A stretch of 64,000 nucleotides of DNA from an uncultured Lacticaseibacillus sp. Lineage in GTDB: Bacteria; Bacillota; Bacilli; Lactobacillales; Lactobacillaceae. Of the stretch, positions 1 to 64,000 are shown in pieces. The stretch is from positions 1 to 64,000 of the forward strand of contig CAKRNG010000009.1 in NCBI GenBank assembly GCA_934370925.1, given 5' to 3'. The notes beneath the pieces were generated by a model that saw only the letters and a list, made by a program, of their open reading frames with translations, made no database searches and was not told the DNA's origin. The position numbers were made by a program, and so were the translations under genes. The stretch's first letter is position 1. Each line of letters starts with the position of its first letter.

Positions 1-91
1 AAATGACCTAAAGGGCATTTTGCATTGACCAATTTTTTATCGAGAGATGTTGTCTCAAATCTTGACCTAAATCCACACTATCTATTTGAAC

Positions 92-280
92 TTAGCGCTT
101 ATTTTTCCGTTTTTTCCCAGTGATGTAATTGACAAGTTTTACGGCGGGACTTGTAAAACTGAAAATCAAACAAATTGTAAACACAAACGTCCCAATAACC
201 CAGTTCGAAAGTTGCATTGCTGCATATCCGGCAATGCAACTAATCACCAACCCCGATAAAATCCTACTATATTTTTTCAT
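92..280 (-). CDS. Small two-helix membrane protein, unknown
   Basis: Sixty-two residues with two hydrophobic stretches (about residues 7-24 and 27-45) and a strongly basic tail (GKKRKNKR), the look of a small integral membrane protein with the C-terminus in the cytoplasm. The start has only a weak purine-rich ribosome site (GAAAGTGA). It stands alone and AT-rich near the window edge. I do not recognise a family and propose no function. It could be a remnant or a genuine small protein. Confidence 0.45.
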   Translation of the reverse strand: MKKYSRILSGLVISCIAGYAAMQLSNWVIGTFVFTICLIFSFTSPAVKLVNYITGKKRKNKR

Positions 281-495
281 TTTTCAGTCACTTTCTATAA
301 GGCGCTACCCACCCCATACCAATGAACATATTTGCATAATTAGTTGTGTTAGCATGCGCAAAAAAATTTATTGGCAACCGTTTACAAAAAGAGTGTACTT
401 CACAATTTAGTAAAATACAATATGAAAAAGAAATTGCTCGAACACTATTTATTAATGTCGTTCAACAATAAACCAGTCACCCGCCTAAAACTTCA

Positions 496-504
496 TGCTA
501 TAAT
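496..504 (+). promoter_or_regulatory. Extended -10 promoter element
   Basis: TGCTATAAT at 496-504, a TG-n-TATAAT extended -10, lies 35 bases before the 203-residue gene at 540. No convincing -35 is visible. Confidence 0.45.
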
Positions 505-539
505 CAAGTCAACTAAAGCGCTTACTGGAGGCGGGTAAA

Positions 540-1151
540 ATGGGGCAACTTTATATTGATAACGACGATGACGTTCAAGCCTTCGTCCGTTCTTGCGGGG
601 TCACGTCCGATGATAATTACGTGCTGGTGCACCGCCGCACAACCGGATGGAAGGCAGTGCTTGCGCTGGCCAGCTCGTACCATCCCGAGCGGTTTGACGA
701 AGAATTATCCACCCATGAGCCCTTCAGCATCATTATTTTCACGCCCGAAGAGATCATCATCCAGGCTGTCGGCGATGATTCAGTTCCCGCACGGCGCATC
801 CCCACGCAACAGCTTCAAGACTTCGGCTATCAACTCATCACCGACCAGCATACCTTCCACTTCACGGTCGCCGGAAAGCGGGAAGATTACTACGCCTTCA
901 CCGACAGCCGTCAATCGCCCGCATACACGTCGTACAACTTCGAGGCACTGGTCACCAACCAATTCTACGGGTTAACAGCCATCAACTGGCAAGTCCGCGA
1001 ATCGCAACGAACCAGCAAAAAGTCCGCGACAACGCGCCACACAGATGTCGTTTCCGCAGACGATATCCCAGCATCTGCACGACCAGAGCGGGAACGGCGC
1101 CCCTTCTCCTGGCGCGGGTTACTAGGCGGGGGACCACGAAAACGATCTTAA
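540..1151 (+). CDS. Hypothetical protein, 203 aa
   Basis: A soluble protein with no transmembrane segment or signal peptide. The first 150 residues are mixed alpha/beta; the last 45 are charged and probably disordered, ending in an Arg/Gly-rich tail. The ATG has a good ribosome site (GGAGGCGGG) and an extended -10 upstream, and the gene ends at a bidirectional terminator. I do not recognise the family. Codon use matches the neighbouring housekeeping genes, so it looks resident and expressed. Confidence 0.7.
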   Translation: MGQLYIDNDDDVQAFVRSCGVTSDDNYVLVHRRTTGWKAVLALASSYHPERFDEELSTHEPFSIIIFTPEEIIIQAVGDDSVPARRIPTQQLQDFGYQLITDQHTFHFTVAGKREDYYAFTDSRQSPAYTSYNFEALVTNQFYGLTAINWQVRESQRTSKKSATTRHTDVVSADDIPASARPERERRPFSWRGLLGGGPRKRS

Positions 1152-1156
1152 ACAAA

Positions 1157-1184
1157 AAAATCTCGCGAAGGTCGCGAGATTTTT
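1157..1184. terminator. Bidirectional terminator
   Basis: Stem TCTCGCGA/TCGCGAGA with a 3-base loop, flanked by A and T runs, lies between two convergent genes and can terminate both. Confidence 0.85.
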
Positions 1185-1925
1185 CTATGCCTCTGTTAAC
1201 GTGTTAATCCGTGCGTGCCACCACCAATCTGGCACAGCTACCGGATAATGGCCAACAATATCCCCCATCAATCGAATACGTTGCACGAAAGAAGTCGGCT
1301 TTTGCTTCATTCGCGCCAAGATCATCCAATCATAAAAAGTTTCGGGCGCAGATATTAACTCACCATTGATTAACACACGAACTGCACTATTCTGCCGTAA
1401 AATTGCTTGCCATTCGTAACTGTATGCCAAGCAACTCGCTGTCGACACTGTGATTTCTTTGGGGAGTATATCGGAAATATTTTCAGGGATAAGCTCACCT
1501 AGATGTTGAATCGTGTACAGTTCAGCACTCCGATTAATCGTATATTGAGGCAATTTAGTCGGCACGTGAATCTGTGTCAATGTCACTTTTGTCCCCTTCA
1601 ACAAATCACACAGCCAAACAAACCCACAATAATCATCCGCGTTATCTGTCCGCCAAACTCTTATTGCTTCACCATGCGCAATTGCCGACTTTAGCGTGTC
1701 GATAGATTGTTCAACTGTGGCCGCAAGCTCACCTGCCGTCACACCTTCTACACCTATCGTCATGTTTGACGCTTGGAATTCGTAAAACGGAGACGCCACA
1801 CCTAACATACGTTTCAAATCACCAAACTGCAGATTGAGCGGTAACCCCAAAATTTGTCCTGAATTTATCACTTGTTTCTGATGCTGCAAACTCGCCGCAA
1901 AAGACGCATTGAATGTCACATCCAT
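1185..1925 (-). CDS. DUF1835-like protein, 246 aa
   Basis: The N-terminus (MDVTFNASFAASLQ, then an ILGLPLNLQFGDLK segment) resembles the start of DUF1835 proteins, which often carry a C-terminal DUF3658-like half. The C-terminal 70 residues (YDWMILARMKQKPTSF) are consistent with that two-part layout. No catalytic motif is evident. It is the last gene of a three-gene run (ElaA-type acetyltransferase, LD-carboxypeptidase, this), three bases after the carboxypeptidase stop, so it is probably co-transcribed. The family assignment is by recollected similarity and only moderately sure; the function is unknown. Confidence 0.6.
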   Translation of the reverse strand: MDVTFNASFAASLQHQKQVINSGQILGLPLNLQFGDLKRMLGVASPFYEFQASNMTIGVEGVTAGELAATVEQSIDTLKSAIAHGEAIRVWRTDNADDYCGFVWLCDLLKGTKVTLTQIHVPTKLPQYTINRSAELYTIQHLGELIPENISDILPKEITVSTASCLAYSYEWQAILRQNSAVRVLINGELISAPETFYDWMILARMKQKPTSFVQRIRLMGDIVGHYPVAVPDWWWHARINTLTEA

Positions 1926-1928
1926 CTA

Positions 1929-2894
1929 TCACATCTCCGTAAACATCACTGTCTGTTCCACTGCATCAAACGTCGCCAATGCACCAATCGGGGTGGTCAT
2001 CATTGGAACGGTGTGGCAACTGTCGTAATCGTAAATGATGGGAATTTCCTGACCATTGAGTACTTCCAGCAGGATTTTAATGGGGTGGCGTCCCGTGCCA
2101 CAATCGTCAAACAGTGCGTGCTTGCCCAAGATAATGCCGCCAACTTGGTCGAAAATCCCCGCATTCTTCAGCATGGCAAAGCCCTTCTCGACGGTCGCCG
2201 CATCCTTCTCGGCATCCTCTATCAGCAGCAAGTCATTTTGCGTCAATTCTGGATAGTAAGGCGACCGGAAGAAGCCGTACATCGTGTTCAGGTTGCCCCC
2301 CATAACGCGACCTGTCAGCCGACTTTTGCCGACATACCCCCACGCATTGGGGTGCATCGTCTTCTCGTGGTCGAAAGTTTCCCAGTTCGCCCGCTCATCC
2401 GTCCATGATTGCGGCGCGGATAGCGTCACGGGCGTGGATGTTGCTGACGTAATCGCGTGAAAGTCCGCCCAAGTTTCGTCCACGATTGGCGGGAATTCGC
2501 CAAATCCCGCAACCAATGTGGGACCGTAAAGCACTCGACAAGCAGGGGCCTGCGTTTTGATGGCTAGAAGAAGTGCAGTCACGTCAGAATAACCCACAAT
2601 CGTCTTCGGGTGTTCCCGGAGCGCGGCGTAATCGACGTATGGCAGTAACGCATTACTGTTATTGCCCCCAATCGTCGCCATTAAGATAGCCACGTCATCA
2701 CGGTGAATCAGCGCATTCAATTCGGCAGCGCGCGCCTGAATCGAACCACTCCGATACCCATCCTGCTTACCTGTCAGTGACCCCGCCACTAACTTGTATC
2801 CTTTTGCCGTCAAGAACGCTTTTGCCCGCGCAAATCGTTGCGGACTAATCGCCGTAATTGGGGTTGACGGGGTGAAAAAGCCAATCGTCGTCAT
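1929..2894 (-). CDS. LD-carboxypeptidase family S66 peptidase
   Basis: Peptidase S66 proteins trim the terminal D-amino acid from L,D-linked muropeptides or, in MccF-type members, cleave microcin-like compounds. The Ser-Glu-His triad is readable: Ser103 in GYSDVTAL, Glu226 in LLIEDAE and His294 in DYDSCHTVP. The length (321) is normal and there is no signal peptide, so it is cytoplasmic. Its start overlaps the stop of the upstream acetyltransferase by four bases (ATGA), indicating translational coupling. Sequence alone does not separate murein recycling from MccF-like immunity. Confidence 0.88.
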   Translation of the reverse strand: MTTIGFFTPSTPITAISPQRFARAKAFLTAKGYKLVAGSLTGKQDGYRSGSIQARAAELNALIHRDDVAILMATIGGNNSNALLPYVDYAALREHPKTIVGYSDVTALLLAIKTQAPACRVLYGPTLVAGFGEFPPIVDETWADFHAITSATSTPVTLSAPQSWTDERANWETFDHEKTMHPNAWGYVGKSRLTGRVMGGNLNTMYGFFRSPYYPELTQNDLLLIEDAEKDAATVEKGFAMLKNAGIFDQVGGIILGKHALFDDCGTGRHPIKILLEVLNGQEIPIIYDYDSCHTVPMMTTPIGALATFDAVEQTVMFTEM

Positions 2895-3352
2895 TTATCT
2901 GCACTCCCTTCCGCCAATACCATGTCCACGTGCGGAATGTTGTCTTCTAGGTACACATCAGACACGGGCACGAAACCAAACGAGCCGTAAAAGCTCTGTA
3001 AGTAGGCCTGCGCTTGAATCTTGATTCCCCGTTCTGGGTACCGCCGCTTTACTTCCGTTAACGTCGCCACCACCAATTGCCGACCCAGATGCTGCTTGCG
3101 GAAAGCCTGCACCACGAGCACGCGACCAAAGCTCATGTGCGTCCCGTCTGCATGTGGCACGATTCGCGCGTACGCCACCAACTGATTCCCCTGCTTGAAC
3201 ATCACGTGTACCGCCTGATCATCTAACGCATCCACTTCTTGGTACGGGCAATCCTGCTCCACCACGAACACACGGACACGTTCCCGTATCACCTGGATTA
3301 CCTCCGCGGCGGTTAATTCGTCGGTTCGCTTTACAATAATTTCTGGTGTCAT
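2891..3352 (-). CDS. ElaA-type GNAT acetyltransferase
   Basis: A GNAT-fold N-acetyltransferase of 153 residues. The segment RVRVFVVEQDCPYQEVDALD is characteristic of the ElaA subgroup, and the acetyl-CoA loop region (VQAFRKQHLGRQL, residues about 95-107) is intact. The substrate is unknown for the subgroup. It is the first gene of the run with the S66 peptidase and DUF1835-like gene, overlapping the former by four bases. Confidence 0.85.
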   Translation of the reverse strand: MTPEIIVKRTDELTAAEVIQVIRERVRVFVVEQDCPYQEVDALDDQAVHVMFKQGNQLVAYARIVPHADGTHMSFGRVLVVQAFRKQHLGRQLVVATLTEVKRRYPERGIKIQAQAYLQSFYGSFGFVPVSDVYLEDNIPHVDMVLAEGSADK

Positions 3353-3442
3353 CCATTGCCTGCTTTCTGGTTACGTTGCTTCTGCCTTCATTTGATTAAG
3401 TTAGGGACAGTTTAGCACAGGGCGGTGCCTCAATAAACGCAG

Positions 3443-3487
3443 GAGAGCCCCAACAGAAATTCCGGTGGAATTTCTGTTGGGGCTCTC
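3443..3487. repeat. Perfect 21-bp hairpin (inner module of family A)
   Basis: Arms 3443-3463 and 3467-3487 pair perfectly over 21 bp with a 3-base loop. The loop-proximal half (AGAAATTCC/GGAATTTCT) is the same as in the hairpin after purD at 25227, but the outer half differs and is again fully complementary. It lies downstream of serA and may act as its terminator, though the minus-strand exit has no clear T run. Confidence 0.8.
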
Positions 3488-3500
3488 TTTCCTATTTCCT

Positions 3501-3577
3501 TCTACCCGTTTTGCTACACTCTGTTTTCATAGTCGAGTTCCGCAAAACAGAAGATTCCGGAATACTACACTCTGTTT
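3501..3577 (-). repeat. Dispersed repeat family B, copy 1
   Basis: Read on the minus strand it contains AATCTTCTGTTTTGCGG, a CTCGACTA motif and two CAGAGTGTAG blocks. The same order with small changes occurs at 15280-15333, and part of it at 18344-18376. The copy overlaps the last codons of serA (AAC AGA GTG TAG), so the repeat supplies the serA stop codon. Confidence 0.6.
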
Positions 3578-4737
3578 CTTATTACCCGCACCCGCTGGAC
3601 CGAGGCGATTTGGCTTAGTTGGGTCACGATTGCTTCAGTGCCCGCTGCGTGTAGTTCGTTGACGTCAATCATCGTGTACGCCTCGTCTTCCCGCGCCGCG
3701 TTGCTCATGCCCTCGATGTTGATGCCCGCCGTTGCCAAGCACGTCGCAATTTGACCGACCATGTTTGGCACGTTTTTGTGCATCACGGTAATCCGGTACG
3801 GCGTTGTGAATGGCACCTGCAACGTTGGCAAATTGATACTGTGCTGAACGTTCCCGGTCTCCAAAAAATTCATAATCGTGTGCGCACCCTGCACCGCGCC
3901 GTTATCTTCTGCCTGCACCGTTGAGCCACCCAGATGAGGGGTCACCAGGATGTCTGGCCGGCCGAGAATTTCGTCATCACCGAAATCCGTCATATACCGT
4001 TCCAAGCGACCTGCATCAAGCGCTTCAACCACCGCGTGATTATCCACGATGCCCCCACGCGCGAAGTTCAAAAGCACCGCGCCATCTTTCATCTTGGTCA
4101 GTTGTTCCTGGCTAATCATTCCCGTTGTTTCCGCGTTCTTGGGTACGTGCACTGTCACATAATCCGCATCGGCAATGGCGTCTTCAAGCGTTCGTGCCCG
4201 CACCGTGCTGGTTGGGATGTGCCATGCATCATCCGCAGATAGGTACGGATCGTAACCCACAACCTTCATCCCGAGGTCACTGGCCGCGTGTGCCACGAGT
4301 GCGCCCACGTGCCCAACACCAATAACGGCCAACGTCTTGCCCATCAGCTCCGTCCCGTTAAATTGCGTCTTTTCGCGTTCCGTCCGGGTTGAAATATCCG
4401 CGCCGCTATTTTGTGCCGCGTACTTGGCTGCGGAAAACAGCTTCCGGGAGGCGATAATCAACATCGCCACAACGATTTCCTTCACCGCGTTTGCGTTACT
4501 GCCGGGCGTATTGAACACCGCCGTGCCGTTTGCGGTCGCCGCGTCGATGGGGATGTTGTTGAAGCCAGCGCCACAACGGACAATCACCTTTAAGTCTTCC
4601 GGCAAGGTTTCTTGGTACAAATCCACGGAGCGAATAAGGTATGCGTCCGCCTGTTCATCTACGTTAATGGCGTATTGGTCCGTGAATGCTTGTAAGCCTG
4701 CTTCTGCAATTGCGTTATATGTTTTTACTTGATACAT
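3565..4737 (-). CDS. serA: D-3-phosphoglycerate dehydrogenase
   Basis: Catalyses the first step of serine synthesis, NAD-dependent oxidation of 3-phosphoglycerate to 3-phosphohydroxypyruvate, in the cytosol. Visible features are the NAD fold with GVGHVG at 140-145, the conserved Arg227 (FARGGIVD) and His268 (TPHLGGST), and a C-terminal ACT domain from about residue 320 (YRITVMHKNVPNMVGQIA). With 390 residues it is the short type without the intervening domain. The ACT domain suggests allosteric feedback. It follows serC by 14 bases with a GGAGG site, so both are read from the attenuated leader upstream of serC. Its 3' end lies inside a family B repeat. Confidence 0.95.
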   Translation of the reverse strand: MYQVKTYNAIAEAGLQAFTDQYAINVDEQADAYLIRSVDLYQETLPEDLKVIVRCGAGFNNIPIDAATANGTAVFNTPGSNANAVKEIVVAMLIIASRKLFSAAKYAAQNSGADISTRTEREKTQFNGTELMGKTLAVIGVGHVGALVAHAASDLGMKVVGYDPYLSADDAWHIPTSTVRARTLEDAIADADYVTVHVPKNAETTGMISQEQLTKMKDGAVLLNFARGGIVDNHAVVEALDAGRLERYMTDFGDDEILGRPDILVTPHLGGSTVQAEDNGAVQGAHTIMNFLETGNVQHSINLPTLQVPFTTPYRITVMHKNVPNMVGQIATCLATAGINIEGMSNAAREDEAYTMIDVNELHAAGTEAIVTQLSQIASVQRVRVIRNRV

Positions 4738-4751
4738 CGTTATTCCTCCCG

Positions 4752-5834
4752 TTATTTCACGTGCTGTGCTTCGAATTCTTCCAGGAACGCAATCAGTGCG
4801 TCCACGCCATTCATTGGCATCGCGTTGTACAGACTCGCACGCAACCCCCCGACGCTTCGGTGACCCTTTAAGTTCATCAATCCACGTGCCGTTGCCTGGG
4901 CGATTGCCTCAGCATCCAATGCCGTGTCCCCCGTCATGAAGGGAATATTCGTGAGCGACCGGTCTGCCGGCGCCACGGGGTTGCTGAACAGGCGCGAGTG
5001 ATCCAGGAAGTCGTACAGCTTCCCCGACTTCGCCTCGTTGCGTCGCTGCATTTCCGCTACGCCGCCCTCCGCACGCACCCACTTCAGCACGAGGCCGAGC
5101 GCGTAGATAGCGAACACGGGTGGCGTGTTGTAGAGCGAGCGCTTCGTCATGAACAGATGGTAGTTCAACATGCTGGGAATCCCGGGCGTCTCCCGCACCA
5201 AATCTTTGCGAACGATGACCACCGTCACACCCGCGGGACCCAAGTTCTTCTGCGCACCAGCGAAAATGAGGCCAAAGTCCCGCACGTTCACCTGTTGTGC
5301 CAAGATATTTGAAGACATATCTGCAACGAGTGGTGTCCCCTGAACGTCTGGCAAGTGGCGATACATCGTGCCCTCGACCGTGTTGTTCGCGCAAATATGC
5401 AGATAATCGTATTGATCCACCGGCAGGGGCGCGGTCAATGTCGGCAAGGATGCGTACCGGGTTGCCTTTGTACTCTCCAGCACGTCCGCCTGCACGCCAA
5501 GCGCCACCGCCTCATCGTGCGCACGCGCTGCCCACTGCCCGCTGTCCAGCACCGCAATCCGCTTATGCGTCGTCGCGAGGTTCAACGGCACCGCGGCAAA
5601 CTGGCCCGTGCCCCCACCTTGGCAAAACAAGACGGCATAATCGTCTGGAATCGCCATGAGCGCCCGCAAATCTGCTTCGGCTTCCGTGATAATTTGGTCA
5701 AAATCAGCTGCGCGGTGCGATACTTCGAGAATGCTCATCCCCGACCCATTCAGCGATGGCAGTTCTGCCTGAATCTGTGCAATCACGGGCGCGGGCATCA
5801 TCGCGGGACCCGCAGCAAAGTTGTAAGTGGTCAT
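4752..5834 (-). CDS. serC: Phosphoserine aminotransferase
   Basis: Transfers the amino group of glutamate to 3-phosphohydroxypyruvate, giving phosphoserine; a PLP enzyme of class V. The N-terminal NFAAGPAMMP and the Schiff-base lysine Lys196 in AGAQKNLGPAG are diagnostic. Length is 360 residues as in the family. I chose the ATG at 5834 over an upstream in-frame extension because it has a GGAGGAAAT site and begins the conserved sequence exactly; the extension would run through the attenuator. It is the first structural gene of serC-serA. Confidence 0.95.
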   Translation of the reverse strand: MTTYNFAAGPAMMPAPVIAQIQAELPSLNGSGMSILEVSHRAADFDQIITEAEADLRALMAIPDDYAVLFCQGGGTGQFAAVPLNLATTHKRIAVLDSGQWAARAHDEAVALGVQADVLESTKATRYASLPTLTAPLPVDQYDYLHICANNTVEGTMYRHLPDVQGTPLVADMSSNILAQQVNVRDFGLIFAGAQKNLGPAGVTVVIVRKDLVRETPGIPSMLNYHLFMTKRSLYNTPPVFAIYALGLVLKWVRAEGGVAEMQRRNEAKSGKLYDFLDHSRLFSNPVAPADRSLTNIPFMTGDTALDAEAIAQATARGLMNLKGHRSVGGLRASLYNAMPMNGVDALIAFLEEFEAQHVK

Positions 5835-5860
5835 AATTTCCTCCGTATTTAAGTGGCTAA

Positions 5861-5895
5861 TAAAAAATCCCCCACAGTCAACACAACTGTGGGGG
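5861..5895 (-). terminator. Attenuator terminator in the serCA leader
   Basis: Ten-bp GC-rich stem (5869-5878 with 5886-5895), 7-base loop, then a six-U tract on the minus strand (5862-5867), ending 27 bases before serC. A competing 11-bp antiterminator is possible between 5919-5929 and 5884-5895, which uses the distal terminator arm. Confidence 0.85.
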
Positions 5896-5976
5896 TTCAT
5901 TAGCAGAATTATCTTCGGCCCCACAATTGCTAGAAAGCATTTGCGGGACTGCTTTGCACGAAACGCAAAGGACGGT

Positions 5977-6039
5977 CTACACAAATGCGGTGGTAGACCG
6001 AGAGGAGGAACTGAAGCTGTTCGTAAATAGTTGACGCAT
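5977..6039 (-). CDS. Serine-rich leader peptide of serCA (20 aa)
   Basis: A 20-codon ORF on the minus strand with a consensus GGAGGT site eight bases before its ATG. The peptide has six serines in eight residues (S-F-S-S-S-S-R-S at residues 8-15), using AGC, AGT, TCC, TCC, TCT and TCT codons. It ends inside a hairpin and precedes the terminator/antiterminator pair. This is the classic layout of an amino acid biosynthetic attenuator: low seryl-tRNA would stall ribosomes on the serine run and favour read-through into serC-serA. The ORF, ribosome site and structures are seen; the mechanism is inferred. It is too short for normal gene callers. Confidence 0.8.
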   Translation of the reverse strand: MRQLFTNSFSSSSRSTTAFV

Positions 6040-6108
6040 ATTCAGAGACCTCCAAATAGAAATTAACGGGGCGAAGTGACACAACCAGCCCGCGTTTCGT
6101 TGTTAAGC

Positions 6109-6138
6109 AATTTATCACAGATTCACAGGTTTTGTCAA
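6109..6138 (-). promoter_or_regulatory. serCA promoter
   Basis: On the minus strand, TTGACA (6133-6138) and a TAAATT/GATAAA -10 (6109-6116) with 16-18 bp spacing precede the leader. Confidence 0.75.
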
Positions 6139-6241
6139 CGGAATACGAACAAAAGTCTGCTGTTCACCAACAACCACTCGTCTTCTTGCCGGAACGTGTG
6201 CGATAATACAGCTAACAACGCAGCGAAACGAGGATAACCAC

Positions 6242-6856
6242 ATGACCACTTTCTACTTCATCCGCCACGGCCAGACAGATGCCAACGCAATGGGGCTCAA
6301 ACAGGGCACCATCAATGATAGCCGCACGCACCTCACCGCAACCGGCCGGGCGCAGGCGCAGCAGTTAGCCGACCACTTCGACATTCGGTTCGCCGACGCG
6401 CTGTTCGTGAGCCCCCTGGACAGAACGCAAGAAACCGCCGCGATTTTGAATGCCACCGCTACCCTGCCCGTCACGCTGGATGACCGCCTACTCGAAATTT
6501 CTTACGGTAGCTGGGATGGGCAACTGAATGCCGATCTCATCGCCACCCATCCCGACGTGTTCGACGCAACGCTCAAGGACGTGCTCCCAACGTACGTCGA
6601 AATTGCGGTGGGTGGCGAATCCTTCGACCAAGTCACCACACGCGTGCAGCACTTCATGACGGATTTGCAGGCGCAATTCCCGGACGGCAACTTCATCGTG
6701 GTCACACACGGCTTCACCGTCAAAGCTGCCGCAATGGTTGCCCTGCAGCCACGCGACCCCATGAGCCTGCCAGAACCCGAGAACACGAGCGTGACAAAAA
6801 TCACGTTCGACGGCACACGCTACTTCACGTGGTACTACAATCGCTTGAGTTTTTAA
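6242..6856 (+). CDS. Histidine phosphatase family protein (possible phosphoserine phosphatase)
   Basis: A 204-residue phosphatase of the phosphoglycerate-mutase-like branch 1 fold. The phosphorylated histidine His9 (FIRHGQT), Arg61 region (SPLDRTQET), Glu86 (LLEISYGSWDG) and His156 (VTHGFTV) are all present. Such proteins hydrolyse sugar or nucleoside phosphates, and some (PspA type) dephosphorylate phosphoserine. It is divergent from serC-serA, and no HAD-type serB is present here, so the missing third step of serine synthesis is a reasonable guess but not shown. A hairpin terminator follows. Confidence 0.85.
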   Translation: MTTFYFIRHGQTDANAMGLKQGTINDSRTHLTATGRAQAQQLADHFDIRFADALFVSPLDRTQETAAILNATATLPVTLDDRLLEISYGSWDGQLNADLIATHPDVFDATLKDVLPTYVEIAVGGESFDQVTTRVQHFMTDLQAQFPDGNFIVVTHGFTVKAAAMVALQPRDPMSLPEPENTSVTKITFDGTRYFTWYYNRLSF

Positions 6857-6893
6857 GCATGTCACAGATAAAATGACCACCAAACTAAAAACC

Positions 6894-6935
6894 GAGACAA
6901 CAGGTCCGCGCACTTAGCGGGCCTGTTCACGTCTC
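6894..6935. terminator. Hairpin between convergent genes
   Basis: GAGAC...GTCTC encloses AACAGGTCCGC/GCGGGCCTGTT; a long stem between the phosphatase gene and the MocR gene. The T run is poor, so it may act as an RNA 3' stabiliser. Confidence 0.6.
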
Positions 6936-6937
6936 CC

Positions 6938-8353
6938 TTACCCCGCATATAACCCGCCCGCAACGAGCAATTGCCGCAACCGCACCAAGCCCACCTCGAG
7001 TTCGGCCAGCGATTTGACGCTCGATAACGACACGCGCACGTATTTTTGCGGACTTTCAGGCCCCACCAGGAACCGGTCAGAATGGTAATAGCGTAACCCG
7101 TTGTTCAACCCACGCTGTTCAATCTCCCGTCCCGATAGCGTTGTTGGTAGAAGTGGCACCCAACGAAAGAGCTGCCGGTCATCCGCCGCGCGGGCTTCTT
7201 CAGCGGGAAAAATCCGGTTGAAGATGGCGTTACTCTGCACGGTTAAATCAATTTTTGCCGTCACCATGCGTCCCGCCGTTCCCGACAGTACCGCCTGCGC
7301 CACAAACTCGCTATCGATGGCTGACGTCTTCATGTTCACGTTCATCAGTGCCGCCATTAGTTGTGCCCGAAACTGTGGCGCAAAAGTCACATACGCGATA
7401 CTCAAGCCCACCGCGAGTGGCTTGGTCATGCTACATAGGTAAACGCTCTGCTCAGGCACCAATGTCACCATTTTCGGACGTGCAGGCGTTAACCCCAGCT
7501 TGAGGAACCCCTGATAATCATCCTCAATCAGCGTGAGCGCATTTTGGCGAATTACCGTCGCCAATGCCACCCGTCGCGCCGTTGAGATCCGCACGCCGGT
7601 TGGATTATTCCCCTCTGGCATCAGGTAAACGCCACGCAATGGCTGTGCCTTGCACGCGGCTTCGAGTTCGTCCGCGCGCATGCCCTCTGTGTCCCCCACA
7701 ATCGGCACCAGTTTCAGGCGCGCCATCTTCGCGATTTCGATGAAGTTCGCGTAGGTGAAGAAGTCCACGGCAATGCGGTCGCCCGGACGAAAGAGCCCCA
7801 GAAGCGTCACGGTCACCGCATTTTGACCACCCGAAACAATGGCCATGTTGTCGTCTTCAAGGTGCGTTATGCCGAACTGCTTCAGGTACATCTTCCCCGC
7901 CTGCTTGTGTGCGGGCATCCCGGTTGGCGAATCGTAATTGAGCAGCTCCGGTAAGTTCGGCTGGTTGGCCACCTGTTGAATAATCGGCTGCATCATCTTG
8001 TTGCACGCGTCAAAAGCCGAGACGAGGCCCAAGTCGATGACGTCTGCACTCGCCGTCTTGGCAATGATGGTCGATTTCGTCGCGTTCTGCGCCACAAACG
8101 TCCCCTTGCCGACAATCCCGTACGTCAGCCCGCGCTCTTCACTCATTTTGTACGCCTTCGACACCGTGGACAGGTTGAGGTCGAGAAAATCTGCCAGTTC
8201 GCGCTGCGGGGGCAATTTGGTGCCGGGAAGCAGGTCGCCCGTTTCAATTGCGCGCTGCAGTTCCGCCACGAGTGCCTTATACATGGGGCGCGTTAACTGC
8301 TCACGGCGCGGACGCCAAGTGAGTGGATACCCTTCGAATGAATTAATCGACAT
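6938..8353 (-). CDS. MocR/PdxR-type GntR regulator with aminotransferase domain
   Basis: A winged-helix GntR DNA-binding domain (residues about 20-90; PPQRELADFLDLNLSTVSKAYK) is fused to a fold-type I aminotransferase-like domain with PLP lysine Lys311 in SMTKPLAVG. PdxR-like members sense PLP and control vitamin B6 genes. The start at 8353 has a GAGGAGGA site; a 15-residue upstream extension is less likely. It is divergent from a pyridoxal/HMP kinase gene, which makes B6 homeostasis the likely role. The aminotransferase half is probably a sensor, not an enzyme. Confidence 0.9.
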   Translation of the reverse strand: MSINSFEGYPLTWRPRREQLTRPMYKALVAELQRAIETGDLLPGTKLPPQRELADFLDLNLSTVSKAYKMSEERGLTYGIVGKGTFVAQNATKSTIIAKTASADVIDLGLVSAFDACNKMMQPIIQQVANQPNLPELLNYDSPTGMPAHKQAGKMYLKQFGITHLEDDNMAIVSGGQNAVTVTLLGLFRPGDRIAVDFFTYANFIEIAKMARLKLVPIVGDTEGMRADELEAACKAQPLRGVYLMPEGNNPTGVRISTARRVALATVIRQNALTLIEDDYQGFLKLGLTPARPKMVTLVPEQSVYLCSMTKPLAVGLSIAYVTFAPQFRAQLMAALMNVNMKTSAIDSEFVAQAVLSGTAGRMVTAKIDLTVQSNAIFNRIFPAEEARAADDRQLFRWVPLLPTTLSGREIEQRGLNNGLRYYHSDRFLVGPESPQKYVRVSLSSVKSLAELEVGLVRLRQLLVAGGLYAG

Positions 8354-8428
8354 CTGCACGTCCTCCTCAGCTCGGTCGCAAAATTGTTTGCCATACAATT
8401 ATGACGTTGATTGTGTGGTTTGAGTCAT

Positions 8429-8452
8429 TAGAATAGAGTTTAACATATTCTA
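8429..8452. promoter_or_regulatory. Inverted repeat in the MocR/kinase divergent promoter
   Basis: TAGAATA (8429-8435) and TATTCTA (8446-8452) form a 7-bp inverted repeat with a 10-base spacer, placed 22 bases before the kinase ATG. A candidate operator for the divergent MocR-type regulator. Confidence 0.5.
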
Positions 8453-8474
8453 TTTCGATTCGAGGTTGATTGAC

Positions 8475-9293
8475 ATGGCAAACGAATTTCCACAAGCAAT
8501 GGTCATCGGGGGCTCCGACAGTGACGGGTCCGCCGGGATTCAGGCAGATTTACATAGTTTCTTCATGCGCGGCGTTTACGGGACTGTGGCGCTCACCGCA
8601 GCCGTCGCCGGCAACTCATACGGCATTCATGACAGCGTAACGTTGCCCCTGCCCCTCATCGCCAAGGAGTTCGAAGTCCTCGCCGACGATCTCGACATCA
8701 AGGCCACGAAAACGGGGATGCTTGCGGATGCTGCCCTCATCAACACCGTGGCGGATAATTTGGAAAAGTACGACTTCGGCCAACTTGTTTTGGACCCTGT
8801 TATCGTCACCAAGCATGGCGCATTGTTGCTCGAAGCGGAGGCGTTCAACACGCTTAAAGAGCGCTTGATTCCCCTCGCAACCGTCATGACGCCCAACTTT
8901 TACGAAGCGGAACACCTCACCGGCCGTAAGCTCACAACCAAAGACGAGATTGCGGACGCCGCAAAGGAACTGCAAGCGCACGGTGCCAAAAACATCATGA
9001 TTAAGGGTGAGCGGCGCGCTGAATGGGACACCGTCGATGATTACGTGCGCCTCGAAGACGGCACAAGTTTCTGGCTTCCTGCTCCCTTCTTTGAAACTGA
9101 TCGTCGTAATGGGACTGGGGACACCGTCAGTGCCGTCATCGCCGCGGAACTCGCGAAGGGCGAACCAGTTGAGGCGGCCATTCGCACCGCCCGCGCGTTC
9201 GTCAGCGAGGCAATCATGCACCCGATTGCGGTCGGGCACAAGTACGGCCCCATCAACCACTGGGCCGGCGAAAGTCGTTTTCCTAAAGCGTAA
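8475..9293 (+). CDS. Pyridoxal / hydroxymethylpyrimidine kinase (PdxK/ThiD-like)
   Basis: A ribokinase-fold kinase of 272 residues. The substrate-side motif GGSDSDGSAGIQAD (residues about 12-25) and the anion-hole/catalytic motif NGTGDT (Asp216) are conserved. Such enzymes phosphorylate pyridoxal/pyridoxine, hydroxymethylpyrimidine or both. The gene neighbour, a PdxR-like regulator, favours the B6 role. The ATG at 8475 has a GAGG site nine bases upstream, so I prefer it to the in-frame TTG at 8466. Confidence 0.87.
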   Translation: MANEFPQAMVIGGSDSDGSAGIQADLHSFFMRGVYGTVALTAAVAGNSYGIHDSVTLPLPLIAKEFEVLADDLDIKATKTGMLADAALINTVADNLEKYDFGQLVLDPVIVTKHGALLLEAEAFNTLKERLIPLATVMTPNFYEAEHLTGRKLTTKDEIADAAKELQAHGAKNIMIKGERRAEWDTVDDYVRLEDGTSFWLPAPFFETDRRNGTGDTVSAVIAAELAKGEPVEAAIRTARAFVSEAIMHPIAVGHKYGPINHWAGESRFPKA

Positions 9294-9305
9294 TTAATCA
9301 AAAAA

Positions 9306-9486
9306 GGCTGGGCCAGAAGACGGTTTGGCCCCGGTATACAAGGAAGGCCCGACGGAAATCCCGAACTTAGGATTTCTGGCGGGCCTTCCTTGTATGTTAA
9401 GGGGACGCGACTAATCACAGAGCGCAGGCTTCTGGGGCACGTAGCTCGACTAAGATGTAACGTTTGCATGCTTTGGACTTATGGCA
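9306..9486 (-). repeat. Dispersed palindromic repeat family A, copy 1
   Basis: Inverted orientation copy. It has the right flank (GGCCAGAAGACGGTTTGGCC on the plus strand), a central hairpin (9337-9351 with 9380-9394 plus an inner GAAATCC/GGATTTC stem) and the left flank ending TTTGGACTTATGGC. About 20 bases are inserted between the hairpin and the left flank compared with copy 4. It lies between the kinase and MFS genes. Confidence 0.8.
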
Positions 9487-9653
9487 CACCAGCAGAGACG
9501 ATAAATCGCCATAACCATGACTATCCGTTTGATTCATCATCGCTAAAAAATAGACAGCGTTCACCCGTCCCAAAGCGATTATTCATGGGCTTAAAGGTGA
9601 TAAAATAACATTAACATAACTGAAAATCGCCTATAAGTTAGGAGGTCATCACG
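9487..9653. other. Intergenic region before the MFS gene
   Basis: Moderately AT-rich, no ORF of note. It must hold the MFS promoter; I see no clear -35/-10 pair. The ribosome site is TTAGGAGGTCATCACG. Confidence 0.4.
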
Positions 9654-11066
9654 ATGGGAATTAACAAAACACAATTACCCCTAATTGTCTTCATGGGTGC
9701 GCTGTCGCTGCTAACGGGGCTCTCGGGTTCCAGCACGACGCTCGCCTTGCCGAAGATTTCCCTTGAGTTCGCCGTCAGCAATAGCACCGCTACCTGGGTC
9801 GTGACGGTGGGACTCATTGTCACCAGTATTTTGCTCGTCATGTTCGGCCACGTGGGTGATTTATTATCTAAAAGTACCGTCTTCATGATTGGCAGCGTCC
9901 TGTTTTTGGCGGGATCACTGGTCACCGGATTGGCCCCCACCTTTTACGTGCTCCTCACCGGTCGCTTCATTCAGGCTGTCGGAACGGCCATGATTATGGC
10001 AAATTCGATGGGTATCATCAGCGACCATTTCACCAGTGACACGCGGGCAGAGGCGCTGGCCGCCATCTCCATGTTCACCTCGTTGGGGACTATTTCTGGC
10101 CCTGCTTTCGGTGGCTTTCTGATTTCTTGGGCGTCCTGGCGCTGGATTTACCTCTTCAATGTGCCAGCTGGGCTCCTCATTCTTCTTTTCGGGTACCATA
10201 CGCTGAAAATTGTTCGACCAAAAAAGAAGGATGTGGCAACGATTTGGCGAAACGCGAATTGGACGGGGCAAAATCTGTTCACGGTCGGCGTTATTTTATT
10301 CTTCATCAGTGGCACTTTTTTAGGCAACGCCAACACGCGTCTTTGGGGACTCATTGGGGTCGCACTGGGGCTCACCGTCACGATTTACTCGTTCATTCAG
10401 GACGGTCACGCGCCCTCGCCCTGGATTGACCCCAGCCTCTTGCATAATCCCGACTACATGATTTCCATCCTGACGCTCTTAATCGTCATGTTGGTAAACG
10501 CCATCTCAAATATCCTGTTGCCGTTCTACCTGCAGAGCTACTTGGGGCTGCCGGCCTTTGCCAGTGGGTTAATCATGATGTTACAAAGCTTCACCATGCT
10601 CTTCATCACACCCATTGCGGGGTATCTTGCGGACCACTGGAATCGCTATAACCTGACCGTTTTGGGACTCATCGCCCTTATCATTTCGCAAATTGGCTAC
10701 GCATTATATCCCTTGCACCAAAATAACTGGCTGATTATTTGGCCGATTGTCGTCAACGGTATCGGCATGGGCCTCTTCCTGTCACCCAACAATGCGCTGA
10801 CGATGGACACAGTTCCGAAACACCTTGCCGGGGTAGCGGGGTCGCTCAATTCATTCGCCCGCACGTTCGGCATGACCATTGGTGTCAGCTTCGGCGCAAT
10901 GCTGATGTTCGCCCAACTTCCGGGGATTGCCCGCATCACACCTGCAACTGGCGCCAAGTTCGTCCCCGCCTTCGCCAACGTGTTCTGGCTGGGGACAATG
11001 TTGTCTTTCGTTGGTTTGGTGATTGTTATTTATCGACTTTACCGAATGAAGAAAAGAACACATTAG
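9654..11066 (+). CDS. MFS drug exporter, DHA2 (14-TM) type
   Basis: A 470-residue major facilitator with about 14 hydrophobic segments. The loop GHVGDLLSKSTVFMIG matches the family motif A between helices 2 and 3, and GPAFGGFLI matches the antiporter motif C in helix 5. This is the EmrB/QacA-like group that exports drugs or organic compounds by proton antiport. No regulator is adjacent. It ends at a strong bidirectional terminator shared with mutY. Confidence 0.85.
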   Translation: MGINKTQLPLIVFMGALSLLTGLSGSSTTLALPKISLEFAVSNSTATWVVTVGLIVTSILLVMFGHVGDLLSKSTVFMIGSVLFLAGSLVTGLAPTFYVLLTGRFIQAVGTAMIMANSMGIISDHFTSDTRAEALAAISMFTSLGTISGPAFGGFLISWASWRWIYLFNVPAGLLILLFGYHTLKIVRPKKKDVATIWRNANWTGQNLFTVGVILFFISGTFLGNANTRLWGLIGVALGLTVTIYSFIQDGHAPSPWIDPSLLHNPDYMISILTLLIVMLVNAISNILLPFYLQSYLGLPAFASGLIMMLQSFTMLFITPIAGYLADHWNRYNLTVLGLIALIISQIGYALYPLHQNNWLIIWPIVVNGIGMGLFLSPNNALTMDTVPKHLAGVAGSLNSFARTFGMTIGVSFGAMLMFAQLPGIARITPATGAKFVPAFANVFWLGTMLSFVGLVIVIYRLYRMKKRTH

Positions 11067-11073
11067 TCGTACT

Positions 11074-11106
11074 AAAAATCCCCCGTGTTTTTTACGGGGG
11101 ATTTTT
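11074..11106. terminator. Bidirectional terminator
   Basis: AAAAATCCCCCGT pairs with ACGGGGGATTTTT across a 7-base loop between convergent MFS and mutY genes. Confidence 0.9.
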
Positions 11107-11114
11107 AAATTTGT

Positions 11115-12203
11115 TTACATCATGATGCCCAGCGCCTTCAGCAATTTTTTCTGTACGGTCGGCAGTGCAAACTCACCCAAACGCGCATCAGGTACCCAGC
11201 GCTGCGTGTCAGTTAACGGCACGGCCGGTATCTCCGCACGAACAATCGTTATTTGCCATTGCTGGTGGGTGAACGTGTGCTTCACTTCACGTAGGCCACG
11301 TTCTGTCGCATCGACTGGTACGCCTAATGCCGCCGTCAGTTGGGCATTCGCCGTGACAAGCTGCTCTGCGGTAGTTGCACCCGGCAAGTCGTTGCGCCCA
11401 GCCATCTTGAACATCCACAAATCCGCCAGCATCCCCTTCTGTGGCCGTTTTTCTAATAACCAGCCCGCATCCGAATGAATCGCAAACGCGAAGTACGGGA
11501 TGACCACTGGCTTTGCCTTTTTGGTTTTAACCGGAAAGTCCAACACCCGCCCCGTTTGGTAGCTTTCATCGAACGCCGCGACGGGGGAATGCGCAGGGTC
11601 TGGATTGGTCGCGGACATGTAGCTGGCGCCTAAATCCATAATGGCTTGATTGAAGTCACCAGGACGTTCAGGGTCGATTACCCGCCGAATAATGCGGTCA
11701 AAAACGGCCCGTGTCTGCGGTTTGGCAATGTCATCCGCCACACAAAATAACCGCGCAAATACACGAAACGCATTTCCGTCAATCGCCGGCTCCGGTTGGT
11801 TGAACGCAATACTAGCAATGGCGCCTGCCGTGTATGGCCCAATACCACTCAGTTTCACCAACCCCGCCGCCGTTTCGGGCCACTGTCCCGCGTAATCCGT
11901 ACATAGTTGCTTTGCCGCCTTCTGCAAGTTCCGCGCCCGCGAATAATAGCCGAGACCCTCCCACGCCTTCATCACGTCACTTTCCGCAGCGGCTGCTAGT
12001 GCTTGCACCGTGGGGAATTGCGCCAAGAAGTTTTTGTAGTAGGGAATCACGGTGTTTACTTGTGTCTGTTGCAACATCAGTTCACTCACCAAGACGTGAT
12101 AAGGATCATGGTCCCGGCGCCAAGGCAGCTCACGTTTTTCAGCATCATACCAGCGTAATAATGCGGCGCGAAAATCCCGAATTTTTGCTTCTGACCAATC
12201 CAA
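11115..12203 (-). CDS. mutY: A/G-specific adenine glycosylase, cluster-less type
   Basis: Removes adenine mispaired with 8-oxoguanine in base excision repair. Glu41 (SELMLQQTQV), the helix-hairpin-helix LSGIGPYTAGAI (118-129) and the catalytic Asp142 (PAIDGNAFRVF) are present, and a C-terminal NUDIX-like recognition domain follows (about 230-362). The loop that usually holds four cysteines of the 4Fe-4S cluster (residues about 192-216, GASYMSATNPDPAHSPV) has no cysteine. Cluster-less MutY proteins are known in lactobacilli. The start is TTG, backed by a GGAGG seven bases upstream. Confidence 0.93.
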   Translation of the reverse strand: MDWSEAKIRDFRAALLRWYDAEKRELPWRRDHDPYHVLVSELMLQQTQVNTVIPYYKNFLAQFPTVQALAAAAESDVMKAWEGLGYYSRARNLQKAAKQLCTDYAGQWPETAAGLVKLSGIGPYTAGAIASIAFNQPEPAIDGNAFRVFARLFCVADDIAKPQTRAVFDRIIRRVIDPERPGDFNQAIMDLGASYMSATNPDPAHSPVAAFDESYQTGRVLDFPVKTKKAKPVVIPYFAFAIHSDAGWLLEKRPQKGMLADLWMFKMAGRNDLPGATTAEQLVTANAQLTAALGVPVDATERGLREVKHTFTHQQWQITIVRAEIPAVPLTDTQRWVPDARLGEFALPTVQKKLLKALGIMM

Positions 12204-12378
12204 TTCGTTTCCTCCGTTTTAATTCTGTATGAAGACCATTTTCTTGAAGAAGGCGGTCACCAATTGCTGACTCACAAACCGCAAATCGGCTGATTCTGTG
12301 AGGAACGACAAACTCGCGAGCAGTCGCCGCCATACCATTCTTGCCAATCGTCTTTTCTATTACACCATCAACAATCGG

Positions 12379-12747
12379 TTAGCGAACGGCGTTCACAATC
12401 TCGATAACAAACCCGCCAATCGGAAATAGTAGCCACCAGAACCGCGATGCGAAGTCCCAGAAATTCATTTGTCCGTAACGCCGTGTGTACAATCCTGTGG
12501 TGGGATTATACGTATAGGCGTCCGCATCAACCTTGGCCGCCGTCTCTTTCTCGACACCCAGAACTAACGCGTCTAAACTGACATTCAGAATTTCAGCTAA
12601 CTTAATCAGCATCTTCAAGTCAGGTGTGCCGTCCGCATTTTCCCATTTCGATACAGCTTGGCGCGAAACAAATAGTTTACCTGCCAGATCATCTTGTGAC
12701 ATCCCCCGTGCTTGCCGGTACTTCTTCAACTGCTCCGCAAATTTCAC
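12379..12747 (-). CDS. XRE-family regulator with a C-terminal membrane segment
   Basis: The N-terminal 65 residues are a Cro/CI helix-turn-helix (MSQDDLAGKLFVSRQAVSKWE). Residues about 98-118 (FWWLLFPIGGFVIEIVNAV) form one hydrophobic helix, so the protein may be tethered to the membrane. This design is common for small regulators next to membrane or stress genes in lactobacilli. No obvious target sits beside it; the downstream neighbour is mutY. Confidence 0.8.
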   Translation of the reverse strand: MKFAEQLKKYRQARGMSQDDLAGKLFVSRQAVSKWENADGTPDLKMLIKLAEILNVSLDALVLGVEKETAAKVDADAYTYNPTTGLYTRRYGQMNFWDFASRFWWLLFPIGGFVIEIVNAVR

Positions 12748-12941
12748 TTCAACCGCCCCCTATTTTCTTCAGTATGCCGGATTGACCGACAAATGCCTAG
12801 CAACACATACTGAATCATCGCCACAATCCACGCAGCGTTGCGCAACGGCAGGTAGCACATGCTCAAACAAAGCACGGTAGCACAACGTTTGCTGGGTTGC
12901 GGCCGATTTAGCAACCAAGATTAGCGATGGGCCGGTGACAA

Positions 12942-12996
12942 AGAAGAACGCCCGCCCCAAAATCCCGAACTTGGATTTTGGGGCGGGCGTTCTTCT
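12942..12996. repeat. Perfect 24-bp hairpin related to family A
   Basis: Arms 12942-12965 and 12973-12996 pair over 24 bp; the 7-base loop CGAACTT matches the loop of family A copy 1. Conserved outer flanks are missing. It lies after the acetyltransferase gene and probably ends its transcript. Confidence 0.8.
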
Positions 12997-13014
12997 GTGT
13001 GTTCTTCTAGAAAT

Positions 13015-13635
13015 CTAGTCCACTTCACGGTGGTACGCCGCAGCCTCTGCTGCCCAGTAATCGCGGTCAGCTTGCGTAATCGCGCGCATCACCCGTGCAG
13101 GATTACCGACCGCAACGACGCCATCTGGGATGTCCTTGGTAACCACCGCCCCCGCACCAATCACGGAATTCTTGCCGATGGTGACGCCAGGTAGCACGGT
13201 CACATTCCCCCCAAGCCACGTATTATCGCCAATCACGATGGGTTGACTGAACTCAAGGAGACTGATGCGCACAGAGGCATCAATCGGGTGGCCCGCCGTC
13301 AGCAAATTCACCCGTGGCCCAATCTTGACGTTATTGCCAATTGTAATCCAGTTCGTATCCAGGAATAAGGCGTTCACGTTGCAGTAAAAATTATCCCCAA
13401 CGCGGATGTGGCGCCCGTAATCCACCTCGAACGGCGGCTGGATGAAGACGTTCTTTCGCGACCCCTGAAACACCTGATGTTCCAGCGCCACGATTTCATC
13501 AAGCTGGTCGGCTGGCAGTTGATTGATTCGTTGCACTAACAACTTCCCCGGAATTTCCCGATTTTCATCCTTAATGCGGTCCGTCACGTACAACTTACCG
13601 GCCAACATGCGGTCGTATTCTGGATCTTGTGTCAT
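13015..13635 (-). CDS. Maltose/galactoside O-acetyltransferase family protein
   Basis: A 206-residue left-handed beta-helix acetyltransferase. The N-terminal Mac segment (MLAGKLYV) and the hexapeptide repeats with IGDNTWLGGNVTVLPGVTIG and the acetyl-CoA end VVTKDIPDGVVAVGNPARV are clear. These enzymes transfer acetyl from acetyl-CoA to sugars such as maltose or galactosides; the real substrate here is unknown. Monocistronic, flanked by a long hairpin. Confidence 0.88.
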   Translation of the reverse strand: MTQDPEYDRMLAGKLYVTDRIKDENREIPGKLLVQRINQLPADQLDEIVALEHQVFQGSRKNVFIQPPFEVDYGRHIRVGDNFYCNVNALFLDTNWITIGNNVKIGPRVNLLTAGHPIDASVRISLLEFSQPIVIGDNTWLGGNVTVLPGVTIGKNSVIGAGAVVTKDIPDGVVAVGNPARVMRAITQADRDYWAAEAAAYHREVD

Positions 13636-13677
13636 TCAAATCGCCCCTTCACCAAGCTTTTTTATAGCTTAACACAA

Positions 13678-15126
13678 TCAGTGCGTGCGTTTTTGCTGGT
13701 GCCGTGCAATCATCGGCATCACGAAGCCTAAGCCAAAGAGCACAATCACGGAGATAATGTTCAACCACAGCTGATGTGCAAAGGCGGTCGTGCCCCACTT
13801 AGCTTCTTGGGGCATGAATCCCATTGTGGCGCAGACAAACGTGAAGACGAAGCACCAGCCCCCAACAAGCATCGCCCCAACTTTATTGTTTATGAACGTG
13901 TAACCCGACTGGAATTTGTCTTGCTGCGCCCGCAATGCGAGGAACGCGATGAAGACCCACGCCGTCTTGTAGGGAGACACAATCCCGTTCAGGTTCAGTA
14001 ACCAGTTAAAAATGGTGTTAATATCTGGCAGCGTCCCCGCCAGCAACAGTAGGAAGAGGCAGATCCCCGCCGTCAGAATGTATGAGTGAATTGGTCGCCC
14101 CTGACGATTCTTCTGTAGCAACCACTTTGGCATGTAACGCACCGCCGTGTCTGCGGACAGCACGCGACTCGCCGCATCAATCAAAATTGCAAGTTGCGCC
14201 AGCATAAATACGAGTTGTGTGGCCGCAAACATGTAGAGGAAGAGCTTTCCAACGCCCCACTGCTGACCCAGATACTGGAACGCGTAGAAGGAACCGTTCA
14301 TTTTCAAGTCATTTGGCAAGTGGTTCGCGTCGAAGAAAACCCCGAGCGCGAAGGAGCCGAACAGAATGAGGAATCCCGTCATGATGGCGAGCATCCACAT
14401 GGACTTCGGGAATTCCTTCTTCGGGTTTTTCACCTGCTGGATATAAGTGGCCCCGAGTTCCGCCCCGGATGTCGCAAAAATCAGCAGCCCCGTCGTGGAG
14501 AAGTAGTGCATGGAGAAGTGTGGTTTGTAGGCACTCAGATCGAACAAATTGCTGGCAGGATGGTAACCTTTTGCCAGCGCCGCAAACGCCATGATGACAA
14601 ACAGCATGGCCATGAGGAACATTGCGGCGCCCCCAATCAGCGACATGATTTCCATTGAGCGACTGAAGAGGTTTTCGAGCAAGATGAAAATCAGAATGAC
14701 CGCAAACGTGAAAATCCCGAACCAAAGTGGGGACATGTAGTGATCAAGCGTGTTGTCGCCCAAAATGAGCCAGGACAGCGCCACAATCACGGCGTTCGCA
14801 ACGTCAATCAGGTAAGGAAGCGTGGAACTCCAGTACATCCACGAAACCACGTACCCCCACGTATCGTTCGTCGTCCGCCGCACCCAAGTGGCCAGACCAC
14901 CACCTTCTTTGGTGAACGTGGTCCCAATTTGAGCAGAAATCAACGCGTAGGGAATAATGTAGACGAGTAATAAGAAGAGCCAGGAAAAAATAACCGATAG
15001 TCCTTGATTTTGGAACGGGTAAAGAATGTTTTCAAATCCAATAACGGTGACAAATACCAACAAGCCAAGGATTTGCCACGACATGTACTTGGGTTTCTCC
15101 TGCCCAAGTAGGGGTGATTCATTCAT
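13678..15126 (-). CDS. APC-family amino acid permease (likely substrate/product antiporter)
   Basis: A 482-residue membrane protein with about 12 hydrophobic segments, of the APC superfamily. The helix 1 motif (LVFVTVIGFENILYPFQNQG) and the helix 6 region (LIFATSGAELGATYIQQVKNP) resemble glutamate:GABA and arginine:agmatine type antiporters. It is divergent from a PLP amino acid decarboxylase gene, so an ornithine:putrescine or lysine:cadaverine exchanger is likely. The start has a GGAGG site. The exact substrate cannot be read from sequence. Confidence 0.85.
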   Translation of the reverse strand: MNESPLLGQEKPKYMSWQILGLLVFVTVIGFENILYPFQNQGLSVIFSWLFLLLVYIIPYALISAQIGTTFTKEGGGLATWVRRTTNDTWGYVVSWMYWSSTLPYLIDVANAVIVALSWLILGDNTLDHYMSPLWFGIFTFAVILIFILLENLFSRSMEIMSLIGGAAMFLMAMLFVIMAFAALAKGYHPASNLFDLSAYKPHFSMHYFSTTGLLIFATSGAELGATYIQQVKNPKKEFPKSMWMLAIMTGFLILFGSFALGVFFDANHLPNDLKMNGSFYAFQYLGQQWGVGKLFLYMFAATQLVFMLAQLAILIDAASRVLSADTAVRYMPKWLLQKNRQGRPIHSYILTAGICLFLLLLAGTLPDINTIFNWLLNLNGIVSPYKTAWVFIAFLALRAQQDKFQSGYTFINNKVGAMLVGGWCFVFTFVCATMGFMPQEAKWGTTAFAHQLWLNIISVIVLFGLGFVMPMIARHQQKRTH

Positions 15127-15169
15127 GTTTAATTAGCCTCCGTGTGCGAAATACGCAACAATCTATTGT

Positions 15170-15175
15170 ATAATC
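15170..15175 (+). promoter_or_regulatory. Candidate -10 for the decarboxylase transcript
   Basis: TATAAT at 15170-15175 on the plus strand; the -35 is weak. If used, the mRNA would have a leader over 300 bases long that includes the family B hairpin. Confidence 0.4.
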
Positions 15176-15194
15176 AAGCGGGTTTTAGCGTGAA

Positions 15195-15333
15195 GAGCAG
15201 AACAAAGCGTCCAGAAGATGAGGATTAACGTGAAAGTGGCAGAGGGGGTGATTTCCCCCCGGCGCCAGTTTCAGGTTAACCGGAATCTTCTGCTTTGTGG
15301 CGCTCGACTAAAAACACAGAGCAGAACAAAGCG
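15195..15333 (+). repeat. Dispersed repeat family B, copy 2, with long imperfect hairpin
   Basis: A perfect 15-bp direct repeat GAGCAGAACAAAGCG (15195-15209 and 15319-15333) brackets a long imperfect inverted repeat: arm 15200-15240 pairs in blocks (ACAAAG, CAGAAGAT, GTTAAC-type, GAAA, GGC) with 15264-15300, around a GGGGG/CCCCC top stem. The part from 15280 to 15333 matches copy 1 in serA's 3' end. It lies between the divergent antiporter and decarboxylase genes. Confidence 0.65.
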
Positions 15334-15498
15334 CTCCCACTCCGTCACTCCCCCAACACTGGCGGCTTATTAAATGAATATCCACTATTTGGACACACGT
15401 TTTGTCACTCCCAAAATTTAATCACAATTATTCAGTATACATTTTTTGAGCAACTTTTCCATTTATCTCGCCATTACTTTCTGAAAGGATTCATTGCC

Positions 15499-17565
15499 AT
15501 GTATTTAAAAATCGGAACGAGCCACCGTCTTCACCACATCCCCGAAACACTCCCAACAGTTGCACTCACTGACCGGCCGATTGGGGGCTTCAACGCCATC
15601 ATCTTAACCAACGGCGACGAAGATTACGTGACGTCTTTCGCCGAATCTGGCCTCGACCTCCCCATTTTTTGGGTGGGCACGCCAACGACACCATTTTCCA
15701 GTCAGGTACAACGCGTTGACGGACTTACACCCGCTGTTTGTGCCACGATTTTGCAGGCCGCCCAAGCGTACGAACAGGCACAACTCCCCCCGTTTGTGAC
15801 CGACCTACTCGATTTTGCGCATGCAGATCCCACCACGTTCGCCACGCCGGGACACCACGCCGGGCACTATAACGACCTCTCGCCGGCTGGTTACCTTTTT
15901 CACCAAGCGTACGGGCAGACCTTCTTCAGTAGTGACACAAGTGATGTGGTCACCGCGCTTGGCGACATGTTAACCCATGGCGGCACCCCACTCATGGCGG
16001 AACAGGCCGCGGCCAAACTGTTCCACGCGGATGAGACTTACTTCGTCACGAACGGTACAACCGGGAGCAACAACGTGGTGGCCAGCGCGACCCTGACCCC
16101 CGGCGACCTCGTGTTGTTCGACCGGAATAACCACAAATCCTTCTATAATGGCGCACTGGTTCAAAACGGGGCGCGACCCGTTTACCTCGATACGTTGCGC
16201 AACGACCACGCCTTGATTGGTCCCGTTGACCTAACAAACGTGACTGAGGCGCAGTTACGCGCGGAAGCCGCCAAGATTGATCCAGAAAAAGCCAAGCAGA
16301 AACGCCCCTTCCGCCTCGCCATTCTCGAACTGGAAACTTTCGACGGCATTGTCCCGAACGCTGAACAACTGATTCGGCAATTCGGCCCCCTCTGTGACTA
16401 CATTGCGTTCGATGCGGCGTGGGGTGGCTACGAGCCGTTCATCCCCGCCATGCGCACCATGGATCCCCTGCAAGTTGCGCTCGGCCCTGACGATCCCGGC
16501 ATTATCGTGACGCAATCCGTGCACAAACAGCAAAGTGGTCTTGCCCAGACCTCCCAAATTCACAAGAAGGACGCACACATCCGTGGTCAACAACGCTACA
16601 TTACACACGCACAATTCAACCACGCCTTCTTGAAGCACGTCACCACCAGCTTCTCGTATCCCGTTTACGCGTCCCTCGCCGTCAACGTTGCCCTTAACGC
16701 AGGCGCGCGCGGGCAGAAAATTTGGGCGGACGCCGTGAACGCCGCCAACGATTTTCGCAAGACGGTCAACCAGACCCGCTTATTCCGGACGTTCAACGCA
16801 CCTAGCCTGCTCACGGCCAAGAACGCCGTCACGGATGCCAACGCGTGGGCGCTCAAGCCAACCGCGGACTGGCACGGTTTCCAGCACCTCAAGCCAGACC
16901 AGGCATTCCTTGACCCCGGCAAAGTAACAATTACGCTACCGCACGCGAAGGACCTCGGTGTTTCGGGTTGGCTTGTGGACCGCTACCTCCTAGACCACGG
17001 GATTGTTCCGGAAAAGGCAGACCCGAATTCCGTCCTTTTCCTCGTGACGCCGGGATCGGACGCGACAGACTGGACGCACCTGCTCACCGTTTTGCAGCAG
17101 TTCGAACAGGACTTCTTCAACAACGAACTTGTTCAGGACGTCCTTCCAAAGTTGGTGGCAGAAACTGGCACCCGTTACCGCACACAAACATTGCGCGAAC
17201 TTGCCCAGGAGCTGTCTGATTACTTCATCGACAACCAACTAGCCGCAAAGCAAGCATCCCTGTTCACCGGCAGTAACCACGTGCCGCGACGGTGCACCCC
17301 CCGCGAGGCCGACCTCGCCTTCGTTCGGGGCCAATTCACCACGGTTCCCCTCGCCGAAGCGGTCGGACACGTGGCCGTTGAAGGCGCGCTACCTTACCCT
17401 CCCGGTATTTTCGTTGTTGTGCCGGGTGAAATCTGGACGCCGGAAGCGGTGGCTTACTTCACCACCCTCTTCGGCGCCGTGGACCGCTTCCCCGGATTCA
17501 CACCGGAAATCCAAGGTGTTTTCGCCGACACAAACGGCGAACCAGCTGTGCACGTGATGAAATAA
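15499..17565 (+). CDS. Orn/Lys/Arg decarboxylase (ornithine decarboxylase-like)
   Basis: A PLP fold-type I decarboxylase of 688 residues with an N-terminal wing domain (1-100), the PLP domain (FATPGHHAGH, FFSSDTSDVV, TNGTTGSNN) and the Schiff-base Lys343 in QSVHKQQSGLAQTSQIH, then the C-terminal domain. It decarboxylates a basic amino acid to a polyamine and consumes a proton, giving acid resistance when paired with an antiporter, which here is the divergent APC gene. Ornithine seems more likely than lysine by overall resemblance, but that is not proven. The ATG at 15499 has a GAAAGGAT site. Confidence 0.9.
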   Translation: MYLKIGTSHRLHHIPETLPTVALTDRPIGGFNAIILTNGDEDYVTSFAESGLDLPIFWVGTPTTPFSSQVQRVDGLTPAVCATILQAAQAYEQAQLPPFVTDLLDFAHADPTTFATPGHHAGHYNDLSPAGYLFHQAYGQTFFSSDTSDVVTALGDMLTHGGTPLMAEQAAAKLFHADETYFVTNGTTGSNNVVASATLTPGDLVLFDRNNHKSFYNGALVQNGARPVYLDTLRNDHALIGPVDLTNVTEAQLRAEAAKIDPEKAKQKRPFRLAILELETFDGIVPNAEQLIRQFGPLCDYIAFDAAWGGYEPFIPAMRTMDPLQVALGPDDPGIIVTQSVHKQQSGLAQTSQIHKKDAHIRGQQRYITHAQFNHAFLKHVTTSFSYPVYASLAVNVALNAGARGQKIWADAVNAANDFRKTVNQTRLFRTFNAPSLLTAKNAVTDANAWALKPTADWHGFQHLKPDQAFLDPGKVTITLPHAKDLGVSGWLVDRYLLDHGIVPEKADPNSVLFLVTPGSDATDWTHLLTVLQQFEQDFFNNELVQDVLPKLVAETGTRYRTQTLRELAQELSDYFIDNQLAAKQASLFTGSNHVPRRCTPREADLAFVRGQFTTVPLAEAVGHVAVEGALPYPPGIFVVVPGEIWTPEAVAYFTTLFGAVDRFPGFTPEIQGVFADTNGEPAVHVMK

Positions 17566-17610
17566 ATTGCAGCGCGGAACTAGGCGCCTAAACCACTGAC
17601 ACACAAAACG

Positions 17611-17772
17611 GTGGGTGCGCCATAAGTCCAAGGCACACGAACATTACATCCAGTCGCGTGCCAGAAGACTGCCCCCTAACATACAAAGCAGGCCCGGTAG
17701 AAATCCTAAGTTCGGGATTTCCACCGGGCCTGCTTTGTATACCGGGGCCAAACCGTCTTCTGGCGCAGCCTC
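17611..17772 (+). repeat. Dispersed palindromic repeat family A, copy 2
   Basis: Full-length copy: left flank starting GTGCGCCATAAGTCCAAGGC, a CCAGAAGACTGCC block, a hairpin 17681-17740, then ACCGGGGCCAAACCGTCTTCTGGCGCA. The outer GCCAGAAGAC and GTCTTCTGGC blocks also pair, giving an outer stem around the inner hairpin. It lies between the decarboxylase and MarR genes. Confidence 0.85.
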
Positions 17773-17815
17773 CGTGTTGCACATTGCGAATTATAACTAG
17801 CTTCTGCTACACTAA

Positions 17816-17837
17816 CCTGTGTGGTCGACCACACAGG
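17816..17837. promoter_or_regulatory. Perfect 22-bp palindromic operator before marR
   Basis: CCTGTGTGGTC followed by its exact reverse complement, overlapping the ribosome site of the MarR gene. A related site (TGTTGCCGGCCACA, 19033-19046) lies in the azoreductase upstream region. Confidence 0.8.
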
Positions 17838-17845
17838 AGGAAAAC

Positions 17846-18280
17846 ATGATTGTCTTTGATGATTACCCGCTCGGTGCTGCCGTTCTAAAGATTTTCAGCG
17901 CCCATTTAACACGTTCAGAACCCGCCATCCGCGCCCTAGGTCTCTACCCCGGACAAGAAATGATTTTGATGGCGTTATTACGCGACGACAAGCAATCGCA
18001 AAGTGCCCTCGTGCAACAGCTCAACGTTGACCACTCGACCGTGGCAAAATCCGTTTCACGCTTGCTCAAAATCGGCATTGTGTCGACGGAGAAATCCACT
18101 GTCGATAAACGTGTTTCGCTGGTCACCCTAACCCCAAAAGGCAGAGCGCTTGCGGAACAGGTTCGCACCATCTGCCGCGATATTGAGGAATCCTCGCTAA
18201 TCGGTATCACAGATGAAGACCAAGCCGCGTTCCTACGCGTTGCAGATAAAATCATTCACAATTTGAAAAACCAGGACTAA
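17846..18280 (+). CDS. MarR-family transcriptional regulator
   Basis: A 144-residue winged-helix protein of the MarR family: dimer helices at both ends, recognition helix around QLNVDHSTVAKSVSRLLKIG and wing with DKRVSLVTLTPKGRAL. MarR proteins are ligand- or redox-sensitive repressors. The start at 17846 has an AGGAGG site and lies eight bases after a perfect 22-bp palindrome, so autoregulation is expected. The next gene downstream, convergent, is an azoreductase with a similar operator, its likely target. Confidence 0.9.
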   Translation: MIVFDDYPLGAAVLKIFSAHLTRSEPAIRALGLYPGQEMILMALLRDDKQSQSALVQQLNVDHSTVAKSVSRLLKIGIVSTEKSTVDKRVSLVTLTPKGRALAEQVRTICRDIEESSLIGITDEDQAAFLRVADKIIHNLKNQD

Positions 18281-18307
18281 CATCCTGAGTAGAAAAATAA
18301 CACAATA

Positions 18308-18345
18308 GCGGTGTTGGGGGTAAATTCCCTCAGCACCGTTTTTGT
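18308..18345 (+). terminator. Terminator after marR
   Basis: GCGGTGTTGGGGG pairs imperfectly with CCCTCAGCACCG, followed by TTTTTG. Confidence 0.75.
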
Positions 18346-18376
18346 TATCTTCTAACCGCTTTGTGCTGCTCTGTTT
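18344..18376 (-). repeat. Dispersed repeat family B, copy 3 (partial)
   Basis: On the minus strand CAGAGCAGCACAAAGCG followed by AGAAGATAAC, matching copy 2. It ends at the base before the azoreductase stop codon, as copy 1 abuts serA. Confidence 0.55.
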
Positions 18377-18997
18377 CTAAAACTTCGCCGCAACCTTCTT
18401 GGCCTGCTCTTCAGCTGCCGTAACAATTTCTTGCGCCTGATCGGGGAAATGGTCCATGCCTTCAACTGCGATTTTAGTCACTTCATCAACACCCAGATAA
18501 GTCATGGCGTCGTAAACATACTGTGTGCCGTCATCCTTACCGTCATAACGACCGCCTGCCGCTTGAATGTGGACGACCTTTTTACCCGGCACAAGCGCAA
18601 CGTGACCCGTTGCTGTGTAACGGAATGTCTCCTGCACAACCGTAATGGCATCCACCCAGCTCTTTAACTGCGCCGGAATACTCAGGTTCCACATGGGATT
18701 CGCAATCACGATTTTGTCGGCAGCTTTGAACTGTGCGAGCGCATTGTCAAATTGTCCCAATGCTCGTTGCGTTGCTTCGGGTAAATCCGTAAATGCCGTC
18801 CCCGCAGCAACCTGTCCCCATGCCGTTATCATCGCACCATCCAACGCCGGAAATTCGGGCGCAAACAAATCCAGCGTCTGAATCTGATCTTCCGGATTGG
18901 CTACGCGGTAAGCTTCCATGAACACATCCAAAATATGAACTGACCGCGAGCGCGTCGCATCAAAGGGGTGCGCCTTAATCACCAAAACACGTTTCAT
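18377..18997 (-). CDS. FMN-dependent NADH:azoreductase / NAD(P)H oxidoreductase
   Basis: A flavodoxin-like NAD(P)H dehydrogenase of 206 residues. The N-terminal KVLVIKAHP-like strand (VLVIKAHPFDATRSRSV) binds the FMN phosphate; NPMWNLSIPAQLKSWVD and the AAGGRYDGKDDG region match AzoR enzymes, which reduce azo dyes and quinones. The start at 18997 has a GGAGA site; an upstream in-frame extension of 39 residues is unsupported. Probably repressed by the neighbouring MarR protein and induced by electrophiles. Confidence 0.88.
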   Translation of the reverse strand: MKRVLVIKAHPFDATRSRSVHILDVFMEAYRVANPEDQIQTLDLFAPEFPALDGAMITAWGQVAAGTAFTDLPEATQRALGQFDNALAQFKAADKIVIANPMWNLSIPAQLKSWVDAITVVQETFRYTATGHVALVPGKKVVHIQAAGGRYDGKDDGTQYVYDAMTYLGVDEVTKIAVEGMDHFPDQAQEIVTAAEEQAKKVAAKF

Positions 18998-19020
18998 TTG
19001 CTTTATCTCCGTATCTATCA

Positions 19021-19082
19021 TGTTGGCCAATATGTTGCCGGCCACATTGATAGCATACGCTGTTAATACGTGGTCGGCAACC
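19021..19082. promoter_or_regulatory. MarR-type operator candidates upstream of azoreductase
   Basis: TGTTGCCGGCCACA (19033-19046) agrees with the core TGTGGTCGACCACA of the marR palindrome at 11 of 14 positions, and CGTGGTCGGCAACC (19069-19082) keeps one half-site. Confidence 0.55.
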
Positions 19083-19184
19083 TTTATTTTGTGTAAGGCA
19101 GACGCAAGCGCCATTAAAAAAGCTACCTCCGTTTAGAAGGTAGCCAATATTGTTATTGATTGAACGACTTTGGATTCTGGTCGT

Positions 19185-19616
19185 TTACCGTTTAACCAAA
19201 TGATCAATCGGGTACGGCTTGCCGAATCCGTCAAGCTGATCCGTCGTTGCCACCGTGAATCCATGCTTCAAATAAAACCGCTTTGCATGGTCATTTTGCG
19301 CATTTACGTCAATTCGGTTAATTCCGGCGTGCTGAATCAACCAAGTTAAGATTGCGTGACCGTATCCCCGCCCGATGAAATCAGGATCGAGGAAGAGCAT
19401 GACGAGCTCCGTACCTTGCGTGCCACTAAATCCCACCATGTGCGTGCCATCAGACCACACTAGCAAATCAACCGCGCCTAAACTTTCAGGGACAATTTTC
19501 TTGTAAAATTCGATATCACGTTCCGCCAAAAAGTTGTGCGTTTGCTTCACGGATTTTTCCCAGACAGCCAGAATAACCGGCTAGTCTTGTTCAGTTGCAA
19601 TCGTATGGGTTAACAT
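19185..19616 (-). pseudogene. GNAT acetyltransferase gene with an in-frame amber codon
   Basis: From an ATG at 19616 with a good AAGGAG site the frame reads MLTHTIATEQD, then TAG (19581-19583), then continues without shift as PVILAVWEKSVKQTHNFLAE and a complete GNAT domain to 19185 (acetyl-CoA loop FIGRGYGHAI; FYLKHGF). YjaB-like GNAT proteins start about 25 residues before the VxxTHxFL motif, so the ATG at 19616 is the natural start and the amber codon breaks it. A shorter product from the GTG at 19550 is possible but would lack the first strand and has no good ribosome site. Likely a recent inactivation. Confidence 0.75.
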
Positions 19617-19678
19617 AATGAATTCTCCTTGTTTAGTGTGTGATTAACCATCATTTTGGCTATACCCACCACACAAAC

Positions 19679-20158
19679 TCACTTATGATAAGGCCGCCCC
19701 GCATTAATCATAAACGCCCGATAAATTTGTTCAATCAGTACCAACCGCATCAGCTGGTGCGGCAAGGTTAGTTTACCGAAACTAAGCGTATCATTTGCGC
19801 GTTTCATCACGTCACTAGACAATCCCAATGATCCCCCAATCACAAAGGTAATATCGGGATGACCATACGTGCCTAAATCTGCAATCTCTTTGGCGAACGC
19901 CTCGCTTGGCCGCTGCTTCCCCTCAATTGCCAAGGCGATTACGTGTTCCTTATCCTTAATTTTGCTCAGGATGCGCTCACCTTCCTTAGCCTTAACTTCC
20001 AACATTTCAGAATCGGACAGGGTCTCCGGTGCCTTTTCATCCGCAACTTCAACAATCTCAACCTTTGCGAACGCGCCAAGACGTTTCTTGTATTCCTCAA
20101 TTCCAGCCTTGAAGTATTTTTCCTTCAGCTTACCGACACCAATAATCTTTATATTCAC
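19679..20158 (-). CDS. rlmH: 23S rRNA (pseudouridine1915-N3)-methyltransferase
   Basis: A SPOUT methyltransferase of 159 residues, the standard length. It methylates pseudouridine 1915 in helix 69 of 23S rRNA within the 70S ribosome. [16 protein letters not shown] at the start, [15 protein letters not shown] (SAM-binding knot) and the C-terminal [19 protein letters not shown]...PYHK are hallmarks. In lactobacilli rlmH usually sits next to htrA; here about 20 kb separates them. Confidence 0.97.
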
Positions 20159-20245
20159 GTGATTTCACCTCATGCTGATTTTTTGTATTTCCCGGGAAAT
20201 ATTTATCACCCGTAAACCTTTCATATACGCACACGTCGTTTTTCC

Positions 20246-21409
20246 TCAAGTTCGACGCGGAAATAAAATAACATTATCGAACTTTCTGACTGCACTTTGT
20301 CGTTGATATTTATCAAAAAAATTCGCGTCTAACGCAAATAGTTGTGTTACGAATACTGGCGTGATTTTTAATTGGTGCATAAGTGCCCCAACTGTCAGCA
20401 CGTGTTTGTCAAACAAAAGTGCCGTCAACGCCCGTAATCTACCTGGACGAACTGGCACCAATTTGTCATCCAGAGGTTCCATTGTTTGATACCCCTTCTT
20501 TGTGCGCTGACCAAAGAAATAACGTAATTCTTGATAGCTCATTAAGCCTAGTGCGCGGGCGTGCATTGCCATTGCCGTTATCGATACCTGATAATGCTGT
20601 TTCATATCCAAATAAGCGTCCGGATTGGAGCGACGCGACAAATGTGAAAAGTCATCGGTAAACGATTCAACAGGTAATAATAGTTCCGCAGCAAACAGAT
20701 GCGCCTCATTCTCAATTTCCTTATGTTCTTTGACCGTCAAAATTTCAAAATCAAGCGTTGTGTGCAGAAAGAGATGCCCTAATTCATGTGCTAAATCAAA
20801 ATTATGACGAACAGCCGACTTTTTTTCTGACCCCAAGACAATCCAAGCACGGCCACTGTCAGTTATCGTTGAATACGCATCGATTTGTTCGCCAAACTTT
20901 TTTTCAACAACGTAAACACCCATTCGTTCCACTTTTGCCATTAAATCGCGATTATCCGTTAACGCCATCTGCTGCCGTACAACATTCGCAATCATACGTA
21001 TCCGCGCCGGCGTATTTTCACCAGGCATTATTTGCTGCACCTTCTGATACAACGTTCGAAACCCAGTCTGGTCCCCCGTTACAAAACGTTCAAAATACGT
21101 CACCAACGCATCCGCAAAGTTTAAATAACTAGCTTCCATCTTCGTTTTCTTTCGACTAGAGCGATCTTTTGCGCGATAAGCAATATTTGCTTCGTGAACC
21201 ACCACGCTAGGCGCACTTCCTGTCATTAAAAACGCTGGTCTAACATTAAACATCTCTTGTATTGTCTGCAATGTAACACTTTTGGGCATGGTAGATTCCG
21301 TTTCATACTGCCAAATTGCTTGTTCTGTCACTTCTAGTTTTTCACTCAATTCCTTACGCGAATAACCATTTAATTCTCGAAGTGCTTGTAACTTTGACCC
21401 AATAAACAT
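20246..21409 (-). CDS. XRE regulator with ImmA/IrrE-type metallopeptidase domain
   Basis: Residues 1-60 are a helix-turn-helix (GYSRKELSEKLEVTEQAIWQYE). The centre carries the zinc motif HELGH (208-212) and a downstream ENEAHLFAAELLLP glutamate, the signature of ImmA/IrrE (COG2856) proteases. These cleave repressors in mobile elements or stress circuits. The HTH-plus-protease fusion suggests self-contained regulation. The neighbours are a small overlapping ORF upstream and a degenerate recombinase, so a relic of an integrated element is plausible. Confidence 0.87.
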   Translation of the reverse strand: MFIGSKLQALRELNGYSRKELSEKLEVTEQAIWQYETESTMPKSVTLQTIQEMFNVRPAFLMTGSAPSVVVHEANIAYRAKDRSSRKKTKMEASYLNFADALVTYFERFVTGDQTGFRTLYQKVQQIMPGENTPARIRMIANVVRQQMALTDNRDLMAKVERMGVYVVEKKFGEQIDAYSTITDSGRAWIVLGSEKKSAVRHNFDLAHELGHLFLHTTLDFEILTVKEHKEIENEAHLFAAELLLPVESFTDDFSHLSRRSNPDAYLDMKQHYQVSITAMAMHARALGLMSYQELRYFFGQRTKKGYQTMEPLDDKLVPVRPGRLRALTALLFDKHVLTVGALMHQLKITPVFVTQLFALDANFFDKYQRQSAVRKFDNVILFPRRT

Positions 21410-21530
21410 TAACGATGCTCCTGTTTTGTACCGGTCTCTCGACGTTGTTCCGTACCAGTGCTAATTTCATAACCAAACCATCAACAGTTCGTTGTGCCAT
21501 TAACTCAGGAAATTCGAAATCACTCATCAT
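21354..21530 (-). CDS. Small ORF overlapping the HTH-protease gene
   Basis: Fifty-eight codons starting ATGATG at 21530 with an AGGAAG site and overlapping the HTH-protease start by 56 bases in another frame. The first 37 residues (MSDFEFPELMAQRTVDGLVM and on) look protein-like; the overlapped tail does not. The downstream gene's ribosome site (AGGAG) lies within it, so coupling is possible. No family recognised. Confidence 0.4.
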   Translation of the reverse strand: MMSDFEFPELMAQRTVDGLVMKLALVRNNVERPVQNRSIVNVYWVKVTSTSRIKWLFA

Positions 21531-21700
21531 CACGCTTCCTCGTAGAATTCACCCTTGAATTTTAGCATAGAATTTAAAGTCGAACCGCAAATTCAGTCGT
21601 TTTTTTAAAGCAATAATTACGTGAGGCACGCAAAACCATTTTCTTGACGTCACGCTAGCCTTCTTGATACACATGAGTCGACAACTAGCGAGTACGCAAC

Positions 21701-21735
21701 ATCGCCAGTAGTTTCTTTAGGAAACTACTGGCGAT
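21701..21735. terminator. 15-bp perfect hairpin after the recombinase-like gene
   Basis: ATCGCCAGTAGTTTC (21701-21715) pairs with 21721-21735 across a 5-base loop. No clear U tract on either strand; it lies in a gene-free stretch from 21531 to 21825 that otherwise shows nothing. Confidence 0.5.
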
Positions 21736-21825
21736 TAAGAAAACGCTTTTACAAAAATTTTCCGCCCATTTGCCGCCAAAAAACGCCTACAAATCAGCAT
21801 TCCTGCTCATCTATAGACGTTCACC

Positions 21826-22462
21826 TTACTGCGCACGTGGCATTTCTCGGAACCCCACGATGAGGTCGCCATTTTCCTGTGCGTACTCTTTAATTCGGTA
21901 AATCTGCTTGCGGTTAATCCCAACTGCCTTCGCAATTTGCGTCACGGGTAACCTCGCCGTGAGCATATCCAGCACATCACGATAGATGGCACGCTTCTGC
22001 GGGTTCGACGAATCTGGCGCGTACTCACGCTTGCGACCGCGATCACCATGTGGGCGTTCATCTACCGCTAAGTTTGCCGGTTTAATCAGGTTTTGGTGCT
22101 TCATGTACCCTGATAAATCCCGAATCGCACACGTTAACTGCCAGCGTTCGCTCGCATCATGTACCGCCGTGAAGCTCGGGAAGTTGAGGATGTTTAAGCT
22201 CGTGTTGCGCGCGCAAACAGCATCCAACGCCGCACTCAGATCGCAATTATCATCCCCGAACTGGGCCAAACTCGTCACGACGATTTCATCACCGGTATGT
22301 ATGTATGACAACATCTCGCAGAAGCCTGGCCGTTCCACTGTTGGCAGTTTTGCCGAATCAGTGAATATTTTGCGTGCACCAGCTTTCTGGAGAAGTGAAA
22401 AATCTCCGTCTTTGTACTTCTGATTAGATTTACTCCAACTGTATCCGATTATAATGATTGTT
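21826..22462 (-). pseudogene. Degenerate serine recombinase (resolvase) homologue
   Basis: The reading frame starts with IIIGYSWSKSNQKYKDGDF, the resolvase N-terminal strand, near 22462, keeps the resolvase core (LQKAGARKIF, MLSYIHTGDEIVVTSL) and ends in a DNA-binding helix-turn-helix (VTQIAKAVGINRKQIYRIKEYA). There is no ATG, GTG or TTG at the natural start, only ATC/ATT/ATA codons after an AGGAGG; the first ordinary start is the internal GTG at 22338. The catalytic arginines of the DRLGR motif are replaced (AQFGD), and the usual RVS serine context is lost. So it is either a dead recombinase or a repurposed DNA-binding protein. Confidence 0.7.
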
Positions 22463-22861
22463 CGCCCCTTTCCTCCTAAATCATTAATTAACTATGAGTA
22501 CCTTTATCATAAATTTAACTTAATTTTGTGTCAATACCCTCATTTACGTAATGACACGAACTTCGACACACCAAGCGCACCATATTGCACCGTACATTGA
22601 TTAAAGTTGATTATCCGTATTTAATTTAAAAGTGTACATTCATTGGTCACTTCTCAGATTATTCTCCTTTCTGATTTAAGCATTTTCAAAACAAACGAAC
22701 ATTAACGAAAAGGGCTAACGTTTTATTCGTTATTAATAATGAGCGACATTTGCAATAAACCCCCTTTTTTAATGCGCTTAAGATTTTTTTCAAAAACGTG
22801 TTGTTTACTATAGAAATTAAGTGCAAAATTAAGCCTGTTAAGCCTTCGAAAGGACGTTCTT
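22463..22861. other. AT-rich intergenic region, 400 bases
   Basis: Lies between the recombinase relic and the first permease gene, which diverge. AT-rich with no ORF worth calling. It should hold the permease promoter; I see no confident -35/-10 or operator. Confidence 0.4.
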
Positions 22862-23971
22862 ATGGCAGCATTCAAGACTATCGTCAAAGACCGTGTGTTC
22901 CAAATCGCAGCAATCATTGCCGTCATCAGTTTATTCTTTGCACGACCAAAGATGGCTGACATCAGTTTCACCACCCTGTGGTCACTGATTGGGATGATGA
23001 CCGTTCTGCAGATATTCGAGCACTTACACGTACTCGATTTCCTCGCTTACCGAATGACGACCGGCGCGAACAACGCCCGCCAGCTAACTGGTTTCTTCGT
23101 CGTTCTATCTTTCTTCGCTGCCATGTTCTTAACGAACGATATGGCGGTACTTACCTTTATGCCATTGTATTTGCGCATTGCGCGCAAGCTTAAATTACCT
23201 GAAGTTGTCCCCGCAACCGCCATTGCGATTGCGGCCAACACCGGGAGCTACATGACCCCGTTTGGGAATACGCACAATATTTTCCTGATGGCGACATTCC
23301 ACATTCCGTTGATCGACTTCATGAAGTGGGTCATCCCCTTGTTTATCGTCTGTGCGCTTTTCCTTGCCGGTATGTTGTGGTTCGTGAAACCCATCCCTGT
23401 TCCGCGCGTCCCCGCTGAGGATTTGCGGATTAACACACGGCTGACCGGTTTCACCACCGTGATTGCGTTGATTGTCTTCGCATCCGTTCTTGATTTCATC
23501 CCCGCTTGGGTTGCCGCAATTATCGCAATCGCCTACTCCTTGTTGGTGGATTACAAAATTCTGGAGAACGTCGACTACGCGATTGTCTTCACGTTCGCTG
23601 CATTCTTCATCATCGTCAGCGACATCAAGCAGGTTCCTGCCGTTTCGAATCTGTTGCACACAATCATCCACGGTCCAACCTCTGTTTACCTGACCAGCAT
23701 CGCGACGTCGCAGTTCATCTCGAACGTGCCAGCCACCGTGCTCGTCTCCCAGTTCACGCACCACCTTGCCGCCCTGTTTTATGGTTCCAACATCGGGGGG
23801 CTAGGCACCATGGTGGCAAGTATGTGCAACCTGCTTGCGTTCAAGCAGTTCGGTACGTACGCCAGCCATGAAAAACGCCACAAGTTCTTCGTTCCATTCT
23901 TGGTACTGAACTTCATTGGCCTCATCATTATCGGCGGTCTCTGTTACTTCGCCGTTCTATATTTCGACTAG
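22862..23971 (+). CDS. Ion-transporter superfamily permease (ArsB/NhaD/CitMHS-like), copy 1
   Basis: A 369-residue integral membrane protein with about 10-11 hydrophobic segments and the two-fold pseudo-repeat of the IT superfamily: MFLTNDMAVLTFMP and GSYMTPFGNTHNIFLM in the first half, SQFISNVPATVLVSQF and IGGLGTMVASMCNLLAFK in the second. Members carry arsenite, Na+, citrate or other carboxylates; the substrate here is unknown. The ribosome site is GAAAGGAC. A paralogue of identical length follows, so this is a tandem duplication. Confidence 0.82.
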   Translation: MAAFKTIVKDRVFQIAAIIAVISLFFARPKMADISFTTLWSLIGMMTVLQIFEHLHVLDFLAYRMTTGANNARQLTGFFVVLSFFAAMFLTNDMAVLTFMPLYLRIARKLKLPEVVPATAIAIAANTGSYMTPFGNTHNIFLMATFHIPLIDFMKWVIPLFIVCALFLAGMLWFVKPIPVPRVPAEDLRINTRLTGFTTVIALIVFASVLDFIPAWVAAIIAIAYSLLVDYKILENVDYAIVFTFAAFFIIVSDIKQVPAVSNLLHTIIHGPTSVYLTSIATSQFISNVPATVLVSQFTHHLAALFYGSNIGGLGTMVASMCNLLAFKQFGTYASHEKRHKFFVPFLVLNFIGLIIIGGLCYFAVLYFD

Positions 23972-23993
23972 CTAACAACTAAACACATCAACC

Positions 23994-24029
23994 AAAGAGG
24001 CATCCGCCATTGGTGGTCGCCTCTTTTTT
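23994..24029 (+). terminator. Terminator between the tandem permeases
   Basis: AAGAGGC...GCCTCTT with an inner CGCC/GGTGG stem and TTTTTT tail, 30 bases before the second permease start. It should uncouple or reduce expression of copy 2. Confidence 0.8.
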
Positions 24030-24059
24030 ATGTTTACCCGCTCGCGAAAGGAAAGTTCA

Positions 24060-25169
24060 ATGTCCATCGTTAAACCTATCATCAAAGACCGTGTCTTCCA
24101 GATAGCAGCAGTCATCGCTATCCTAAGCCTCTTCTTGGCGCGACCACGGCTCGCAGATATCAACTTCACAACGCTATGGTCCCTGCTCGGGATGATGACC
24201 GTTATCCAAATTTTTGAATACCTACACGTGCTTGATTTCCTCGCGTACCGGCTCACATCCGGCGCCCACACCGCACGCCAACTTACCTGGTTCTTCGTGC
24301 TTTTGTCGTTTGTTGCGTCCATGTTCTTAACGAACGACATGGCGGTTTTGACCTTCATGCCGCTTTACCTGCGCGTGGCCCGGAAGCTGGATCTCCCCGA
24401 GATTATTCCCGCCGCTGCAATTGCGATGGCTGCGAACTTGGGGAGCTTCATGACCCCGTTTGGAAATTCCCACAATATCTTCCTGATGTCGAAGTTCAAG
24501 ATTTCACTCGTGGACTTCGGTCTGTGGGTTCTACCACTGCTGGCAATTAGCCTGATTTTCTTGGGCGCAATGATGTTCTTCATCACGCCTAAAGAAGTGC
24601 CCGTGGTACCCGTTCAGGATTTGCGCGTTAACCCACGTTTGACCACGTTCACCTGTATCGTGGCCGTTCTGGTCTTCATCTCCGTCTTCGGCATTATCCC
24701 TCCTTGGGTTGCGGCCCTCGCAACCGTGGCATTCGCGGCGGCGCTCGACCGGAAAATTCTCAAGGAAGTCGACTACGGCATTATCTTTACCTTCATCGCC
24801 TTCTTCGTGATTGTGAGCGATATTCAACAAGTACCACTCGTGGCGACCACGCTACACTCCCTGGAACACAGTGCAACCAGTGTATACCTGACCAGTATCG
24901 TGACGTCACAGGTTATGTCGAACGTACCCGCAACGGTCCTAGTTGCGCAGTTCACCAACCACGTCGCCGCCCTGTTCTACGGGACGAACATCGGGGGAAT
25001 GGGGACCATGATTGCCAGCCTGTGTAACTTGCTCGCATTCAAACAGTTCGGCCTCTACGCCAGCCACGAGAAGCGCCTCAAGTTCTTCCTGCCCTTCGCC
25101 CTAATCAACTTCGCAGGGCTCGCAGTTATCGGGGGCGTTTGTTACTTCGCGGTGTTGTATTTTAGCTAG
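24060..25169 (+). CDS. Ion-transporter superfamily permease (ArsB/NhaD/CitMHS-like), copy 2
   Basis: Also 369 residues and alignable end to end with copy 1 without gaps; the same motifs occur (MFLTNDMAVLTFMP, TPFGNSHNIFLM, SNVPATVLVAQF, GTMIASLCNLLAFK). Substitutions are spread through loops and helices, so the duplication is not recent. I use the ATG at 24060, which has a GAAAGGAAAG site; an upstream extension would start inside the terminator. No ATPase or regulator is linked. Different substrates or affinities for the two copies are possible. Confidence 0.82.
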   Translation: MSIVKPIIKDRVFQIAAVIAILSLFLARPRLADINFTTLWSLLGMMTVIQIFEYLHVLDFLAYRLTSGAHTARQLTWFFVLLSFVASMFLTNDMAVLTFMPLYLRVARKLDLPEIIPAAAIAMAANLGSFMTPFGNSHNIFLMSKFKISLVDFGLWVLPLLAISLIFLGAMMFFITPKEVPVVPVQDLRVNPRLTTFTCIVAVLVFISVFGIIPPWVAALATVAFAAALDRKILKEVDYGIIFTFIAFFVIVSDIQQVPLVATTLHSLEHSATSVYLTSIVTSQVMSNVPATVLVAQFTNHVAALFYGTNIGGMGTMIASLCNLLAFKQFGLYASHEKRLKFFLPFALINFAGLAVIGGVCYFAVLYFS

Positions 25170-25179
25170 GCTGTGCAAA

Positions 25180-25274
25180 AAGACGGGTTGGCGCGCGACT
25201 AGATATAACGTACATCCTTTTAAGACAAAGAGGCCTCACAGAAATTCCGTTTGGAATTTCTGTGAGGCCTCTTT
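25180..25274 (-). repeat. Family A fragment plus 22-bp perfect hairpin
   Basis: Contains a decayed left flank (GCGCGACTAGATATAACGT) in inverted orientation, followed by a hairpin with arms 25227-25248 and 25253-25274. The inner AGAAATTCC/GGAATTTCT pair equals that of the hairpin at 3443. It sits between the convergent permease and purD genes, eight bases after the purD stop, and may end the purine operon. Confidence 0.7.
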
Positions 25275-25281
25275 ATTTAAA

Positions 25282-26526
25282 TTACAGCGCCCGAACGCCA
25301 ATATCCTCTCGATACGCCAGTTCACCTGCGAGTTGCCGCACCGTGGCGTACGCCTGACAACGCGCGGCATACGCATCCACACCGCTGCCAACAACCGTCA
25401 CCACGCGTCCGCCCGCACTTGCCAACGTGTGGTCTGCACGCACCGTCACGGCTGCTGGTAGCCACTGTCCACGTGCCAGAATATCGGCAGTCGGTTGATT
25501 CACGGGCAGAGCCGGTGCTGACGCGGCAGGGTAAGCTGGATGTGCCAGCACAACGTCGACATATGTGCGTCCATTCAACCGTAATTCGGGTTGCTGTCCC
25601 GCCATCAAATCCATCAAGAGCGTGTAGAAATTATTTTCAATCTGTGGCAACAACACCTGTGTCTCGGGATCGCCAAAACGCATGTTGTACTCGAGGATTT
25701 TCGGACCATCTTGGGCGAACAATAAGCCCATGTAGATGACGCCGCACCCCGCATTGCCTTCTTCATTCAACGCCGCAATTGTTCGGCGCATCAGATTCTG
25801 CGCTTGTGCCACCTGAGTTGCGTTGAACTGCGCGGCTGGGCTAATGGCACCCATCCCCCCAGTGTTCGGTCCCTTATCTGCGTCAAAACGACGCTTGTGG
25901 TCCTGCGACAAGGGAAGGATGACGTAGCGCGTGCCCGCGTACAACGCCATGACGGACGCCTCTTGTCCCGTCAACAGTTCTTCCAGCAAGACGGGGGCAG
26001 ATGCATCCGCCAAATAAATGGCCGCCAACGTTTCCGCTGCCTGCTGCTGGTTCAGGGCGATGGTCACCCCCTTCCCCCCAGCTAGGCCATCCACCTTGAT
26101 GACCACCGGCGTTCCCATTTCCTTCAGCAACACCTGCGCCGCTGACAGACTTGTTGCCGTCCGCGCTTTCGCAGTGGGTAACTGGTGGCGGGTCATGAAT
26201 GCCTTCGCGTAGGCTTTGCTTCCTTCCAGCTGCGCGACTTCCCGATTCACACCGAAAATAACGAGTCCTTGTGCTTTAAATGCATCCACAACGCCGGCCA
26301 CGAGGGGAACTTCTGGTCCCACGAAGGTCAAATCAACGTGTGCCGCCGCAAATGTCGTTAGCCCTGGAAAATCAAGCACGTCAATGGCAACGGGTTCCAA
26401 TCCCAGCAGCGTCATCCCCGGATTCCCCGGCGCGACGTACACGTGATCGACCTGCGCAGCCGCCAAAAATTTCACCCCAATGGCGCTCTCACGTGCACCA
26501 CTGCCAATCACCAAAACGTTATGCAT
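25282..26526 (-). CDS. purD: Phosphoribosylamine-glycine ligase
   Basis: Joins glycine to phosphoribosylamine with ATP, purine step 2. An ATP-grasp enzyme of 414 residues: the N-terminal VIGSGARESAIGVKF, the PEVPLVAGVVDAF segment and the ATP-binding VVIKVDGLAGGKGV are clear. Last gene of the purine operon, 16 bases after purH with its own AGGAGGAAC site, and followed by a long hairpin. Confidence 0.96.
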   Translation of the reverse strand: MHNVLVIGSGARESAIGVKFLAAAQVDHVYVAPGNPGMTLLGLEPVAIDVLDFPGLTTFAAAHVDLTFVGPEVPLVAGVVDAFKAQGLVIFGVNREVAQLEGSKAYAKAFMTRHQLPTAKARTATSLSAAQVLLKEMGTPVVIKVDGLAGGKGVTIALNQQQAAETLAAIYLADASAPVLLEELLTGQEASVMALYAGTRYVILPLSQDHKRRFDADKGPNTGGMGAISPAAQFNATQVAQAQNLMRRTIAALNEEGNAGCGVIYMGLLFAQDGPKILEYNMRFGDPETQVLLPQIENNFYTLLMDLMAGQQPELRLNGRTYVDVVLAHPAYPAASAPALPVNQPTADILARGQWLPAAVTVRADHTLASAGGRVVTVVGSGVDAYAARCQAYATVRQLAGELAYREDIGVRAL

Positions 26527-26542
26527 GCTTGTTCCTCCAGTC

Positions 26543-28072
26543 TTAGTGCCGGAAATGCCGGACGCCCGTTGTCACCATCGCAATGCCATATTCATTCGCC
26601 TTATCGATGGATTCCTGGTCCCGAATACTGCCGCCCGGTTGGATAATCGCCCGAATCCCGTGCTTGGCGGCGTAATCAACCGAGTCGCCCATTGGGAAGA
26701 ACGCGTCACTCGCCAAAACTGCGCCCGCAAATGCATCTGACTGGTGTGCCTGATCCAGGGCAATTTCAACCGAGCCGACCCGGTTCATTTGCCCCGCACC
26801 AATTCCCAACGTCTGCCCTTTCTTGGCGACCACGATGGCATTGCTCTTCACGTGCTTCACAACCTTCTGTGCGAACACCAACGCATCAAGCTGTTCTGGG
26901 GTTGGAGCAACGGCCGTCACCACGGTCAATGCATCTGCCTCTTCAACCTGCTGATCACGTTCCTGAATTAACAGGCCACCGTGAACAGAGATGGTCTCGT
27001 ATTCCTTTTCGGTTGGTTGCGTGGTCATATCAACCGTCATCAACCGTAAGTTTTTCTTCTTAGTCGTCAGAATTTCGCGGGCTTCATCGCTAAAGGCGGG
27101 CGCAATAATAATCTCGAGGAACAAGGCGTGCATCTTGGTTGCTGTTGCGGCATCCACTTCCCGGTTCAATGCAATGATGCCGCCGAAAATCGACACGGAA
27201 TCCGCCGCGTACGCCCGGTCCCAGGCTTCCTCAATCGTGGTTCCCTGCCCAATGCCACACGGATTCATGTGCTTCATGGCCACTACTGTTGGGCCGCTGA
27301 AGTCCGCAAGCGTGAGTAAGGCAGCGTCCGCGTCCTTGATGTTGTTGTAAGAGAGTTCCTTCCCGTGCAACTGTTGTGCACCCGCAATGGAACCGGCTGC
27401 CGGATAAGGTTCCGCGTAGAAGGCCGCGCTTTGGTGTCCGTTTTCCCCATAACGCAACGCCTGCTTCTTAACGTATGTGGGCGTGTACGTTTCTGGGAAC
27501 TCATCTTCGGTCAGGTACGCCGCAATCTGGGCATCGTACGCGGCCGTGGTGCGGAAAACCTTCGCGGCCAACTGACGGCGCAACGTTGCGTCATCTGCAT
27601 CGATTCCGGCTAAAACAGCACTGTAATCCGCCGCATCCACAACGGCCCACACGCTTGCGTGGTTCTTTGCCGCGGCGCGCAATGCGGATGGCCCACCAAT
27701 ATCAATCTGCTCAATGGCTTCAGCGTCCGTCACCCCCGGCGTGTGAATGGTGGCTGCGAATGGGTAAAGGTTCACACAAATGACGTCTACTGGCGCAATT
27801 TCGTGGGTCGCCAGTGCGGCCATGTGCGCTGCATCATCCCGACGCGCCAAAATACCTGCATGAATGCGTGGGTGCAACGTCTTCACGCGGCCATCCAGCA
27901 TTTCTGGGAACCCCGTCACGTCCGACACACTCGTCACGGGCACACCCGCCTCGGCAAGAACGCGGTGCGTGCCCCCGGTTGAAACGACTTCAAAGCCACG
28001 TGCAACCAGTCCCTGTGCGAATTCAACCACACCCTGCTTGTCATAAACACTGATTAAAGCCCGCTGTTTCAT
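26543..28072 (-). CDS. purH: Bifunctional AICAR transformylase / IMP cyclohydrolase
   Basis: Performs the last two purine steps, formylation of AICAR and ring closure to IMP. The N-terminal MGS-like cyclohydrolase domain (residues about 1-190; [25 protein letters not shown]) precedes the transformylase domain ([22 protein letters not shown]). Length 509 is typical. Penultimate gene of the operon. Confidence 0.97.
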
Positions 28073-28119
28073 GTTTGCCTCCTGTTTGGTTCAATCCATT
28101 GCCACCAACAACCGTCTAC

Positions 28120-28683
28120 TTATTTACTTGTGAGCAACTGTGCCACCGTCTCCGGCAATAGCACGTGCTCAACCGCATGAATTCTTGCCGCAAGCGTGTC
28201 GACCGTATCGTCTCCCCGCACACGGACGGGCGCCTGCGCGATAATCTCACCAGAATCCACGCCCGCATCCACGTAATGCACCGTCACGCCCGTCACCTTC
28301 ACCCCGTACGCAAACGCGTCTTCAATACCCGTCCGCCCAGGAAAACTGGGGAGCAGCGCGGGGTGTAGATTAATAATTTTCCCGGGAAACGCCGTCAACA
28401 GCGTTTCACCCAATATCCGCATGAATCCGGCCAAAACCACTAAATCAACGGGCGGTAACGCCGCAACAATCGCCCGTTCTGCACCTGCCTTGGTCGCGTA
28501 ATCCCGATAATTCACCGTGATGACAGGAATGCCCGCACGTGTGGCCTTTTCGATAACGGGTGCATCCTTGTGATCACAAACCAGGCACACAATGCGGACG
28601 GCCTGCTGCTTCGCCCCGAACGCTTCGGCGAGGGCAGCAAAGTTACTGCCCGTTCCTGATGCAAAAATCGCAATCTCTTTCAC
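28120..28683 (-). CDS. purN: Phosphoribosylglycinamide formyltransferase
   Basis: Transfers formyl from 10-formyl-THF to GAR, purine step 3. The GSGSN-type start (ASGTGSNFAAL), the catalytic Asn-His pair in KIINLHPALLPSFPG and the Asp of HYVDAGVDSGEII are present; 187 residues is normal. Overlaps purM by four bases. Confidence 0.97.
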   Translation of the reverse strand: MKEIAIFASGTGSNFAALAEAFGAKQQAVRIVCLVCDHKDAPVIEKATRAGIPVITVNYRDYATKAGAERAIVAALPPVDLVVLAGFMRILGETLLTAFPGKIINLHPALLPSFPGRTGIEDAFAYGVKVTGVTVHYVDAGVDSGEIIAQAPVRVRGDDTVDTLAARIHAVEHVLLPETVAQLLTSK

Positions 28684-29705
28684 TTGGCATCCCCGCTTAC
28701 TTCCTCATCCCACACAACGGCATCGTCTTGTCGCGGTTGCACTGAGCCAATCACCCAAGCATCCGTGATGGCCGTAAGCACAGTTTGCGCAACAGCAGGC
28801 GCAACAGCGATGACCATGCCCACCCCTAAGTTGAAGGTTGCGCGCATGGTCGCATCATCTAACTGACCCGCCTGTTGCAACCGCTGAAAGAGTTCCGGTA
28901 GTTGCCAACTGGTCGCATCAAGGTGTGCCGCCAGCGTCTGGGGCAGCATGCGGGGCACATTATCCGTGAACCCGCCCCCCGTGATGTGCGCGGCGCCGTG
29001 AATGAGTCCCTTTTGGATAAGCGGCAAGAGGTCATCCACATAAATTCGTGTGGGTGTCAGTAATGCATCGCGTACGTCACGGCCATCGCTTAATGGGGTT
29101 GCGTCCAAACTAGTTTCCTTTAATAACTTCCTCACCAAAGAAAAGCCGTTACTATGCACACCGGAACTCGGTAACCCAATCAGGACATCCCCAGCCCCCA
29201 CGTTCCGCGGTAAAATAGCCGTTTCGCTCGCCACACCAACCGCAAATCCGGCCAAATCATAGTGACCACGCGGGTACATTCCCGGCATTTCCGCCGTCTC
29301 CCCACCAACAAGTGCGAGGTGCGCCTGCTGACAGCCCTGCGCAATCCCGCGCACCACAGCTTCCGCAAGCGCAACATCCAGCTGATCCGTTGCAAAATAG
29401 TCGAGGAAAAACAGTGGGGTTGCGCCGTCCGCCAACAGGTCATTTGCCACCATCGCCACCAAATCAATTCCGATAGTGTCGTGCTGGTTCATTTCCTTCG
29501 CTAACAACAGCTTCGTACCCACGCCATCCGTGGCGGACAGTAACACCGGATTCTGAACATCCGGCATCCGGTAAGCCGCGGCAAATCCGCCGAGTCCATT
29601 CAGCACGTTGGCATCCTGGGTGGCCTTTGCAAGGGGGCCATACGCTGCTGCTGCTGCGTTGCCCGCTGCAACATCCACGCCTGCCGTCTTGTAATCAATC
29701 GTCAT
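28680..29705 (-). CDS. purM: Phosphoribosylformylglycinamidine cyclo-ligase
   Basis: Closes the imidazole ring (FGAM to AIR) using ATP, step 5. The GVGTKLLLAKEM and GIDLVAMVANDLLADGATPLFFLDY motifs and ITGGGFTDNVPRML match the family; 341 residues. Four-base overlaps with purN and purF indicate translational coupling. Confidence 0.97.
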   Translation of the reverse strand: MTIDYKTAGVDVAAGNAAAAAYGPLAKATQDANVLNGLGGFAAAYRMPDVQNPVLLSATDGVGTKLLLAKEMNQHDTIGIDLVAMVANDLLADGATPLFFLDYFATDQLDVALAEAVVRGIAQGCQQAHLALVGGETAEMPGMYPRGHYDLAGFAVGVASETAILPRNVGAGDVLIGLPSSGVHSNGFSLVRKLLKETSLDATPLSDGRDVRDALLTPTRIYVDDLLPLIQKGLIHGAAHITGGGFTDNVPRMLPQTLAAHLDATSWQLPELFQRLQQAGQLDDATMRATFNLGVGMVIAVAPAVAQTVLTAITDAWVIGSVQPRQDDAVVWDEEVSGDAK

Positions 29706-31159
29706 CCCGCACGCACCTCGCTCGTTTCAATCTGTCGCGCTGCCAACTCTGCTGCAAACGTGGCTGCATAATCGTCTAGTGCCGTGGGGTAATCCCCCGT
29801 GAAATAAGCCGTACACAACCCACCGTGGGGCGCATCCGTCTTCAAGTTAATGCTTGTTTCGAGCCCCTGAACAGAGAGAAAACCGAGCGAATCAACATCC
29901 AGTAATTCTTGCATTTGAGCCACCGTGTGATTCGCCGCCATAAGTTCTGCCATCGATTGAATATCAATGCCGTAGAAGCAAGGAAAACGCAATGGTGGGC
30001 TACTGATGCGCAAATGGACTTCCTTCGCCCCCGCCTGCCGCAACAACTTCACAATCTGAATCGACGTTGTGCCGCGCACAATCGAATCGTCAACGAGGAC
30101 AATTCGTTTTCCCGCCACCACGGCTGGAATGGCGCTTAGTTTCATCCGCACACTCTTCTCTCGCAGTTCTTGCGTTGGCTGGATGAACGTTCGGGCCACA
30201 TATTGACTCTTCACCAGGCCCATTTCGTACGGGATACCACTCGCCCGCGCGTAACCAATTGCCGCGGATAACGATGAATTCGGCACCCCGCAAACGATAT
30301 CCGCATCGACCGGTTGTTCACGCGCCAATTGCTCACCCAGCCGTACACGTGCCTGATGCACATTCACACCGAAAATGTTGGAATCTGGTCGCGCAAAATA
30401 AATGAACTCCATGGAACAAACCGCCAGTTGTGTCTGGTTCGTGTATGCTTCCGCGTGCACCCCAGTTTCATCGACGGTCACCATTTCTCCCGGCCGAATG
30501 TCACGCACGAAATTCGCCCCAACAGCTGTCAGTGCCGCCGTTTCGCTACAAATTACCGCACCGCCATCTGGTAACTGACCCAGCACCAACGGCCGGAACC
30601 CGTTTGGATCACTTGCAGCGTACAGCGCGTGTTCCGTGAGCAGCATAAAGGCAAACCCACCGTGTACCTGGTTGAGTGCTTCCTTCAGTTGTTGCCCAAA
30701 TGTCGGTCGCGCGCTCCGCCGAATGAGGTGCATCAAGACTTCCGTGTCGGAGGTGGACTGGAAAATTGCGCCATCTGCCTCTAATTCTCGGCGTAGGCTC
30801 TTGGCATTCGTCAAATTACCGTTATGCGCCAACGCAATGGCTTCATCGCTAAAACGGAATAAAAGGGGCTGAATGTTCTCCAGCACGCGCCCACCCGCCG
30901 TTGAATAACGCACGTGGCCAAGTGCTGCGTCGCCATGTAGGACCGCCAACTGATTCGGCTTCGTGAACACCTCTGTCAGCAACCCCAAGCCGTGATGCCG
31001 CACCAACCCATCGGCCGTCAGCCCCACAATGCCGGCGCCTTCCTGTCCGCGATGTTGCAACGTGTGTAAACCAAGGTGGGTTAACTCAGCTGCATTCTCA
31101 TTGCCCCAGATACCGAAAACACCACACTCTTCGTTAAGTCCCTTCACTTCATGCGGCAT
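29702..31159 (-). CDS. purF: Amidophosphoribosyltransferase
   Basis: Commits PRPP to purines by amination with glutamine-derived ammonia. A short propeptide precedes the nucleophile in [10 protein letters not shown] (Cys12 before processing); the PRPP loop is [12 protein letters not shown]. In the B. subtilis type, four cysteines bind a 4Fe-4S cluster. Here [21 protein letters not shown] and GGLC are kept, but the second cysteine of the C-terminal CxxC pair reads CTAY, so one ligand appears replaced. Overlaps purL by 16 bases and purM by four. 485 residues. Confidence 0.96.
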
Positions 31160-33354
31160 GGAATCGCCTCCTCATAAGCAGTTCGCAGCGCCGCGAGTGG
31201 CAGCGTGATTGTTTCTGCAGGCAACGTCACGCGCAAAGTAGCCGCGTCCGTCACCGTCCCAATACGTGTGGCCAAATCGCCCATCATTTCGGTGAATGCC
31301 GCCACTTTATCATCCGGTACCGTCACCAAGAACCGTCCCTGCGTCTCTGCAAAAAGACGTTCGGGCTGATCCTGCCACGTGACGGTTGCCCCAAGATTCC
31401 CTTGCAACGCCATTTCTGCAAGGGCTGCCGCAAAGCCACCAATACTCAAATCATGCGCTGCGGTCACCAGGTGTGCACGAATCGCCTGCAGCACGGTATC
31501 TTGTTGTTGCTTTTCGGCTTCAAGGTCGAAGTCAAAGAGGCTCCCCGCAATTTGTCCCGTCAGCATTTTCTGCACTTCACTACCGTTGAACGCATCCGTC
31601 GTCTCCCCAATCAGGAAGATGACGTCTCCCGCCCGTTTGAACTGGCTTGTGGTAATGGTTGTCAAATCATCGATGAGCCCGACCATCCCAATCATCGGGG
31701 TTGGGTAAATTGCCGCCCCGTTTGTTTCGTTGTACAGGGAAACATTACCGGAAATCACAGGTGTATTGAGCTTCTTGCACGCCGCCGTAATGCCCTCAGC
31801 CGACGTTGCCAATTCATAAAACTGCTCTGGCTTGGTGGGGTCCCCATAATTCAGGCAATCCGTAATGCCAATTGGTTCAGCACCACTTGCGACGAGGTTC
31901 CGCGCCGCTTCCGCCACAATCATGGCACCGCCGCGTTCTGGATTCAGGTAAAGGTACCGACCATTGCTGTCCGTCGTCATCGCAATCGCCTTGTGCGTGC
32001 CGCGAATCCGCACCACGCCCGCATCACTTCCTGGCAGCACCACCGTGTTCGTTTTTACCTGTGCGTCATAGCGCCGGTACAGACTCGACTTATCCGCAAT
32101 AGTTGACTGCTCCATTAGTCGCAACCATGTGGCCGCCACATCAAAAATTGCAGGAATACCACCTTGCTCCGGCTGACGCAAGCGCTCGGGTTCGCGACCC
32201 TGCTGGTGGTAAACAGGTGCGTCGGACGCAAGCAAGCTAACGGGCACATCACACACCAGCGCACCACGATGCGTTAACTGATACCGGTGACCAGCCGTGA
32301 CGTGACCACAAATAACCGCGTCCAACCCGTATTTTGCGAACACGTCCAGGACTTCTTGTTCACTTCCGGCACGCACACACAGCAACATCCGCTCTTGCGA
32401 CTCCGAAAGCATGATTTCAAACGGAATCATCCCCTGTTCACGCTGAGGGATTAGGTCGAGATTCAACGTCATCCCCGCGTCCGCCTTATCCGCCATTTCA
32501 ACGCTGGAGCTAATCAACCCCGCAGCCCCCATGTCCTGCATGCCAACAAGGGCGTCGCGGTGTTCCCGCGTCACTTCCAGGCACGCATCCGTGAGTAGTT
32601 TTTCCATGAACGGATCGCCAACCTGTACGGCCGCACGATCCGCCTGCTTATCATCGGCGAACTCACTGGAAGCAAAACTGGCGCCATTGATACCATCACG
32701 CCCGGTCTTGGCGCCGACATAAATAATGGCGTTACCCACCCCGGCTGCGCGACCACGCTGAATCGCCGACTTATCCATAATTCCCACGCACATCGCGTTC
32801 ACAAGCGGGTTGCGGGCGTACGTCGGGTCAAAATTTACTTCACCGCCAACCGTGGGAATCCCGATTGAATTACCATAGCCGCCAATCCCCGCGACCACCT
32901 GATCGACCAGATGTCGAACGTGTGGATCGTCGAGTTCACCAAAACTAAGCGAGTCCAGGAGTGCAATGGGTTCGGCCCCAATCGAGAAGATATCCCGAAT
33001 GATGCCCCCAACGCCCGTCGCTGCCCCTTCGTACGGTTCGACCGCGCTCGGATGGTTGTGGCTTTCGGCCTTAAACACGACGGCCTTGCCTTCCCCGATA
33101 TCGATGACCCCGGCGCCTTCACCTGGTCCCATCAACACGCGGTCGTTTTTCGTCCAAAACCGCTTCAGAACGGGCTTGCTGTACTTATAGGCACAGTGTT
33201 CACTCCACATGCCACTCGCTAACCCAATTTCCGTGTAGTTGGGTAGTCGCCCTAACTTTTCCCGGAAGCGATCATACTCCGCCTCGGTTAGTCCCCAATC
33301 CAGGTAAGGTTTCTGGGTGGCAATGGCTTCTGGTGCTAACTCAACGCGCTGCAT
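31144..33354 (-). CDS. purL: FGAM synthase, large subunit (short PurL)
   Basis: Converts FGAR to FGAM with ATP and ammonia channelled from PurQ through a complex with PurS. About 736 residues, the small PurL type. [37 protein letters not shown] and [11 protein letters not shown] are diagnostic. I prefer the ATG at 33354, nine bases after AGGAGG, to the GTG at 33360. Overlaps purQ by 14 bases. Confidence 0.96.
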
Positions 33355-34018
33355 GAACACTTACCTCCTGCTTTAACGACTCGAAAACACCTAATCCGTC
33401 CACACCGCCAAGAAGTGCTTCGACCGCACGTTCTGGGTGGGGCATCATCCCCAGCACGTTCCCCGCCGCGTTGGTAATTCCCGCGATATCGTGAATACTG
33501 CCGTTCGGATTATCTTGATACCGGAAAACGACCTGGTGATTTGCTTCCAACTCAGCTAACGTTGCCGCATCCGCATAATAGTTGCCTTCTCCATGTGCAA
33601 TCGGCAACGTAATCGTCTGGTCAGCTGCGTAACTGCGGCTGAACGGTGTATCTGCATTCACAACGCGCAAAGGTGCTGGCGCGCAGATGAAACTCAGTGA
33701 GTTATTCCACTGCAACGCTCCAGGTAGTAACTGCGCCTCGCAAAGAATCTGAAATCCGTTGCAAATTCCAATCACAAGGCCCCCTTTTTCAGCGTGCGCC
33801 TTGATTGCCGTCATGATGGGGCTCACCTGTGCCAACGCCCCACTACGCAGATAATCACCGTAAGAGAAGCCGCCCGGAACGCCGACTAAATCGAAACCGG
33901 CCAAACTCGTTGCGTTTGCCGATACCAGTTCAGTTGGAATCCCCGCAATTTCTTGTAGCGCCCACACAAGGTCTTGATCACAATTAGAACCCGGAAAACT
34001 AATGACCGCCGCCTTCAT
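33341..34018 (-). CDS. purQ: FGAM synthase, glutaminase subunit
   Basis: Class I glutamine amidotransferase supplying ammonia to PurL. The nucleophile Cys is in GICNGFQIL, the His in HGEGNYY/MPHPERA. 225 residues. Overlaps purS by four bases and purL by 14, fitting stoichiometric production of the complex. Confidence 0.97.
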
Positions 34019-34278
34019 GCCCGACCTCCATCTTCCGCTTCAATTTCGAACCGGTAAGTCTCCATGTTGACGTTCGCGAGAAGTGCATCACAGATATGGT
34101 CGACTTCTTCGTGCGCATCTGCTTCCGTTGCTGCATCCAGGGTGATTTCGAAGTACTTCCCGAACACAACGCCTTCCACATTGCGATAATCCATCCGGTT
34201 CAACGCCGTCTTGATGGCTTCCGCTTTAGGGTCCAAAACGGATGGCTTGTAGTTGACATAAACTTTGGCTTTAAACAT
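34015..34278 (-). CDS. purS: FGAM synthase subunit PurS
   Basis: An 87-residue subunit that bridges PurQ and Pur[21 protein letters not shown] is the family start. I chose the ATG at 34278, with an AAAGGAAC site, over an upstream in-frame codon at 34296. It ends four bases into purQ. Confidence 0.95.
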
Positions 34279-34319
34279 AACGGTTCCTTTCTGCACGCGG
34301 CAGTCCCGTGGGGGATTAA

Positions 34320-35039
34320 TTACTCAGCAGTTGTCTGTAAGCGGCGCAAAACTTCGGTGTAAACGGGCTGCAGGTCGCCTTCATGCTTACGGAAAATATC
34401 CTTATCGAGCGACGCCCCCGTTTCAGCATCCACCAACCGAAAATTATCGGGCGACAGTTCATCTGCCAGTACCCACTCACCAGTCGCGAGCTGCCCGAAC
34501 TCCAGCTTGAAATCAACAAGGGTCACGCCAGCCTTCGCAAACCTGGCCGTCAAAAACGCATTCACTTCATCCGTCAGGCGACGGACCGTTGCGAGCGTTG
34601 CGGCATCCGCGATTTCGAGACCCTTAATCTGGTCATCATTGATGAAGGGATCATCTAACGCGTCCGACTTATAGTAGTATTCGTGAATTGCCGGTTTAAA
34701 TGGGCGCAGATGTTTCACGTGAAACTTAGATTCAAAATGACCGGACGCGTAGTTACGGAGTACAACTTCTAGTGGCAACATGGTCGCACGCTTGCACAAC
34801 ATGCTCGTTTCGTCTGGCGTACCGATGAAATGGGTCGGAATGCCCGCCGCCGTTATTTCCGCAAAGAGTAGTGCAGATATCTGGAGGTTCAACGTTCCCT
34901 TCCCCGTAATGGCTTCTTTGCGTTTCCCGTTTAACGCGGTGGCTTGGTCCAAATAAGTAACCCACAGCACATCTGAATTATCTGTTGCCGAAACACGCTT
35001 TGCTTTACCTTCGAACAAGGTTTCTTTTTTGACGACCAT
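34320..35039 (-). CDS. purC: SAICAR synthetase
   Basis: Ligates aspartate to CAIR with ATP, step 7/8. LFEGKAKRV, DQATALNGKRKE and KLEFGQLATGEWVLADELSPDNFRL are hallmarks; 239 residues. Starts at the last base of purK. The codons for SKFHVKHL carry a parS-like sequence (34711-34726), so this coding sequence has a second role. Confidence 0.96.
   Translation of the reverse strand: MVVKKETLFEGKAKRVSATDNSDVLWVTYLDQATALNGKRKEAITGKGTLNLQISALLFAEITAAGIPTHFIGTPDETSMLCKRATMLPLEVVLRNYASGHFESKFHVKHLRPFKPAIHEYYYKSDALDDPFINDDQIKGLEIADAATLATVRRLTDEVNAFLTARFAKAGVTLVDFKLEFGQLATGEWVLADELSPDNFRLVDAETGASLDKDIFRKHEGDLQPVYTEVLRRLQTTAE
34711..34726. promoter_or_regulatory. parS-like ParB-binding site inside purC
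   Basis: TGTTTCACGTGAAACT matches the bacterial parS consensus TGTTTCACGTGAAACA at 15 of 16 positions, including the full inner 14-bp palindrome. Confidence 0.85.
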
Positions 35040-36157
35040 CAGTTTGCCTCCTGAATCGTAACTTCTTGTAACAGCGCCTGTACATCCGGACCCACAACGG
35101 TGACGTGCCCCATCTTCCGCTCAGCCCTAACTGCGGCCTTCCCATAGTCGTGCAAGTGCCACGTTGCGTGTTGTGACCACTGCGCGCGTGCGTTGGGAAG
35201 ATCTTCCCCCAGTAGGTTGCGCATCACGGCAGGTTCGTACTGGGTAATTGGGGGAATTGGCAGTCCGCAAATACTCAAAATATGGGCTGCAAACTGTGAG
35301 ACGTTGCAAGCTTCGATGGAATAATGGCCCGAATTATGGGGACGCGGTGCTAATTCATTCACCAGCACATCCTCACCATGAACAAACAGCTCAATTCCAA
35401 GCACTCCGCGAAGCTGGAATCCCGTCGCAATCTCGGTGGCAATGTGATTAATCCGCGCACGCAACGTTGCGGACAGATGTGGCGCTGGCGCAACTGTGGT
35501 GTGCAGAATGTGATGTACGTGCGTGTTTTGCACAATTGGAAAGACACGGACAACATCGTCTCCGCCCCGTGTCACCATCACGGATAACTCCCGCTCAAAA
35601 ACCTGGCGTGCTTCAAGAATGCAGGGGGCTTGTTGCAAAAGCCGCGCTGCATCAGCCAAATCTGCCGGTGTATTCACATCCACTTGACCGTGCCCGTCGT
35701 AACCGCCACTTGCCGTTTTCAGAATTGCAGGATAGCCGATAGTACCAATCGCCGCAGCCAAATCGGCGCCATCCTGAACGGCCGCAAATGGTGTCACGGG
35801 TAATTCATGGTCAACCAAAAACTGTTTTTCCGTCACCCGGTTACCTGTTATCCGTAGTAACTCAGTACCTTGAGGAATCGTGGTGACGTCTTGCATCGCC
35901 TTAAGCGCCGTCAAGTCAACATTTTCAAATTCGTATGTCAGCACGTCGCTCCGAATTGCGAGTTCTTTCAGTGCCGCTTGATCACTATAATCAGCCGTAA
36001 TCTGAAAGTCTGCCACTTGGCCCGTTGGTGAGTCGGGTGTTGGTTCTAGCACCCCCACCCGGTACCCCATTTGTCGTGCAGCCAAGGCCATCATCCGACC
36101 CAGTTGACCGCCCCCGATAATGCCAATCGTTGCGGGCGGTAAAATCACCTTATTCAT
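35039..36157 (-). CDS. purK: N5-carboxyaminoimidazole ribonucleotide synthase
   Basis: ATP-grasp enzyme making N5-CAIR from AIR and bicarbonate. [19 protein letters not shown] at the start and [17 protein letters not shown] near the middle are diagnostic; 372 residues. The ATG at 36157 starts the conserved sequence and overlaps the purE end by eight bases, with no separate strong ribosome site, so it is probably coupled to purE. Confidence 0.95.
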
Positions 36158-36644
36158 GAAGTGTTGCCCCACTCTCGCTTGCCCGTTGCGTCTGCGCAGC
36201 TCGGTACGCCTGCAATCTAGCGGCCACGTCTGCATCCGTGATGGCAATCATCTCCGCCGCGTAAAGGGCCGCGTTCGTCGCACCCGCTTCCCCAATCGCC
36301 GTCGTCCCCACCGGAATTCCGGCTGGCATTTGCACAATTGACAGCAATGAGTCAATCCCGTTTAATGTTCGTGTTTTGACCGGAACGCCAATAACCGGCA
36401 CGATGGTATTTGCTGCTAACATCCCCGGTAAATGTGCGGCGCCACCTGCCCCCGCAATGATGACGGCGTACCCATTATCATGTGCTTGTTTACCGAATTC
36501 AGACAGTGTATCCGGCATGCGGTGTGCCGAAATAACCTTGTTATCATGCGGTATATCCAGTTGTGTCAAAATCATTGCCGCCTTCTGCATGACGGGCCAA
36601 TCCGAGGTACTCCCCATTACGATTGCAACCTTCACCGTGACCAC
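36150..36644 (-). CDS. purE: N5-CAIR mutase
   Basis: Rearranges N5-CAIR to [27 protein letters not shown] and [12 protein letters not shown] are characteristic; 164 residues. First gene of purEKCSQLFMNHD. The start looks like GTG (36644 or 36635), with only a weak AAAG ribosome site; an uncertain start. PurBox-like sequences lie 36-130 bases upstream. Confidence 0.94.
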
Positions 36645-36679
36645 TTCGCTTTCTTAATGATGGCACCAGCCTACCACAG

Positions 36680-36772
36680 ATTGTTCGGTGATTTCAATGA
36701 TTAAATGAATATTAATCCCGTAAATCGCGTTAATTGTTCGTGTTTTCTGCCAAGAAATACGAATGTTCGTCA
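36680..36772 (-). promoter_or_regulatory. PurBox-like operators upstream of purE
   Basis: On the minus strand three CGAAC(A/T)-type boxes are seen: ACCGAACAAT (36681-36690), ACGAACAAT (36732-36741) and ACGAACATTCGT (36760-36771). They fit the PurR box of Gram-positives (A-rich-CCGAAC-AT). Spacing (29 and 51 bases) is not the classic 16-17-bp pair, so only some may be real. Confidence 0.65.
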
Positions 36773-36855
36773 TCCACTTAAATTTTCAGCAAGCCATCAC
36801 CTGAGATATTGCGGTATTCAGTGGTACCAACCGCAAAAAAGCGTTAAAATTATCA

Positions 36856-36871
36856 ATGAAAACGTTTTACA
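36856..36871 (+). promoter_or_regulatory. Possible cre site upstream of glpK
   Basis: ATGAAAACGTTTTACA resembles a CcpA cre box (TGNAANCGNWNNCA with one extra base before CA), about 35 bases before the glpK start. Confidence 0.4.
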
Positions 36872-36910
36872 AAAATAACCGAATTGTGCCGAAAGGACTG
36901 CACATTGCTT

Positions 36911-38419
36911 ATGACGAGATACATTATGGCCCTCGATGAGGGGACGACGAGCACCCGCGCCATCGTCTTCAATCACGCCGGCGAAACTGTCGCCAGCGCC
37001 CAGCGGGAATTCACGCAGTACTTTCCGAACTCTGGTTGGGTTGAACACGACGCGAACGAAATCTGGTCGGCCGTTCAAGCAACCATCGCGGATATTTTCA
37101 TCAACAGCGGTATCCACCCCACCGACATTGACGGCATCGGGATTACAAACCAACGCGAAACGACCGTTATTTGGGATAAGCAAACTGGGCTCCCCATCTA
37201 CCACGCCATCGTGTGGCAATCACGCCAGACGACGGCACTGGCGGAACGGTTGACGCGCGACGGGTACAGCCCCCTCTTCCGCGAACGAACGGGACTGCTC
37301 ATCGACCCTTACTTCTCCGCCACCAAGGTGCGCTGGATTCTCGACCATGTCCCTGGCGCGCAAGCCCGCGCCGAACGGGGCGAGCTTCTCTTTGGCACCA
37401 TTGACACCTGGCTCACGTGGAAGTTATCGGGGGGCGCCATCCACGTGACGGATTATACGAATGCCAGTCGCACCGCCCTGTTCAATATCCACACACTGGA
37501 TTGGGATGACGACATCCTGCGCCTCATGAATATTCCCCGGGCAATATTGCCGGCCGTGCGCCCTAACGATAAAGTCTACGGACGCACCGCCAGCTATCAT
37601 TTTTACGGAAGTCAGGCGCCCATCGCCGGACTTGCAGGCGATCAGCAAGCCGCATTGATTGGCCAACTCGCCCTCAACCCCGGCGACGTGAAGAACACTT
37701 ACGGCACCGGGAGCTTCATTGTCATGAACACTGGCGAACAGGCGATTACATCCAAAAACAATCTTCTCACCACCATCGCGTACGGATTGGACGGCACCGT
37801 CACGTACGCGCTTGAAGGGTCCGTCTTTGTATCCGGTTCTGCCATTCAGTGGCTCCGCGACTCTGTTCACCTCATTGCGGATGCGGCTGAATCCGAGCAA
37901 GCCGCACGTGCCAGCACGAACGAGGATGAAATTTATGTCGTGCCAGCCTTCACGGGTTTGGCGGCACCTTACTGGGATCCAGATGCGCGTGGCGCGATTT
38001 TCGGCATTACCCGGGGAACCACCGATAACGACCTCATCAAGGCGACCTTGCAATCCCTCGCTTACCAAACGCGGGACGTGGTGGCAACCATGGTGGCCGA
38101 CACAGATACCGCCATCCCAACATTACGCGTGGATGGTGGCGCAGCGCGTAACGACTACTTGTTGCAGTTCCAATCTGACATTTTAGGCGTGCCCGTTGAA
38201 CGTGCCGCTGTTTTGGAAACAACTGCACGTGGCGTGGCCTTTCTTGCGGGACTTGCAGTTGGTTACTGGAACAACTTCGACGAATTGCACGCGCTAACAG
38301 AAATTAACGGGTGCTTCAATCCGCAAATAACTTCATCAAGACGTGACAAGTTGTACAGTGGTTGGCGTGCTGCCGTAGAATCCACGCGGCAATTCGCAGT
38401 AAAAAATAACATTTTATAA
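36911..38419 (+). CDS. glpK: Glycerol kinase
   Basis: Phosphorylates glycerol to sn-glycerol 3-phosphate. An FGGY kinase: [19 protein letters not shown] at the start, [13 protein letters not shown] (ATP region) and [17 protein letters not shown] in the second half. About 502 residues. The ATG at 36911 is 13 bases after AAAGGA, so the in-frame TTG at 36905 is a real alternative. No glpO or glpF is linked. Divergent from the purine operon; a possible cre site suggests catabolite control. Confidence 0.95.
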
Positions 38420-38578
38420 ACTGATGATTATTATTACTTATAATAAACTTACGAAAAAACTATGAATGAACGAATTAAGGTAGTAAAATAAAAATAACGA
38501 AAAATAATTTGATTCTCCGTTTAAACACTTGCTATAGACGGGTTTTCGGGGGAACCCCACCTAATGGAGGCCGGTAAC

Positions 38579-39274
38579 ATGCTTAGATTTTATGGACAAC
38601 CAAAGTTTAGAGTAATGCAAGCTGATGCACTTCCAATCGGCTATGAGCTCTTTATCCGTGAAAAACAAAATAACCAATGGACCTTACCTGAGGACTTTAA
38701 TGCATGTTCTGCCGACCAAATTTACCAATTACTCACGCAGACGATTGCAGCACTTCCCGCTAACATCGAACTCATCTCGTTCAACTTGGAACAAGGCCAA
38801 TTCATCAAGACTGAATTCGTCGACATGGTTGCGCGCGTGCAGGCAGCGACGCCCATCAAGATTTTCACCGAACTCACGGAACGTTCAGACGCCCGCGTCT
38901 CGGCTGCTGAACTGAAGCAGGCGGCGCGCCAGTTCCACGAACGCGGCCTGCTGGTCTGCATCGATGATGTCGGCACCGGTGATAACACACCACAACTTGT
39001 TTACGAGCTTGATCCGTACATTGATGAATACAAGTTTGCGCTCCAGAATTTCCGTCCATTCAACCGGATTTGCGAAATTTCCGACACAATTGGCGGCTGG
39101 TACGAACTCGCGAACAACCGGCACAAGATGCTGGCGATTGAGGGGCTCGAGAATAAAGAAGATTTGGAGAGCGTCCAGCAAAACTATCCTTGCGACGTCA
39201 TTCAGGGTTACTATACGGGGAAACCCGCACTATTACCGGTTTCAGAAGTAACACCCAGCAATTTTATTGATTAA
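38579..39274 (+). CDS. Stand-alone EAL-domain protein
   Basis: A 231-residue EAL domain without GGDEF, PAS or membrane parts. The signature Glu is kept though EAL reads YEL (IGYELFIRE), followed by FNLEQGQF, the metal-binding ELTE and DDVGTGDN motifs, EYKFALQNF (Lys) and the ending VIQGYYTGKPAL. So it could hydrolyse c-di-GMP or bind it. The DDFGTG motif is altered to DDVGTG. The ATG at 38579 has a GGAGG site. In lactobacilli lone EAL proteins without cognate cyclases are poorly understood. Confidence 0.85.
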   Translation: MLRFYGQPKFRVMQADALPIGYELFIREKQNNQWTLPEDFNACSADQIYQLLTQTIAALPANIELISFNLEQGQFIKTEFVDMVARVQAATPIKIFTELTERSDARVSAAELKQAARQFHERGLLVCIDDVGTGDNTPQLVYELDPYIDEYKFALQNFRPFNRICEISDTIGGWYELANNRHKMLAIEGLENKEDLESVQQNYPCDVIQGYYTGKPALLPVSEVTPSNFID

Positions 39275-39286
39275 GTTAACAAAAAA

Positions 39287-39408
39287 GGTGGGTGCGCCAG
39301 AAGACTGCCCCCTAACATACAAAGCAGGCCCAGTAGAAATCCTAAGTTCGGGATTTCCACCGGGCCTGCTTTGTATACCAGGGCCAAACCGTCTTCTGGC
39401 GCAGCCTC
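39287..39408 (+). repeat. Dispersed palindromic repeat family A, copy 3 (internally deleted)
   Basis: Same inner stem as copy 2 (hairpin 39317-39376), with one changed base (CCAGTAG for CCGGTAG) that leaves a mismatch. The roughly 40-base left segment is deleted so that GTGCGCC joins AGAAGAC directly, giving a 13-bp outer pair TGCGCCAGAAGAC / GTCTTCTGGCGCA. It lies between convergent EAL and Hsp20 genes. Confidence 0.85.
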
Positions 39409-39415
39409 TTTTTTA

Positions 39416-39850
39416 CTAGTTAATTTCAATCGTATCGTCGCGCGTCTGACCTGCCGTCAACTTAGGCAACGAAATCGCCAGAACCCCTTCCGCCATCGTT
39501 GCCGTGATATGTTCGCGGTCAACTTCTGGCAGCCGGAAACTGCGACTGGTTTCGCCGTATTGACGTTCACTCATCAGCGTGTTGCCCTCATTATCTGTGT
39601 GATCGTCGAAAGTATCGTGGTGCACGGAAATTGTGAGGATGTCATCGCGATAGTTCATCTTGATGTCATCCTTCTTCAGGCCAGGGACATCTATCTTGAC
39701 CTCGTACGCATCATCGTGCTCTTTAATGTCCGTCTTGAGCGTATGGCGCGGGACCATGTCACCGAAAAATCGACGTCCCATCTGTTCGAAGAAGGGATCT
39801 CCGAGCCAGTCGCCGTTACGCTGCATCAAATCATTTGCCATGTTACTCAT
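39416..39850 (-). CDS. Small heat shock protein, Hsp20 family
   Basis: An alpha-crystallin-domain chaperone of 144 residues that holds unfolding proteins. The crystallin domain runs from about 38 to 135 (DAYEVKIDVPGLKKDDIKMNYRDDILTI; the conserved C-terminal GVLAISLPKL contains the A-x-x-x-G-V-L signature), followed by a short tail. The upstream minus strand shows an extended -10 TGGTATAAT (39884-39892). I see no CIRCE or clear CtsR heptad pair. Confidence 0.93.
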   Translation of the reverse strand: MSNMANDLMQRNGDWLGDPFFEQMGRRFFGDMVPRHTLKTDIKEHDDAYEVKIDVPGLKKDDIKMNYRDDILTISVHHDTFDDHTDNEGNTLMSERQYGETSRSFRLPEVDREHITATMAEGVLAISLPKLTAGQTRDDTIEIN

Positions 39851-39883
39851 CCTTTCATTAGTCTTTATCTTTCCGACAAATTA

Positions 39884-39892
39884 ATTATACCA
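39884..39892 (-). promoter_or_regulatory. Extended -10 of the hsp20 promoter
   Basis: On the minus strand TGGTATAAT, a TG-n-TATAAT element, about 35 bases before the hsp20 start. The -35 region is poor. Confidence 0.55.
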
Positions 39893-40204
39893 CTTCAGCA
39901 AAACATCGACGGAACTATATTAGTTAAGGTTAAGTAAAGCCGTTTTAACACGCTTTAATGTTTGTATAAGGATTTTATGTTTCATTAATTTTAGCATATA
40001 CCAATATTAGCAATGCAATCATTACACTATTAACTAGTAAATGCGACTTACAGTGAAACCCACCATCGCTCGGCTAAGTGCGCGCGTTTAGCTTCCAATG
40101 TACCTGATCCGTTCTTGATTGCTCAAAACTAAATTCGTGCTATCGCGCACCCCACCCGTACTAGTCAGACTGCTCAGTAGTTAAACACAGCTTTTACCGC
40201 CTTT
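39893..40204. other. Gene-free region between hsp20 and the DnaA-box cluster
   Basis: AT-rich, no credible ORF. I see nothing specific in it beyond short A/T tracts. Confidence 0.4.
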
Positions 40205-40224
40205 TCACCTGCTATGCACAACAG

Positions 40225-40540
40225 TTATCCACACCGCCCACAGCTTTATCCCCAAATGTTGGGGCGAATCATTTGTTCGGGACAACATTTGGTGTGTGTA
40301 AAAATCAAGCATAAATATCATTCCGCTCGATTATCCACAAGAAAAAAATATTCGTAACGTGCACGCAACCGGTGTCAAACGCCTTTATATCAACGTCTAA
40401 CTTTATAAACTCCCCACCAAAACTTTTTTTGTCCACAAGGTTATCCAGACGGTGGAAAACCCCGAAAAAGCTAGTTATAAACACAATCCACAGACTTATC
40501 CACAGGTAACCATTCAATTTGTCCCCACGAGTAATCCCCA
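40225..40540 (+). other. Cluster of DnaA boxes
   Basis: Perfect TTATCCACA occurs at 40225-40233, 40331-40339 and 40496-40504, all on the plus strand. One-mismatch forms: TTATCCCCA (40246-40254), TTGTCCACA (40429-40437), TTATCCAGA (40441-40449); weaker TAATCCCCA (40532-40540). An AT-rich stretch follows (40541-40675). No dnaA or dnaN is in the window. Either an origin part, or a DnaA titration or control cluster near the origin. Confidence 0.75.
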
Positions 40541-40674
40541 GGCTAGATTTATAAACACGAACGACACCTTTAGATTTCCTTTATTTATTAAGGAAAAATC
40601 TGCCTTTTTCCGCAAAATCCGAATATTCGTTTCTAAATCACAATTCTTTTGGCTTAAATCAACGAAAACACTGC

Positions 40675-40716
40675 AAAAAATCCCCAAGATTGGCCGAACC
40701 AACCTTGGGGATTTTT
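40675..40716 (-). terminator. htrA terminator
   Basis: AAAATCCCCAAG...CTTGGGGATTTT stem (arms 40675-40688 and 40704-40716) with a U-rich minus-strand end, 13 bases after the htrA stop. Confidence 0.85.
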
Positions 40717-40728
40717 AATTTACCTTAT

Positions 40729-42078
40729 TTAGTTTGAACTATCCGAGCTATCTGACGACGTATTCAAATCAGACGTTGTTTGCGTCAGCTTGATGTTGAC
40801 CGTCTTCTTAGAACTACCGCGGTAGTACGTGACCTTCACGGTATCCCCAACGCTGTGTTTGTATAGCGCCGTGTGCAGATCCGCCATGTTCGACACGTCC
40901 GTCTTGTCGATACCGACAATGACGTCGTACTTCTTCAGGCCTGCCTTCCGTGCGATGCTGGTGGTCGTGAAGCTAGCGACCACAACCCCACCAGTGACAG
41001 AACTTGGCAGCTTCAGAATACTGCTCTGCTGGTCAGAGGAAACCTGGTCGAGGTCCAGTGCGGAAATCCCGAGTGCGGGACGTACAACTTTCCCGTTCGT
41101 CACAAGCTGGTTGATGATCGAAACCACTTCATTACTTGGAATGGCAAAGCCCATCCCCTCAATGCTTGCACTATCGCTACTGCTGGACGATGACCCGGAA
41201 AGCTTCATGGAATTAATCCCAATCACCTGGCCAGCTAAGTTGATAAGTGGACCACCTGAGTTCCCGTTGTTAATCGCCGCATCCGTTTGAATAACGGTTG
41301 CTTGACCGGTTGTCTGGCCCGTTGTTTCATCCGTTGTATCCACGGTCCGGCTCTTGGCGGAAACAATCCCCTGCGTCACAGAAGTTGCGTACGCCGTGCC
41401 AAGCGGGGAGCCAATTGCCAGTACGGTTTGCCCTGCAGAAATCTTGCTGGAATCACCGAAGCTAGCAACCGTCGTTACCTTGTCAGACTTCACCTTCAGA
41501 ACTGCCAGGTCACTCACGGAATCCGTCCCAACCTTCGTGGCGTTAAGCTTCGTCCCGTCACTCAAGATGATTTCCAGTTTATCCGATCCGGTGACCACGT
41601 GATTATTCGTCACAACGTACGCATAACCGTCCGCCTTCTTATAGATAACCCCTGACCCTTCTGAATACTCCGTCAGACTGCTAGAATCTGAACCACCGCT
41701 ACTTGAACTACCACTGGTATCCGATTCGCCGAACAGGTCGCCCCACGCATCGTCGCTACTGGAGCTCTGATTCTGCAGGTTAATAACGGATACAACCGCC
41801 TTCTTCACCTTCTTGAAGGCCGTCTGAGAAGCGTCACTCTGGTTCACGGAGACATTCGACACCTTCGTCGTGCCGCTACTACTACTGGTGACGCTATCTG
41901 TCGTGGTGTTCCTAAGTGCATAGTAAGCCGCACTCCCACCTGCGCCACCACCCACAACGGCGGCAACGACCGCGATGGCCAGCGTCTTCCCCCAGCCGTT
42001 CTTCTTCCGGCGTGGTGGCTGCTGCCCACCATCACCGTTATCTGGCTGCTCTGTGAATTGATGTGTTTGGTTGTCCAT
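40729..42078 (-). CDS. htrA: HtrA-type serine protease/chaperone
   Basis: Surface quality-control protease, anchored by one N-terminal transmembrane helix (residues about 31-55). Catalytic triad His160 (VTNNHVV), Asp190 (SDLAVLK) and Ser274 (GNSGGPL) is intact; one PDZ domain fills the last 110 residues. Two serine-rich linkers (about 104-135 and around 292-300, SGSSSSSSD) and a Ser/Asp-rich tail are unusual in extent. I start at the ATG at 42078, before MDNQTHQF; its ribosome site is weak, and the in-frame ATG at 42186 would add 36 residues of non-typical sequence. Part of the wal region. Confidence 0.93.
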   Translation of the reverse strand: MDNQTHQFTEQPDNGDGGQQPPRRKKNGWGKTLAIAVVAAVVGGGAGGSAAYYALRNTTTDSVTSSSSGTTKVSNVSVNQSDASQTAFKKVKKAVVSVINLQNQSSSSDDAWGDLFGESDTSGSSSSGGSDSSSLTEYSEGSGVIYKKADGYAYVVTNNHVVTGSDKLEIILSDGTKLNATKVGTDSVSDLAVLKVKSDKVTTVASFGDSSKISAGQTVLAIGSPLGTAYATSVTQGIVSAKSRTVDTTDETTGQTTGQATVIQTDAAINNGNSGGPLINLAGQVIGINSMKLSGSSSSSSDSASIEGMGFAIPSNEVVSIINQLVTNGKVVRPALGISALDLDQVSSDQQSSILKLPSSVTGGVVVASFTTTSIARKAGLKKYDVIVGIDKTDVSNMADLHTALYKHSVGDTVKVTYYRGSSKKTVNIKLTQTTSDLNTSSDSSDSSN

Positions 42079-42186
42079 AATGTTTGTGGCAAAATCGCCA
42101 CCAATCCCCCTTTTTGTGCCCTCGCGTCCTGCACGAGGCGCAGATTTTTGTCTACCAAGTTGCCCATCATGCACAACTTGGTTCAT

Positions 42187-42391
42187 TCATTACTGTTATA
42201 GTATCGACTGAATGTGACGTTTTTGTGATAAAGTTTATAAATCTTTAGTCACACCTGTTCCTTATAGTTTTAGCATAACACGCTGACGTCTCCGAGCGAA
42301 AGTCATTGCGGCTCTTTTACACTTTTCCAAACGATATAAATCATCACGTGTACGTTTTCAATTAATTATCTCTATTTATGGATAAAATAAA
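42187..42391. other. htrA upstream region
   Basis: About 200 AT-rich bases that should hold the htrA promoter; on the minus strand a TATAAC element overlaps the 42186 ATG. Nothing else is recognised. Confidence 0.35.
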
Positions 42392-42563
42392 AGGAGGGTG
42401 CAACATAAGTCCAGGGCACACGAACGTTACATCCTAGTCGAGCTACGTGCCCCAGAAGATTGCCTCCTAACATACAAGACGGTCCCGACAGAAATCCTAA
42501 GTTCGGGATTTCCGTCGGGACCGTCTTGTATACCGGGGCCAAACCGTCTTCTGGCGCAGCCTC
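42392..42563 (+). repeat. Dispersed palindromic repeat family A, copy 4
   Basis: Complete copy: CATAAGTCCAGGGCACACGA left flank, TAGTCGAGCTACGTGCCCCAG, hairpin 42472-42531 and the right flank ACCGGGGCCAAACCGTCTTC. The stem reads ACAAGACGGTCCCGAC paired exactly with its complement, differing from copies 1-3 by compensating changes. It lies at the 5' side of htrA and directly after the 255-residue gene. Confidence 0.85.
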
Positions 42564-42567
42564 CCTA

Positions 42568-43335
42568 TTATTGTGTCAATCCAAGCTTCCACCGCAGCAT
42601 CGTGTTCTTTGCATCACGTGCCTGCCGTGCCGTTTTCGCCGCCGTTGGACTTGACGACCGAATCTCCTGTCCCTCTTGGTTGTGGTAAATCAGCAACTCT
42701 TGCGGAACGGGAATCCACCGCGTAACGTCCAAATCAACATCAAAATTGCTGGTGTAAATCAGGTTGGCCGTTGCATCCGGTAAGCTAATATCCCCACTCG
42801 TACTAATCCGCACCGTGAAGGACTTATCCGCACTAAATTTGTTCTCATCAGGCACGCGGGTGAAGTCGGCTTCCCCCTCAAACTGTTGCCGAAAGCGATC
42901 GAATTGGGTGCCATCGAACGAGACGAAAACCGCTTCAGAAATAGCTGACAGGCTAATACTCGTGATTTCGTACCCCCATGACTGCAGGTAGTTCACCGCA
43001 TAGAGAACCCGATCCAGTAGCTGTTCAAACTGCCGGCGCCGATAGACAAGCTTCGTCACCCGTAACATCAGGTTAATGTCCAAGTATTCACTCACGGCAC
43101 TGTCATTGTGCTCTTCGTAAAAGCGGCAGGCATCTTCATAGCTGAGCGTACGGAAATTTGTTTCAAAGAATTTAGGGTGCGCCACTTTGAAAAGTGCCAA
43201 TTTTTCGCGTCCACCCCAATAAGTGACGTGATTAAGGCGCCGAACGTCCTTAATCACATCTTTTTGGGCAAACTCAACCACATGATCCACTTCACGCCAG
43301 TTCTCAAAATCTGAATATTTCAACAGTCCCGCCAT
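42568..43335 (-). CDS. Hypothetical protein, 255 aa
   Basis: Soluble, no signal peptide. Two halves: an alpha-rich first half (NWREVDHVVEFAQKDVIKDVRRLNHV and on) and a second half with strands, ending in a basic, Ala-rich tail. It sits between yycJ and htrA in the wal region on the same strand but is not a usual member of that cluster. No family recognised. Confidence 0.7.
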   Translation of the reverse strand: MAGLLKYSDFENWREVDHVVEFAQKDVIKDVRRLNHVTYWGGREKLALFKVAHPKFFETNFRTLSYEDACRFYEEHNDSAVSEYLDINLMLRVTKLVYRRRQFEQLLDRVLYAVNYLQSWGYEITSISLSAISEAVFVSFDGTQFDRFRQQFEGEADFTRVPDENKFSADKSFTVRISTSGDISLPDATANLIYTSNFDVDLDVTRWIPVPQELLIYHNQEGQEIRSSSPTAAKTARQARDAKNTMLRWKLGLTQ

Positions 43336-43492
43336 GAGAAACCGCCCTTCCGTTCTTGTTATTACAATATCTCATGCACGCCTAAATATTTCATTATTAA
43401 TTATACCAGACGCAACCGTCTCGCGTTCATTTGATTACTGCTTATTTTTAACGAAACGACGAAATAAACACACACGCAAGCGGGACAAGGTT

Positions 43493-44284
43493 CTAAACTA
43501 CAAACAAAGGCTGTGCAATCTCCCGTTCCGTATCAAGCACGTCAAAATCGTGCCCAACACCCAGCCCCTCCTGCTGCAGTAATTGCGCCACCGTTAAGTG
43601 CGCGAGGGGTTTCGTATTATTGTGTGCGGACCGGTGACCCAGATAAACACGCTTCGTCCGGGGACCAATGACGTCCATGAGCGCATTCGCTCCATCCTCA
43701 TTCGACAAGTGTCCATAATCAGATAGGATTCGCTGCTTCAAGCTCCACGGATAAGGGCCCTCACGTAGCATCTCCAAATCATGATTGGCCTCCATGATGT
43801 AGGCATCCGCATCCCGAATGGTGCCCGCCAAACGGTCCGACACGTAACCCGTATCCGTTAAAATGGTGAAGGCCCGATCGTCGTGGTGGAATTGGTAGAA
43901 TTGTGGCGCCGCTGCATCGTGTGAGACCGCAAAGCTCTCAATATCCATATCGTCCAGCGACAGGGTTGTTCCCCGCTTAAAAATTTGCAGTTGCGCGTAC
44001 GGAATATTCCCCACACTCTTGGGTAAGTTGGCAAAGGTCTTCTCATTTGCGTACACAGTCAGGTTCTTATACCGGCGCGCCAAAACACCCACGCCCGCCA
44101 CATGATCGCTGTGCTCGTGTGTGATGAATAAACTATCGACATCTTCAATATTCCGCCCGATGCTGGCCATTAATTCGGCCATTTTCTTACCCGAAAACCC
44201 CGCATCGACCAGAACTTTGTGTTTAGGCGTTTCAATGTACGTCGCGTTCCCCGTACTGGAACTAGCCAGAACGCTCACCCGCAT
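43493..44284 (-). CDS. yycJ: Metallo-beta-lactamase-fold hydrolase YycJ (WalJ)
   Basis: A 263-residue MBL-fold protein; the metal motif HEHSDH (FITHEHSDHVAGVG), the start VSVLASSSTGNATYIET and the late TDTGY and GHRSAHN motifs match YycJ/WalJ, implicated in coordinating cell wall metabolism with replication or in DNA repair. I use the ATG at 44284 with an AGGAAG site. Follows yycI after a hairpin terminator. Confidence 0.93.
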   Translation of the reverse strand: MRVSVLASSSTGNATYIETPKHKVLVDAGFSGKKMAELMASIGRNIEDVDSLFITHEHSDHVAGVGVLARRYKNLTVYANEKTFANLPKSVGNIPYAQLQIFKRGTTLSLDDMDIESFAVSHDAAAPQFYQFHHDDRAFTILTDTGYVSDRLAGTIRDADAYIMEANHDLEMLREGPYPWSLKQRILSDYGHLSNEDGANALMDVIGPRTKRVYLGHRSAHNNTKPLAHLTVAQLLQQEGLGVGHDFDVLDTEREIAQPLFVV

Positions 44285-44373
44285 GCCAAAATCTTCCTGC
44301 TGCAAACTGCCACAACCTTCCCGTGTCATTCTATCGGCTTCATTCTACACTTTATTGAACGTGTTTGTACAAA

Positions 44374-44418
44374 AATGGCCTCATTCCCGAAGCAGTCTTC
44401 TCTGGGAATGAGGCCATT
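44374..44418 (-). terminator. Terminator between yycI and yycJ
   Basis: A 15-bp perfect stem AATGGCCTCATTCCC/GGGAATGAGGCCATT, 15-base loop, ending CATTTTTG on the minus strand. It splits the wal operon, so yycJ may need its own promoter or read-through. Confidence 0.75.
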
Positions 44419-44437
44419 AACCACCACACTTAACCTG

Positions 44438-45244
44438 TTAATGACTCTTAATCACGGCCTTCGTGATGGCGTTCACACGCTTAACCGACACGCTCTTTGA
44501 GTTTTTACTCTCGATACCGACCACCCAGGCAGGAATGTACACGGTACTCCCCTTTGCGTCCAGCAACCAGGTATAGCCCTTGTGAATCCAAATCACCTTG
44601 GAGTTCGCCACAATTTCATTACTCTGGTACAGCGTCGTAATGGCGTCGCGTTCACTAATGAGCTCTTCCCCATCACGCATCGTGAGTAACTTATCCACGT
44701 ACGTTTGCGTATACCCCGTCAGCTTGCCGTCATGAACCGTCAAGATAAGCTGTCCCCGGTCATCAATCAATGTACGGCCGTTCACCTTCTGCGTAAACAC
44801 ATAACTCGTGCTACTGCTCAAATCGGCATTATAGGTGTACTGCTTCCCGTACAGCACGTTCTGCGTGTTGTGCACCCACGTCGTCAATTGCGTGGCCACA
44901 CTGCGCTTACGGAGCGTCAGCGGCTTATTCAACGTGGCGTCCAGCGTGGCGTAGTCCCCCTTGTTCAGGTTGATGGACTGATCACCCGACTTAGCCACCT
45001 TCGTGTAATTGGTCGCAAGCATGTTGTTCGTTCGACTCGCAACGTACGCGCCCGTTTCCTTCTTCGCGCTCAACGTTGGCAAAACGATATCGTCATCCTT
45101 AATATCGCGCATAACCTGACTCGTGCCCCCAGTTGTGCCCGTACTTAAATAGACACGCTGGTTTTGCGTGATACTCCACCCGAGAAAGATATCCAAGAAG
45201 ACAAAGACGACTAAAAAAATCCATTCAATCCGGCGAAAATCCAT
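44438..45244 (-). CDS. yycI: WalRK regulatory protein YycI
   Basis: A 268-residue protein anchored by an N-terminal helix (WIFLVVFVFLDIFLGWSI) with an extracytoplasmic domain. YycI and YycH together modulate the WalK kinase from outside the membrane. Position after walK-yycH and the length are typical. The domain ends at VVGIESKNSKSVSVKRVNAI. Confidence 0.92.
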   Translation of the reverse strand: MDFRRIEWIFLVVFVFLDIFLGWSITQNQRVYLSTGTTGGTSQVMRDIKDDDIVLPTLSAKKETGAYVASRTNNMLATNYTKVAKSGDQSINLNKGDYATLDATLNKPLTLRKRSVATQLTTWVHNTQNVLYGKQYTYNADLSSSTSYVFTQKVNGRTLIDDRGQLILTVHDGKLTGYTQTYVDKLLTMRDGEELISERDAITTLYQSNEIVANSKVIWIHKGYTWLLDAKGSTVYIPAWVVGIESKNSKSVSVKRVNAITKAVIKSH

Positions 45245-45280
45245 GGTGCCACCTCCTATACGTGATTGATCCTCGCAGCT

Positions 45281-46660
45281 TTAATTGCTGTTTAGCTGCG
45301 AACCACTCTTACTCGTCGACGGGTGAATGGTTTCTTCAGTGACTTTTCCGTTCAAAATATCACTGTAGTCATAATACGTCCCCTCAAGTGCCACATAGTA
45401 CGTTGGCACAAGGTCGATGACCAGCGTGCTATCATCATCTTTCTCCCAACGATAGCCGAGCTGGATATCCGTGATTTCACCATTCGTAAATCCATGGTTG
45501 CGGACATTCGCTAGCGCCGTCGCCGTTGCGGGTAACGTGACTTTGCTTTCACGCGTTGGTACGGGGACCGACAGATTTTCGCTTGAGAACGTCATGCTCA
45601 AACTGCTACTCGTGCGCGTCACACTGACCGTCCCGTTCATCGTGTCATCGAAGACCGCGAGCCCACCCACGTACGTTCTAAACGTCACGGTGCGCTCTGT
45701 TTCGTCGTAGCTCGCATACCGAACACCTTCCAGCGTTGTTGGCGCCAGCGTCATCATTTGCGTATAGGCGTCCGTCAGCACGCCACGCCGCGTTTGCTTT
45801 GGCTTCCCCGTCGCAAAATTCCCGAAGACCATCTTGTTGTCGTCTTTATCCGTCGTGAGCCGCTGATTATTGTTGTTGACGGTATAAAACGTCTGCGTCC
45901 CCACCTGCTTGGCATCCACGGAACTCGTTGATTTCTCCGAATTCCCCATCAGCGCCGAAATGTAGTGGTTCGTTCCCTGCTGATCAACCAGGTAGGAATA
46001 CGGCTGAACCGAGACGCTTTGCGTATACAGGGCAACCTCGCGCCCGTGCATCCGGGTTTCTTGAATCGTGAAGTGATCCGTTGCCTTCTTCAGGGCGCGC
46101 GTCACCGCCGCGTACTTCGGCTGGGTGCTAAACGTCAACTGGCGAACCGTCCGCTTGCTATCGTTCAGTAGCGAAATGGTTTCGTGGCGTAAATCAATCA
46201 GAATTCGGGTGAATTCAAACTCCCGCCCAGTCTTCTTTGCCACCTTGTTGAAGAAAAGTCCATTGAACAGGCGCCAGCTCATCTTGTCCGTATACACCAT
46301 CTGTACGGTCGCATCCCGCGTCAAGAGCGCGTCGTACGCATCGCTGCTAAGCTTCTTCTCCTGATTAACGTGTGCCACCCGTGCCGTTTTGAGCGCCGTA
46401 TGCACATTGCCAGACATCGACCGGTCGTCACTAACCAAGAGTGTCTTCACCCCATTCTGCTCCCGGTAAACCGCAGCGGGTAGAAAAACGGCATCCTTTC
46501 TTTTATTCGCTTTCGTTTCCGTCGTCGACTTCACGCTGACGTTCGTGGTTGCACGGTGTTCCAGTTGTGATGGATTAAACCAGATAATCCAGGTAAAAAC
46601 GAGACTGATGGCAATCAAAATAATTAGGGTCAGTCGCCGGGTGATATTCTTAACCTTCAT
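45281..46660 (-). CDS. yycH: WalRK regulatory protein YycH
   Basis: A 459-residue protein with one N-terminal membrane anchor (LTLIILIAISLVFTWIIWF) and a large extracytoplasmic part. It acts with YycI on WalK. The ATG at 46660 follows GGAGG by nine bases and overlaps the walK stop by 11, so the two are translationally coupled. Confidence 0.92.
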   Translation of the reverse strand: MKVKNITRRLTLIILIAISLVFTWIIWFNPSQLEHRATTNVSVKSTTETKANKRKDAVFLPAAVYREQNGVKTLLVSDDRSMSGNVHTALKTARVAHVNQEKKLSSDAYDALLTRDATVQMVYTDKMSWRLFNGLFFNKVAKKTGREFEFTRILIDLRHETISLLNDSKRTVRQLTFSTQPKYAAVTRALKKATDHFTIQETRMHGREVALYTQSVSVQPYSYLVDQQGTNHYISALMGNSEKSTSSVDAKQVGTQTFYTVNNNNQRLTTDKDDNKMVFGNFATGKPKQTRRGVLTDAYTQMMTLAPTTLEGVRYASYDETERTVTFRTYVGGLAVFDDTMNGTVSVTRTSSSLSMTFSSENLSVPVPTRESKVTLPATATALANVRNHGFTNGEITDIQLGYRWEKDDDSTLVIDLVPTYYVALEGTYYDYSDILNGKVTEETIHPSTSKSGSQLNSN

Positions 46661-48542
46661 CCCATTCATCCTCCGAATCGATTGCTTCATATGGTAACGA
46701 AATGTAGAAGGTGCTTCCCTTACCTTCTTGAGAATCTACCCAGATTCGCCCGCCTAGTGCCTCAATGACTTCCTTGGAGATGGCAAGGCCAAGGCCCGTC
46801 CCCCCTTGTTTGCGGCTGCGCGCCTTGTCGACCCGGTAGAAACGGTCGAACACGTGGCTAATATCCTTCGCTGGAATCCCAAGACCCTGGTCAGTAATGG
46901 ACAGAATCACGTGGTTGTGCGTTTCCAACAAGCGTGCCGTAATCACACCGCCATCTGGTGAGTACTTGATGGCGTTGTTCATGATGTTATCAATCACCTG
47001 CAAAAACTTATCCTGGTCGATTTCAACCCACAAGTCCCGCTTCGTAATCTCCCGACGAATCGAGTAATGCTTCTTCTCACCCTGACGCAGGTGTTGCGTT
47101 TCACCCGTATGCTCGTTATCCGTCCGTAGCATCATGTCGAACCGGTCAAGAATGTAGTTAAAGAACTCATTCATATTAACGGTTTCCATGTCCACCTTGG
47201 ACGTTCCGGAATCAAGACGCGATAACGCCAGCAGGTCATTAATCATCCGTATCATGCGGTCCGTTTCTTCCGCCGTCACGTTCAGAAAGCGCGGTGCCAG
47301 CTCTGGATCCTGCCAGGCACCATCATTCAACGCCTCGATGTATGAGCGCACAGAGGTCAGGGGCGTTCGGAGTTCGTGCGACACATTCGACACGAACTGC
47401 CGCTGTTCCCGTTCGCTACGTTGCTGCTCCGTGACATCATGCAAAACCGCCACAATCCCACTGATGAAGCCCGTTTCACGCTGAATCAATGAGAAGTCTG
47501 CACGTAAAATCAGCTCATGATGCGGTTCCGTCTCGAACGTCAGCAACAATTCCTTCTGGCTTTCCAACAAATCACGTAGGTTATAATCCTGACTAATCTT
47601 CAGCAACTTCAGAATCGAAACGCCAATCGCTTCCCCATCCGCCAAATTCAGGAATTCCATCGCGGTTTCGTTGATAATGTTCACGTTTCCCCGACGATCC
47701 GTCGCAATCACGCCATCCGTCATGTGGGACAACACAGAATCTAGCCGCCGTCGTTCAGCTTCACTGGCTTCCTGTGCTTCCTCAACGCGGACCGACAGAT
47801 TGTTCACCGCAACCGCCAGTTGTCCGAGTTCATCTTGTCCGTAAATCTTAACCTGCCCGGAGTAATCGCCACGCGCCATCCGAATCGCCTGTTGCTTCAT
47901 GGCGTCGATGGGTTGCGTTATTGCCCGGGAAATAACGATGGAAATCAGCATACTCAAGAAGCCCGCAATCACACTGGCAATCAGGAATATCTGAATAATA
48001 CTGTTCAGACTATCATAAACAGAATCCATGCTGGCCTTGATGTAGATGGCCCCCACGACATTATTATCGTCCCCCGCAGCGTTCGCGTTCTTCAGTGGGA
48101 TGACCTTCGTGTAGTTCGAGCTACCACTACCATCATACGTATAACCTTCGTAAGTCTGGCCCGTATACAGCGTGTTCTTAACCTGTGTCTGCGTGCTCTT
48201 CTGACCAATCGCGGTCTGCGCGTTCACATTACTGTCACCACGAACCGTCCCCTTCGCATCCACAACCTGGATGTCCGCAGAGTTCGCGATGCTTGATTCG
48301 CTCAGCAAATTCCGGATATCCGTATTTGCATCGCTCGTGTTCTTAGTGGTCAGGTTCTCCGCAAGCTGATCCTGAATATAGTTTTCAATCGTGATACGGC
48401 TCTTAAAACTATCCACATTTTGCTGTTCCAACTGCCTAACAAAATAAGCCCCGATTAGTTCCACCGTGATTAACACGAGCAGGACAAATACGATTGCCAT
48501 TTTGAAATTAATTGATTGGAAGAACCGGATTTTTTTGTTCAA
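46650..48542 (-). CDS. walK: Sensor histidine kinase WalK
   Basis: The essential cell wall sensor kinase. Domains in order: TM1 (14-34), extracytoplasmic loop (35-181), TM2 (182-204), HAMP (205-257), PAS (about 265-370), HisKA with phosphorylated His389 (SNVSHELRTPL) and HATPase (DNIMNNAIKYSP, DQGLGIP, GTGLGLAI). 630 residues. A weak hairpin separates it from walR. Confidence 0.97.
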   Translation of the reverse strand: MNKKIRFFQSINFKMAIVFVLLVLITVELIGAYFVRQLEQQNVDSFKSRITIENYIQDQLAENLTTKNTSDANTDIRNLLSESSIANSADIQVVDAKGTVRGDSNVNAQTAIGQKSTQTQVKNTLYTGQTYEGYTYDGSGSSNYTKVIPLKNANAAGDDNNVVGAIYIKASMDSVYDSLNSIIQIFLIASVIAGFLSMLISIVISRAITQPIDAMKQQAIRMARGDYSGQVKIYGQDELGQLAVAVNNLSVRVEEAQEASEAERRRLDSVLSHMTDGVIATDRRGNVNIINETAMEFLNLADGEAIGVSILKLLKISQDYNLRDLLESQKELLLTFETEPHHELILRADFSLIQRETGFISGIVAVLHDVTEQQRSEREQRQFVSNVSHELRTPLTSVRSYIEALNDGAWQDPELAPRFLNVTAEETDRMIRMINDLLALSRLDSGTSKVDMETVNMNEFFNYILDRFDMMLRTDNEHTGETQHLRQGEKKHYSIRREITKRDLWVEIDQDKFLQVIDNIMNNAIKYSPDGGVITARLLETHNHVILSITDQGLGIPAKDISHVFDRFYRVDKARSRKQGGTGLGLAISKEVIEALGGRIWVDSQEGKGSTFYISLPYEAIDSEDEWDEG

Positions 48543-48605
48543 ACCGGAAATACCTCGTTTAGATTCAAAGTTCCGCTCAGTAAACCGATGCCTGAGCTTA
48601 TTGTC

Positions 48606-48665
48606 ATCGCCGCCCTAAAATAAATAGCCTGACCGCAATTCCCAAAGCGGGGGAATTGTGACCGG
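48606..48665 (-). terminator. Imperfect hairpin between walR and walK
   Basis: AGCCTGACCGCAATTCCC pairs, with two interruptions, with GGGAATTGTGACCGGGCT; on the minus strand the exit is U-rich (CTATTTATTTTA). It may partly stop transcription after walR, lowering kinase relative to regulator. Confidence 0.6.
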
Positions 48666-48678
48666 GCTACATGCAATA

Positions 48679-49392
48679 CTACTTCTGGTCGGTTTCAGGA
48701 TTGCGCAGGTAATAACCCACACCACGTCGCGTAATCAACCAGTCTGGTGAAGAAGGACTGTCTTCGATTTTTTCGCGCAAACGCCGTACCGTCACGTCCA
48801 CGGTCCGCACATCACCGAAATAATCGTAGCCCCAAACGGTCTGCAACAAGTGTTCACGCGTCATCACCTGCGTCAGGTGACGTGCCAAATAGTGCAGGAG
48901 CTCGAATTCACGGTGTGTGAGTTCAATGTTCGTTCCGCGCTTAGTTACCGTGTACGCGTCTGGGTGAATCGTTAAATCGCCCACCGTCAAATCCTGTGTC
49001 GGTGTTGCTGCTTCCGCAACCTTCTCTGTATCACTCCGACGCAAGTTTGCCTTCACACGCGCAACCAATTCACGGTTAGAAAATGGCTTCGTCACGTAAT
49101 CGTCGGCACCTAGTTCGAGCCCAAGCACCTTGTCAATTTCGCTATCCTTAGCGGTCAACATGATAATTGGGGTGTCGTTTTCCTTCCGAATCTGACGTGC
49201 CACTTCAAGCCCATCAATTTTTGGTAGCATCAAGTCGAGCAACACTAAATCAGGGTGCTCTTCACTGTATTGACTGAGCGCTTCTTCACCGTCAAAAGCG
49301 GTGACAACCGTGTAGCCTTCTTTTTCGAGGTTAAACTTGACGATGTCTGAAATAGGTTTTTCATCATCAACAACGAGTATCTTTTTAGCCAT
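48679..49392 (-). CDS. walR: Response regulator WalR
   Basis: OmpR-family regulator of 237 residues, first gene of the wal cluster. Receiver Asp53 (LVLLDLMLP), Thr81 (MLTAKDSE) and Lys103 ([10 protein letters not shown]) are conserved; the C-terminal winged helix ends with [16 protein letters not shown]. Controls autolysin and cell wall genes. The start has a GGAGGGAAA site. Confidence 0.97.
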
Positions 49393-49483
49393 ACTTTTCC
49401 CTCCGTTAGTGGGGTTCCAAAGTTCATTATACTTGTAAAGGCGGCTTCTAGCAAAGAAAACGCTCCCGAAATTATTTCAAAAA

Positions 49484-49516
49484 AAAGAATCCCACCCAAA
49501 GATGGAATTCTTTTTG
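49484..49516 (-). terminator. man operon terminator
   Basis: AAAAGAATCC pairs with GGAATTCTTTT across an inner CA/TG stem; the minus-strand exit is TTTTTTTT. It separates manO from walR. Confidence 0.8.
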
Positions 49517-49540
49517 CCTATTCGCCATCAGTAAACGGTC

Positions 49541-49924
49541 CTAATGACCCCGAATCTTGTTTCCGATGTTCTTCAGCCCGTTACCCAGAACCTGGAAAAA
49601 GCTGAGTGACCGGACGATTCGATCTGCTGGGATGTATTCACGAATTGCCCGCAGAACCTTCTTGGGGTCCTTTGCGGCAAACGAGTACATGATGCCCTTG
49701 TCCGACTTAAACGCAAACCGTGGAATGTACTTCCCGCCAAAGACGAGGGAGACAACAACAGCATCAACATTCTCCCAGGGAATCTGAATATAATTCGCAG
49801 TATTGCGTTCGTCATAGAACTCAAACGCCTTATCTCCAACCATGATTTCACCATATGCGGTCATGGAGACAAAGGATGTTCCTTTTATCGTTAAATCCAC
49901 AGTGTGATTGAGTGATTCTACCAT
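49541..49924 (-). CDS. manO: ManO, DUF956 regulator of mannose PTS
   Basis: A 127-residue DUF956 protein, found almost only next to Man-family PTS genes in Firmicutes. FVSMTAYGEIMVGDKAFEFYD and IPWENVDAVVVSLVFGGKYIPRF are typical. It is thought to influence mannose PTS expression; the mechanism is unclear. It follows manN after a 13-bp hairpin. Confidence 0.9.
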   Translation of the reverse strand: MVESLNHTVDLTIKGTSFVSMTAYGEIMVGDKAFEFYDERNTANYIQIPWENVDAVVVSLVFGGKYIPRFAFKSDKGIMYSFAAKDPKKVLRAIREYIPADRIVRSLSFFQVLGNGLKNIGNKIRGH

Positions 49925-50005
49925 TGTTCATGTCTCCTTTGTTGGTTCGTGTTAGGTCAGTGACCCTGATACGTTCACTTTACTTCTTATTTCGTGATGA
50001 AACAA

Positions 50006-50035
50006 CAAGAGCTCCGGCTTACGCCGGAGCTCTTG
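50006..50035 (-). terminator. 13-bp hairpin between manN and manO
   Basis: CAAGAGCTCCGGC and GCCGGAGCTCTTG, 4-base loop, with a modest U-containing minus-strand exit. Likely limits manO or protects the manLMN mRNA 3' end. Confidence 0.7.
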
Positions 50036-50054
50036 AACCGTAATTAACAAACAA

Positions 50055-50966
50055 TTACATGATGTTAAGGACGTGGAAGACAACCCCAATGATGAACAAT
50101 CCGAAGATGATGACAATTGGAGAAACCTTCTTCTTGAGGAGCCACATGCAAGCAAGGGTCAACAGAAGAGCTGCGAAACCTGGAATCAGGGAGTCCAAGT
50201 TGTTCTGCAAGGTCGTAACCTTATCCTGCGTCAAGGAAAGACCAGCTGCCTGCTGAGACAGCGCTTCGCGAATTCCGGCAGTTCCCTTTGGCAGCTTGTC
50301 CCAGTCGATGTAGGCACCGGCAGACTGCTTAACAGTTGAAACAACTGGCGTGAACTTAACAGATACCCAACGGTTTACAAGTGCACCCAGGATGAACATC
50401 CCGAGAATGGAAGCACCCTTTGTGACCTGCTGAAGCAGACCACCGGACAAGTCTTCCGTAATCTTGGAACCGGCACGGTAACCAAATTCCTGTGTGTACC
50501 AGAGGAAACCAACACGGATGAGGTTCCAGAGGACGAAGAACAGGATTGGGCCGAGAATGCTACCGGTCAAAGCCAGGGAAGCACCCAAAGCACCAAGGAT
50601 TGGACGAACCGTGAACCAGAAGACTGGGTCACCGACACCGGCCAGAGGGCCCATCATCCCAACCTTAACACCCTGCAAGGTAATGTCTTCAACAGGTGCA
50701 CCATTAGCACGTTCTTCTTCAAGAGCGAGCGTAACCCCGATAACTGGTGCTGCCAGGTATGGGTGCGTGTTGAAGAATTCCAGGTGCCGCGTCAAAGCAG
50801 CAGCCATGTCTTCCTTCTTAGGGTACAACTTCTTCAGGGCTGGGATTAATGAGTAAGCCCAACCACCATTTTGCATACGTTCGTAGTTCCAAGAACCTTG
50901 AAGGAATTGTGAACGCCAGCAAACAGCAATACGATCTTTTTTGGTTAAAGTAATCTTATCTGCCAT
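50055..50966 (-). CDS. manN: Mannose PTS EIID component
   Basis: Membrane subunit IID of the mannose-family PTS, 303 residues. LTKKDRIAVCWRSQFLQGSWNYERMQNGGWAYSLIPALKKLY is the family start, and hydrophobic segments fill the C-terminal half, ending in VIIFGLFIIGVVFHVLNIM. The ATG at 50966 has an AAGGAGGAG site. With ManM it forms the channel for mannose/glucose and is a receptor for class IIa bacteriocins. Confidence 0.95.
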   Translation of the reverse strand: MADKITLTKKDRIAVCWRSQFLQGSWNYERMQNGGWAYSLIPALKKLYPKKEDMAAALTRHLEFFNTHPYLAAPVIGVTLALEEERANGAPVEDITLQGVKVGMMGPLAGVGDPVFWFTVRPILGALGASLALTGSILGPILFFVLWNLIRVGFLWYTQEFGYRAGSKITEDLSGGLLQQVTKGASILGMFILGALVNRWVSVKFTPVVSTVKQSAGAYIDWDKLPKGTAGIREALSQQAAGLSLTQDKVTTLQNNLDSLIPGFAALLLTLACMWLLKKKVSPIVIIFGLFIIGVVFHVLNIM

Positions 50967-50982
50967 AGTATTCTCCTCCTTC

Positions 50983-51786
50983 TTAGTACTTGTCAATGAT
51001 GTCGCCGACAGGGTCACCCGCGTTTGCTACACCTGCAGCATTCGTTGAGGAACCACTAGCGGAAAGCGTCAAGTAGATGAGAGCCAGTGCAACACCGATA
51101 GTACCAAGGGCAATCAGCGTCAGGTCGCTGATGGTTGCGATAACGAAACCAAGAGCGAAGAATGGCCACATTTCCTTAGAAGCCATCATGTTGATAACCA
51201 TTGCGTAACCAACGGCCACAACCATACCACCACCAACGGCAAGACCGTCAGTCAACCATGCTGGCATTGCGAGAAGCATGGTCTTCACAGGGCCGGCACC
51301 AATGGCAAGAATCAAACCGGCAGGGATAGCGATACGGACACCCTGCATGCAGATAGCAACAACCTGCCAGAAGTCGATCATCTTGTAGTTACCGGTCTTA
51401 GCAGCGGCATCCATAAAGTGAACAATAGCAGTAGCAAGTGTACGAACGATGATGGTCAGAAGCAGACCAGCAACGGCCAGAGGAACAGCAATCGCGATAG
51501 CTGAGGAAACACCTGCCTTACCCTGACCACCAAGTACAAGAATAATTGCAGAGGCAACGGCGGCAAGAGCGGCATCAGGTGCAACAGCAGCACCAACGTT
51601 TGCCCAACCAAGGGCGATCATTTGCAGGGAGCCACCAAGGATAATACATGGCACTACCTGTCCGGAAGCTAATCCAATCAATGTACATGCAACCAAGGGC
51701 TGGTGGAATTCGAATTGGTCAAGAACCCCTTCCATCCCAGCAAGGAATGCAACGACAAGGATTAGAATGATTTGAATAGCATTCAT
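50983..51786 (-). CDS. manM: Mannose PTS EIIC component
   Basis: Membrane subunit IIC, 267 residues, with multiple helices (LDQFEFHQPLVACTLIGLASGQVVPCIILGGSLQMIALGWANVGA is the signature). Gly/Ala-rich helices and very conserved, codon-optimised sequence point to high expression. Lies between manL and manN with short gaps. Confidence 0.96.
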   Translation of the reverse strand: MNAIQIILILVVAFLAGMEGVLDQFEFHQPLVACTLIGLASGQVVPCIILGGSLQMIALGWANVGAAVAPDAALAAVASAIILVLGGQGKAGVSSAIAIAVPLAVAGLLLTIIVRTLATAIVHFMDAAAKTGNYKMIDFWQVVAICMQGVRIAIPAGLILAIGAGPVKTMLLAMPAWLTDGLAVGGGMVVAVGYAMVINMMASKEMWPFFALGFVIATISDLTLIALGTIGVALALIYLTLSASGSSTNAAGVANAGDPVGDIIDKY

Positions 51787-51829
51787 TACGTATCCTCCAT
51801 TTCGGAATAATTAATCTAAGTTCTGTGAA

Positions 51830-52804
51830 TTACTGCTTGTTGAGGGCATCCTGTGCCTTCTTCAAAATGTTGTCCATGTTGTCCTTAGAGTCGGTTGGGA
51901 CCTTACGAACATCGAACTGAACACCGTCTGCTTCCAACTTCTTGAAAGTATCGATATCGTTCTGGTCAAAGGCAAGCACCTTGTTAGGCTGAACCTTACC
52001 AGCAGAGTGAGCCATAGAACCAATGTTCAGTTCCTTAATTGGGACACCGCCCTCGATTGCGCGAAGAGCATCCTGTGGTGTTTCGAACAATACCAGTGCT
52101 TTTTGACCACCAAAGTGTTTGTCATCCTTGGCAATCTTAATCATCTGATCAATAGGAATAACGTGTGCTTTAACGCCAGCAGGTGCAGCTTCCTTAATCA
52201 GGGTGCTACGCATGTTGTCTTTCGCAACGTTGTCAGAAACAACGATGATACGCGTTGGTGCAGTCGTCTTCGTCCAAGCAGTTGCAACCTGCCCGTGAAG
52301 CAGACGTGAGTCAATACGTGCAAGAACGTATTCCAACTTACCTGGGCGGCCTGCATTTGCATTAGATGCTGCTGCAGCTGCTGCTGGCTTAGCTGGTTTT
52401 GGTTCAAGTGCTTCTGGCTTGATCTTAACGCCTTCACGCCCCGCCGTAACGATGTGTGCTGCCAATTCATGTGCTGAATTAGTAGAAAGACGTGCGCCGT
52501 ATGCTTCAATAAGCATAGGCAAGTTCAAACCTGTAACAATGGCCCACTTGTCCTTGTGTTCCTCGAAGATGGTGTTCGACTGGTTGAATGGGGAGCCTCC
52601 CCAAAGATCAACCAAGAAGAGAACTTCATCTTCAGGATCAAACTTGGCAATTGCTGCTTCCAAGTGCGCTTTCAGGTCATCTGGACCTTCGTTTGGCATA
52701 AAGGTTACTGCTTCAACCTTGTCCTGCTCACCGAAGATCATCTGACCGGACTGCTTGATACCTGCGGCGAATTCGCCGTGGCTGGCAAGAATGATTCCGA
52801 CCAT
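51830..52804 (-). CDS. manL: Mannose PTS EIIAB fusion
   Basis: Cytoplasmic phosphotransfer protein: IIA domain with His9 ([11 protein letters not shown]), an Ala/Pro-rich linker (about 132-155, [14 protein letters not shown]), then IIB with His170 ([14 protein letters not shown]). 324 residues. First gene of manLMN-manO; passes phosphate from HPr to sugar and, in this group, takes part in carbon regulation. No levR-type activator is next to it. Confidence 0.96.
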
Positions 52805-52851
52805 TATGTCGCCTCCTAAAATTATTTTTAGAATTCCCCCCGCATTTCCGT

Positions 52852-52865
52852 TTGAACCGGTTCAA
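52852..52865. promoter_or_regulatory. 14-bp perfect palindrome upstream of manL
   Basis: TTGAACCGGTTCAA, 48 bases before the manL start, a candidate operator or 5' UTR element. Confidence 0.45.
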
Positions 52866-53371
52866 CGCGCTGCGTCTACGGAGGAAATGTAAGGTGTTTT
52901 CTTAACGTTGCTAAGTATGCCTAGGTTATTTTCCTTTTGCAAGCCCTTTCTTGCGAGCTTTTTTTCCATTTTCATGAAAGGCCTTACCGGACGGGGAAAA
53001 GAAACCTTAAAAAAATTTCAACTTTTTTCCAGAACTTAATTTTCGAACTTGTTTTAAACTGTTCACCTCAAATTTTTTAGGGATACCCTACAATTAGGTT
53101 TAGGCTCGCCTAAAAGGTTCGATTTCCGCTCCCCGCCTATCTTCTAGCATCTTGTGGTAGATTTGCTAAGCGCATACAACATGTTGACTGTGTTCGTTCG
53201 GATTGATATTTAATGCCCTTTCATTTAATGAATTTCCATCATTTTGATTTTCATAGTTATGGTTTTTTTCATAACTTTCGCTTCATTTAGGCAGAACCAC
53301 GCAACTTCAACCAGACTTTTGGTGCGTTTGAACAAAACAAAACACCCCCTGCCGAAATAGACGTGATTACG
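52866..53371. other. Long man upstream region with several inverted repeats
   Basis: Gene-free. It holds AGGG-ATA-CCCT (about 53089-53099), TTTAGGC-TC-GCCTAAA (53099-53114) and AGTTATG...CATAACT (53255-53276). I find no confident sigma-54 (-24/-12) or sigma-A promoter by eye. Confidence 0.45.
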
Positions 53372-53420
53372 AGTGCGTCAGAAGTTCAAGGTACATGAAC
53401 GTTACATCAAGTCGCACACC
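53372..53420 (+). repeat. Decayed family A left-flank fragment
   Basis: GTGCGTCAGAAGTTCAAGGTACATGAACGT then TACATCAAGTCGC resembles the left flank of copies 2 and 4; no hairpin follows. Confidence 0.5.
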
Positions 53421-53545
53421 AATTCTACGCTAATGCTCAAAAGTTCCCGGGGTGCGTTCTGTGATTCATTGCGTACAGGTGTATACTTGCGTTGGGTGGA
53501 AACAAGTTGTTTTTACACAATCTAATGACTCAGGAGGTGCTTCGT

Positions 53546-53947
53546 ATGGAAACAATCGACAAAATGGATGCCTTGATGCAACATTTACATCAGGGCACGC
53601 GTGAATTTACGGTTCGGGGTGAATTACAAGGTCGACTCAATCAATGGGCTGATTACAGCGGAACTGATCGCCGACCAACTGCGAACAAGCACATCAGTAA
53701 CGGTATTGCTGCTGGGTTAGTTTCACTCGGTGCCGCTTTAGCTGGTGCCGCTAGTGGTGCAGGTGGTGCGGCCGGGGCAGGTTATGCAGCCGCATACGAC
53801 GAAAACACACCGTTAACCTTTAACGAAGGAATCCTTCAACATTTAGCCCCCGAGTACCACGATGGTCTCCGCGTCTTCCTTAAACTCGTCGAATCCTACG
53901 ACGTGACGGCCCACCAAACCAGCATAACCTTCACGAAAAAACGATAA
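53546..53947 (+). CDS. Hypothetical protein with Gly/Ala-rich helix, 133 aa
   Basis: Residues about 49-85 (NGIAAGLVSLGAALAGAASG and on) form a Gly/Ala-rich stretch like a glycine zipper, between two ordinary soluble segments. The ATG has an AGGAGGT site. It stands alone before the lysine riboswitch. Glycine-zipper stretches can insert in or associate with membranes. No family recognised; no bacteriocin leader seen. Confidence 0.65.
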   Translation: METIDKMDALMQHLHQGTREFTVRGELQGRLNQWADYSGTDRRPTANKHISNGIAAGLVSLGAALAGAASGAGGAAGAGYAAAYDENTPLTFNEGILQHLAPEYHDGLRVFLKLVESYDVTAHQTSITFTKKR

Positions 53948-53954
53948 TATTAAG

Positions 53955-53982
53955 CTTGACAAGCCATTTCATTACGGTATGA
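53955..53982 (+). promoter_or_regulatory. Promoter of the lysine riboswitch transcript
   Basis: TTGACA (53955-53960), 16-bp spacer, TATGAT (53977-53982). Confidence 0.75.
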
Positions 53983-54004
53983 TGAGAACCGACATATGAA
54001 TAAC

Positions 54005-54150
54005 ACGACGAAATAGAGGTCGCGGGGACGACGAATAGCTAGTGAGTGGCGGACACGATGAACCAGCTTGTAAGCAACCCCGCCGAAATGGTGATATCTT
54101 CCGCAAAGAATCACTGTTGGGCCAGTTGGCGAAAGCTGCTGGACTGTCTC
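54005..54150 (+). ncRNA. Lysine riboswitch (L box)
   Basis: The conserved order is readable: AAATAGAGGTCGCGG at the 5' side, AGTGAGTGG, CCCCGCCGAAATGGTGAT, TTGGGCCAGTTGGCG...GCTGCTGGACTGTCTC closing P1. A hairpin (54148-54173, CTCAACGG/CCGTTGAG) and a classic terminator (54218-54249) follow, so lysine binding should stop transcription of the ABC transporter. Confidence 0.87.
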
Positions 54151-54217
54151 AACGGCTCACCTGACCGTTGAGGAGCGCTATAAGGTTGGTTTTACTTTAA
54201 CGTAGAATTAATTGGCG

Positions 54218-54249
54218 GGCCCCAGAAAATCATTTTTCTGGGGCCTTTT
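54218..54249 (+). terminator. Riboswitch expression-platform terminator
   Basis: GGCCCCAGAAAA/TTTCTGGGGCC stem with TTTT tail, 42 bases before the transporter gene. Confidence 0.88.
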
Positions 54250-54290
54250 GCATTGCTCTATTTCCTCTAACAATCGAGAGGAGACATGTC

Positions 54291-55871
54291 ATGAAGAAGA
54301 TTTGGTTAACACTTGCTGGGTTGGTCGCCGCTGTCGGACTGTTTATCGGCCTCAGCACCACCACCCAAGTTTCCGCCGCAACAGACGACGGAACATTTAA
54401 AGTTGGGATGGAATGTGGTTACGCCCCTTTTAACTGGACCCAACAAACGAACGCACACGGTGCCGTTCGGATTCAGGGGACAAAGTTGTGGGCTAACGGG
54501 TACGATGTTCAAACCGCGAAGATTATCGCCAAAAAGCTCGGCAAGAAACTCGTGGTCATCAAGACGAAATGGGACGGGCTCCTGCCTTCCCTAACTTCTG
54601 GTAAGATTGACGCCATTGTTGCCGGGATGTCCCCAACCCCAGACCGGCGCAAGAGCATCGACTTTACGAACGTTTACTACAAGTCCCAGCTGACGATGGT
54701 TGTGAAGCGTAACAGTAAGTACGCGAAGGCAAACAGCATCCAAGACTTCAAGGGTGCGAAGATTACCGCGCAACTATCGACTTATCACTACGACGCCATT
54801 AAGCAAATCAAGGGCGTTCTGCGTCAGCCCGCTATGGACGATTTCCCCGCCATGCGTGTGGCGCTGGAATCCAACACCATCGATGGGTACGTCTCAGAAA
54901 TTCCAGAAGGGATCACTGCTGAAGCGGCCAACCCTGATTTGAAGATGGTACATTTCAAAAAGGGCCAGGGATTCAAGACGAGTGCCTCCGATACAGATTT
55001 GGCAATTGGGGTGCGCAAGGGCTACAAATACACCAACAAAATCAACACAATTTTAGCTGGTATGAGTGACAAGCAACGTTCCACGCGCATGGCGGACGCG
55101 GTTGCCAACCAGCCAAGCACCACCAGCAAGGGCAACTGGTTCATCAACATTCTCAAGGAATACGGCCCAATGTTACTGAGTGGGACCGGCATGACCCTGC
55201 TCATTTCACTCGTCGGGACCCTCATCGGTTTCTTGATTGGCTTGCTGGTTGGGATTATGCGGACGATTCCTGCACCCAAGAACCGAGGAAAGCGCGGACT
55301 TCTGGGCTTCTGCAACTGGTTGCTGTCCGTCTACATTGAAGTTTTCCGGGGCACACCAATGATTGTCCAAGCTGCTGTCTTCTATTACGGCGCTGCCCAG
55401 GCATTCGGGCTCAACATGGATCGTACCGTTGCTGCCCTCATTATTGTTTCCATCAACACCGGGGCCTACATCTCTGAAATTATTCGTGGGGGAATTATTT
55501 CCGTTGATCCCGGCCAATTCGAGGCTGCAAACGCACTTGGCATGACGCACTGGCAGACCATGACGAAGGTAATCCTACCCCAAGCGGTGCGCAATAGTCT
55601 CCCTGCCGTCACGAACGAATTCATCGTGAACATCAAGGATACGTCCGTGCTCTCCATCATCAGTGTTTCCGAACTGTTCTTCACTTCCGAAACAATTGCG
55701 GGACAAAACTTCCAGTTCTTCCACACCTACCTGGTTGTCTGCCTCATTTACCTGGTACTCACCTTCACGATTTCCCGCCTCTTCCGGATTATCGAAAAGC
55801 GGCTAGATGGTCCCAAGAACTACAACGTGATGAACAACCAGATGCAAGTTGAAGCACCCAAGTCAAAGTAA
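54291..55871 (+). CDS. Fused substrate-binding/permease ABC transporter subunit (likely lysine)
   Basis: A 526-residue fusion: signal peptide (1-28, cleaved near VSAATDDG), a polar amino acid binding domain (about 35-265; [46 protein letters not shown]) and a HisM-type permease domain (about 290-515; [45 protein letters not shown] is the EAA loop). This layout is like GlnP of lactic bacteria. The upstream lysine riboswitch indicates lysine as substrate, which is inference from regulation. Confidence 0.93.
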
Positions 55872-55885
55872 GGGAGGAAACCAAC

Positions 55886-56629
55886 ATGACTGAAACAATC
55901 TTAGAAGTACAAAACCTCCAAAAAACATTTGGTAATCACGAGGTTTTGCGTGATATCAACCTTACCGTGACGAAAGGTGAGGTGCTCTCCATCATCGGCC
56001 GCTCCGGTTCTGGGAAATCCACGCTTCTCCGCGGACTTAACCTGCTCGAACCGCCAACGGGTGGCCACATCCTCTTCCACGGTCAGGATGTCCTGGGTGA
56101 TAACTTTAACCTGGCGCAATATCGCGCCAAGGTGGGCATGGTGTTCCAGAGTTTCAACCTCTTCAACAATCTCACGGTACTTGAAAATGTCGTCATTCCC
56201 CAGGTGACCGTCCTCAAGCGTGACGCGGCCCTTGCGAAGACGCACGCCATCGAAATTCTCAAGCAGATGGGCATGGACCCCTTCATCAACGCGAAGCCCG
56301 CACAGCTGTCCGGGGGGCAAAAGCAGCGTGTCGCAATTGCGCGTTCCGTCGCCATGGACCCCGAAGTCCTTCTGTTTGATGAACCCACGAGTGCTTTGGA
56401 TCCAGAAATGGTGGATGACGTTCTGAACGCGATGACCGAATTGGCAAAAACAGGGCTCACCATGATTGTGGTGACCCACGAAATGCAGTTTGCACGTGAT
56501 GTTTCGGACACCGTCATCTTCATGAACGAGGGTGTTGTCGCTGAACAAGGTACACCGGACGACTTGTTTGGCCACCCGCAAGAAGCCGTTACCCAGGACT
56601 TCTTAAAGCGTTACTTGAACCGCGTGTAG
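55886..56629 (+). CDS. Amino acid ABC transporter ATPase
   Basis: ATP-binding subunit, 247 residues: Walker [10 protein letters not shown] (38-46), signature [16 protein letters not shown], Walker [15 protein letters not shown] and switch His in [13 protein letters not shown]. It powers the fused binding/permease subunit, 14 bases upstream, from the same lysine-controlled transcript. Ends before a family A fragment and a bidirectional terminator. Confidence 0.95.
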
Positions 56630-56634
56630 AAAAT

Positions 56635-56678
56635 CGCGACTGGATGTAACGTTCGTGTGCCTTGGACTTATGGCGCAC
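56635..56678 (-). repeat. Family A left-flank fragment, inverted
   Basis: On the minus strand GTGCGCCATAAGTCCAAGGC then ACACGAACGTTACATCCAGTCGCG, nearly identical to copy 2's left flank, without the hairpin. It sits next to an ordinary terminator. Confidence 0.7.
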
Positions 56679-56694
56679 TCACTAAATGCACGAC

Positions 56695-56734
56695 AAAAAA
56701 ATCCCTGTCGAAAAAATTCGACAGGGATTTTTTT
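56695..56734. terminator. Bidirectional terminator
   Basis: AAAAAAATCCCTGTCGAA and its complement, between the convergent ATPase and HesB-like genes. Confidence 0.9.
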
Positions 56735-56750
56735 GTTAAACACCATTAAC

Positions 56751-57137
56751 TTAGCAAGATGCCGGACCCTTCACGCTTGCCGTGGCCTCCACCGTATCGA
56801 TGACGCGCATCTCAACCGCACCATCAATCAGGCCGGAATCATTACTGAGCGCAAGGACGCCGCCAAAACCAACTTTAAGAACCGGGTGATCCTCAAAGTA
56901 CTCAGCGGAATAATCCTTCACGAGAACGGGACCCAACGTGCTGGTTAACGTCGTGTTGAAGTCTGCGCTGACATTCTCCTTGGGGGTGAGAATCAAGTTA
57001 AAACTCGTGTTCAGGCTGCAAACACCCACCTGACTGAATGGGCCAACACCATCATCATAATCCAGCACCATCTGGTAATCGCTACCCGCTGCCTGAATCT
57101 TCGCTGCTGCTTCTGGGGTGATTCGTAATTCGGTCAT
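56751..57137 (-). CDS. Iron-sulfur cluster biosynthesis (HesB/YneR-like) family protein
   Basis: A 128-residue protein of the HesB-like fold (TELRITPEAAAKIQAAG). The scaffold-type cysteine pattern of A-type carriers is not obvious, as in the YneR-like branch, so its role in Fe-S assembly is doubtful. The ATG at 57137 has a GGAGG site at eight bases. Confidence 0.75.
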   Translation of the reverse strand: MTELRITPEAAAKIQAAGSDYQMVLDYDDGVGPFSQVGVCSLNTSFNLILTPKENVSADFNTTLTSTLGPVLVKDYSAEYFEDHPVLKVGFGGVLALSNDSGLIDGAVEMRVIDTVEATASVKGPASC

Positions 57138-57317
57138 AAACAATTCCTCCCACTTTTTAAAGCCCTACAGGTAACGGCTCATCTGCACCGCTAATCTGTT
57201 TCATATCATTCACTTACTAAAGTATAGCACATCCGCCAATATAAGTCTAACGGCCCAAACAAAATTCTGCTAATATAGAAACAACCAGTCCTAGCGACTT
57301 AAAACGCGGAGGCCCCC

Positions 57318-57641
57318 ATGAATATTTTTAACGCCTTGCAGTTGATTCAGGTGAACCACCAACCCTTGAACTACCTGAACGTCATCATCACCGACGACAC
57401 GGGAAAGCCCGACGCCATTATGAGTGACTTACTTGCAGACGTTTTGGGGAAGCTGGCGATTTTTGGGGATCTCTCAGCTGCAACAACGCCCTCTGACTTA
57501 ATCAATCAGTTCCGTGAATGCACCCCACTCCCCGAGGATGTTCTGAACGAATACGACAAAATTCTCACACAAACACTCTCAGGAATTAATTTTGTTCCTA
57601 AGAAGCAAATCGTTGAGCTGATTTACAAGCCATTTATCTAA
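57318..57641 (+). CDS. Hypothetical protein, 107 aa
   Basis: Small soluble protein with no recognised motif; acidic central part. It has a CGGAGGCCCCC site before the ATG. Its neighbours are not informative. Confidence 0.65.
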   Translation: MNIFNALQLIQVNHQPLNYLNVIITDDTGKPDAIMSDLLADVLGKLAIFGDLSAATTPSDLINQFRECTPLPEDVLNEYDKILTQTLSGINFVPKKQIVELIYKPFI

Positions 57642-57834
57642 AACAAATCGTGCCCTTGTCCACCGAATGTGTTCTTTTTCGGTGAATGAGGCTTTTTTAA
57701 TTTTCTGAAAAATAATGCTTACGAAAAAGAAAAAATTCTGGTAGTGTGAATAACTGTTGAACATTTACGGGCAACTACACCGCTGTGGTTTAGTTGTAAC
57801 CGCTCAAGATAATACACATATAAGGAGTATCGTT

Positions 57835-58329
57835 TTGCCAAAGAATTTTAAAGAAGAAGTTATTTTCACGCTCATCATGGCTGGACTCATGGTTCTCGTC
57901 ATGGCCGGTTACAACGTCGCCCTCAGTGACGGCTTCACATCCGGTTACATCCTCGAAGTTCTGATGGGATACCCACTGGCGCTTGTTGTGGCCATCATCC
58001 TCGACATGTTGCTTGTCGGCCCAATCGCCAAGAAGCTTTTCTTCAACCACATTTTTAAGCCTGAAATGGAACAGAAGCCTGCTATCATCGGCATCTGCAT
58101 CTCCGTGCTCATGGTTGCCGGAATGGTTACGCTCATGTCCGCATTCGGGATGATTGTGACGCACAATTTTGCAGGTAACATCTTCCTGACCTACCTGCAC
58201 ACTTGGGGCTTCAACGTCTTGATGGCATTGCCCCTGCAACTCATTATCGTTGGTCCTATCGCGCGTGCTGTTCTCGGTGCTGTTCAGCAGCGTGGTGAAA
58301 ATAGCGACAGCGTTATGGAAGCCAAGTAG
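57835..58329 (+). CDS. DUF2798 membrane protein
   Basis: A 164-residue protein with four hydrophobic segments in two similar halves (MAGLMVLVMAGYNVAL...GYPLALVVAIILDMLLVGPIAKKLFF and the second VLMVAGMVTLMSAFGM...LPLQLIIVGPIARAVL), matching DUF2798. I start at TTG 57835, seven bases after AAGGAG, instead of an upstream ATG without a site. Function unknown. Confidence 0.82.
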   Translation: MPKNFKEEVIFTLIMAGLMVLVMAGYNVALSDGFTSGYILEVLMGYPLALVVAIILDMLLVGPIAKKLFFNHIFKPEMEQKPAIIGICISVLMVAGMVTLMSAFGMIVTHNFAGNIFLTYLHTWGFNVLMALPLQLIIVGPIARAVLGAVQQRGENSDSVMEAK

Positions 58330-58362
58330 TTTTCTGTCCAACTAAACACACACTCAACCCCC

Positions 58363-58396
58363 AAAAAGCTGGCCGTATTTTAGGCTAGCTTTTTTA
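58363..58396 (+). terminator. Terminator after the DUF2798 gene
   Basis: AAAAAGCTGGCC pairs with GGCTAGCTTTTTT. Confidence 0.8.
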
Positions 58397-58405
58397 TTTC
58401 AAAAA

Positions 58406-58440
58406 AATTCACGAAAACGCTTGCTATGAAACGCGTTCGA
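58406..58440 (+). promoter_or_regulatory. cre/LacI-type sites before the PTS IIA-like gene
   Basis: ACGAAAACGCTTGCT (58411-58425) agrees with the cre consensus except one base; GAAACGCGTTC follows closely. Both could bind CcpA or the LacI regulator encoded 0.6 kb downstream. Confidence 0.45.
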
Positions 58441-58473
58441 GAGAATACACTATGGTCACAGGGTTGAGATAGC

Positions 58474-58498
58474 CGCTAACCGCGGAGTGGCGCTAACC
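58474..58498 (+). repeat. Short direct repeat in the leader
   Basis: CGCTAACC at 58474-58481 and again at 58491-58498 in the leader of the IIA-like gene, around a GCGG/ block; possible small structure of unknown role. Confidence 0.3.
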
Positions 58499-58528
58499 TA
58501 AATGACATTATATTTGGAGGAAAACATT

Positions 58529-58969
58529 ATGCTTAGTCTGTTTAAGAAATACGCCACCACCGATATCGAACTGAACCACTACAACGAGTTAGAGGCGCTC
58601 AAAACCTTGGCCACCATCGCTGCCAAAAAGGCCAACCAGGATGAACAGTTGGTCAAAAGTGGCTTACTTGCCAGCATCGCACAGGGTGAATTCAGCATTA
58701 ACGGGCGGGTTTTAACGACCAACGCCACCATCACTGAAACTCACCACATCCACATTGTGGTCGGCACCTTCGCCAACGCTGTGAACTGGAGCGGTTCGTC
58801 CATCGACATTGCGTTTATCATCCTAACGCCCGCTGAAACAGACGCTGCCGTGATTGACCAAATTAATCAGTCCATTCAAAGTAAGCTGGCAACACAAGAC
58901 TTGAACGAACTCCACGGCAACACGGGGGCACTGGACAAAATTGTTAAAGCCGTCAAAGCAGAACTTTAA
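58529..58969 (+). CDS. PTS EIIA (fructose/mannitol-type)-like protein
   Basis: A 146-residue stand-alone domain with the fold pattern of EIIA-Fru/Mtl. The segment where an active IIA shows the phosphorylated His (PH after a Gly-rich loop) reads LTTNATITETHHIHIVVG, so the canonical site is not clear and the protein may be regulatory. The ATG at 58529 has a TTGGAGGAAAA site. It is followed by a terminator and a LacI gene. Confidence 0.65.
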   Translation: MLSLFKKYATTDIELNHYNELEALKTLATIAAKKANQDEQLVKSGLLASIAQGEFSINGRVLTTNATITETHHIHIVVGTFANAVNWSGSSIDIAFIILTPAETDAAVIDQINQSIQSKLATQDLNELHGNTGALDKIVKAVKAEL

Positions 58970-58975
58970 AGATGT

Positions 58976-59018
58976 GCACCGGCATTGGTCGTCTCAACGA
59001 TGATGCCGGTGTCTTTTT
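58976..59018 (+). terminator. Terminator between IIA-like and lacI-type genes
   Basis: CACCGGCAT/ATGCCGGTG with a TTTTT tail. Confidence 0.82.
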
Positions 59019-59042
59019 GTCTCGTCGCACTGCGCCCTGCGA

Positions 59043-59048
59043 TATAAT
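59043..59048 (+). promoter_or_regulatory. -10 element of the LacI-family gene
   Basis: TATAAT at 59043-59048, 20 bases before the start, so the mRNA begins close to the ribosome site (TGGAGGGG). Confidence 0.5.
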
Positions 59049-59067
59049 GGTTACTGGAGGGGAAAAA

Positions 59068-60006
59068 ATGACAACTATTCGCGATGTCGCACGGATCAGC
59101 GGTTACTCCGTTTCAACCGTTTCGCGCGTTTTAAACCACAAGAACTATGTCTCGGAAGAAGTGCGTACACAGATTCAACGCGTCATTGACGACCTCGATT
59201 ACGTGCCCAATGATGTTGCGCGTGATTTAAGCCGCGGGAAGACGATGACAATTGGTGTCGTCCTACTAAACCTGCCACATCCTTACTACACTGACCTTAG
59301 TGCAGGCATCATGGGGGCCGCCTTTTCCGCCGGTTACAACGTGGTCATGCTGCAATCGAAGTACAATGACGTTCAGGAACGGGGCTACTTAGAACAGCTA
59401 CGACGCAAGGCTTTTGATGGTTTGATCTTCACAACGCACAACATTCCGCTCAGTGAAATGCTCCCTTACCGCAAATACGGGTCCGTGGTGGTGTGTCATG
59501 ACCCGGGAAATATTGCAATTGATGCGGCGTTTAGCGATCGCGGTCCTTCCTACATTCAGGCGTTCAACTGGATTAAACGTCATCATTACCGCAATATTGC
59601 CCTTTTGCTCCCCCGTGACCCAGCGTTGAGCGCCACCAGTGCTGAAACAACAGCCGCCTACAAGCAAGTTTTTGGCACTGCCCCCAGCGGTCGGCTGCTT
59701 CGTCTAGGTTCAATGACTTACGCGGACGGATATGCCGCCGCAGAATATTATGTCACCAATGGCCTCAATCCTGACTTCGTGTTTGCGAATGGTGATGATA
59801 TTGCCACGGGTGTTGCCCAGTATTACCGTGACCACCTCCTTCCCATTCCCGGACTTATGGGGCAAGACCGGCAACTATCCGGGCAACTTCTTGGGTTTCC
59901 AACCATTAATCATCACTACAAAGACGTTGGCGCCACCGCTCTCCGCCTCGCAATTGGCGCTGCACATGGCCAGCACGGTTTACACTCAGACTTTTTGACC
60001 CGCTAA
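59068..60006 (+). CDS. LacI-family transcriptional regulator
   Basis: A 312-residue repressor: HTH in residues 2-22 (TIRDVARISGYSVSTVSRVLN), hinge near 50 and a periplasmic-binding-like sensor domain. The start at 59068 has a GGAGGGG site. The sugar ligand is unknown; the nearby IIA-like protein and lac genes suggest carbohydrate control. It is convergent with lacC. Confidence 0.9.
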   Translation: MTTIRDVARISGYSVSTVSRVLNHKNYVSEEVRTQIQRVIDDLDYVPNDVARDLSRGKTMTIGVVLLNLPHPYYTDLSAGIMGAAFSAGYNVVMLQSKYNDVQERGYLEQLRRKAFDGLIFTTHNIPLSEMLPYRKYGSVVVCHDPGNIAIDAAFSDRGPSYIQAFNWIKRHHYRNIALLLPRDPALSATSAETTAAYKQVFGTAPSGRLLRLGSMTYADGYAAAEYYVTNGLNPDFVFANGDDIATGVAQYYRDHLLPIPGLMGQDRQLSGQLLGFPTINHHYKDVGATALRLAIGAAHGQHGLHSDFLTR

Positions 60007-60024
60007 GCCGACGATACGCAAAAA

Positions 60025-60088
60025 ATAAAATAACGTTCGCGGAGACTCCCTAAAACAATTAGGAGAATTCCGCGAACGCTATTTTAAC
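60025..60088. terminator. Long hairpin between convergent genes
   Basis: AATAACGTTCGCGGA pairs with TCCGCGAACGCTATT; an inner CTCCTAA/TTAGGAG stem continues it. Confidence 0.85.
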
Positions 60089-60115
60089 TATCCTCGGTCA
60101 GTTTTCGTTACTTTA

Positions 60116-61057
60116 TTATTGCTTCGTCACGGTCACTTTTGCAAAGTACGTATCAAACAGGTCTTTGTTCACAAATCCAGTTTTAGCTTCCATCGTGTTC
60201 AACATCCCCGTTGTCATGGCACTGCGCAGTGTATCTTCAGCGTTCTCGCCTTTATCCGTAGCGTAAGCAAGTCCCGCAAGTGTTGAATCGCCTGAGCCCA
60301 CCGGATTCACCACATTAATCTTGGGAATCGCCGCCTGATAGTAGTCTGCATCGTGCTTTGCGAAGGCACCTGCCGCACCGAGCGACACAACCACCCAACT
60401 CACACCTGCAAAAATAGGGTGAGCGAGCTGTTTTGCCAAAAGTGGCAAGTTGCGCCGGTCAACTTCTTCGCCAATCAGTGCACTTAATTCAGAATCATTT
60501 GGTTTAATCAAATCTGGCTTCTCATCGGCTTTCAGTGCTGCTTCAAGCGCCGCGCCGGAAGCATCCAAAAAGACCTTGACGCCGGCCTTATGTCCAAGTG
60601 CAACCATTTTTGCGTAAAAATCCGTTGGCAAACCACCTGGCAAGCTTCCGGAAATCGTGACCAAATCAACTTTTTTAAGTAATTCTTGGTAGTGTGCTAA
60701 AAATTTATCTGCATCTGCAGCACTCAGCGTGGGACCCTTTTCCAGCACTTCCGTCTGATCGCCACCGTCATGCAAAATCGCAATACACGACCGCGTTTCC
60801 CCGTAAATTTGGGCAAAATCGCCCGGAATGCCGTCTTCTTCAAGTTGGTGTGCCAAATACTGACCAAAGAAACCGCCCAAAACACCCGTTGCAATCAGTG
60901 GGTGATCCAAACAATGCAGGACACGGGCAACGTTCAGGCCCTTTCCGCCTGCCGTTTTGCTCACCTTCGTTACACGATTCACATCATCAATCTGCAGGTG
61001 ATCAAGTGGATATTGCACATCGATGGATGGATTCATCGTTACAGCTAAAATCGTCAT
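60116..61057 (-). CDS. lacC: Tagatose-6-phosphate kinase
   Basis: PfkB kinase of 313 residues that turns tagatose-6-P into tagatose-1,6-bisphosphate. TMNPSIDVQYPLDHL at the start, KTAGGKGLNVARVL (sugar-phosphate loop) and NPVGSGDSTLAG (catalytic Asp) are seen. 1-phosphofructokinase (FruK) is the main alternative, but lacA/lacB next to it settle the role. The aldolase lacD is not in the window. Confidence 0.92.
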   Translation of the reverse strand: MTILAVTMNPSIDVQYPLDHLQIDDVNRVTKVSKTAGGKGLNVARVLHCLDHPLIATGVLGGFFGQYLAHQLEEDGIPGDFAQIYGETRSCIAILHDGGDQTEVLEKGPTLSAADADKFLAHYQELLKKVDLVTISGSLPGGLPTDFYAKMVALGHKAGVKVFLDASGAALEAALKADEKPDLIKPNDSELSALIGEEVDRRNLPLLAKQLAHPIFAGVSWVVVSLGAAGAFAKHDADYYQAAIPKINVVNPVGSGDSTLAGLAYATDKGENAEDTLRSAMTTGMLNTMEAKTGFVNKDLFDTYFAKVTVTKQ

Positions 61058-61119
61058 TACTATCTCCTCATGGGTTCGTTAACCAATATTTCTGCCGAAC
61101 ACGGGACACCCGTCCGAAA

Positions 61120-61222
61120 TGACCACTAATCAACAACACAGGCCCAGCAAAAATCCTAATTTCAGGATTCTTGCTGGGCCCACATTGTCGACCAGGGACA
61201 AACCGTCTTCTGGCGCAGCCCC
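61120..61222 (+). repeat. Dispersed palindromic repeat family A, copy 5 (diverged)
   Basis: Hairpin ACAGGCCCAGCAA...TTGCTGGGCC (arms 61141-61150 and 61171-61180) with the inner AATCCT/AGGATT pair; the right flank ACCAGGGACAAACCGTCTTC is kept, the left flank is largely lost. It lies inside the lac operon between lacB and lacC. Confidence 0.75.
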
Positions 61223-61236
61223 TTACTTTTTACAAA

Positions 61237-61812
61237 CTAATCGTGGTAGACGCCTTCAGACCACTTCTTGTTTTCTTCGTCAAAGAAGTGTGGGTTGTCG
61301 TACTGGTCAGGGTTTGGCTTTGCGATGGTGTCAATCTTCTCAATCAACTTCTTGTTTTCTTCGCTTGGCTTGTATGAAGCTTCAAGGAAAGAATCAACGA
61401 TATCAAAGATGAAGTCACGCCCGAGCACGATACCACCGAAACCAAGCACATTTGCGTTCAATTCTTCACGGGCATACTTTGCCTGGGTTGCATCACCAAC
61501 CATGGCAGCACGGATACCTTCATTCTTGTTGGCAGCGGTTGAAATCCCAATCCCGGTCCCACAAAGAACAATCCCAAGGTCAGCACGACCAGATATAACA
61601 TCTTCAGCAACACGCTTCCCATAAATTGGGTAGTGCGTCCGGCTGTTATCGTGGGTTCCTTCATCAATTACCTGGTAGCCCAAGTCCTTCAGGTGGTCAG
61701 AAACAAGCATCTTGGTTGCCGTCACAATGTGGTCATTACCAATTGCAATAACGGTCTTCTTATCAATTTTTGGGTCAACGAATTCTGGTGATGGCATGTC
61801 ATTTTCAAGCAT
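61237..61812 (-). CDS. lacB: Galactose-6-phosphate isomerase subunit LacB
   Basis: One of two subunits isomerising galactose-6-P to tagatose-6-[32 protein letters not shown] and [21 protein letters not shown] match LacB. The protein (191 residues) has about 20 extra N-terminal residues compared with the usual 171; the ATG at 61812 has a GGAGGAA site, so the extension appears real. Confidence 0.94.
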
Positions 61813-61865
61813 TATGATAATTCCTCCATTTAATGAAATATCGACGGGTTTAGGCGATAGATGAC

Positions 61866-62294
61866 TTAAATCATCTTCTCGAGCATGTCGAGACGAACCT
61901 GGTGACGACCTGCTGCGTATTCTGTGTCTAAGTAACGCTGGATAATCTCGTAAGCGAGCTTCTCCCCAACAATACCGGAACCCAGAGAAATTGCCTTTGC
62001 GCCGTTGTGCATGGCGGTCATGTGTGCAGTCCGTTCTTCGTTCACGTCTGCCGTAACCATGCCTTTAACCTTGTTGCTGGCCATAGCAGAGCCAACACCG
62101 TATTCATCAAACATGATGGCCTTCTTCACACCGTTCTCAAGTACCTGCTTGGTTACAGCAAGGGAAGATTCAACAAAGTCCTCTGCAGGTTCTTCAGTCA
62201 CATCAATCACATTGTAGTTGTGATCCTGAAGGTATGCCTTGACCTTTTCCTTCAGAGCAAACCCGTTTTTATCTGCGCCAATAACAACATCCAT
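61866..62294 (-). CDS. lacA: Galactose-6-phosphate isomerase subunit LacA
   Basis: RpiB-fold partner subunit of LacB, 142 residues ([54 protein letters not shown]). First structural gene of the lac cluster after lacR; RBS AAGGAG. Confidence 0.95.
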
Positions 62295-62320
62295 GATTGT
62301 AATCTCCTTTTATATAGTAG

Positions 62321-63088
62321 TTACTCACTTGTTATGATCTGCGTTAACTTCTGGTAGTCGTTACGCTGATCGTCGTCAATCCCACTGTCGGTGATAAGGC
62401 CATCGACGTCATCTAAACTATAGAAGCCATAGAAGTCTTCGGTATCCAGTTTCGTATGATCCGCCAAAATATAACGTTTACGCGAATTGTTCAGGGCTAA
62501 TCGTTGAATTTGTCCTTCATCCGCGTTGGCGTTACTGACGATATTGTCACAGACACCGTTGGCCGCCACGAACGCCTTCGTGGTGCGTAAGTGTTCAAGC
62601 ATCTCGTTTGCCAAGTTACCTATAAAGGCGCCACTTCGCTCACGGTAGGAGCCACCCACGAGACAAAGCTCGTAGCGGTCCGCCTTGCTCTTAAAACTAT
62701 CAAAGACCGGCAAGCTATTCGTCACGACCCGTAAATCGGGTAATGATAGATAGTCTGCAATAAACTCATTCGTCGTCCCTGGTCCAATAAAGATTGTGTC
62801 ACCAACCTCTATTAACTGGGCGGCTTGAGCAGCAATTTGTCGTTTCTCCTCTACCCGCAAATCTCGCTTTTCTAATCGAGAGAGTTCCTGATCTTGCTTT
62901 TGCGCAAGACGCGGGCTCTGGGCACCACCATGAACGCGAATAATCGCATGGTTCTCAGCTAACTCAGCCAAATCCCGTCGAACTGTCATAGTAGAAACAT
63001 TCAGTTCCTCACCAATTTCGTTGACGGTCACAATTCCCTTTCGATCAACAAGGTTGCGAATGGTCAGAAGTCGTTGTCGTTTTAACAC
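62321..63088 (-). CDS. lacR: DeoR-family repressor of the tagatose pathway
   Basis: A 255-residue DeoR regulator: HTH (KGIVTVNEIGEELNVSTMTVRRDLAEL) and a sugar-phosphate sensor domain (VGDTIFIGPGTTNEFIADYL, GGSYRERSGAFIGNLANEML). In LacR of this group tagatose-6-P is the inducer. It is divergent from the PTS genes and upstream of lacABC, so it can control both. Confidence 0.92.
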   Translation of the reverse strand: MLKRQRLLTIRNLVDRKGIVTVNEIGEELNVSTMTVRRDLAELAENHAIIRVHGGAQSPRLAQKQDQELSRLEKRDLRVEEKRQIAAQAAQLIEVGDTIFIGPGTTNEFIADYLSLPDLRVVTNSLPVFDSFKSKADRYELCLVGGSYRERSGAFIGNLANEMLEHLRTTKAFVAANGVCDNIVSNANADEGQIQRLALNNSRKRYILADHTKLDTEDFYGFYSLDDVDGLITDSGIDDDQRNDYQKLTQIITSE

Positions 63089-63108
63089 GTATGCATCACC
63101 TCTTAACG

Positions 63109-63296
63109 GTTCGCTTTTGTTCTAAAATGTTTAGTTATTCGGTACGCCATTAAATTACCATCCCGTGTAAGCCTTGTCAATAGTTTTAAAAGAAAAACGA
63201 AACCGCTTTAAAAAAGTTATCAGATAGGGGTTGACGAGTGAAAGCGTTTGTATATAATTAGACTTGTAATCCGGTGAACACAAACGAACAAAAATT
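63109..63296. promoter_or_regulatory. Divergent lacR/PTS control region
   Basis: The plus-strand promoter is TTGACG (63231-63236), 16-bp spacer, TATAAT (63253-63258). A cre-like TGAAAGCGTTTGTA (63239-63252) fills the spacer, so CcpA would block it directly. GAACAAAA-type half-sites occur on the minus strand near 63113-63124 and on the plus at 63286-63293, possible LacR sites. Confidence 0.75.
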
Positions 63297-63313
63297 AACG
63301 GAGGTGAGGCCGC

Positions 63314-63814
63314 ATGCCCGACACAGTTAGTAAAACTCTGTTCGATCCAACAGCGGTATTCGTAACGGAGCAAACTACGCAGGCGGCAATTTTCCAAGAG
63401 GTTGCCGACAAGTTACTTGAGAAACAATATGTAAAGCCAGAATTCTTAGCCAACCTTTCGGAACGCGAAAAGAATTACCCAACTGGGATTGATATGTCAG
63501 TCGTAAATCCTGACTACCCGAACGTTGCCATTCCACATACGGAAGGTGATTTCGTGAATGTCCGCCTGATTGTTCCTATCAAGTTAGTTCACCCAGTTGA
63601 TTTCGGAAACATGATTGACCCTAGCGATAGCTTCAAAGTCACCTTCTTGTTCATGATTTTGAACAACGACCCTGATGGCCAGGCCAACGTCCTTTCTGAG
63701 ATTATGGGCTTTCTGACAACGACGCCTGAAGCAGATCTGAAGAACTTCTTCGGTGAAACGAACCGGGCAGCGATTTACTCGTTCCTGAACACCTACTTTA
63801 ACCAAGAGTCGTAA
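63314..63814 (+). CDS. PTS galactitol/galactose-type EIIA
   Basis: A 166-residue EIIA of the fructose/galactitol group: AIFQEVADKLLEKQYVKPEFLANLSEREKNYPTGI and the phosphorylation site His in VAIPHTEGDFV. It receives phosphate from HPr for the following IIB. Start ATG has a GGAGGTG site. First gene of the operon divergent from lacR; the pairing with lacABC suggests galactose import as galactose-6-P. Confidence 0.9.
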   Translation: MPDTVSKTLFDPTAVFVTEQTTQAAIFQEVADKLLEKQYVKPEFLANLSEREKNYPTGIDMSVVNPDYPNVAIPHTEGDFVNVRLIVPIKLVHPVDFGNMIDPSDSFKVTFLFMILNNDPDGQANVLSEIMGFLTTTPEADLKNFFGETNRAAIYSFLNTYFNQES

Positions 63815-63883
63815 CGAATTTTGCTTACAAAGTTTTGTAAGCGGTTCGATTAAACTTAAAACACATTATAGGAGGAAATTATT

Positions 63884-64000
63884 ATGACAGTTCGTATTCT
63901 TGCAGCATGTGGTGCCGGTGTTAACTCCAGTCACCAGATTAAGGACGCTTTGGAAAAGGAAATGAAGAGCCGCGGCTACAACGTGCACTGTGACGCTGTA
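63884..64000 (+). CDS. PTS galactitol-type EIIB (partial, cut by window end)
   Basis: The first 39 residues are visible: VRILAACGAGVNSSHQIKD is the IIB start with phosphorylated Cys9 in CGAGVNSS. The start has a GGAGGAAA site. The remainder and the IIC gene are expected just beyond the window. Confidence 0.85.
   Translation, partial: MTVRILAACGAGVNSSHQIKDALEKEMKSRGYNVHCDAV

Follow-up and report, generated by a model that had tools for sequence, protein, structure and literature searches.

The serCA genes of an uncultured Lacticaseibacillus species are preceded by a serine-rich leader ORF and a set of mutually exclusive RNA helices that are best explained, with a probability of roughly 0.8, as a serine-responsive, his-type transcription attenuator that acts through the translating ribosome and would report on the charging of Ser-tRNA. 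When Ser-tRNA is charged, the ribosome that translates the leader would reach the stop codon and cover segment B, leaving C to pair with D, and the E:F terminator would then halt transcription ahead of serC. When Ser-tRNA is in short supply, the ribosome would stall with codons 11-13 (UCC UCC UCU) in its A site and cover segment A; B would thereby be free to pair with C, D would be released to pair with E, and with D:E formed the terminator could not form and serCA would be transcribed. The fold computed without translation of the leader is the off state. As judged from the sequence, the testable defining features of this kind of attenuator appear to be present, one of them only in part. The positions of its parts are compiled in Table 1 and refer to the window, i.e., the whole analyzed stretch of 64,000 nucleotides (contig CAKRNG010000009.1, positions 1 to 64,000).

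Table 1. Features of the serCA locus and its putative attenuator, in window coordinates.
Feature	Position	Strand	Remarks
Predicted promoter, TTGACA-18-TAAATT, TG before the -10 element	6109..6138	-	10/12 matches; putative transcription start
Shine-Dalgarno sequence GGAGGT of the leader ORF	6048..6053	-	8 nt before the ATG; direct reading
Leader peptide ORF, MRQLFTNSFSSSSRSTTAFV	5977..6039	-	ATG start, 20 codons, 6 Ser in residues 8-15
Hairpin A:B, 6000-5993 x 5980-5973	5973..6000	-	-11.8 kcal/mol; codons 14-16 paired around the stop codon
Segment B, GCATTTGTG	5980..5988	-	Predicted partner of C when the ribosome masks A
Segment C	5937..5949	-	Alternative partners: D (9 bp and additional inner pairs) and B (9 bp)
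Segment D, antiterminator 5' strand	5918..5930	-	Sequestered by C
Segment E, shared by the terminator (5' arm) and the antiterminator (3' strand)	5883..5895	-	
Segment F (5880-5869) and T tract (5867-5862), intrinsic terminator	5862..5880	-	
serC, phosphoserine transaminase	4752..5834	-	TIGR01364 and NF003764, above cut-off
serA, phosphoglycerate dehydrogenase-like	3565..4737	-	Below NCBIfam cut-off

The genes located downstream of the terminator make the amino acid that would be sensed: SerC was assigned above the cut-off, and the gene that follows codes for a 2-hydroxyacid dehydrogenase that is serA-like by Pfam and whose best NCBIfam matches, below cut-off, are phosphoglycerate dehydrogenases. 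The nearest organism-named SerC proteins belong to Lacticaseibacillus (72-74% identity for the best four); L. pabuli, L. hulanensis and L. baoqingensis are among the relatives listed. A histidine-phosphatase gene (6242-6856, plus strand) is oriented divergently from serCA; its below-cut-off matches include phosphoserine phosphatase models, and its product might be the enzyme for the final step in making serine. The serC reading frame is open from a TTG codon at 5984 through the entire attenuator (5984-4752, minus strand), so that an automatic gene caller could put the serC start 150 bases too far upstream. N-terminally extended SerC proteins were considered as a source of leader sequences; among 119 relatives, listed out of 6,914 hits, P0112 alone carries a long extension (about 20 residues), and this is not Ser-rich.

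An earlier note on this DNA had described a 20-codon ORF on the minus strand (5977-6039) with a consensus GGAGGT ribosome site, six Ser within residues 8-15, and a stop codon situated in a hairpin, and each of these elements was recovered. Direct reading of 6039-5977 yields MRQLFTNSFSSSSRSTTAFV, with the ATG start 205 bases ahead of the serC start codon on the minus strand; the Shine-Dalgarno sequence is read at 6053-6048 with a spacing of 8 nt, and the TAG stop codon (5979-5977) falls within the 3' arm of the hairpin 6000-5993 x 5980-5973. Ser occupies residues 8, 10, 11, 12, 13 and 15, specified in this order by AGC, AGT, TCC, TCC, TCT and TCT. On the basis of the sequence, the locus hence possesses a presumably translated short ORF with a start codon and a ribosome-binding site that is rich in codons for the amino acid whose synthesis would be regulated. 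A simulation of 32,147 ORFs with lengths of 15-45 codons produced no case of six Ser in eight codons and 37 cases of at least five. The window itself contains 810 ATG ORFs of 10-45 codons if nested ones are counted separately. A Shine-Dalgarno match precedes 13 of them, at least five identical residues in eight occur in 29, and six in eight in four; the leader ORF alone combines such a run with a Shine-Dalgarno match. A second ORF with six Ser in eight, at position 19450, is without one.

Transcription of the leader would start at a predicted promoter whose match is not rarer than in shuffled sequences (one found, shuffle mean 0.8), and the same is true for the bare terminator match (one found, shuffle mean 0.7). 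The fold of the 211-nt leader has a z-score of -6.68, and none of 200 shuffles was as stable. Helices without gaps and with a minimum length of 6 bp were listed for the region 6110-5850, and the strongest ones were considered. The strong terminator that had been placed at 5861-5895 downstream of the leader ORF was confirmed as a 12-bp stem (5895-5884 x 5880-5869; -21.4 kcal/mol), which is followed by an A and six T and finishes 27 nt ahead of serC. The antiterminator proposed to compete with it is likewise present and does so, but it comprises 12 bp (D:E, 5930-5919 x 5894-5883; -19.2 kcal/mol) and not 11 bp in the exact register given before. Hairpin A, D:E and E:F had thus been seen already, whereas segment C was absent from the earlier note together with its two pairings, C:D (5949-5941 x 5926-5918; -13.0 kcal/mol for the outer part) and B:C (5988-5980 x 5945-5937; -10.3 kcal/mol). 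The helices fall into two mutually exclusive sets, A:B, C:D and E:F versus B:C and D:E, and a terminator with a mutually exclusive antiterminator is hence found ahead of the first gene. According to the model, it is segment C that would link the stalled ribosome to the terminator. Shuffles with an equally strong duplex energy numbered 1/1000 for C:D, 0/1000 for D:E, 24/1000 for B:C and 70/1000 for A. Helix X, a 12-bp pairing of the predicted transcript 5' end (6100-6089) with the spacer (5969-5958), excludes B:C in a nested fold; we rejected it as a third regulatory state, as 72 of 1000 shuffles were as strong and it is not unusual in this respect.

The dependence of the fold on the position of the ribosome was assessed by equilibrium folding of the growing RNA with the ribosome footprint held unpaired. 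At RNA end 5876 and with the default footprint, the probability of D:E was 0.97 with codons 11-13 in the A site and 0.98 with codon 14, in comparison with 0.13 without ribosome, 0.07-0.13 for codons 2-9, 0.22 for codon 10, 0.48 for codon 15, and 0.09-0.37 from codon 16 to the stop; the default footprint thus strongly favours the antiterminator solely with A-site codons 11-14 (Ser-Ser-Ser-Arg). A further folding run was in agreement for the codons it included. When the downstream footprint was set to each of eight lengths from 8 to 15 nt, D:E probabilities of 0.70-0.92 resulted for codons 12 and 13 throughout, and values of at least 0.6 were confined to codons 10-15 among the codons 7-21 that were run. 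In the corresponding shuffle control, the pairing of E with anything upstream was recorded at RNA ends 5879, 5877 and 5875, with codons 11-13 representing the on state, and the absence of a ribosome together with codons 19 and 20 representing the off state. The real sequence scored 0.89 (on) and 0.36 (off). None of 150 shuffles reached this difference of 0.53 in any of three designs, in which the segment from the stop codon to D, that from the stop codon to the terminator, or codons 14-20 were shuffled (0/450 in total; maxima 0.26, 0.34 and 0.40). After shuffling from the stop codon to D, E remained paired with upstream sequence whether the state was on or off (means 0.97 and 0.96); C is therefore needed for the off state in these computations. 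With a like protocol, the antiterminator of E. coli trpL reached 0.21-0.46 at codons 10-13 (the Trp codons) versus 0.06 without ribosome, and also 0.26-0.28 at codons 3-4; thrL responded broadly, with 0.98-1.00 at all codons 2-15 and 0.53 without ribosome, and hisL weakly, with 0.26-0.46 at the His codons, 0.28-0.39 at codons 2-7, and 0.08 without ribosome.

The predicted effect of stalling is seen at RNA ends of about 5879-5874; it is not seen at 5918-5900, nor from 5872 on. When the RNA ended at 5918 or 5900, the RNA with its 5' end at 6104 gave C:D a probability of 0.98-0.99 in each of the nine states that were computed, those with ribosomes at Ser codons included; for the RNA with its 5' end at 6072, the probability was 0.90-0.99 for codons 11-13. 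D:E did not exceed 0.01 in any state from RNA end 5872 on, and the terminator stood at 0.93 in every state at RNA end 5869. With the ribosome at the stop codon, D:E still stood at 0.37 at RNA end 5876, and the signal of the Arg codon 14 was as strong as that of the Ser codons. Since the equilibrium fold is C:D before E emerges, and D:E is lost near the completion of the terminator, the proposed switch would have to be kinetic; according to the model, either B:C must have formed first, or the strands must be exchanged before the RNA has grown by more than a few bases. It would in this respect resemble the known attenuators. For transcripts ending at 5936-5931 and a ribosome placed on codons 11-13, the probability of B:C depended on the 5' end, being 0.06-0.64 for 6104 and 0.99 for 6072, a difference that arises because helix X competes with B:C. 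The shorter of these RNAs also gave B:C probabilities of 0.43-0.51 at codons 8 and 10 and of 0.82-0.83 without ribosome, and the early B:C step is hence not specific by itself. The interpretation of the leader as a ribosome-mediated attenuator in the earlier note is thus supported: the layout is that of such an attenuator, and a ribosome mask at Ser codons 11-13 flips the predicted fold just before the terminator closes, a computational result for one sequence against which other transcript lengths speak.

A terminator with alternative stems would suit any attenuator, and the ORF at 19450 is just as rich in Ser. One might hence regard the Ser-rich leader ORF as incidental, with the intrinsic terminator acting either by itself or within a different type of attenuator, e.g., one to which an RNA-binding protein or a metabolite of low molecular weight binds. 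We consider this unlikely: a Ser run with a Shine-Dalgarno sequence ahead of genes for serine synthesis is far from what chance would produce, it is codons 11-14 that flip the fold with the default footprint, and all Rfam matches up to an E-value of 10 over the region 5700-6500 stay below their gathering scores. A T-box, a riboswitch or another Rfam family was rejected for the leader, as sub-threshold matches were the only ones obtained; the highest score was that of the trpB motif (30.4 bits versus a cut-off of 59), which aligns a hairpin and the terminator. Even less credit can be given to a leader that senses arginine, through the CGG codon 14, or a general slowing of translation instead of serine. 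Codon 14 does have the highest antiterminator probability with the default footprint, but the three consecutive Ser codons just before it yield an identical fold when the RNA ends at 5876, and a single Arg codon is opposed by six Ser codons in this stretch ahead of serCA.

The sequence consensus of the T-box is GGTGGTACCGCG; with up to two mismatches, it occurs five times in the window versus 4.75 expected occurrences, and none of these lies in the leader. T-boxes are common in Lactobacillaceae, with 291 reported for the 15 genomes of this family in one study (PMC3766115), and a serine T-box riboswitch has been described for serA of Paenibacillus polymyxa (PMC8002221). For the serCA leader, we nevertheless hold such a riboswitch to be extremely improbable, as covariance-model searches gave no match at the gathering score or up to an E-value of 10. 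The statement of the earlier note that no good T-box consensus is present holds true in the light of this search, in which the T-box model (RF00230) remained negative even at E-values up to 10.

The his attenuator follows a six-segment scheme, and the preferred reading of the serCA leader as a serine-responsive, ribosome-mediated attenuator assigns the same six segments to it (A:B, C:D and E:F versus B:C and D:E). With the enterobacterial his, thr and trp attenuators in general, it shares a leader ORF with a run of codons for the regulated amino acid, alternating helices, and a terminator that competes with an antiterminator; it differs in that serine would be the amino acid and a lactic-acid bacterium the host, and the likeness described here is one of layout. 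Leader-peptide attenuators have been reported from Firmicutes for the ilv-leu operons of Staphylococcus aureus, with mutants (PMC5794164), and Listeria monocytogenes (reviewed in PMC6123439), and they have been predicted for hisS/hisZ of bacilli (PMC2965389) and for the his operons of the Bacillus cereus group, Eubacteriales and Erysipelotrichales (PMC9413887). These systems represent the same class of mechanism outside the Proteobacteria, in a role that the T-box plays elsewhere, but they rely on codons for Leu/Ile, other branched-chain amino acids or His, not Ser, and no serC or serine leader is named in the pertinent portions of these papers. Our search of the literature by title or passages, with most subscription journals outside its coverage, found no description of a serine leader-peptide attenuator.

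Other types of RNA control have been described for serine genes. The P. polymyxa T-box (PMC8002221) resembles the proposed attenuator in acting through transcription antitermination on a serine pathway gene of a Firmicute; it differs by binding uncharged tRNA directly, and its 280-bp structure and T-box sequence are without counterpart at the serCA leader. A glycine riboswitch has been reported ahead of serC and serA for just one Clostridium species (PMC3766115), where serCA of a Firmicute is likewise controlled by RNA; this element is a ligand-binding riboswitch, whereas no Rfam riboswitch match is present at the serCA leader studied here. The alpha-proteobacterial serC element RF00517 also sits before serC-serA, but is a small two-stem element that is thought to hide the ribosome site (PMC1273637); it was not among the Rfam matches up to an E-value of 10 in a scan with the whole library.

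In the folding model, the run of three Ser codons at which the fold flips consists entirely of UCN codons, and codons 8 and 10, which are of the AGY type, are located ahead of the stretch that is sensitive. A succession of three UCN codons would be expected about 17% of the time (UCN accounts for 449 of the 808 Ser codons in 43 hand-picked genes), and their enrichment in the switch codons is suggestive only. As the fold-flipping Ser codons are all UCN and the AGY codons lie upstream of the sensitive stretch, the leader might chiefly read UCN-decoding tRNA-Ser; this reading, in which a serine-specific leader-peptide attenuator would take, in part of the Lactobacillaceae, the place of the Ser T-box of other Firmicutes, is a tentative proposal that we regard as possible but rather doubtful. 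A connection to codon identity is known from sinR of Bacillus subtilis, where serine starvation raises the ribosome density at UCN, but not at AGC/AGU codons (PMC3862929). The system is similar in its use of UCN codons, to which all switch codons 11-13 of the serCA leader belong, and differs in that it acts on the yield of SinR, with no attenuator RNA in the account given in the passages at issue. Should the serCA leader act as a serine-responsive attenuator, serine would join the amino acids sensed by ribosome-mediated attenuation, a lactic-acid bacterium would use a leader peptide where another Firmicute possesses a Ser T-box, and the contrast between the UCN switch codons and the upstream AGY codons would make the isoacceptor view of serine starvation (PMC3862929) directly testable in a natural RNA switch.

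Searches with the leader in viral contigs and in plasmids and phages gave no match, nor did a search of window positions 1-50000 against plasmids; a scan of genome contigs yielded six loci, none of them from Bacillota as judged by their titles. When SerC was compared with plasmids, 46 records were recovered, those of Enterococcus and Listeria included, all with less than 60% identity. The short ORFs upstream of eight other serC loci contain at most four Ser in eight codons (locus L002), three (L010-L012) or two (the remaining loci); locus L004, which holds no upstream DNA, and L007, apparently the same place as L001, were left out. These eight loci are distant, and the Ser counts found there neither support nor refute the proposed attenuator. 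An Rfam search at gathering scores of the fetched sequences from Listeria (L010) and Enterococcus (L011, L012) gave no match. In L011 (1475-2000), the region upstream of serC-serA on a megaplasmid of Enterococcus raffinosus is accordingly without an Rfam match, and it is also without a Ser-rich short ORF. Elsewhere in the window, a lysine riboswitch is located at 54006-54188 on the plus strand (81.3 bits), and the ORF at 54291, 3' of this element, resembles an amino-acid ABC transporter by its translation.
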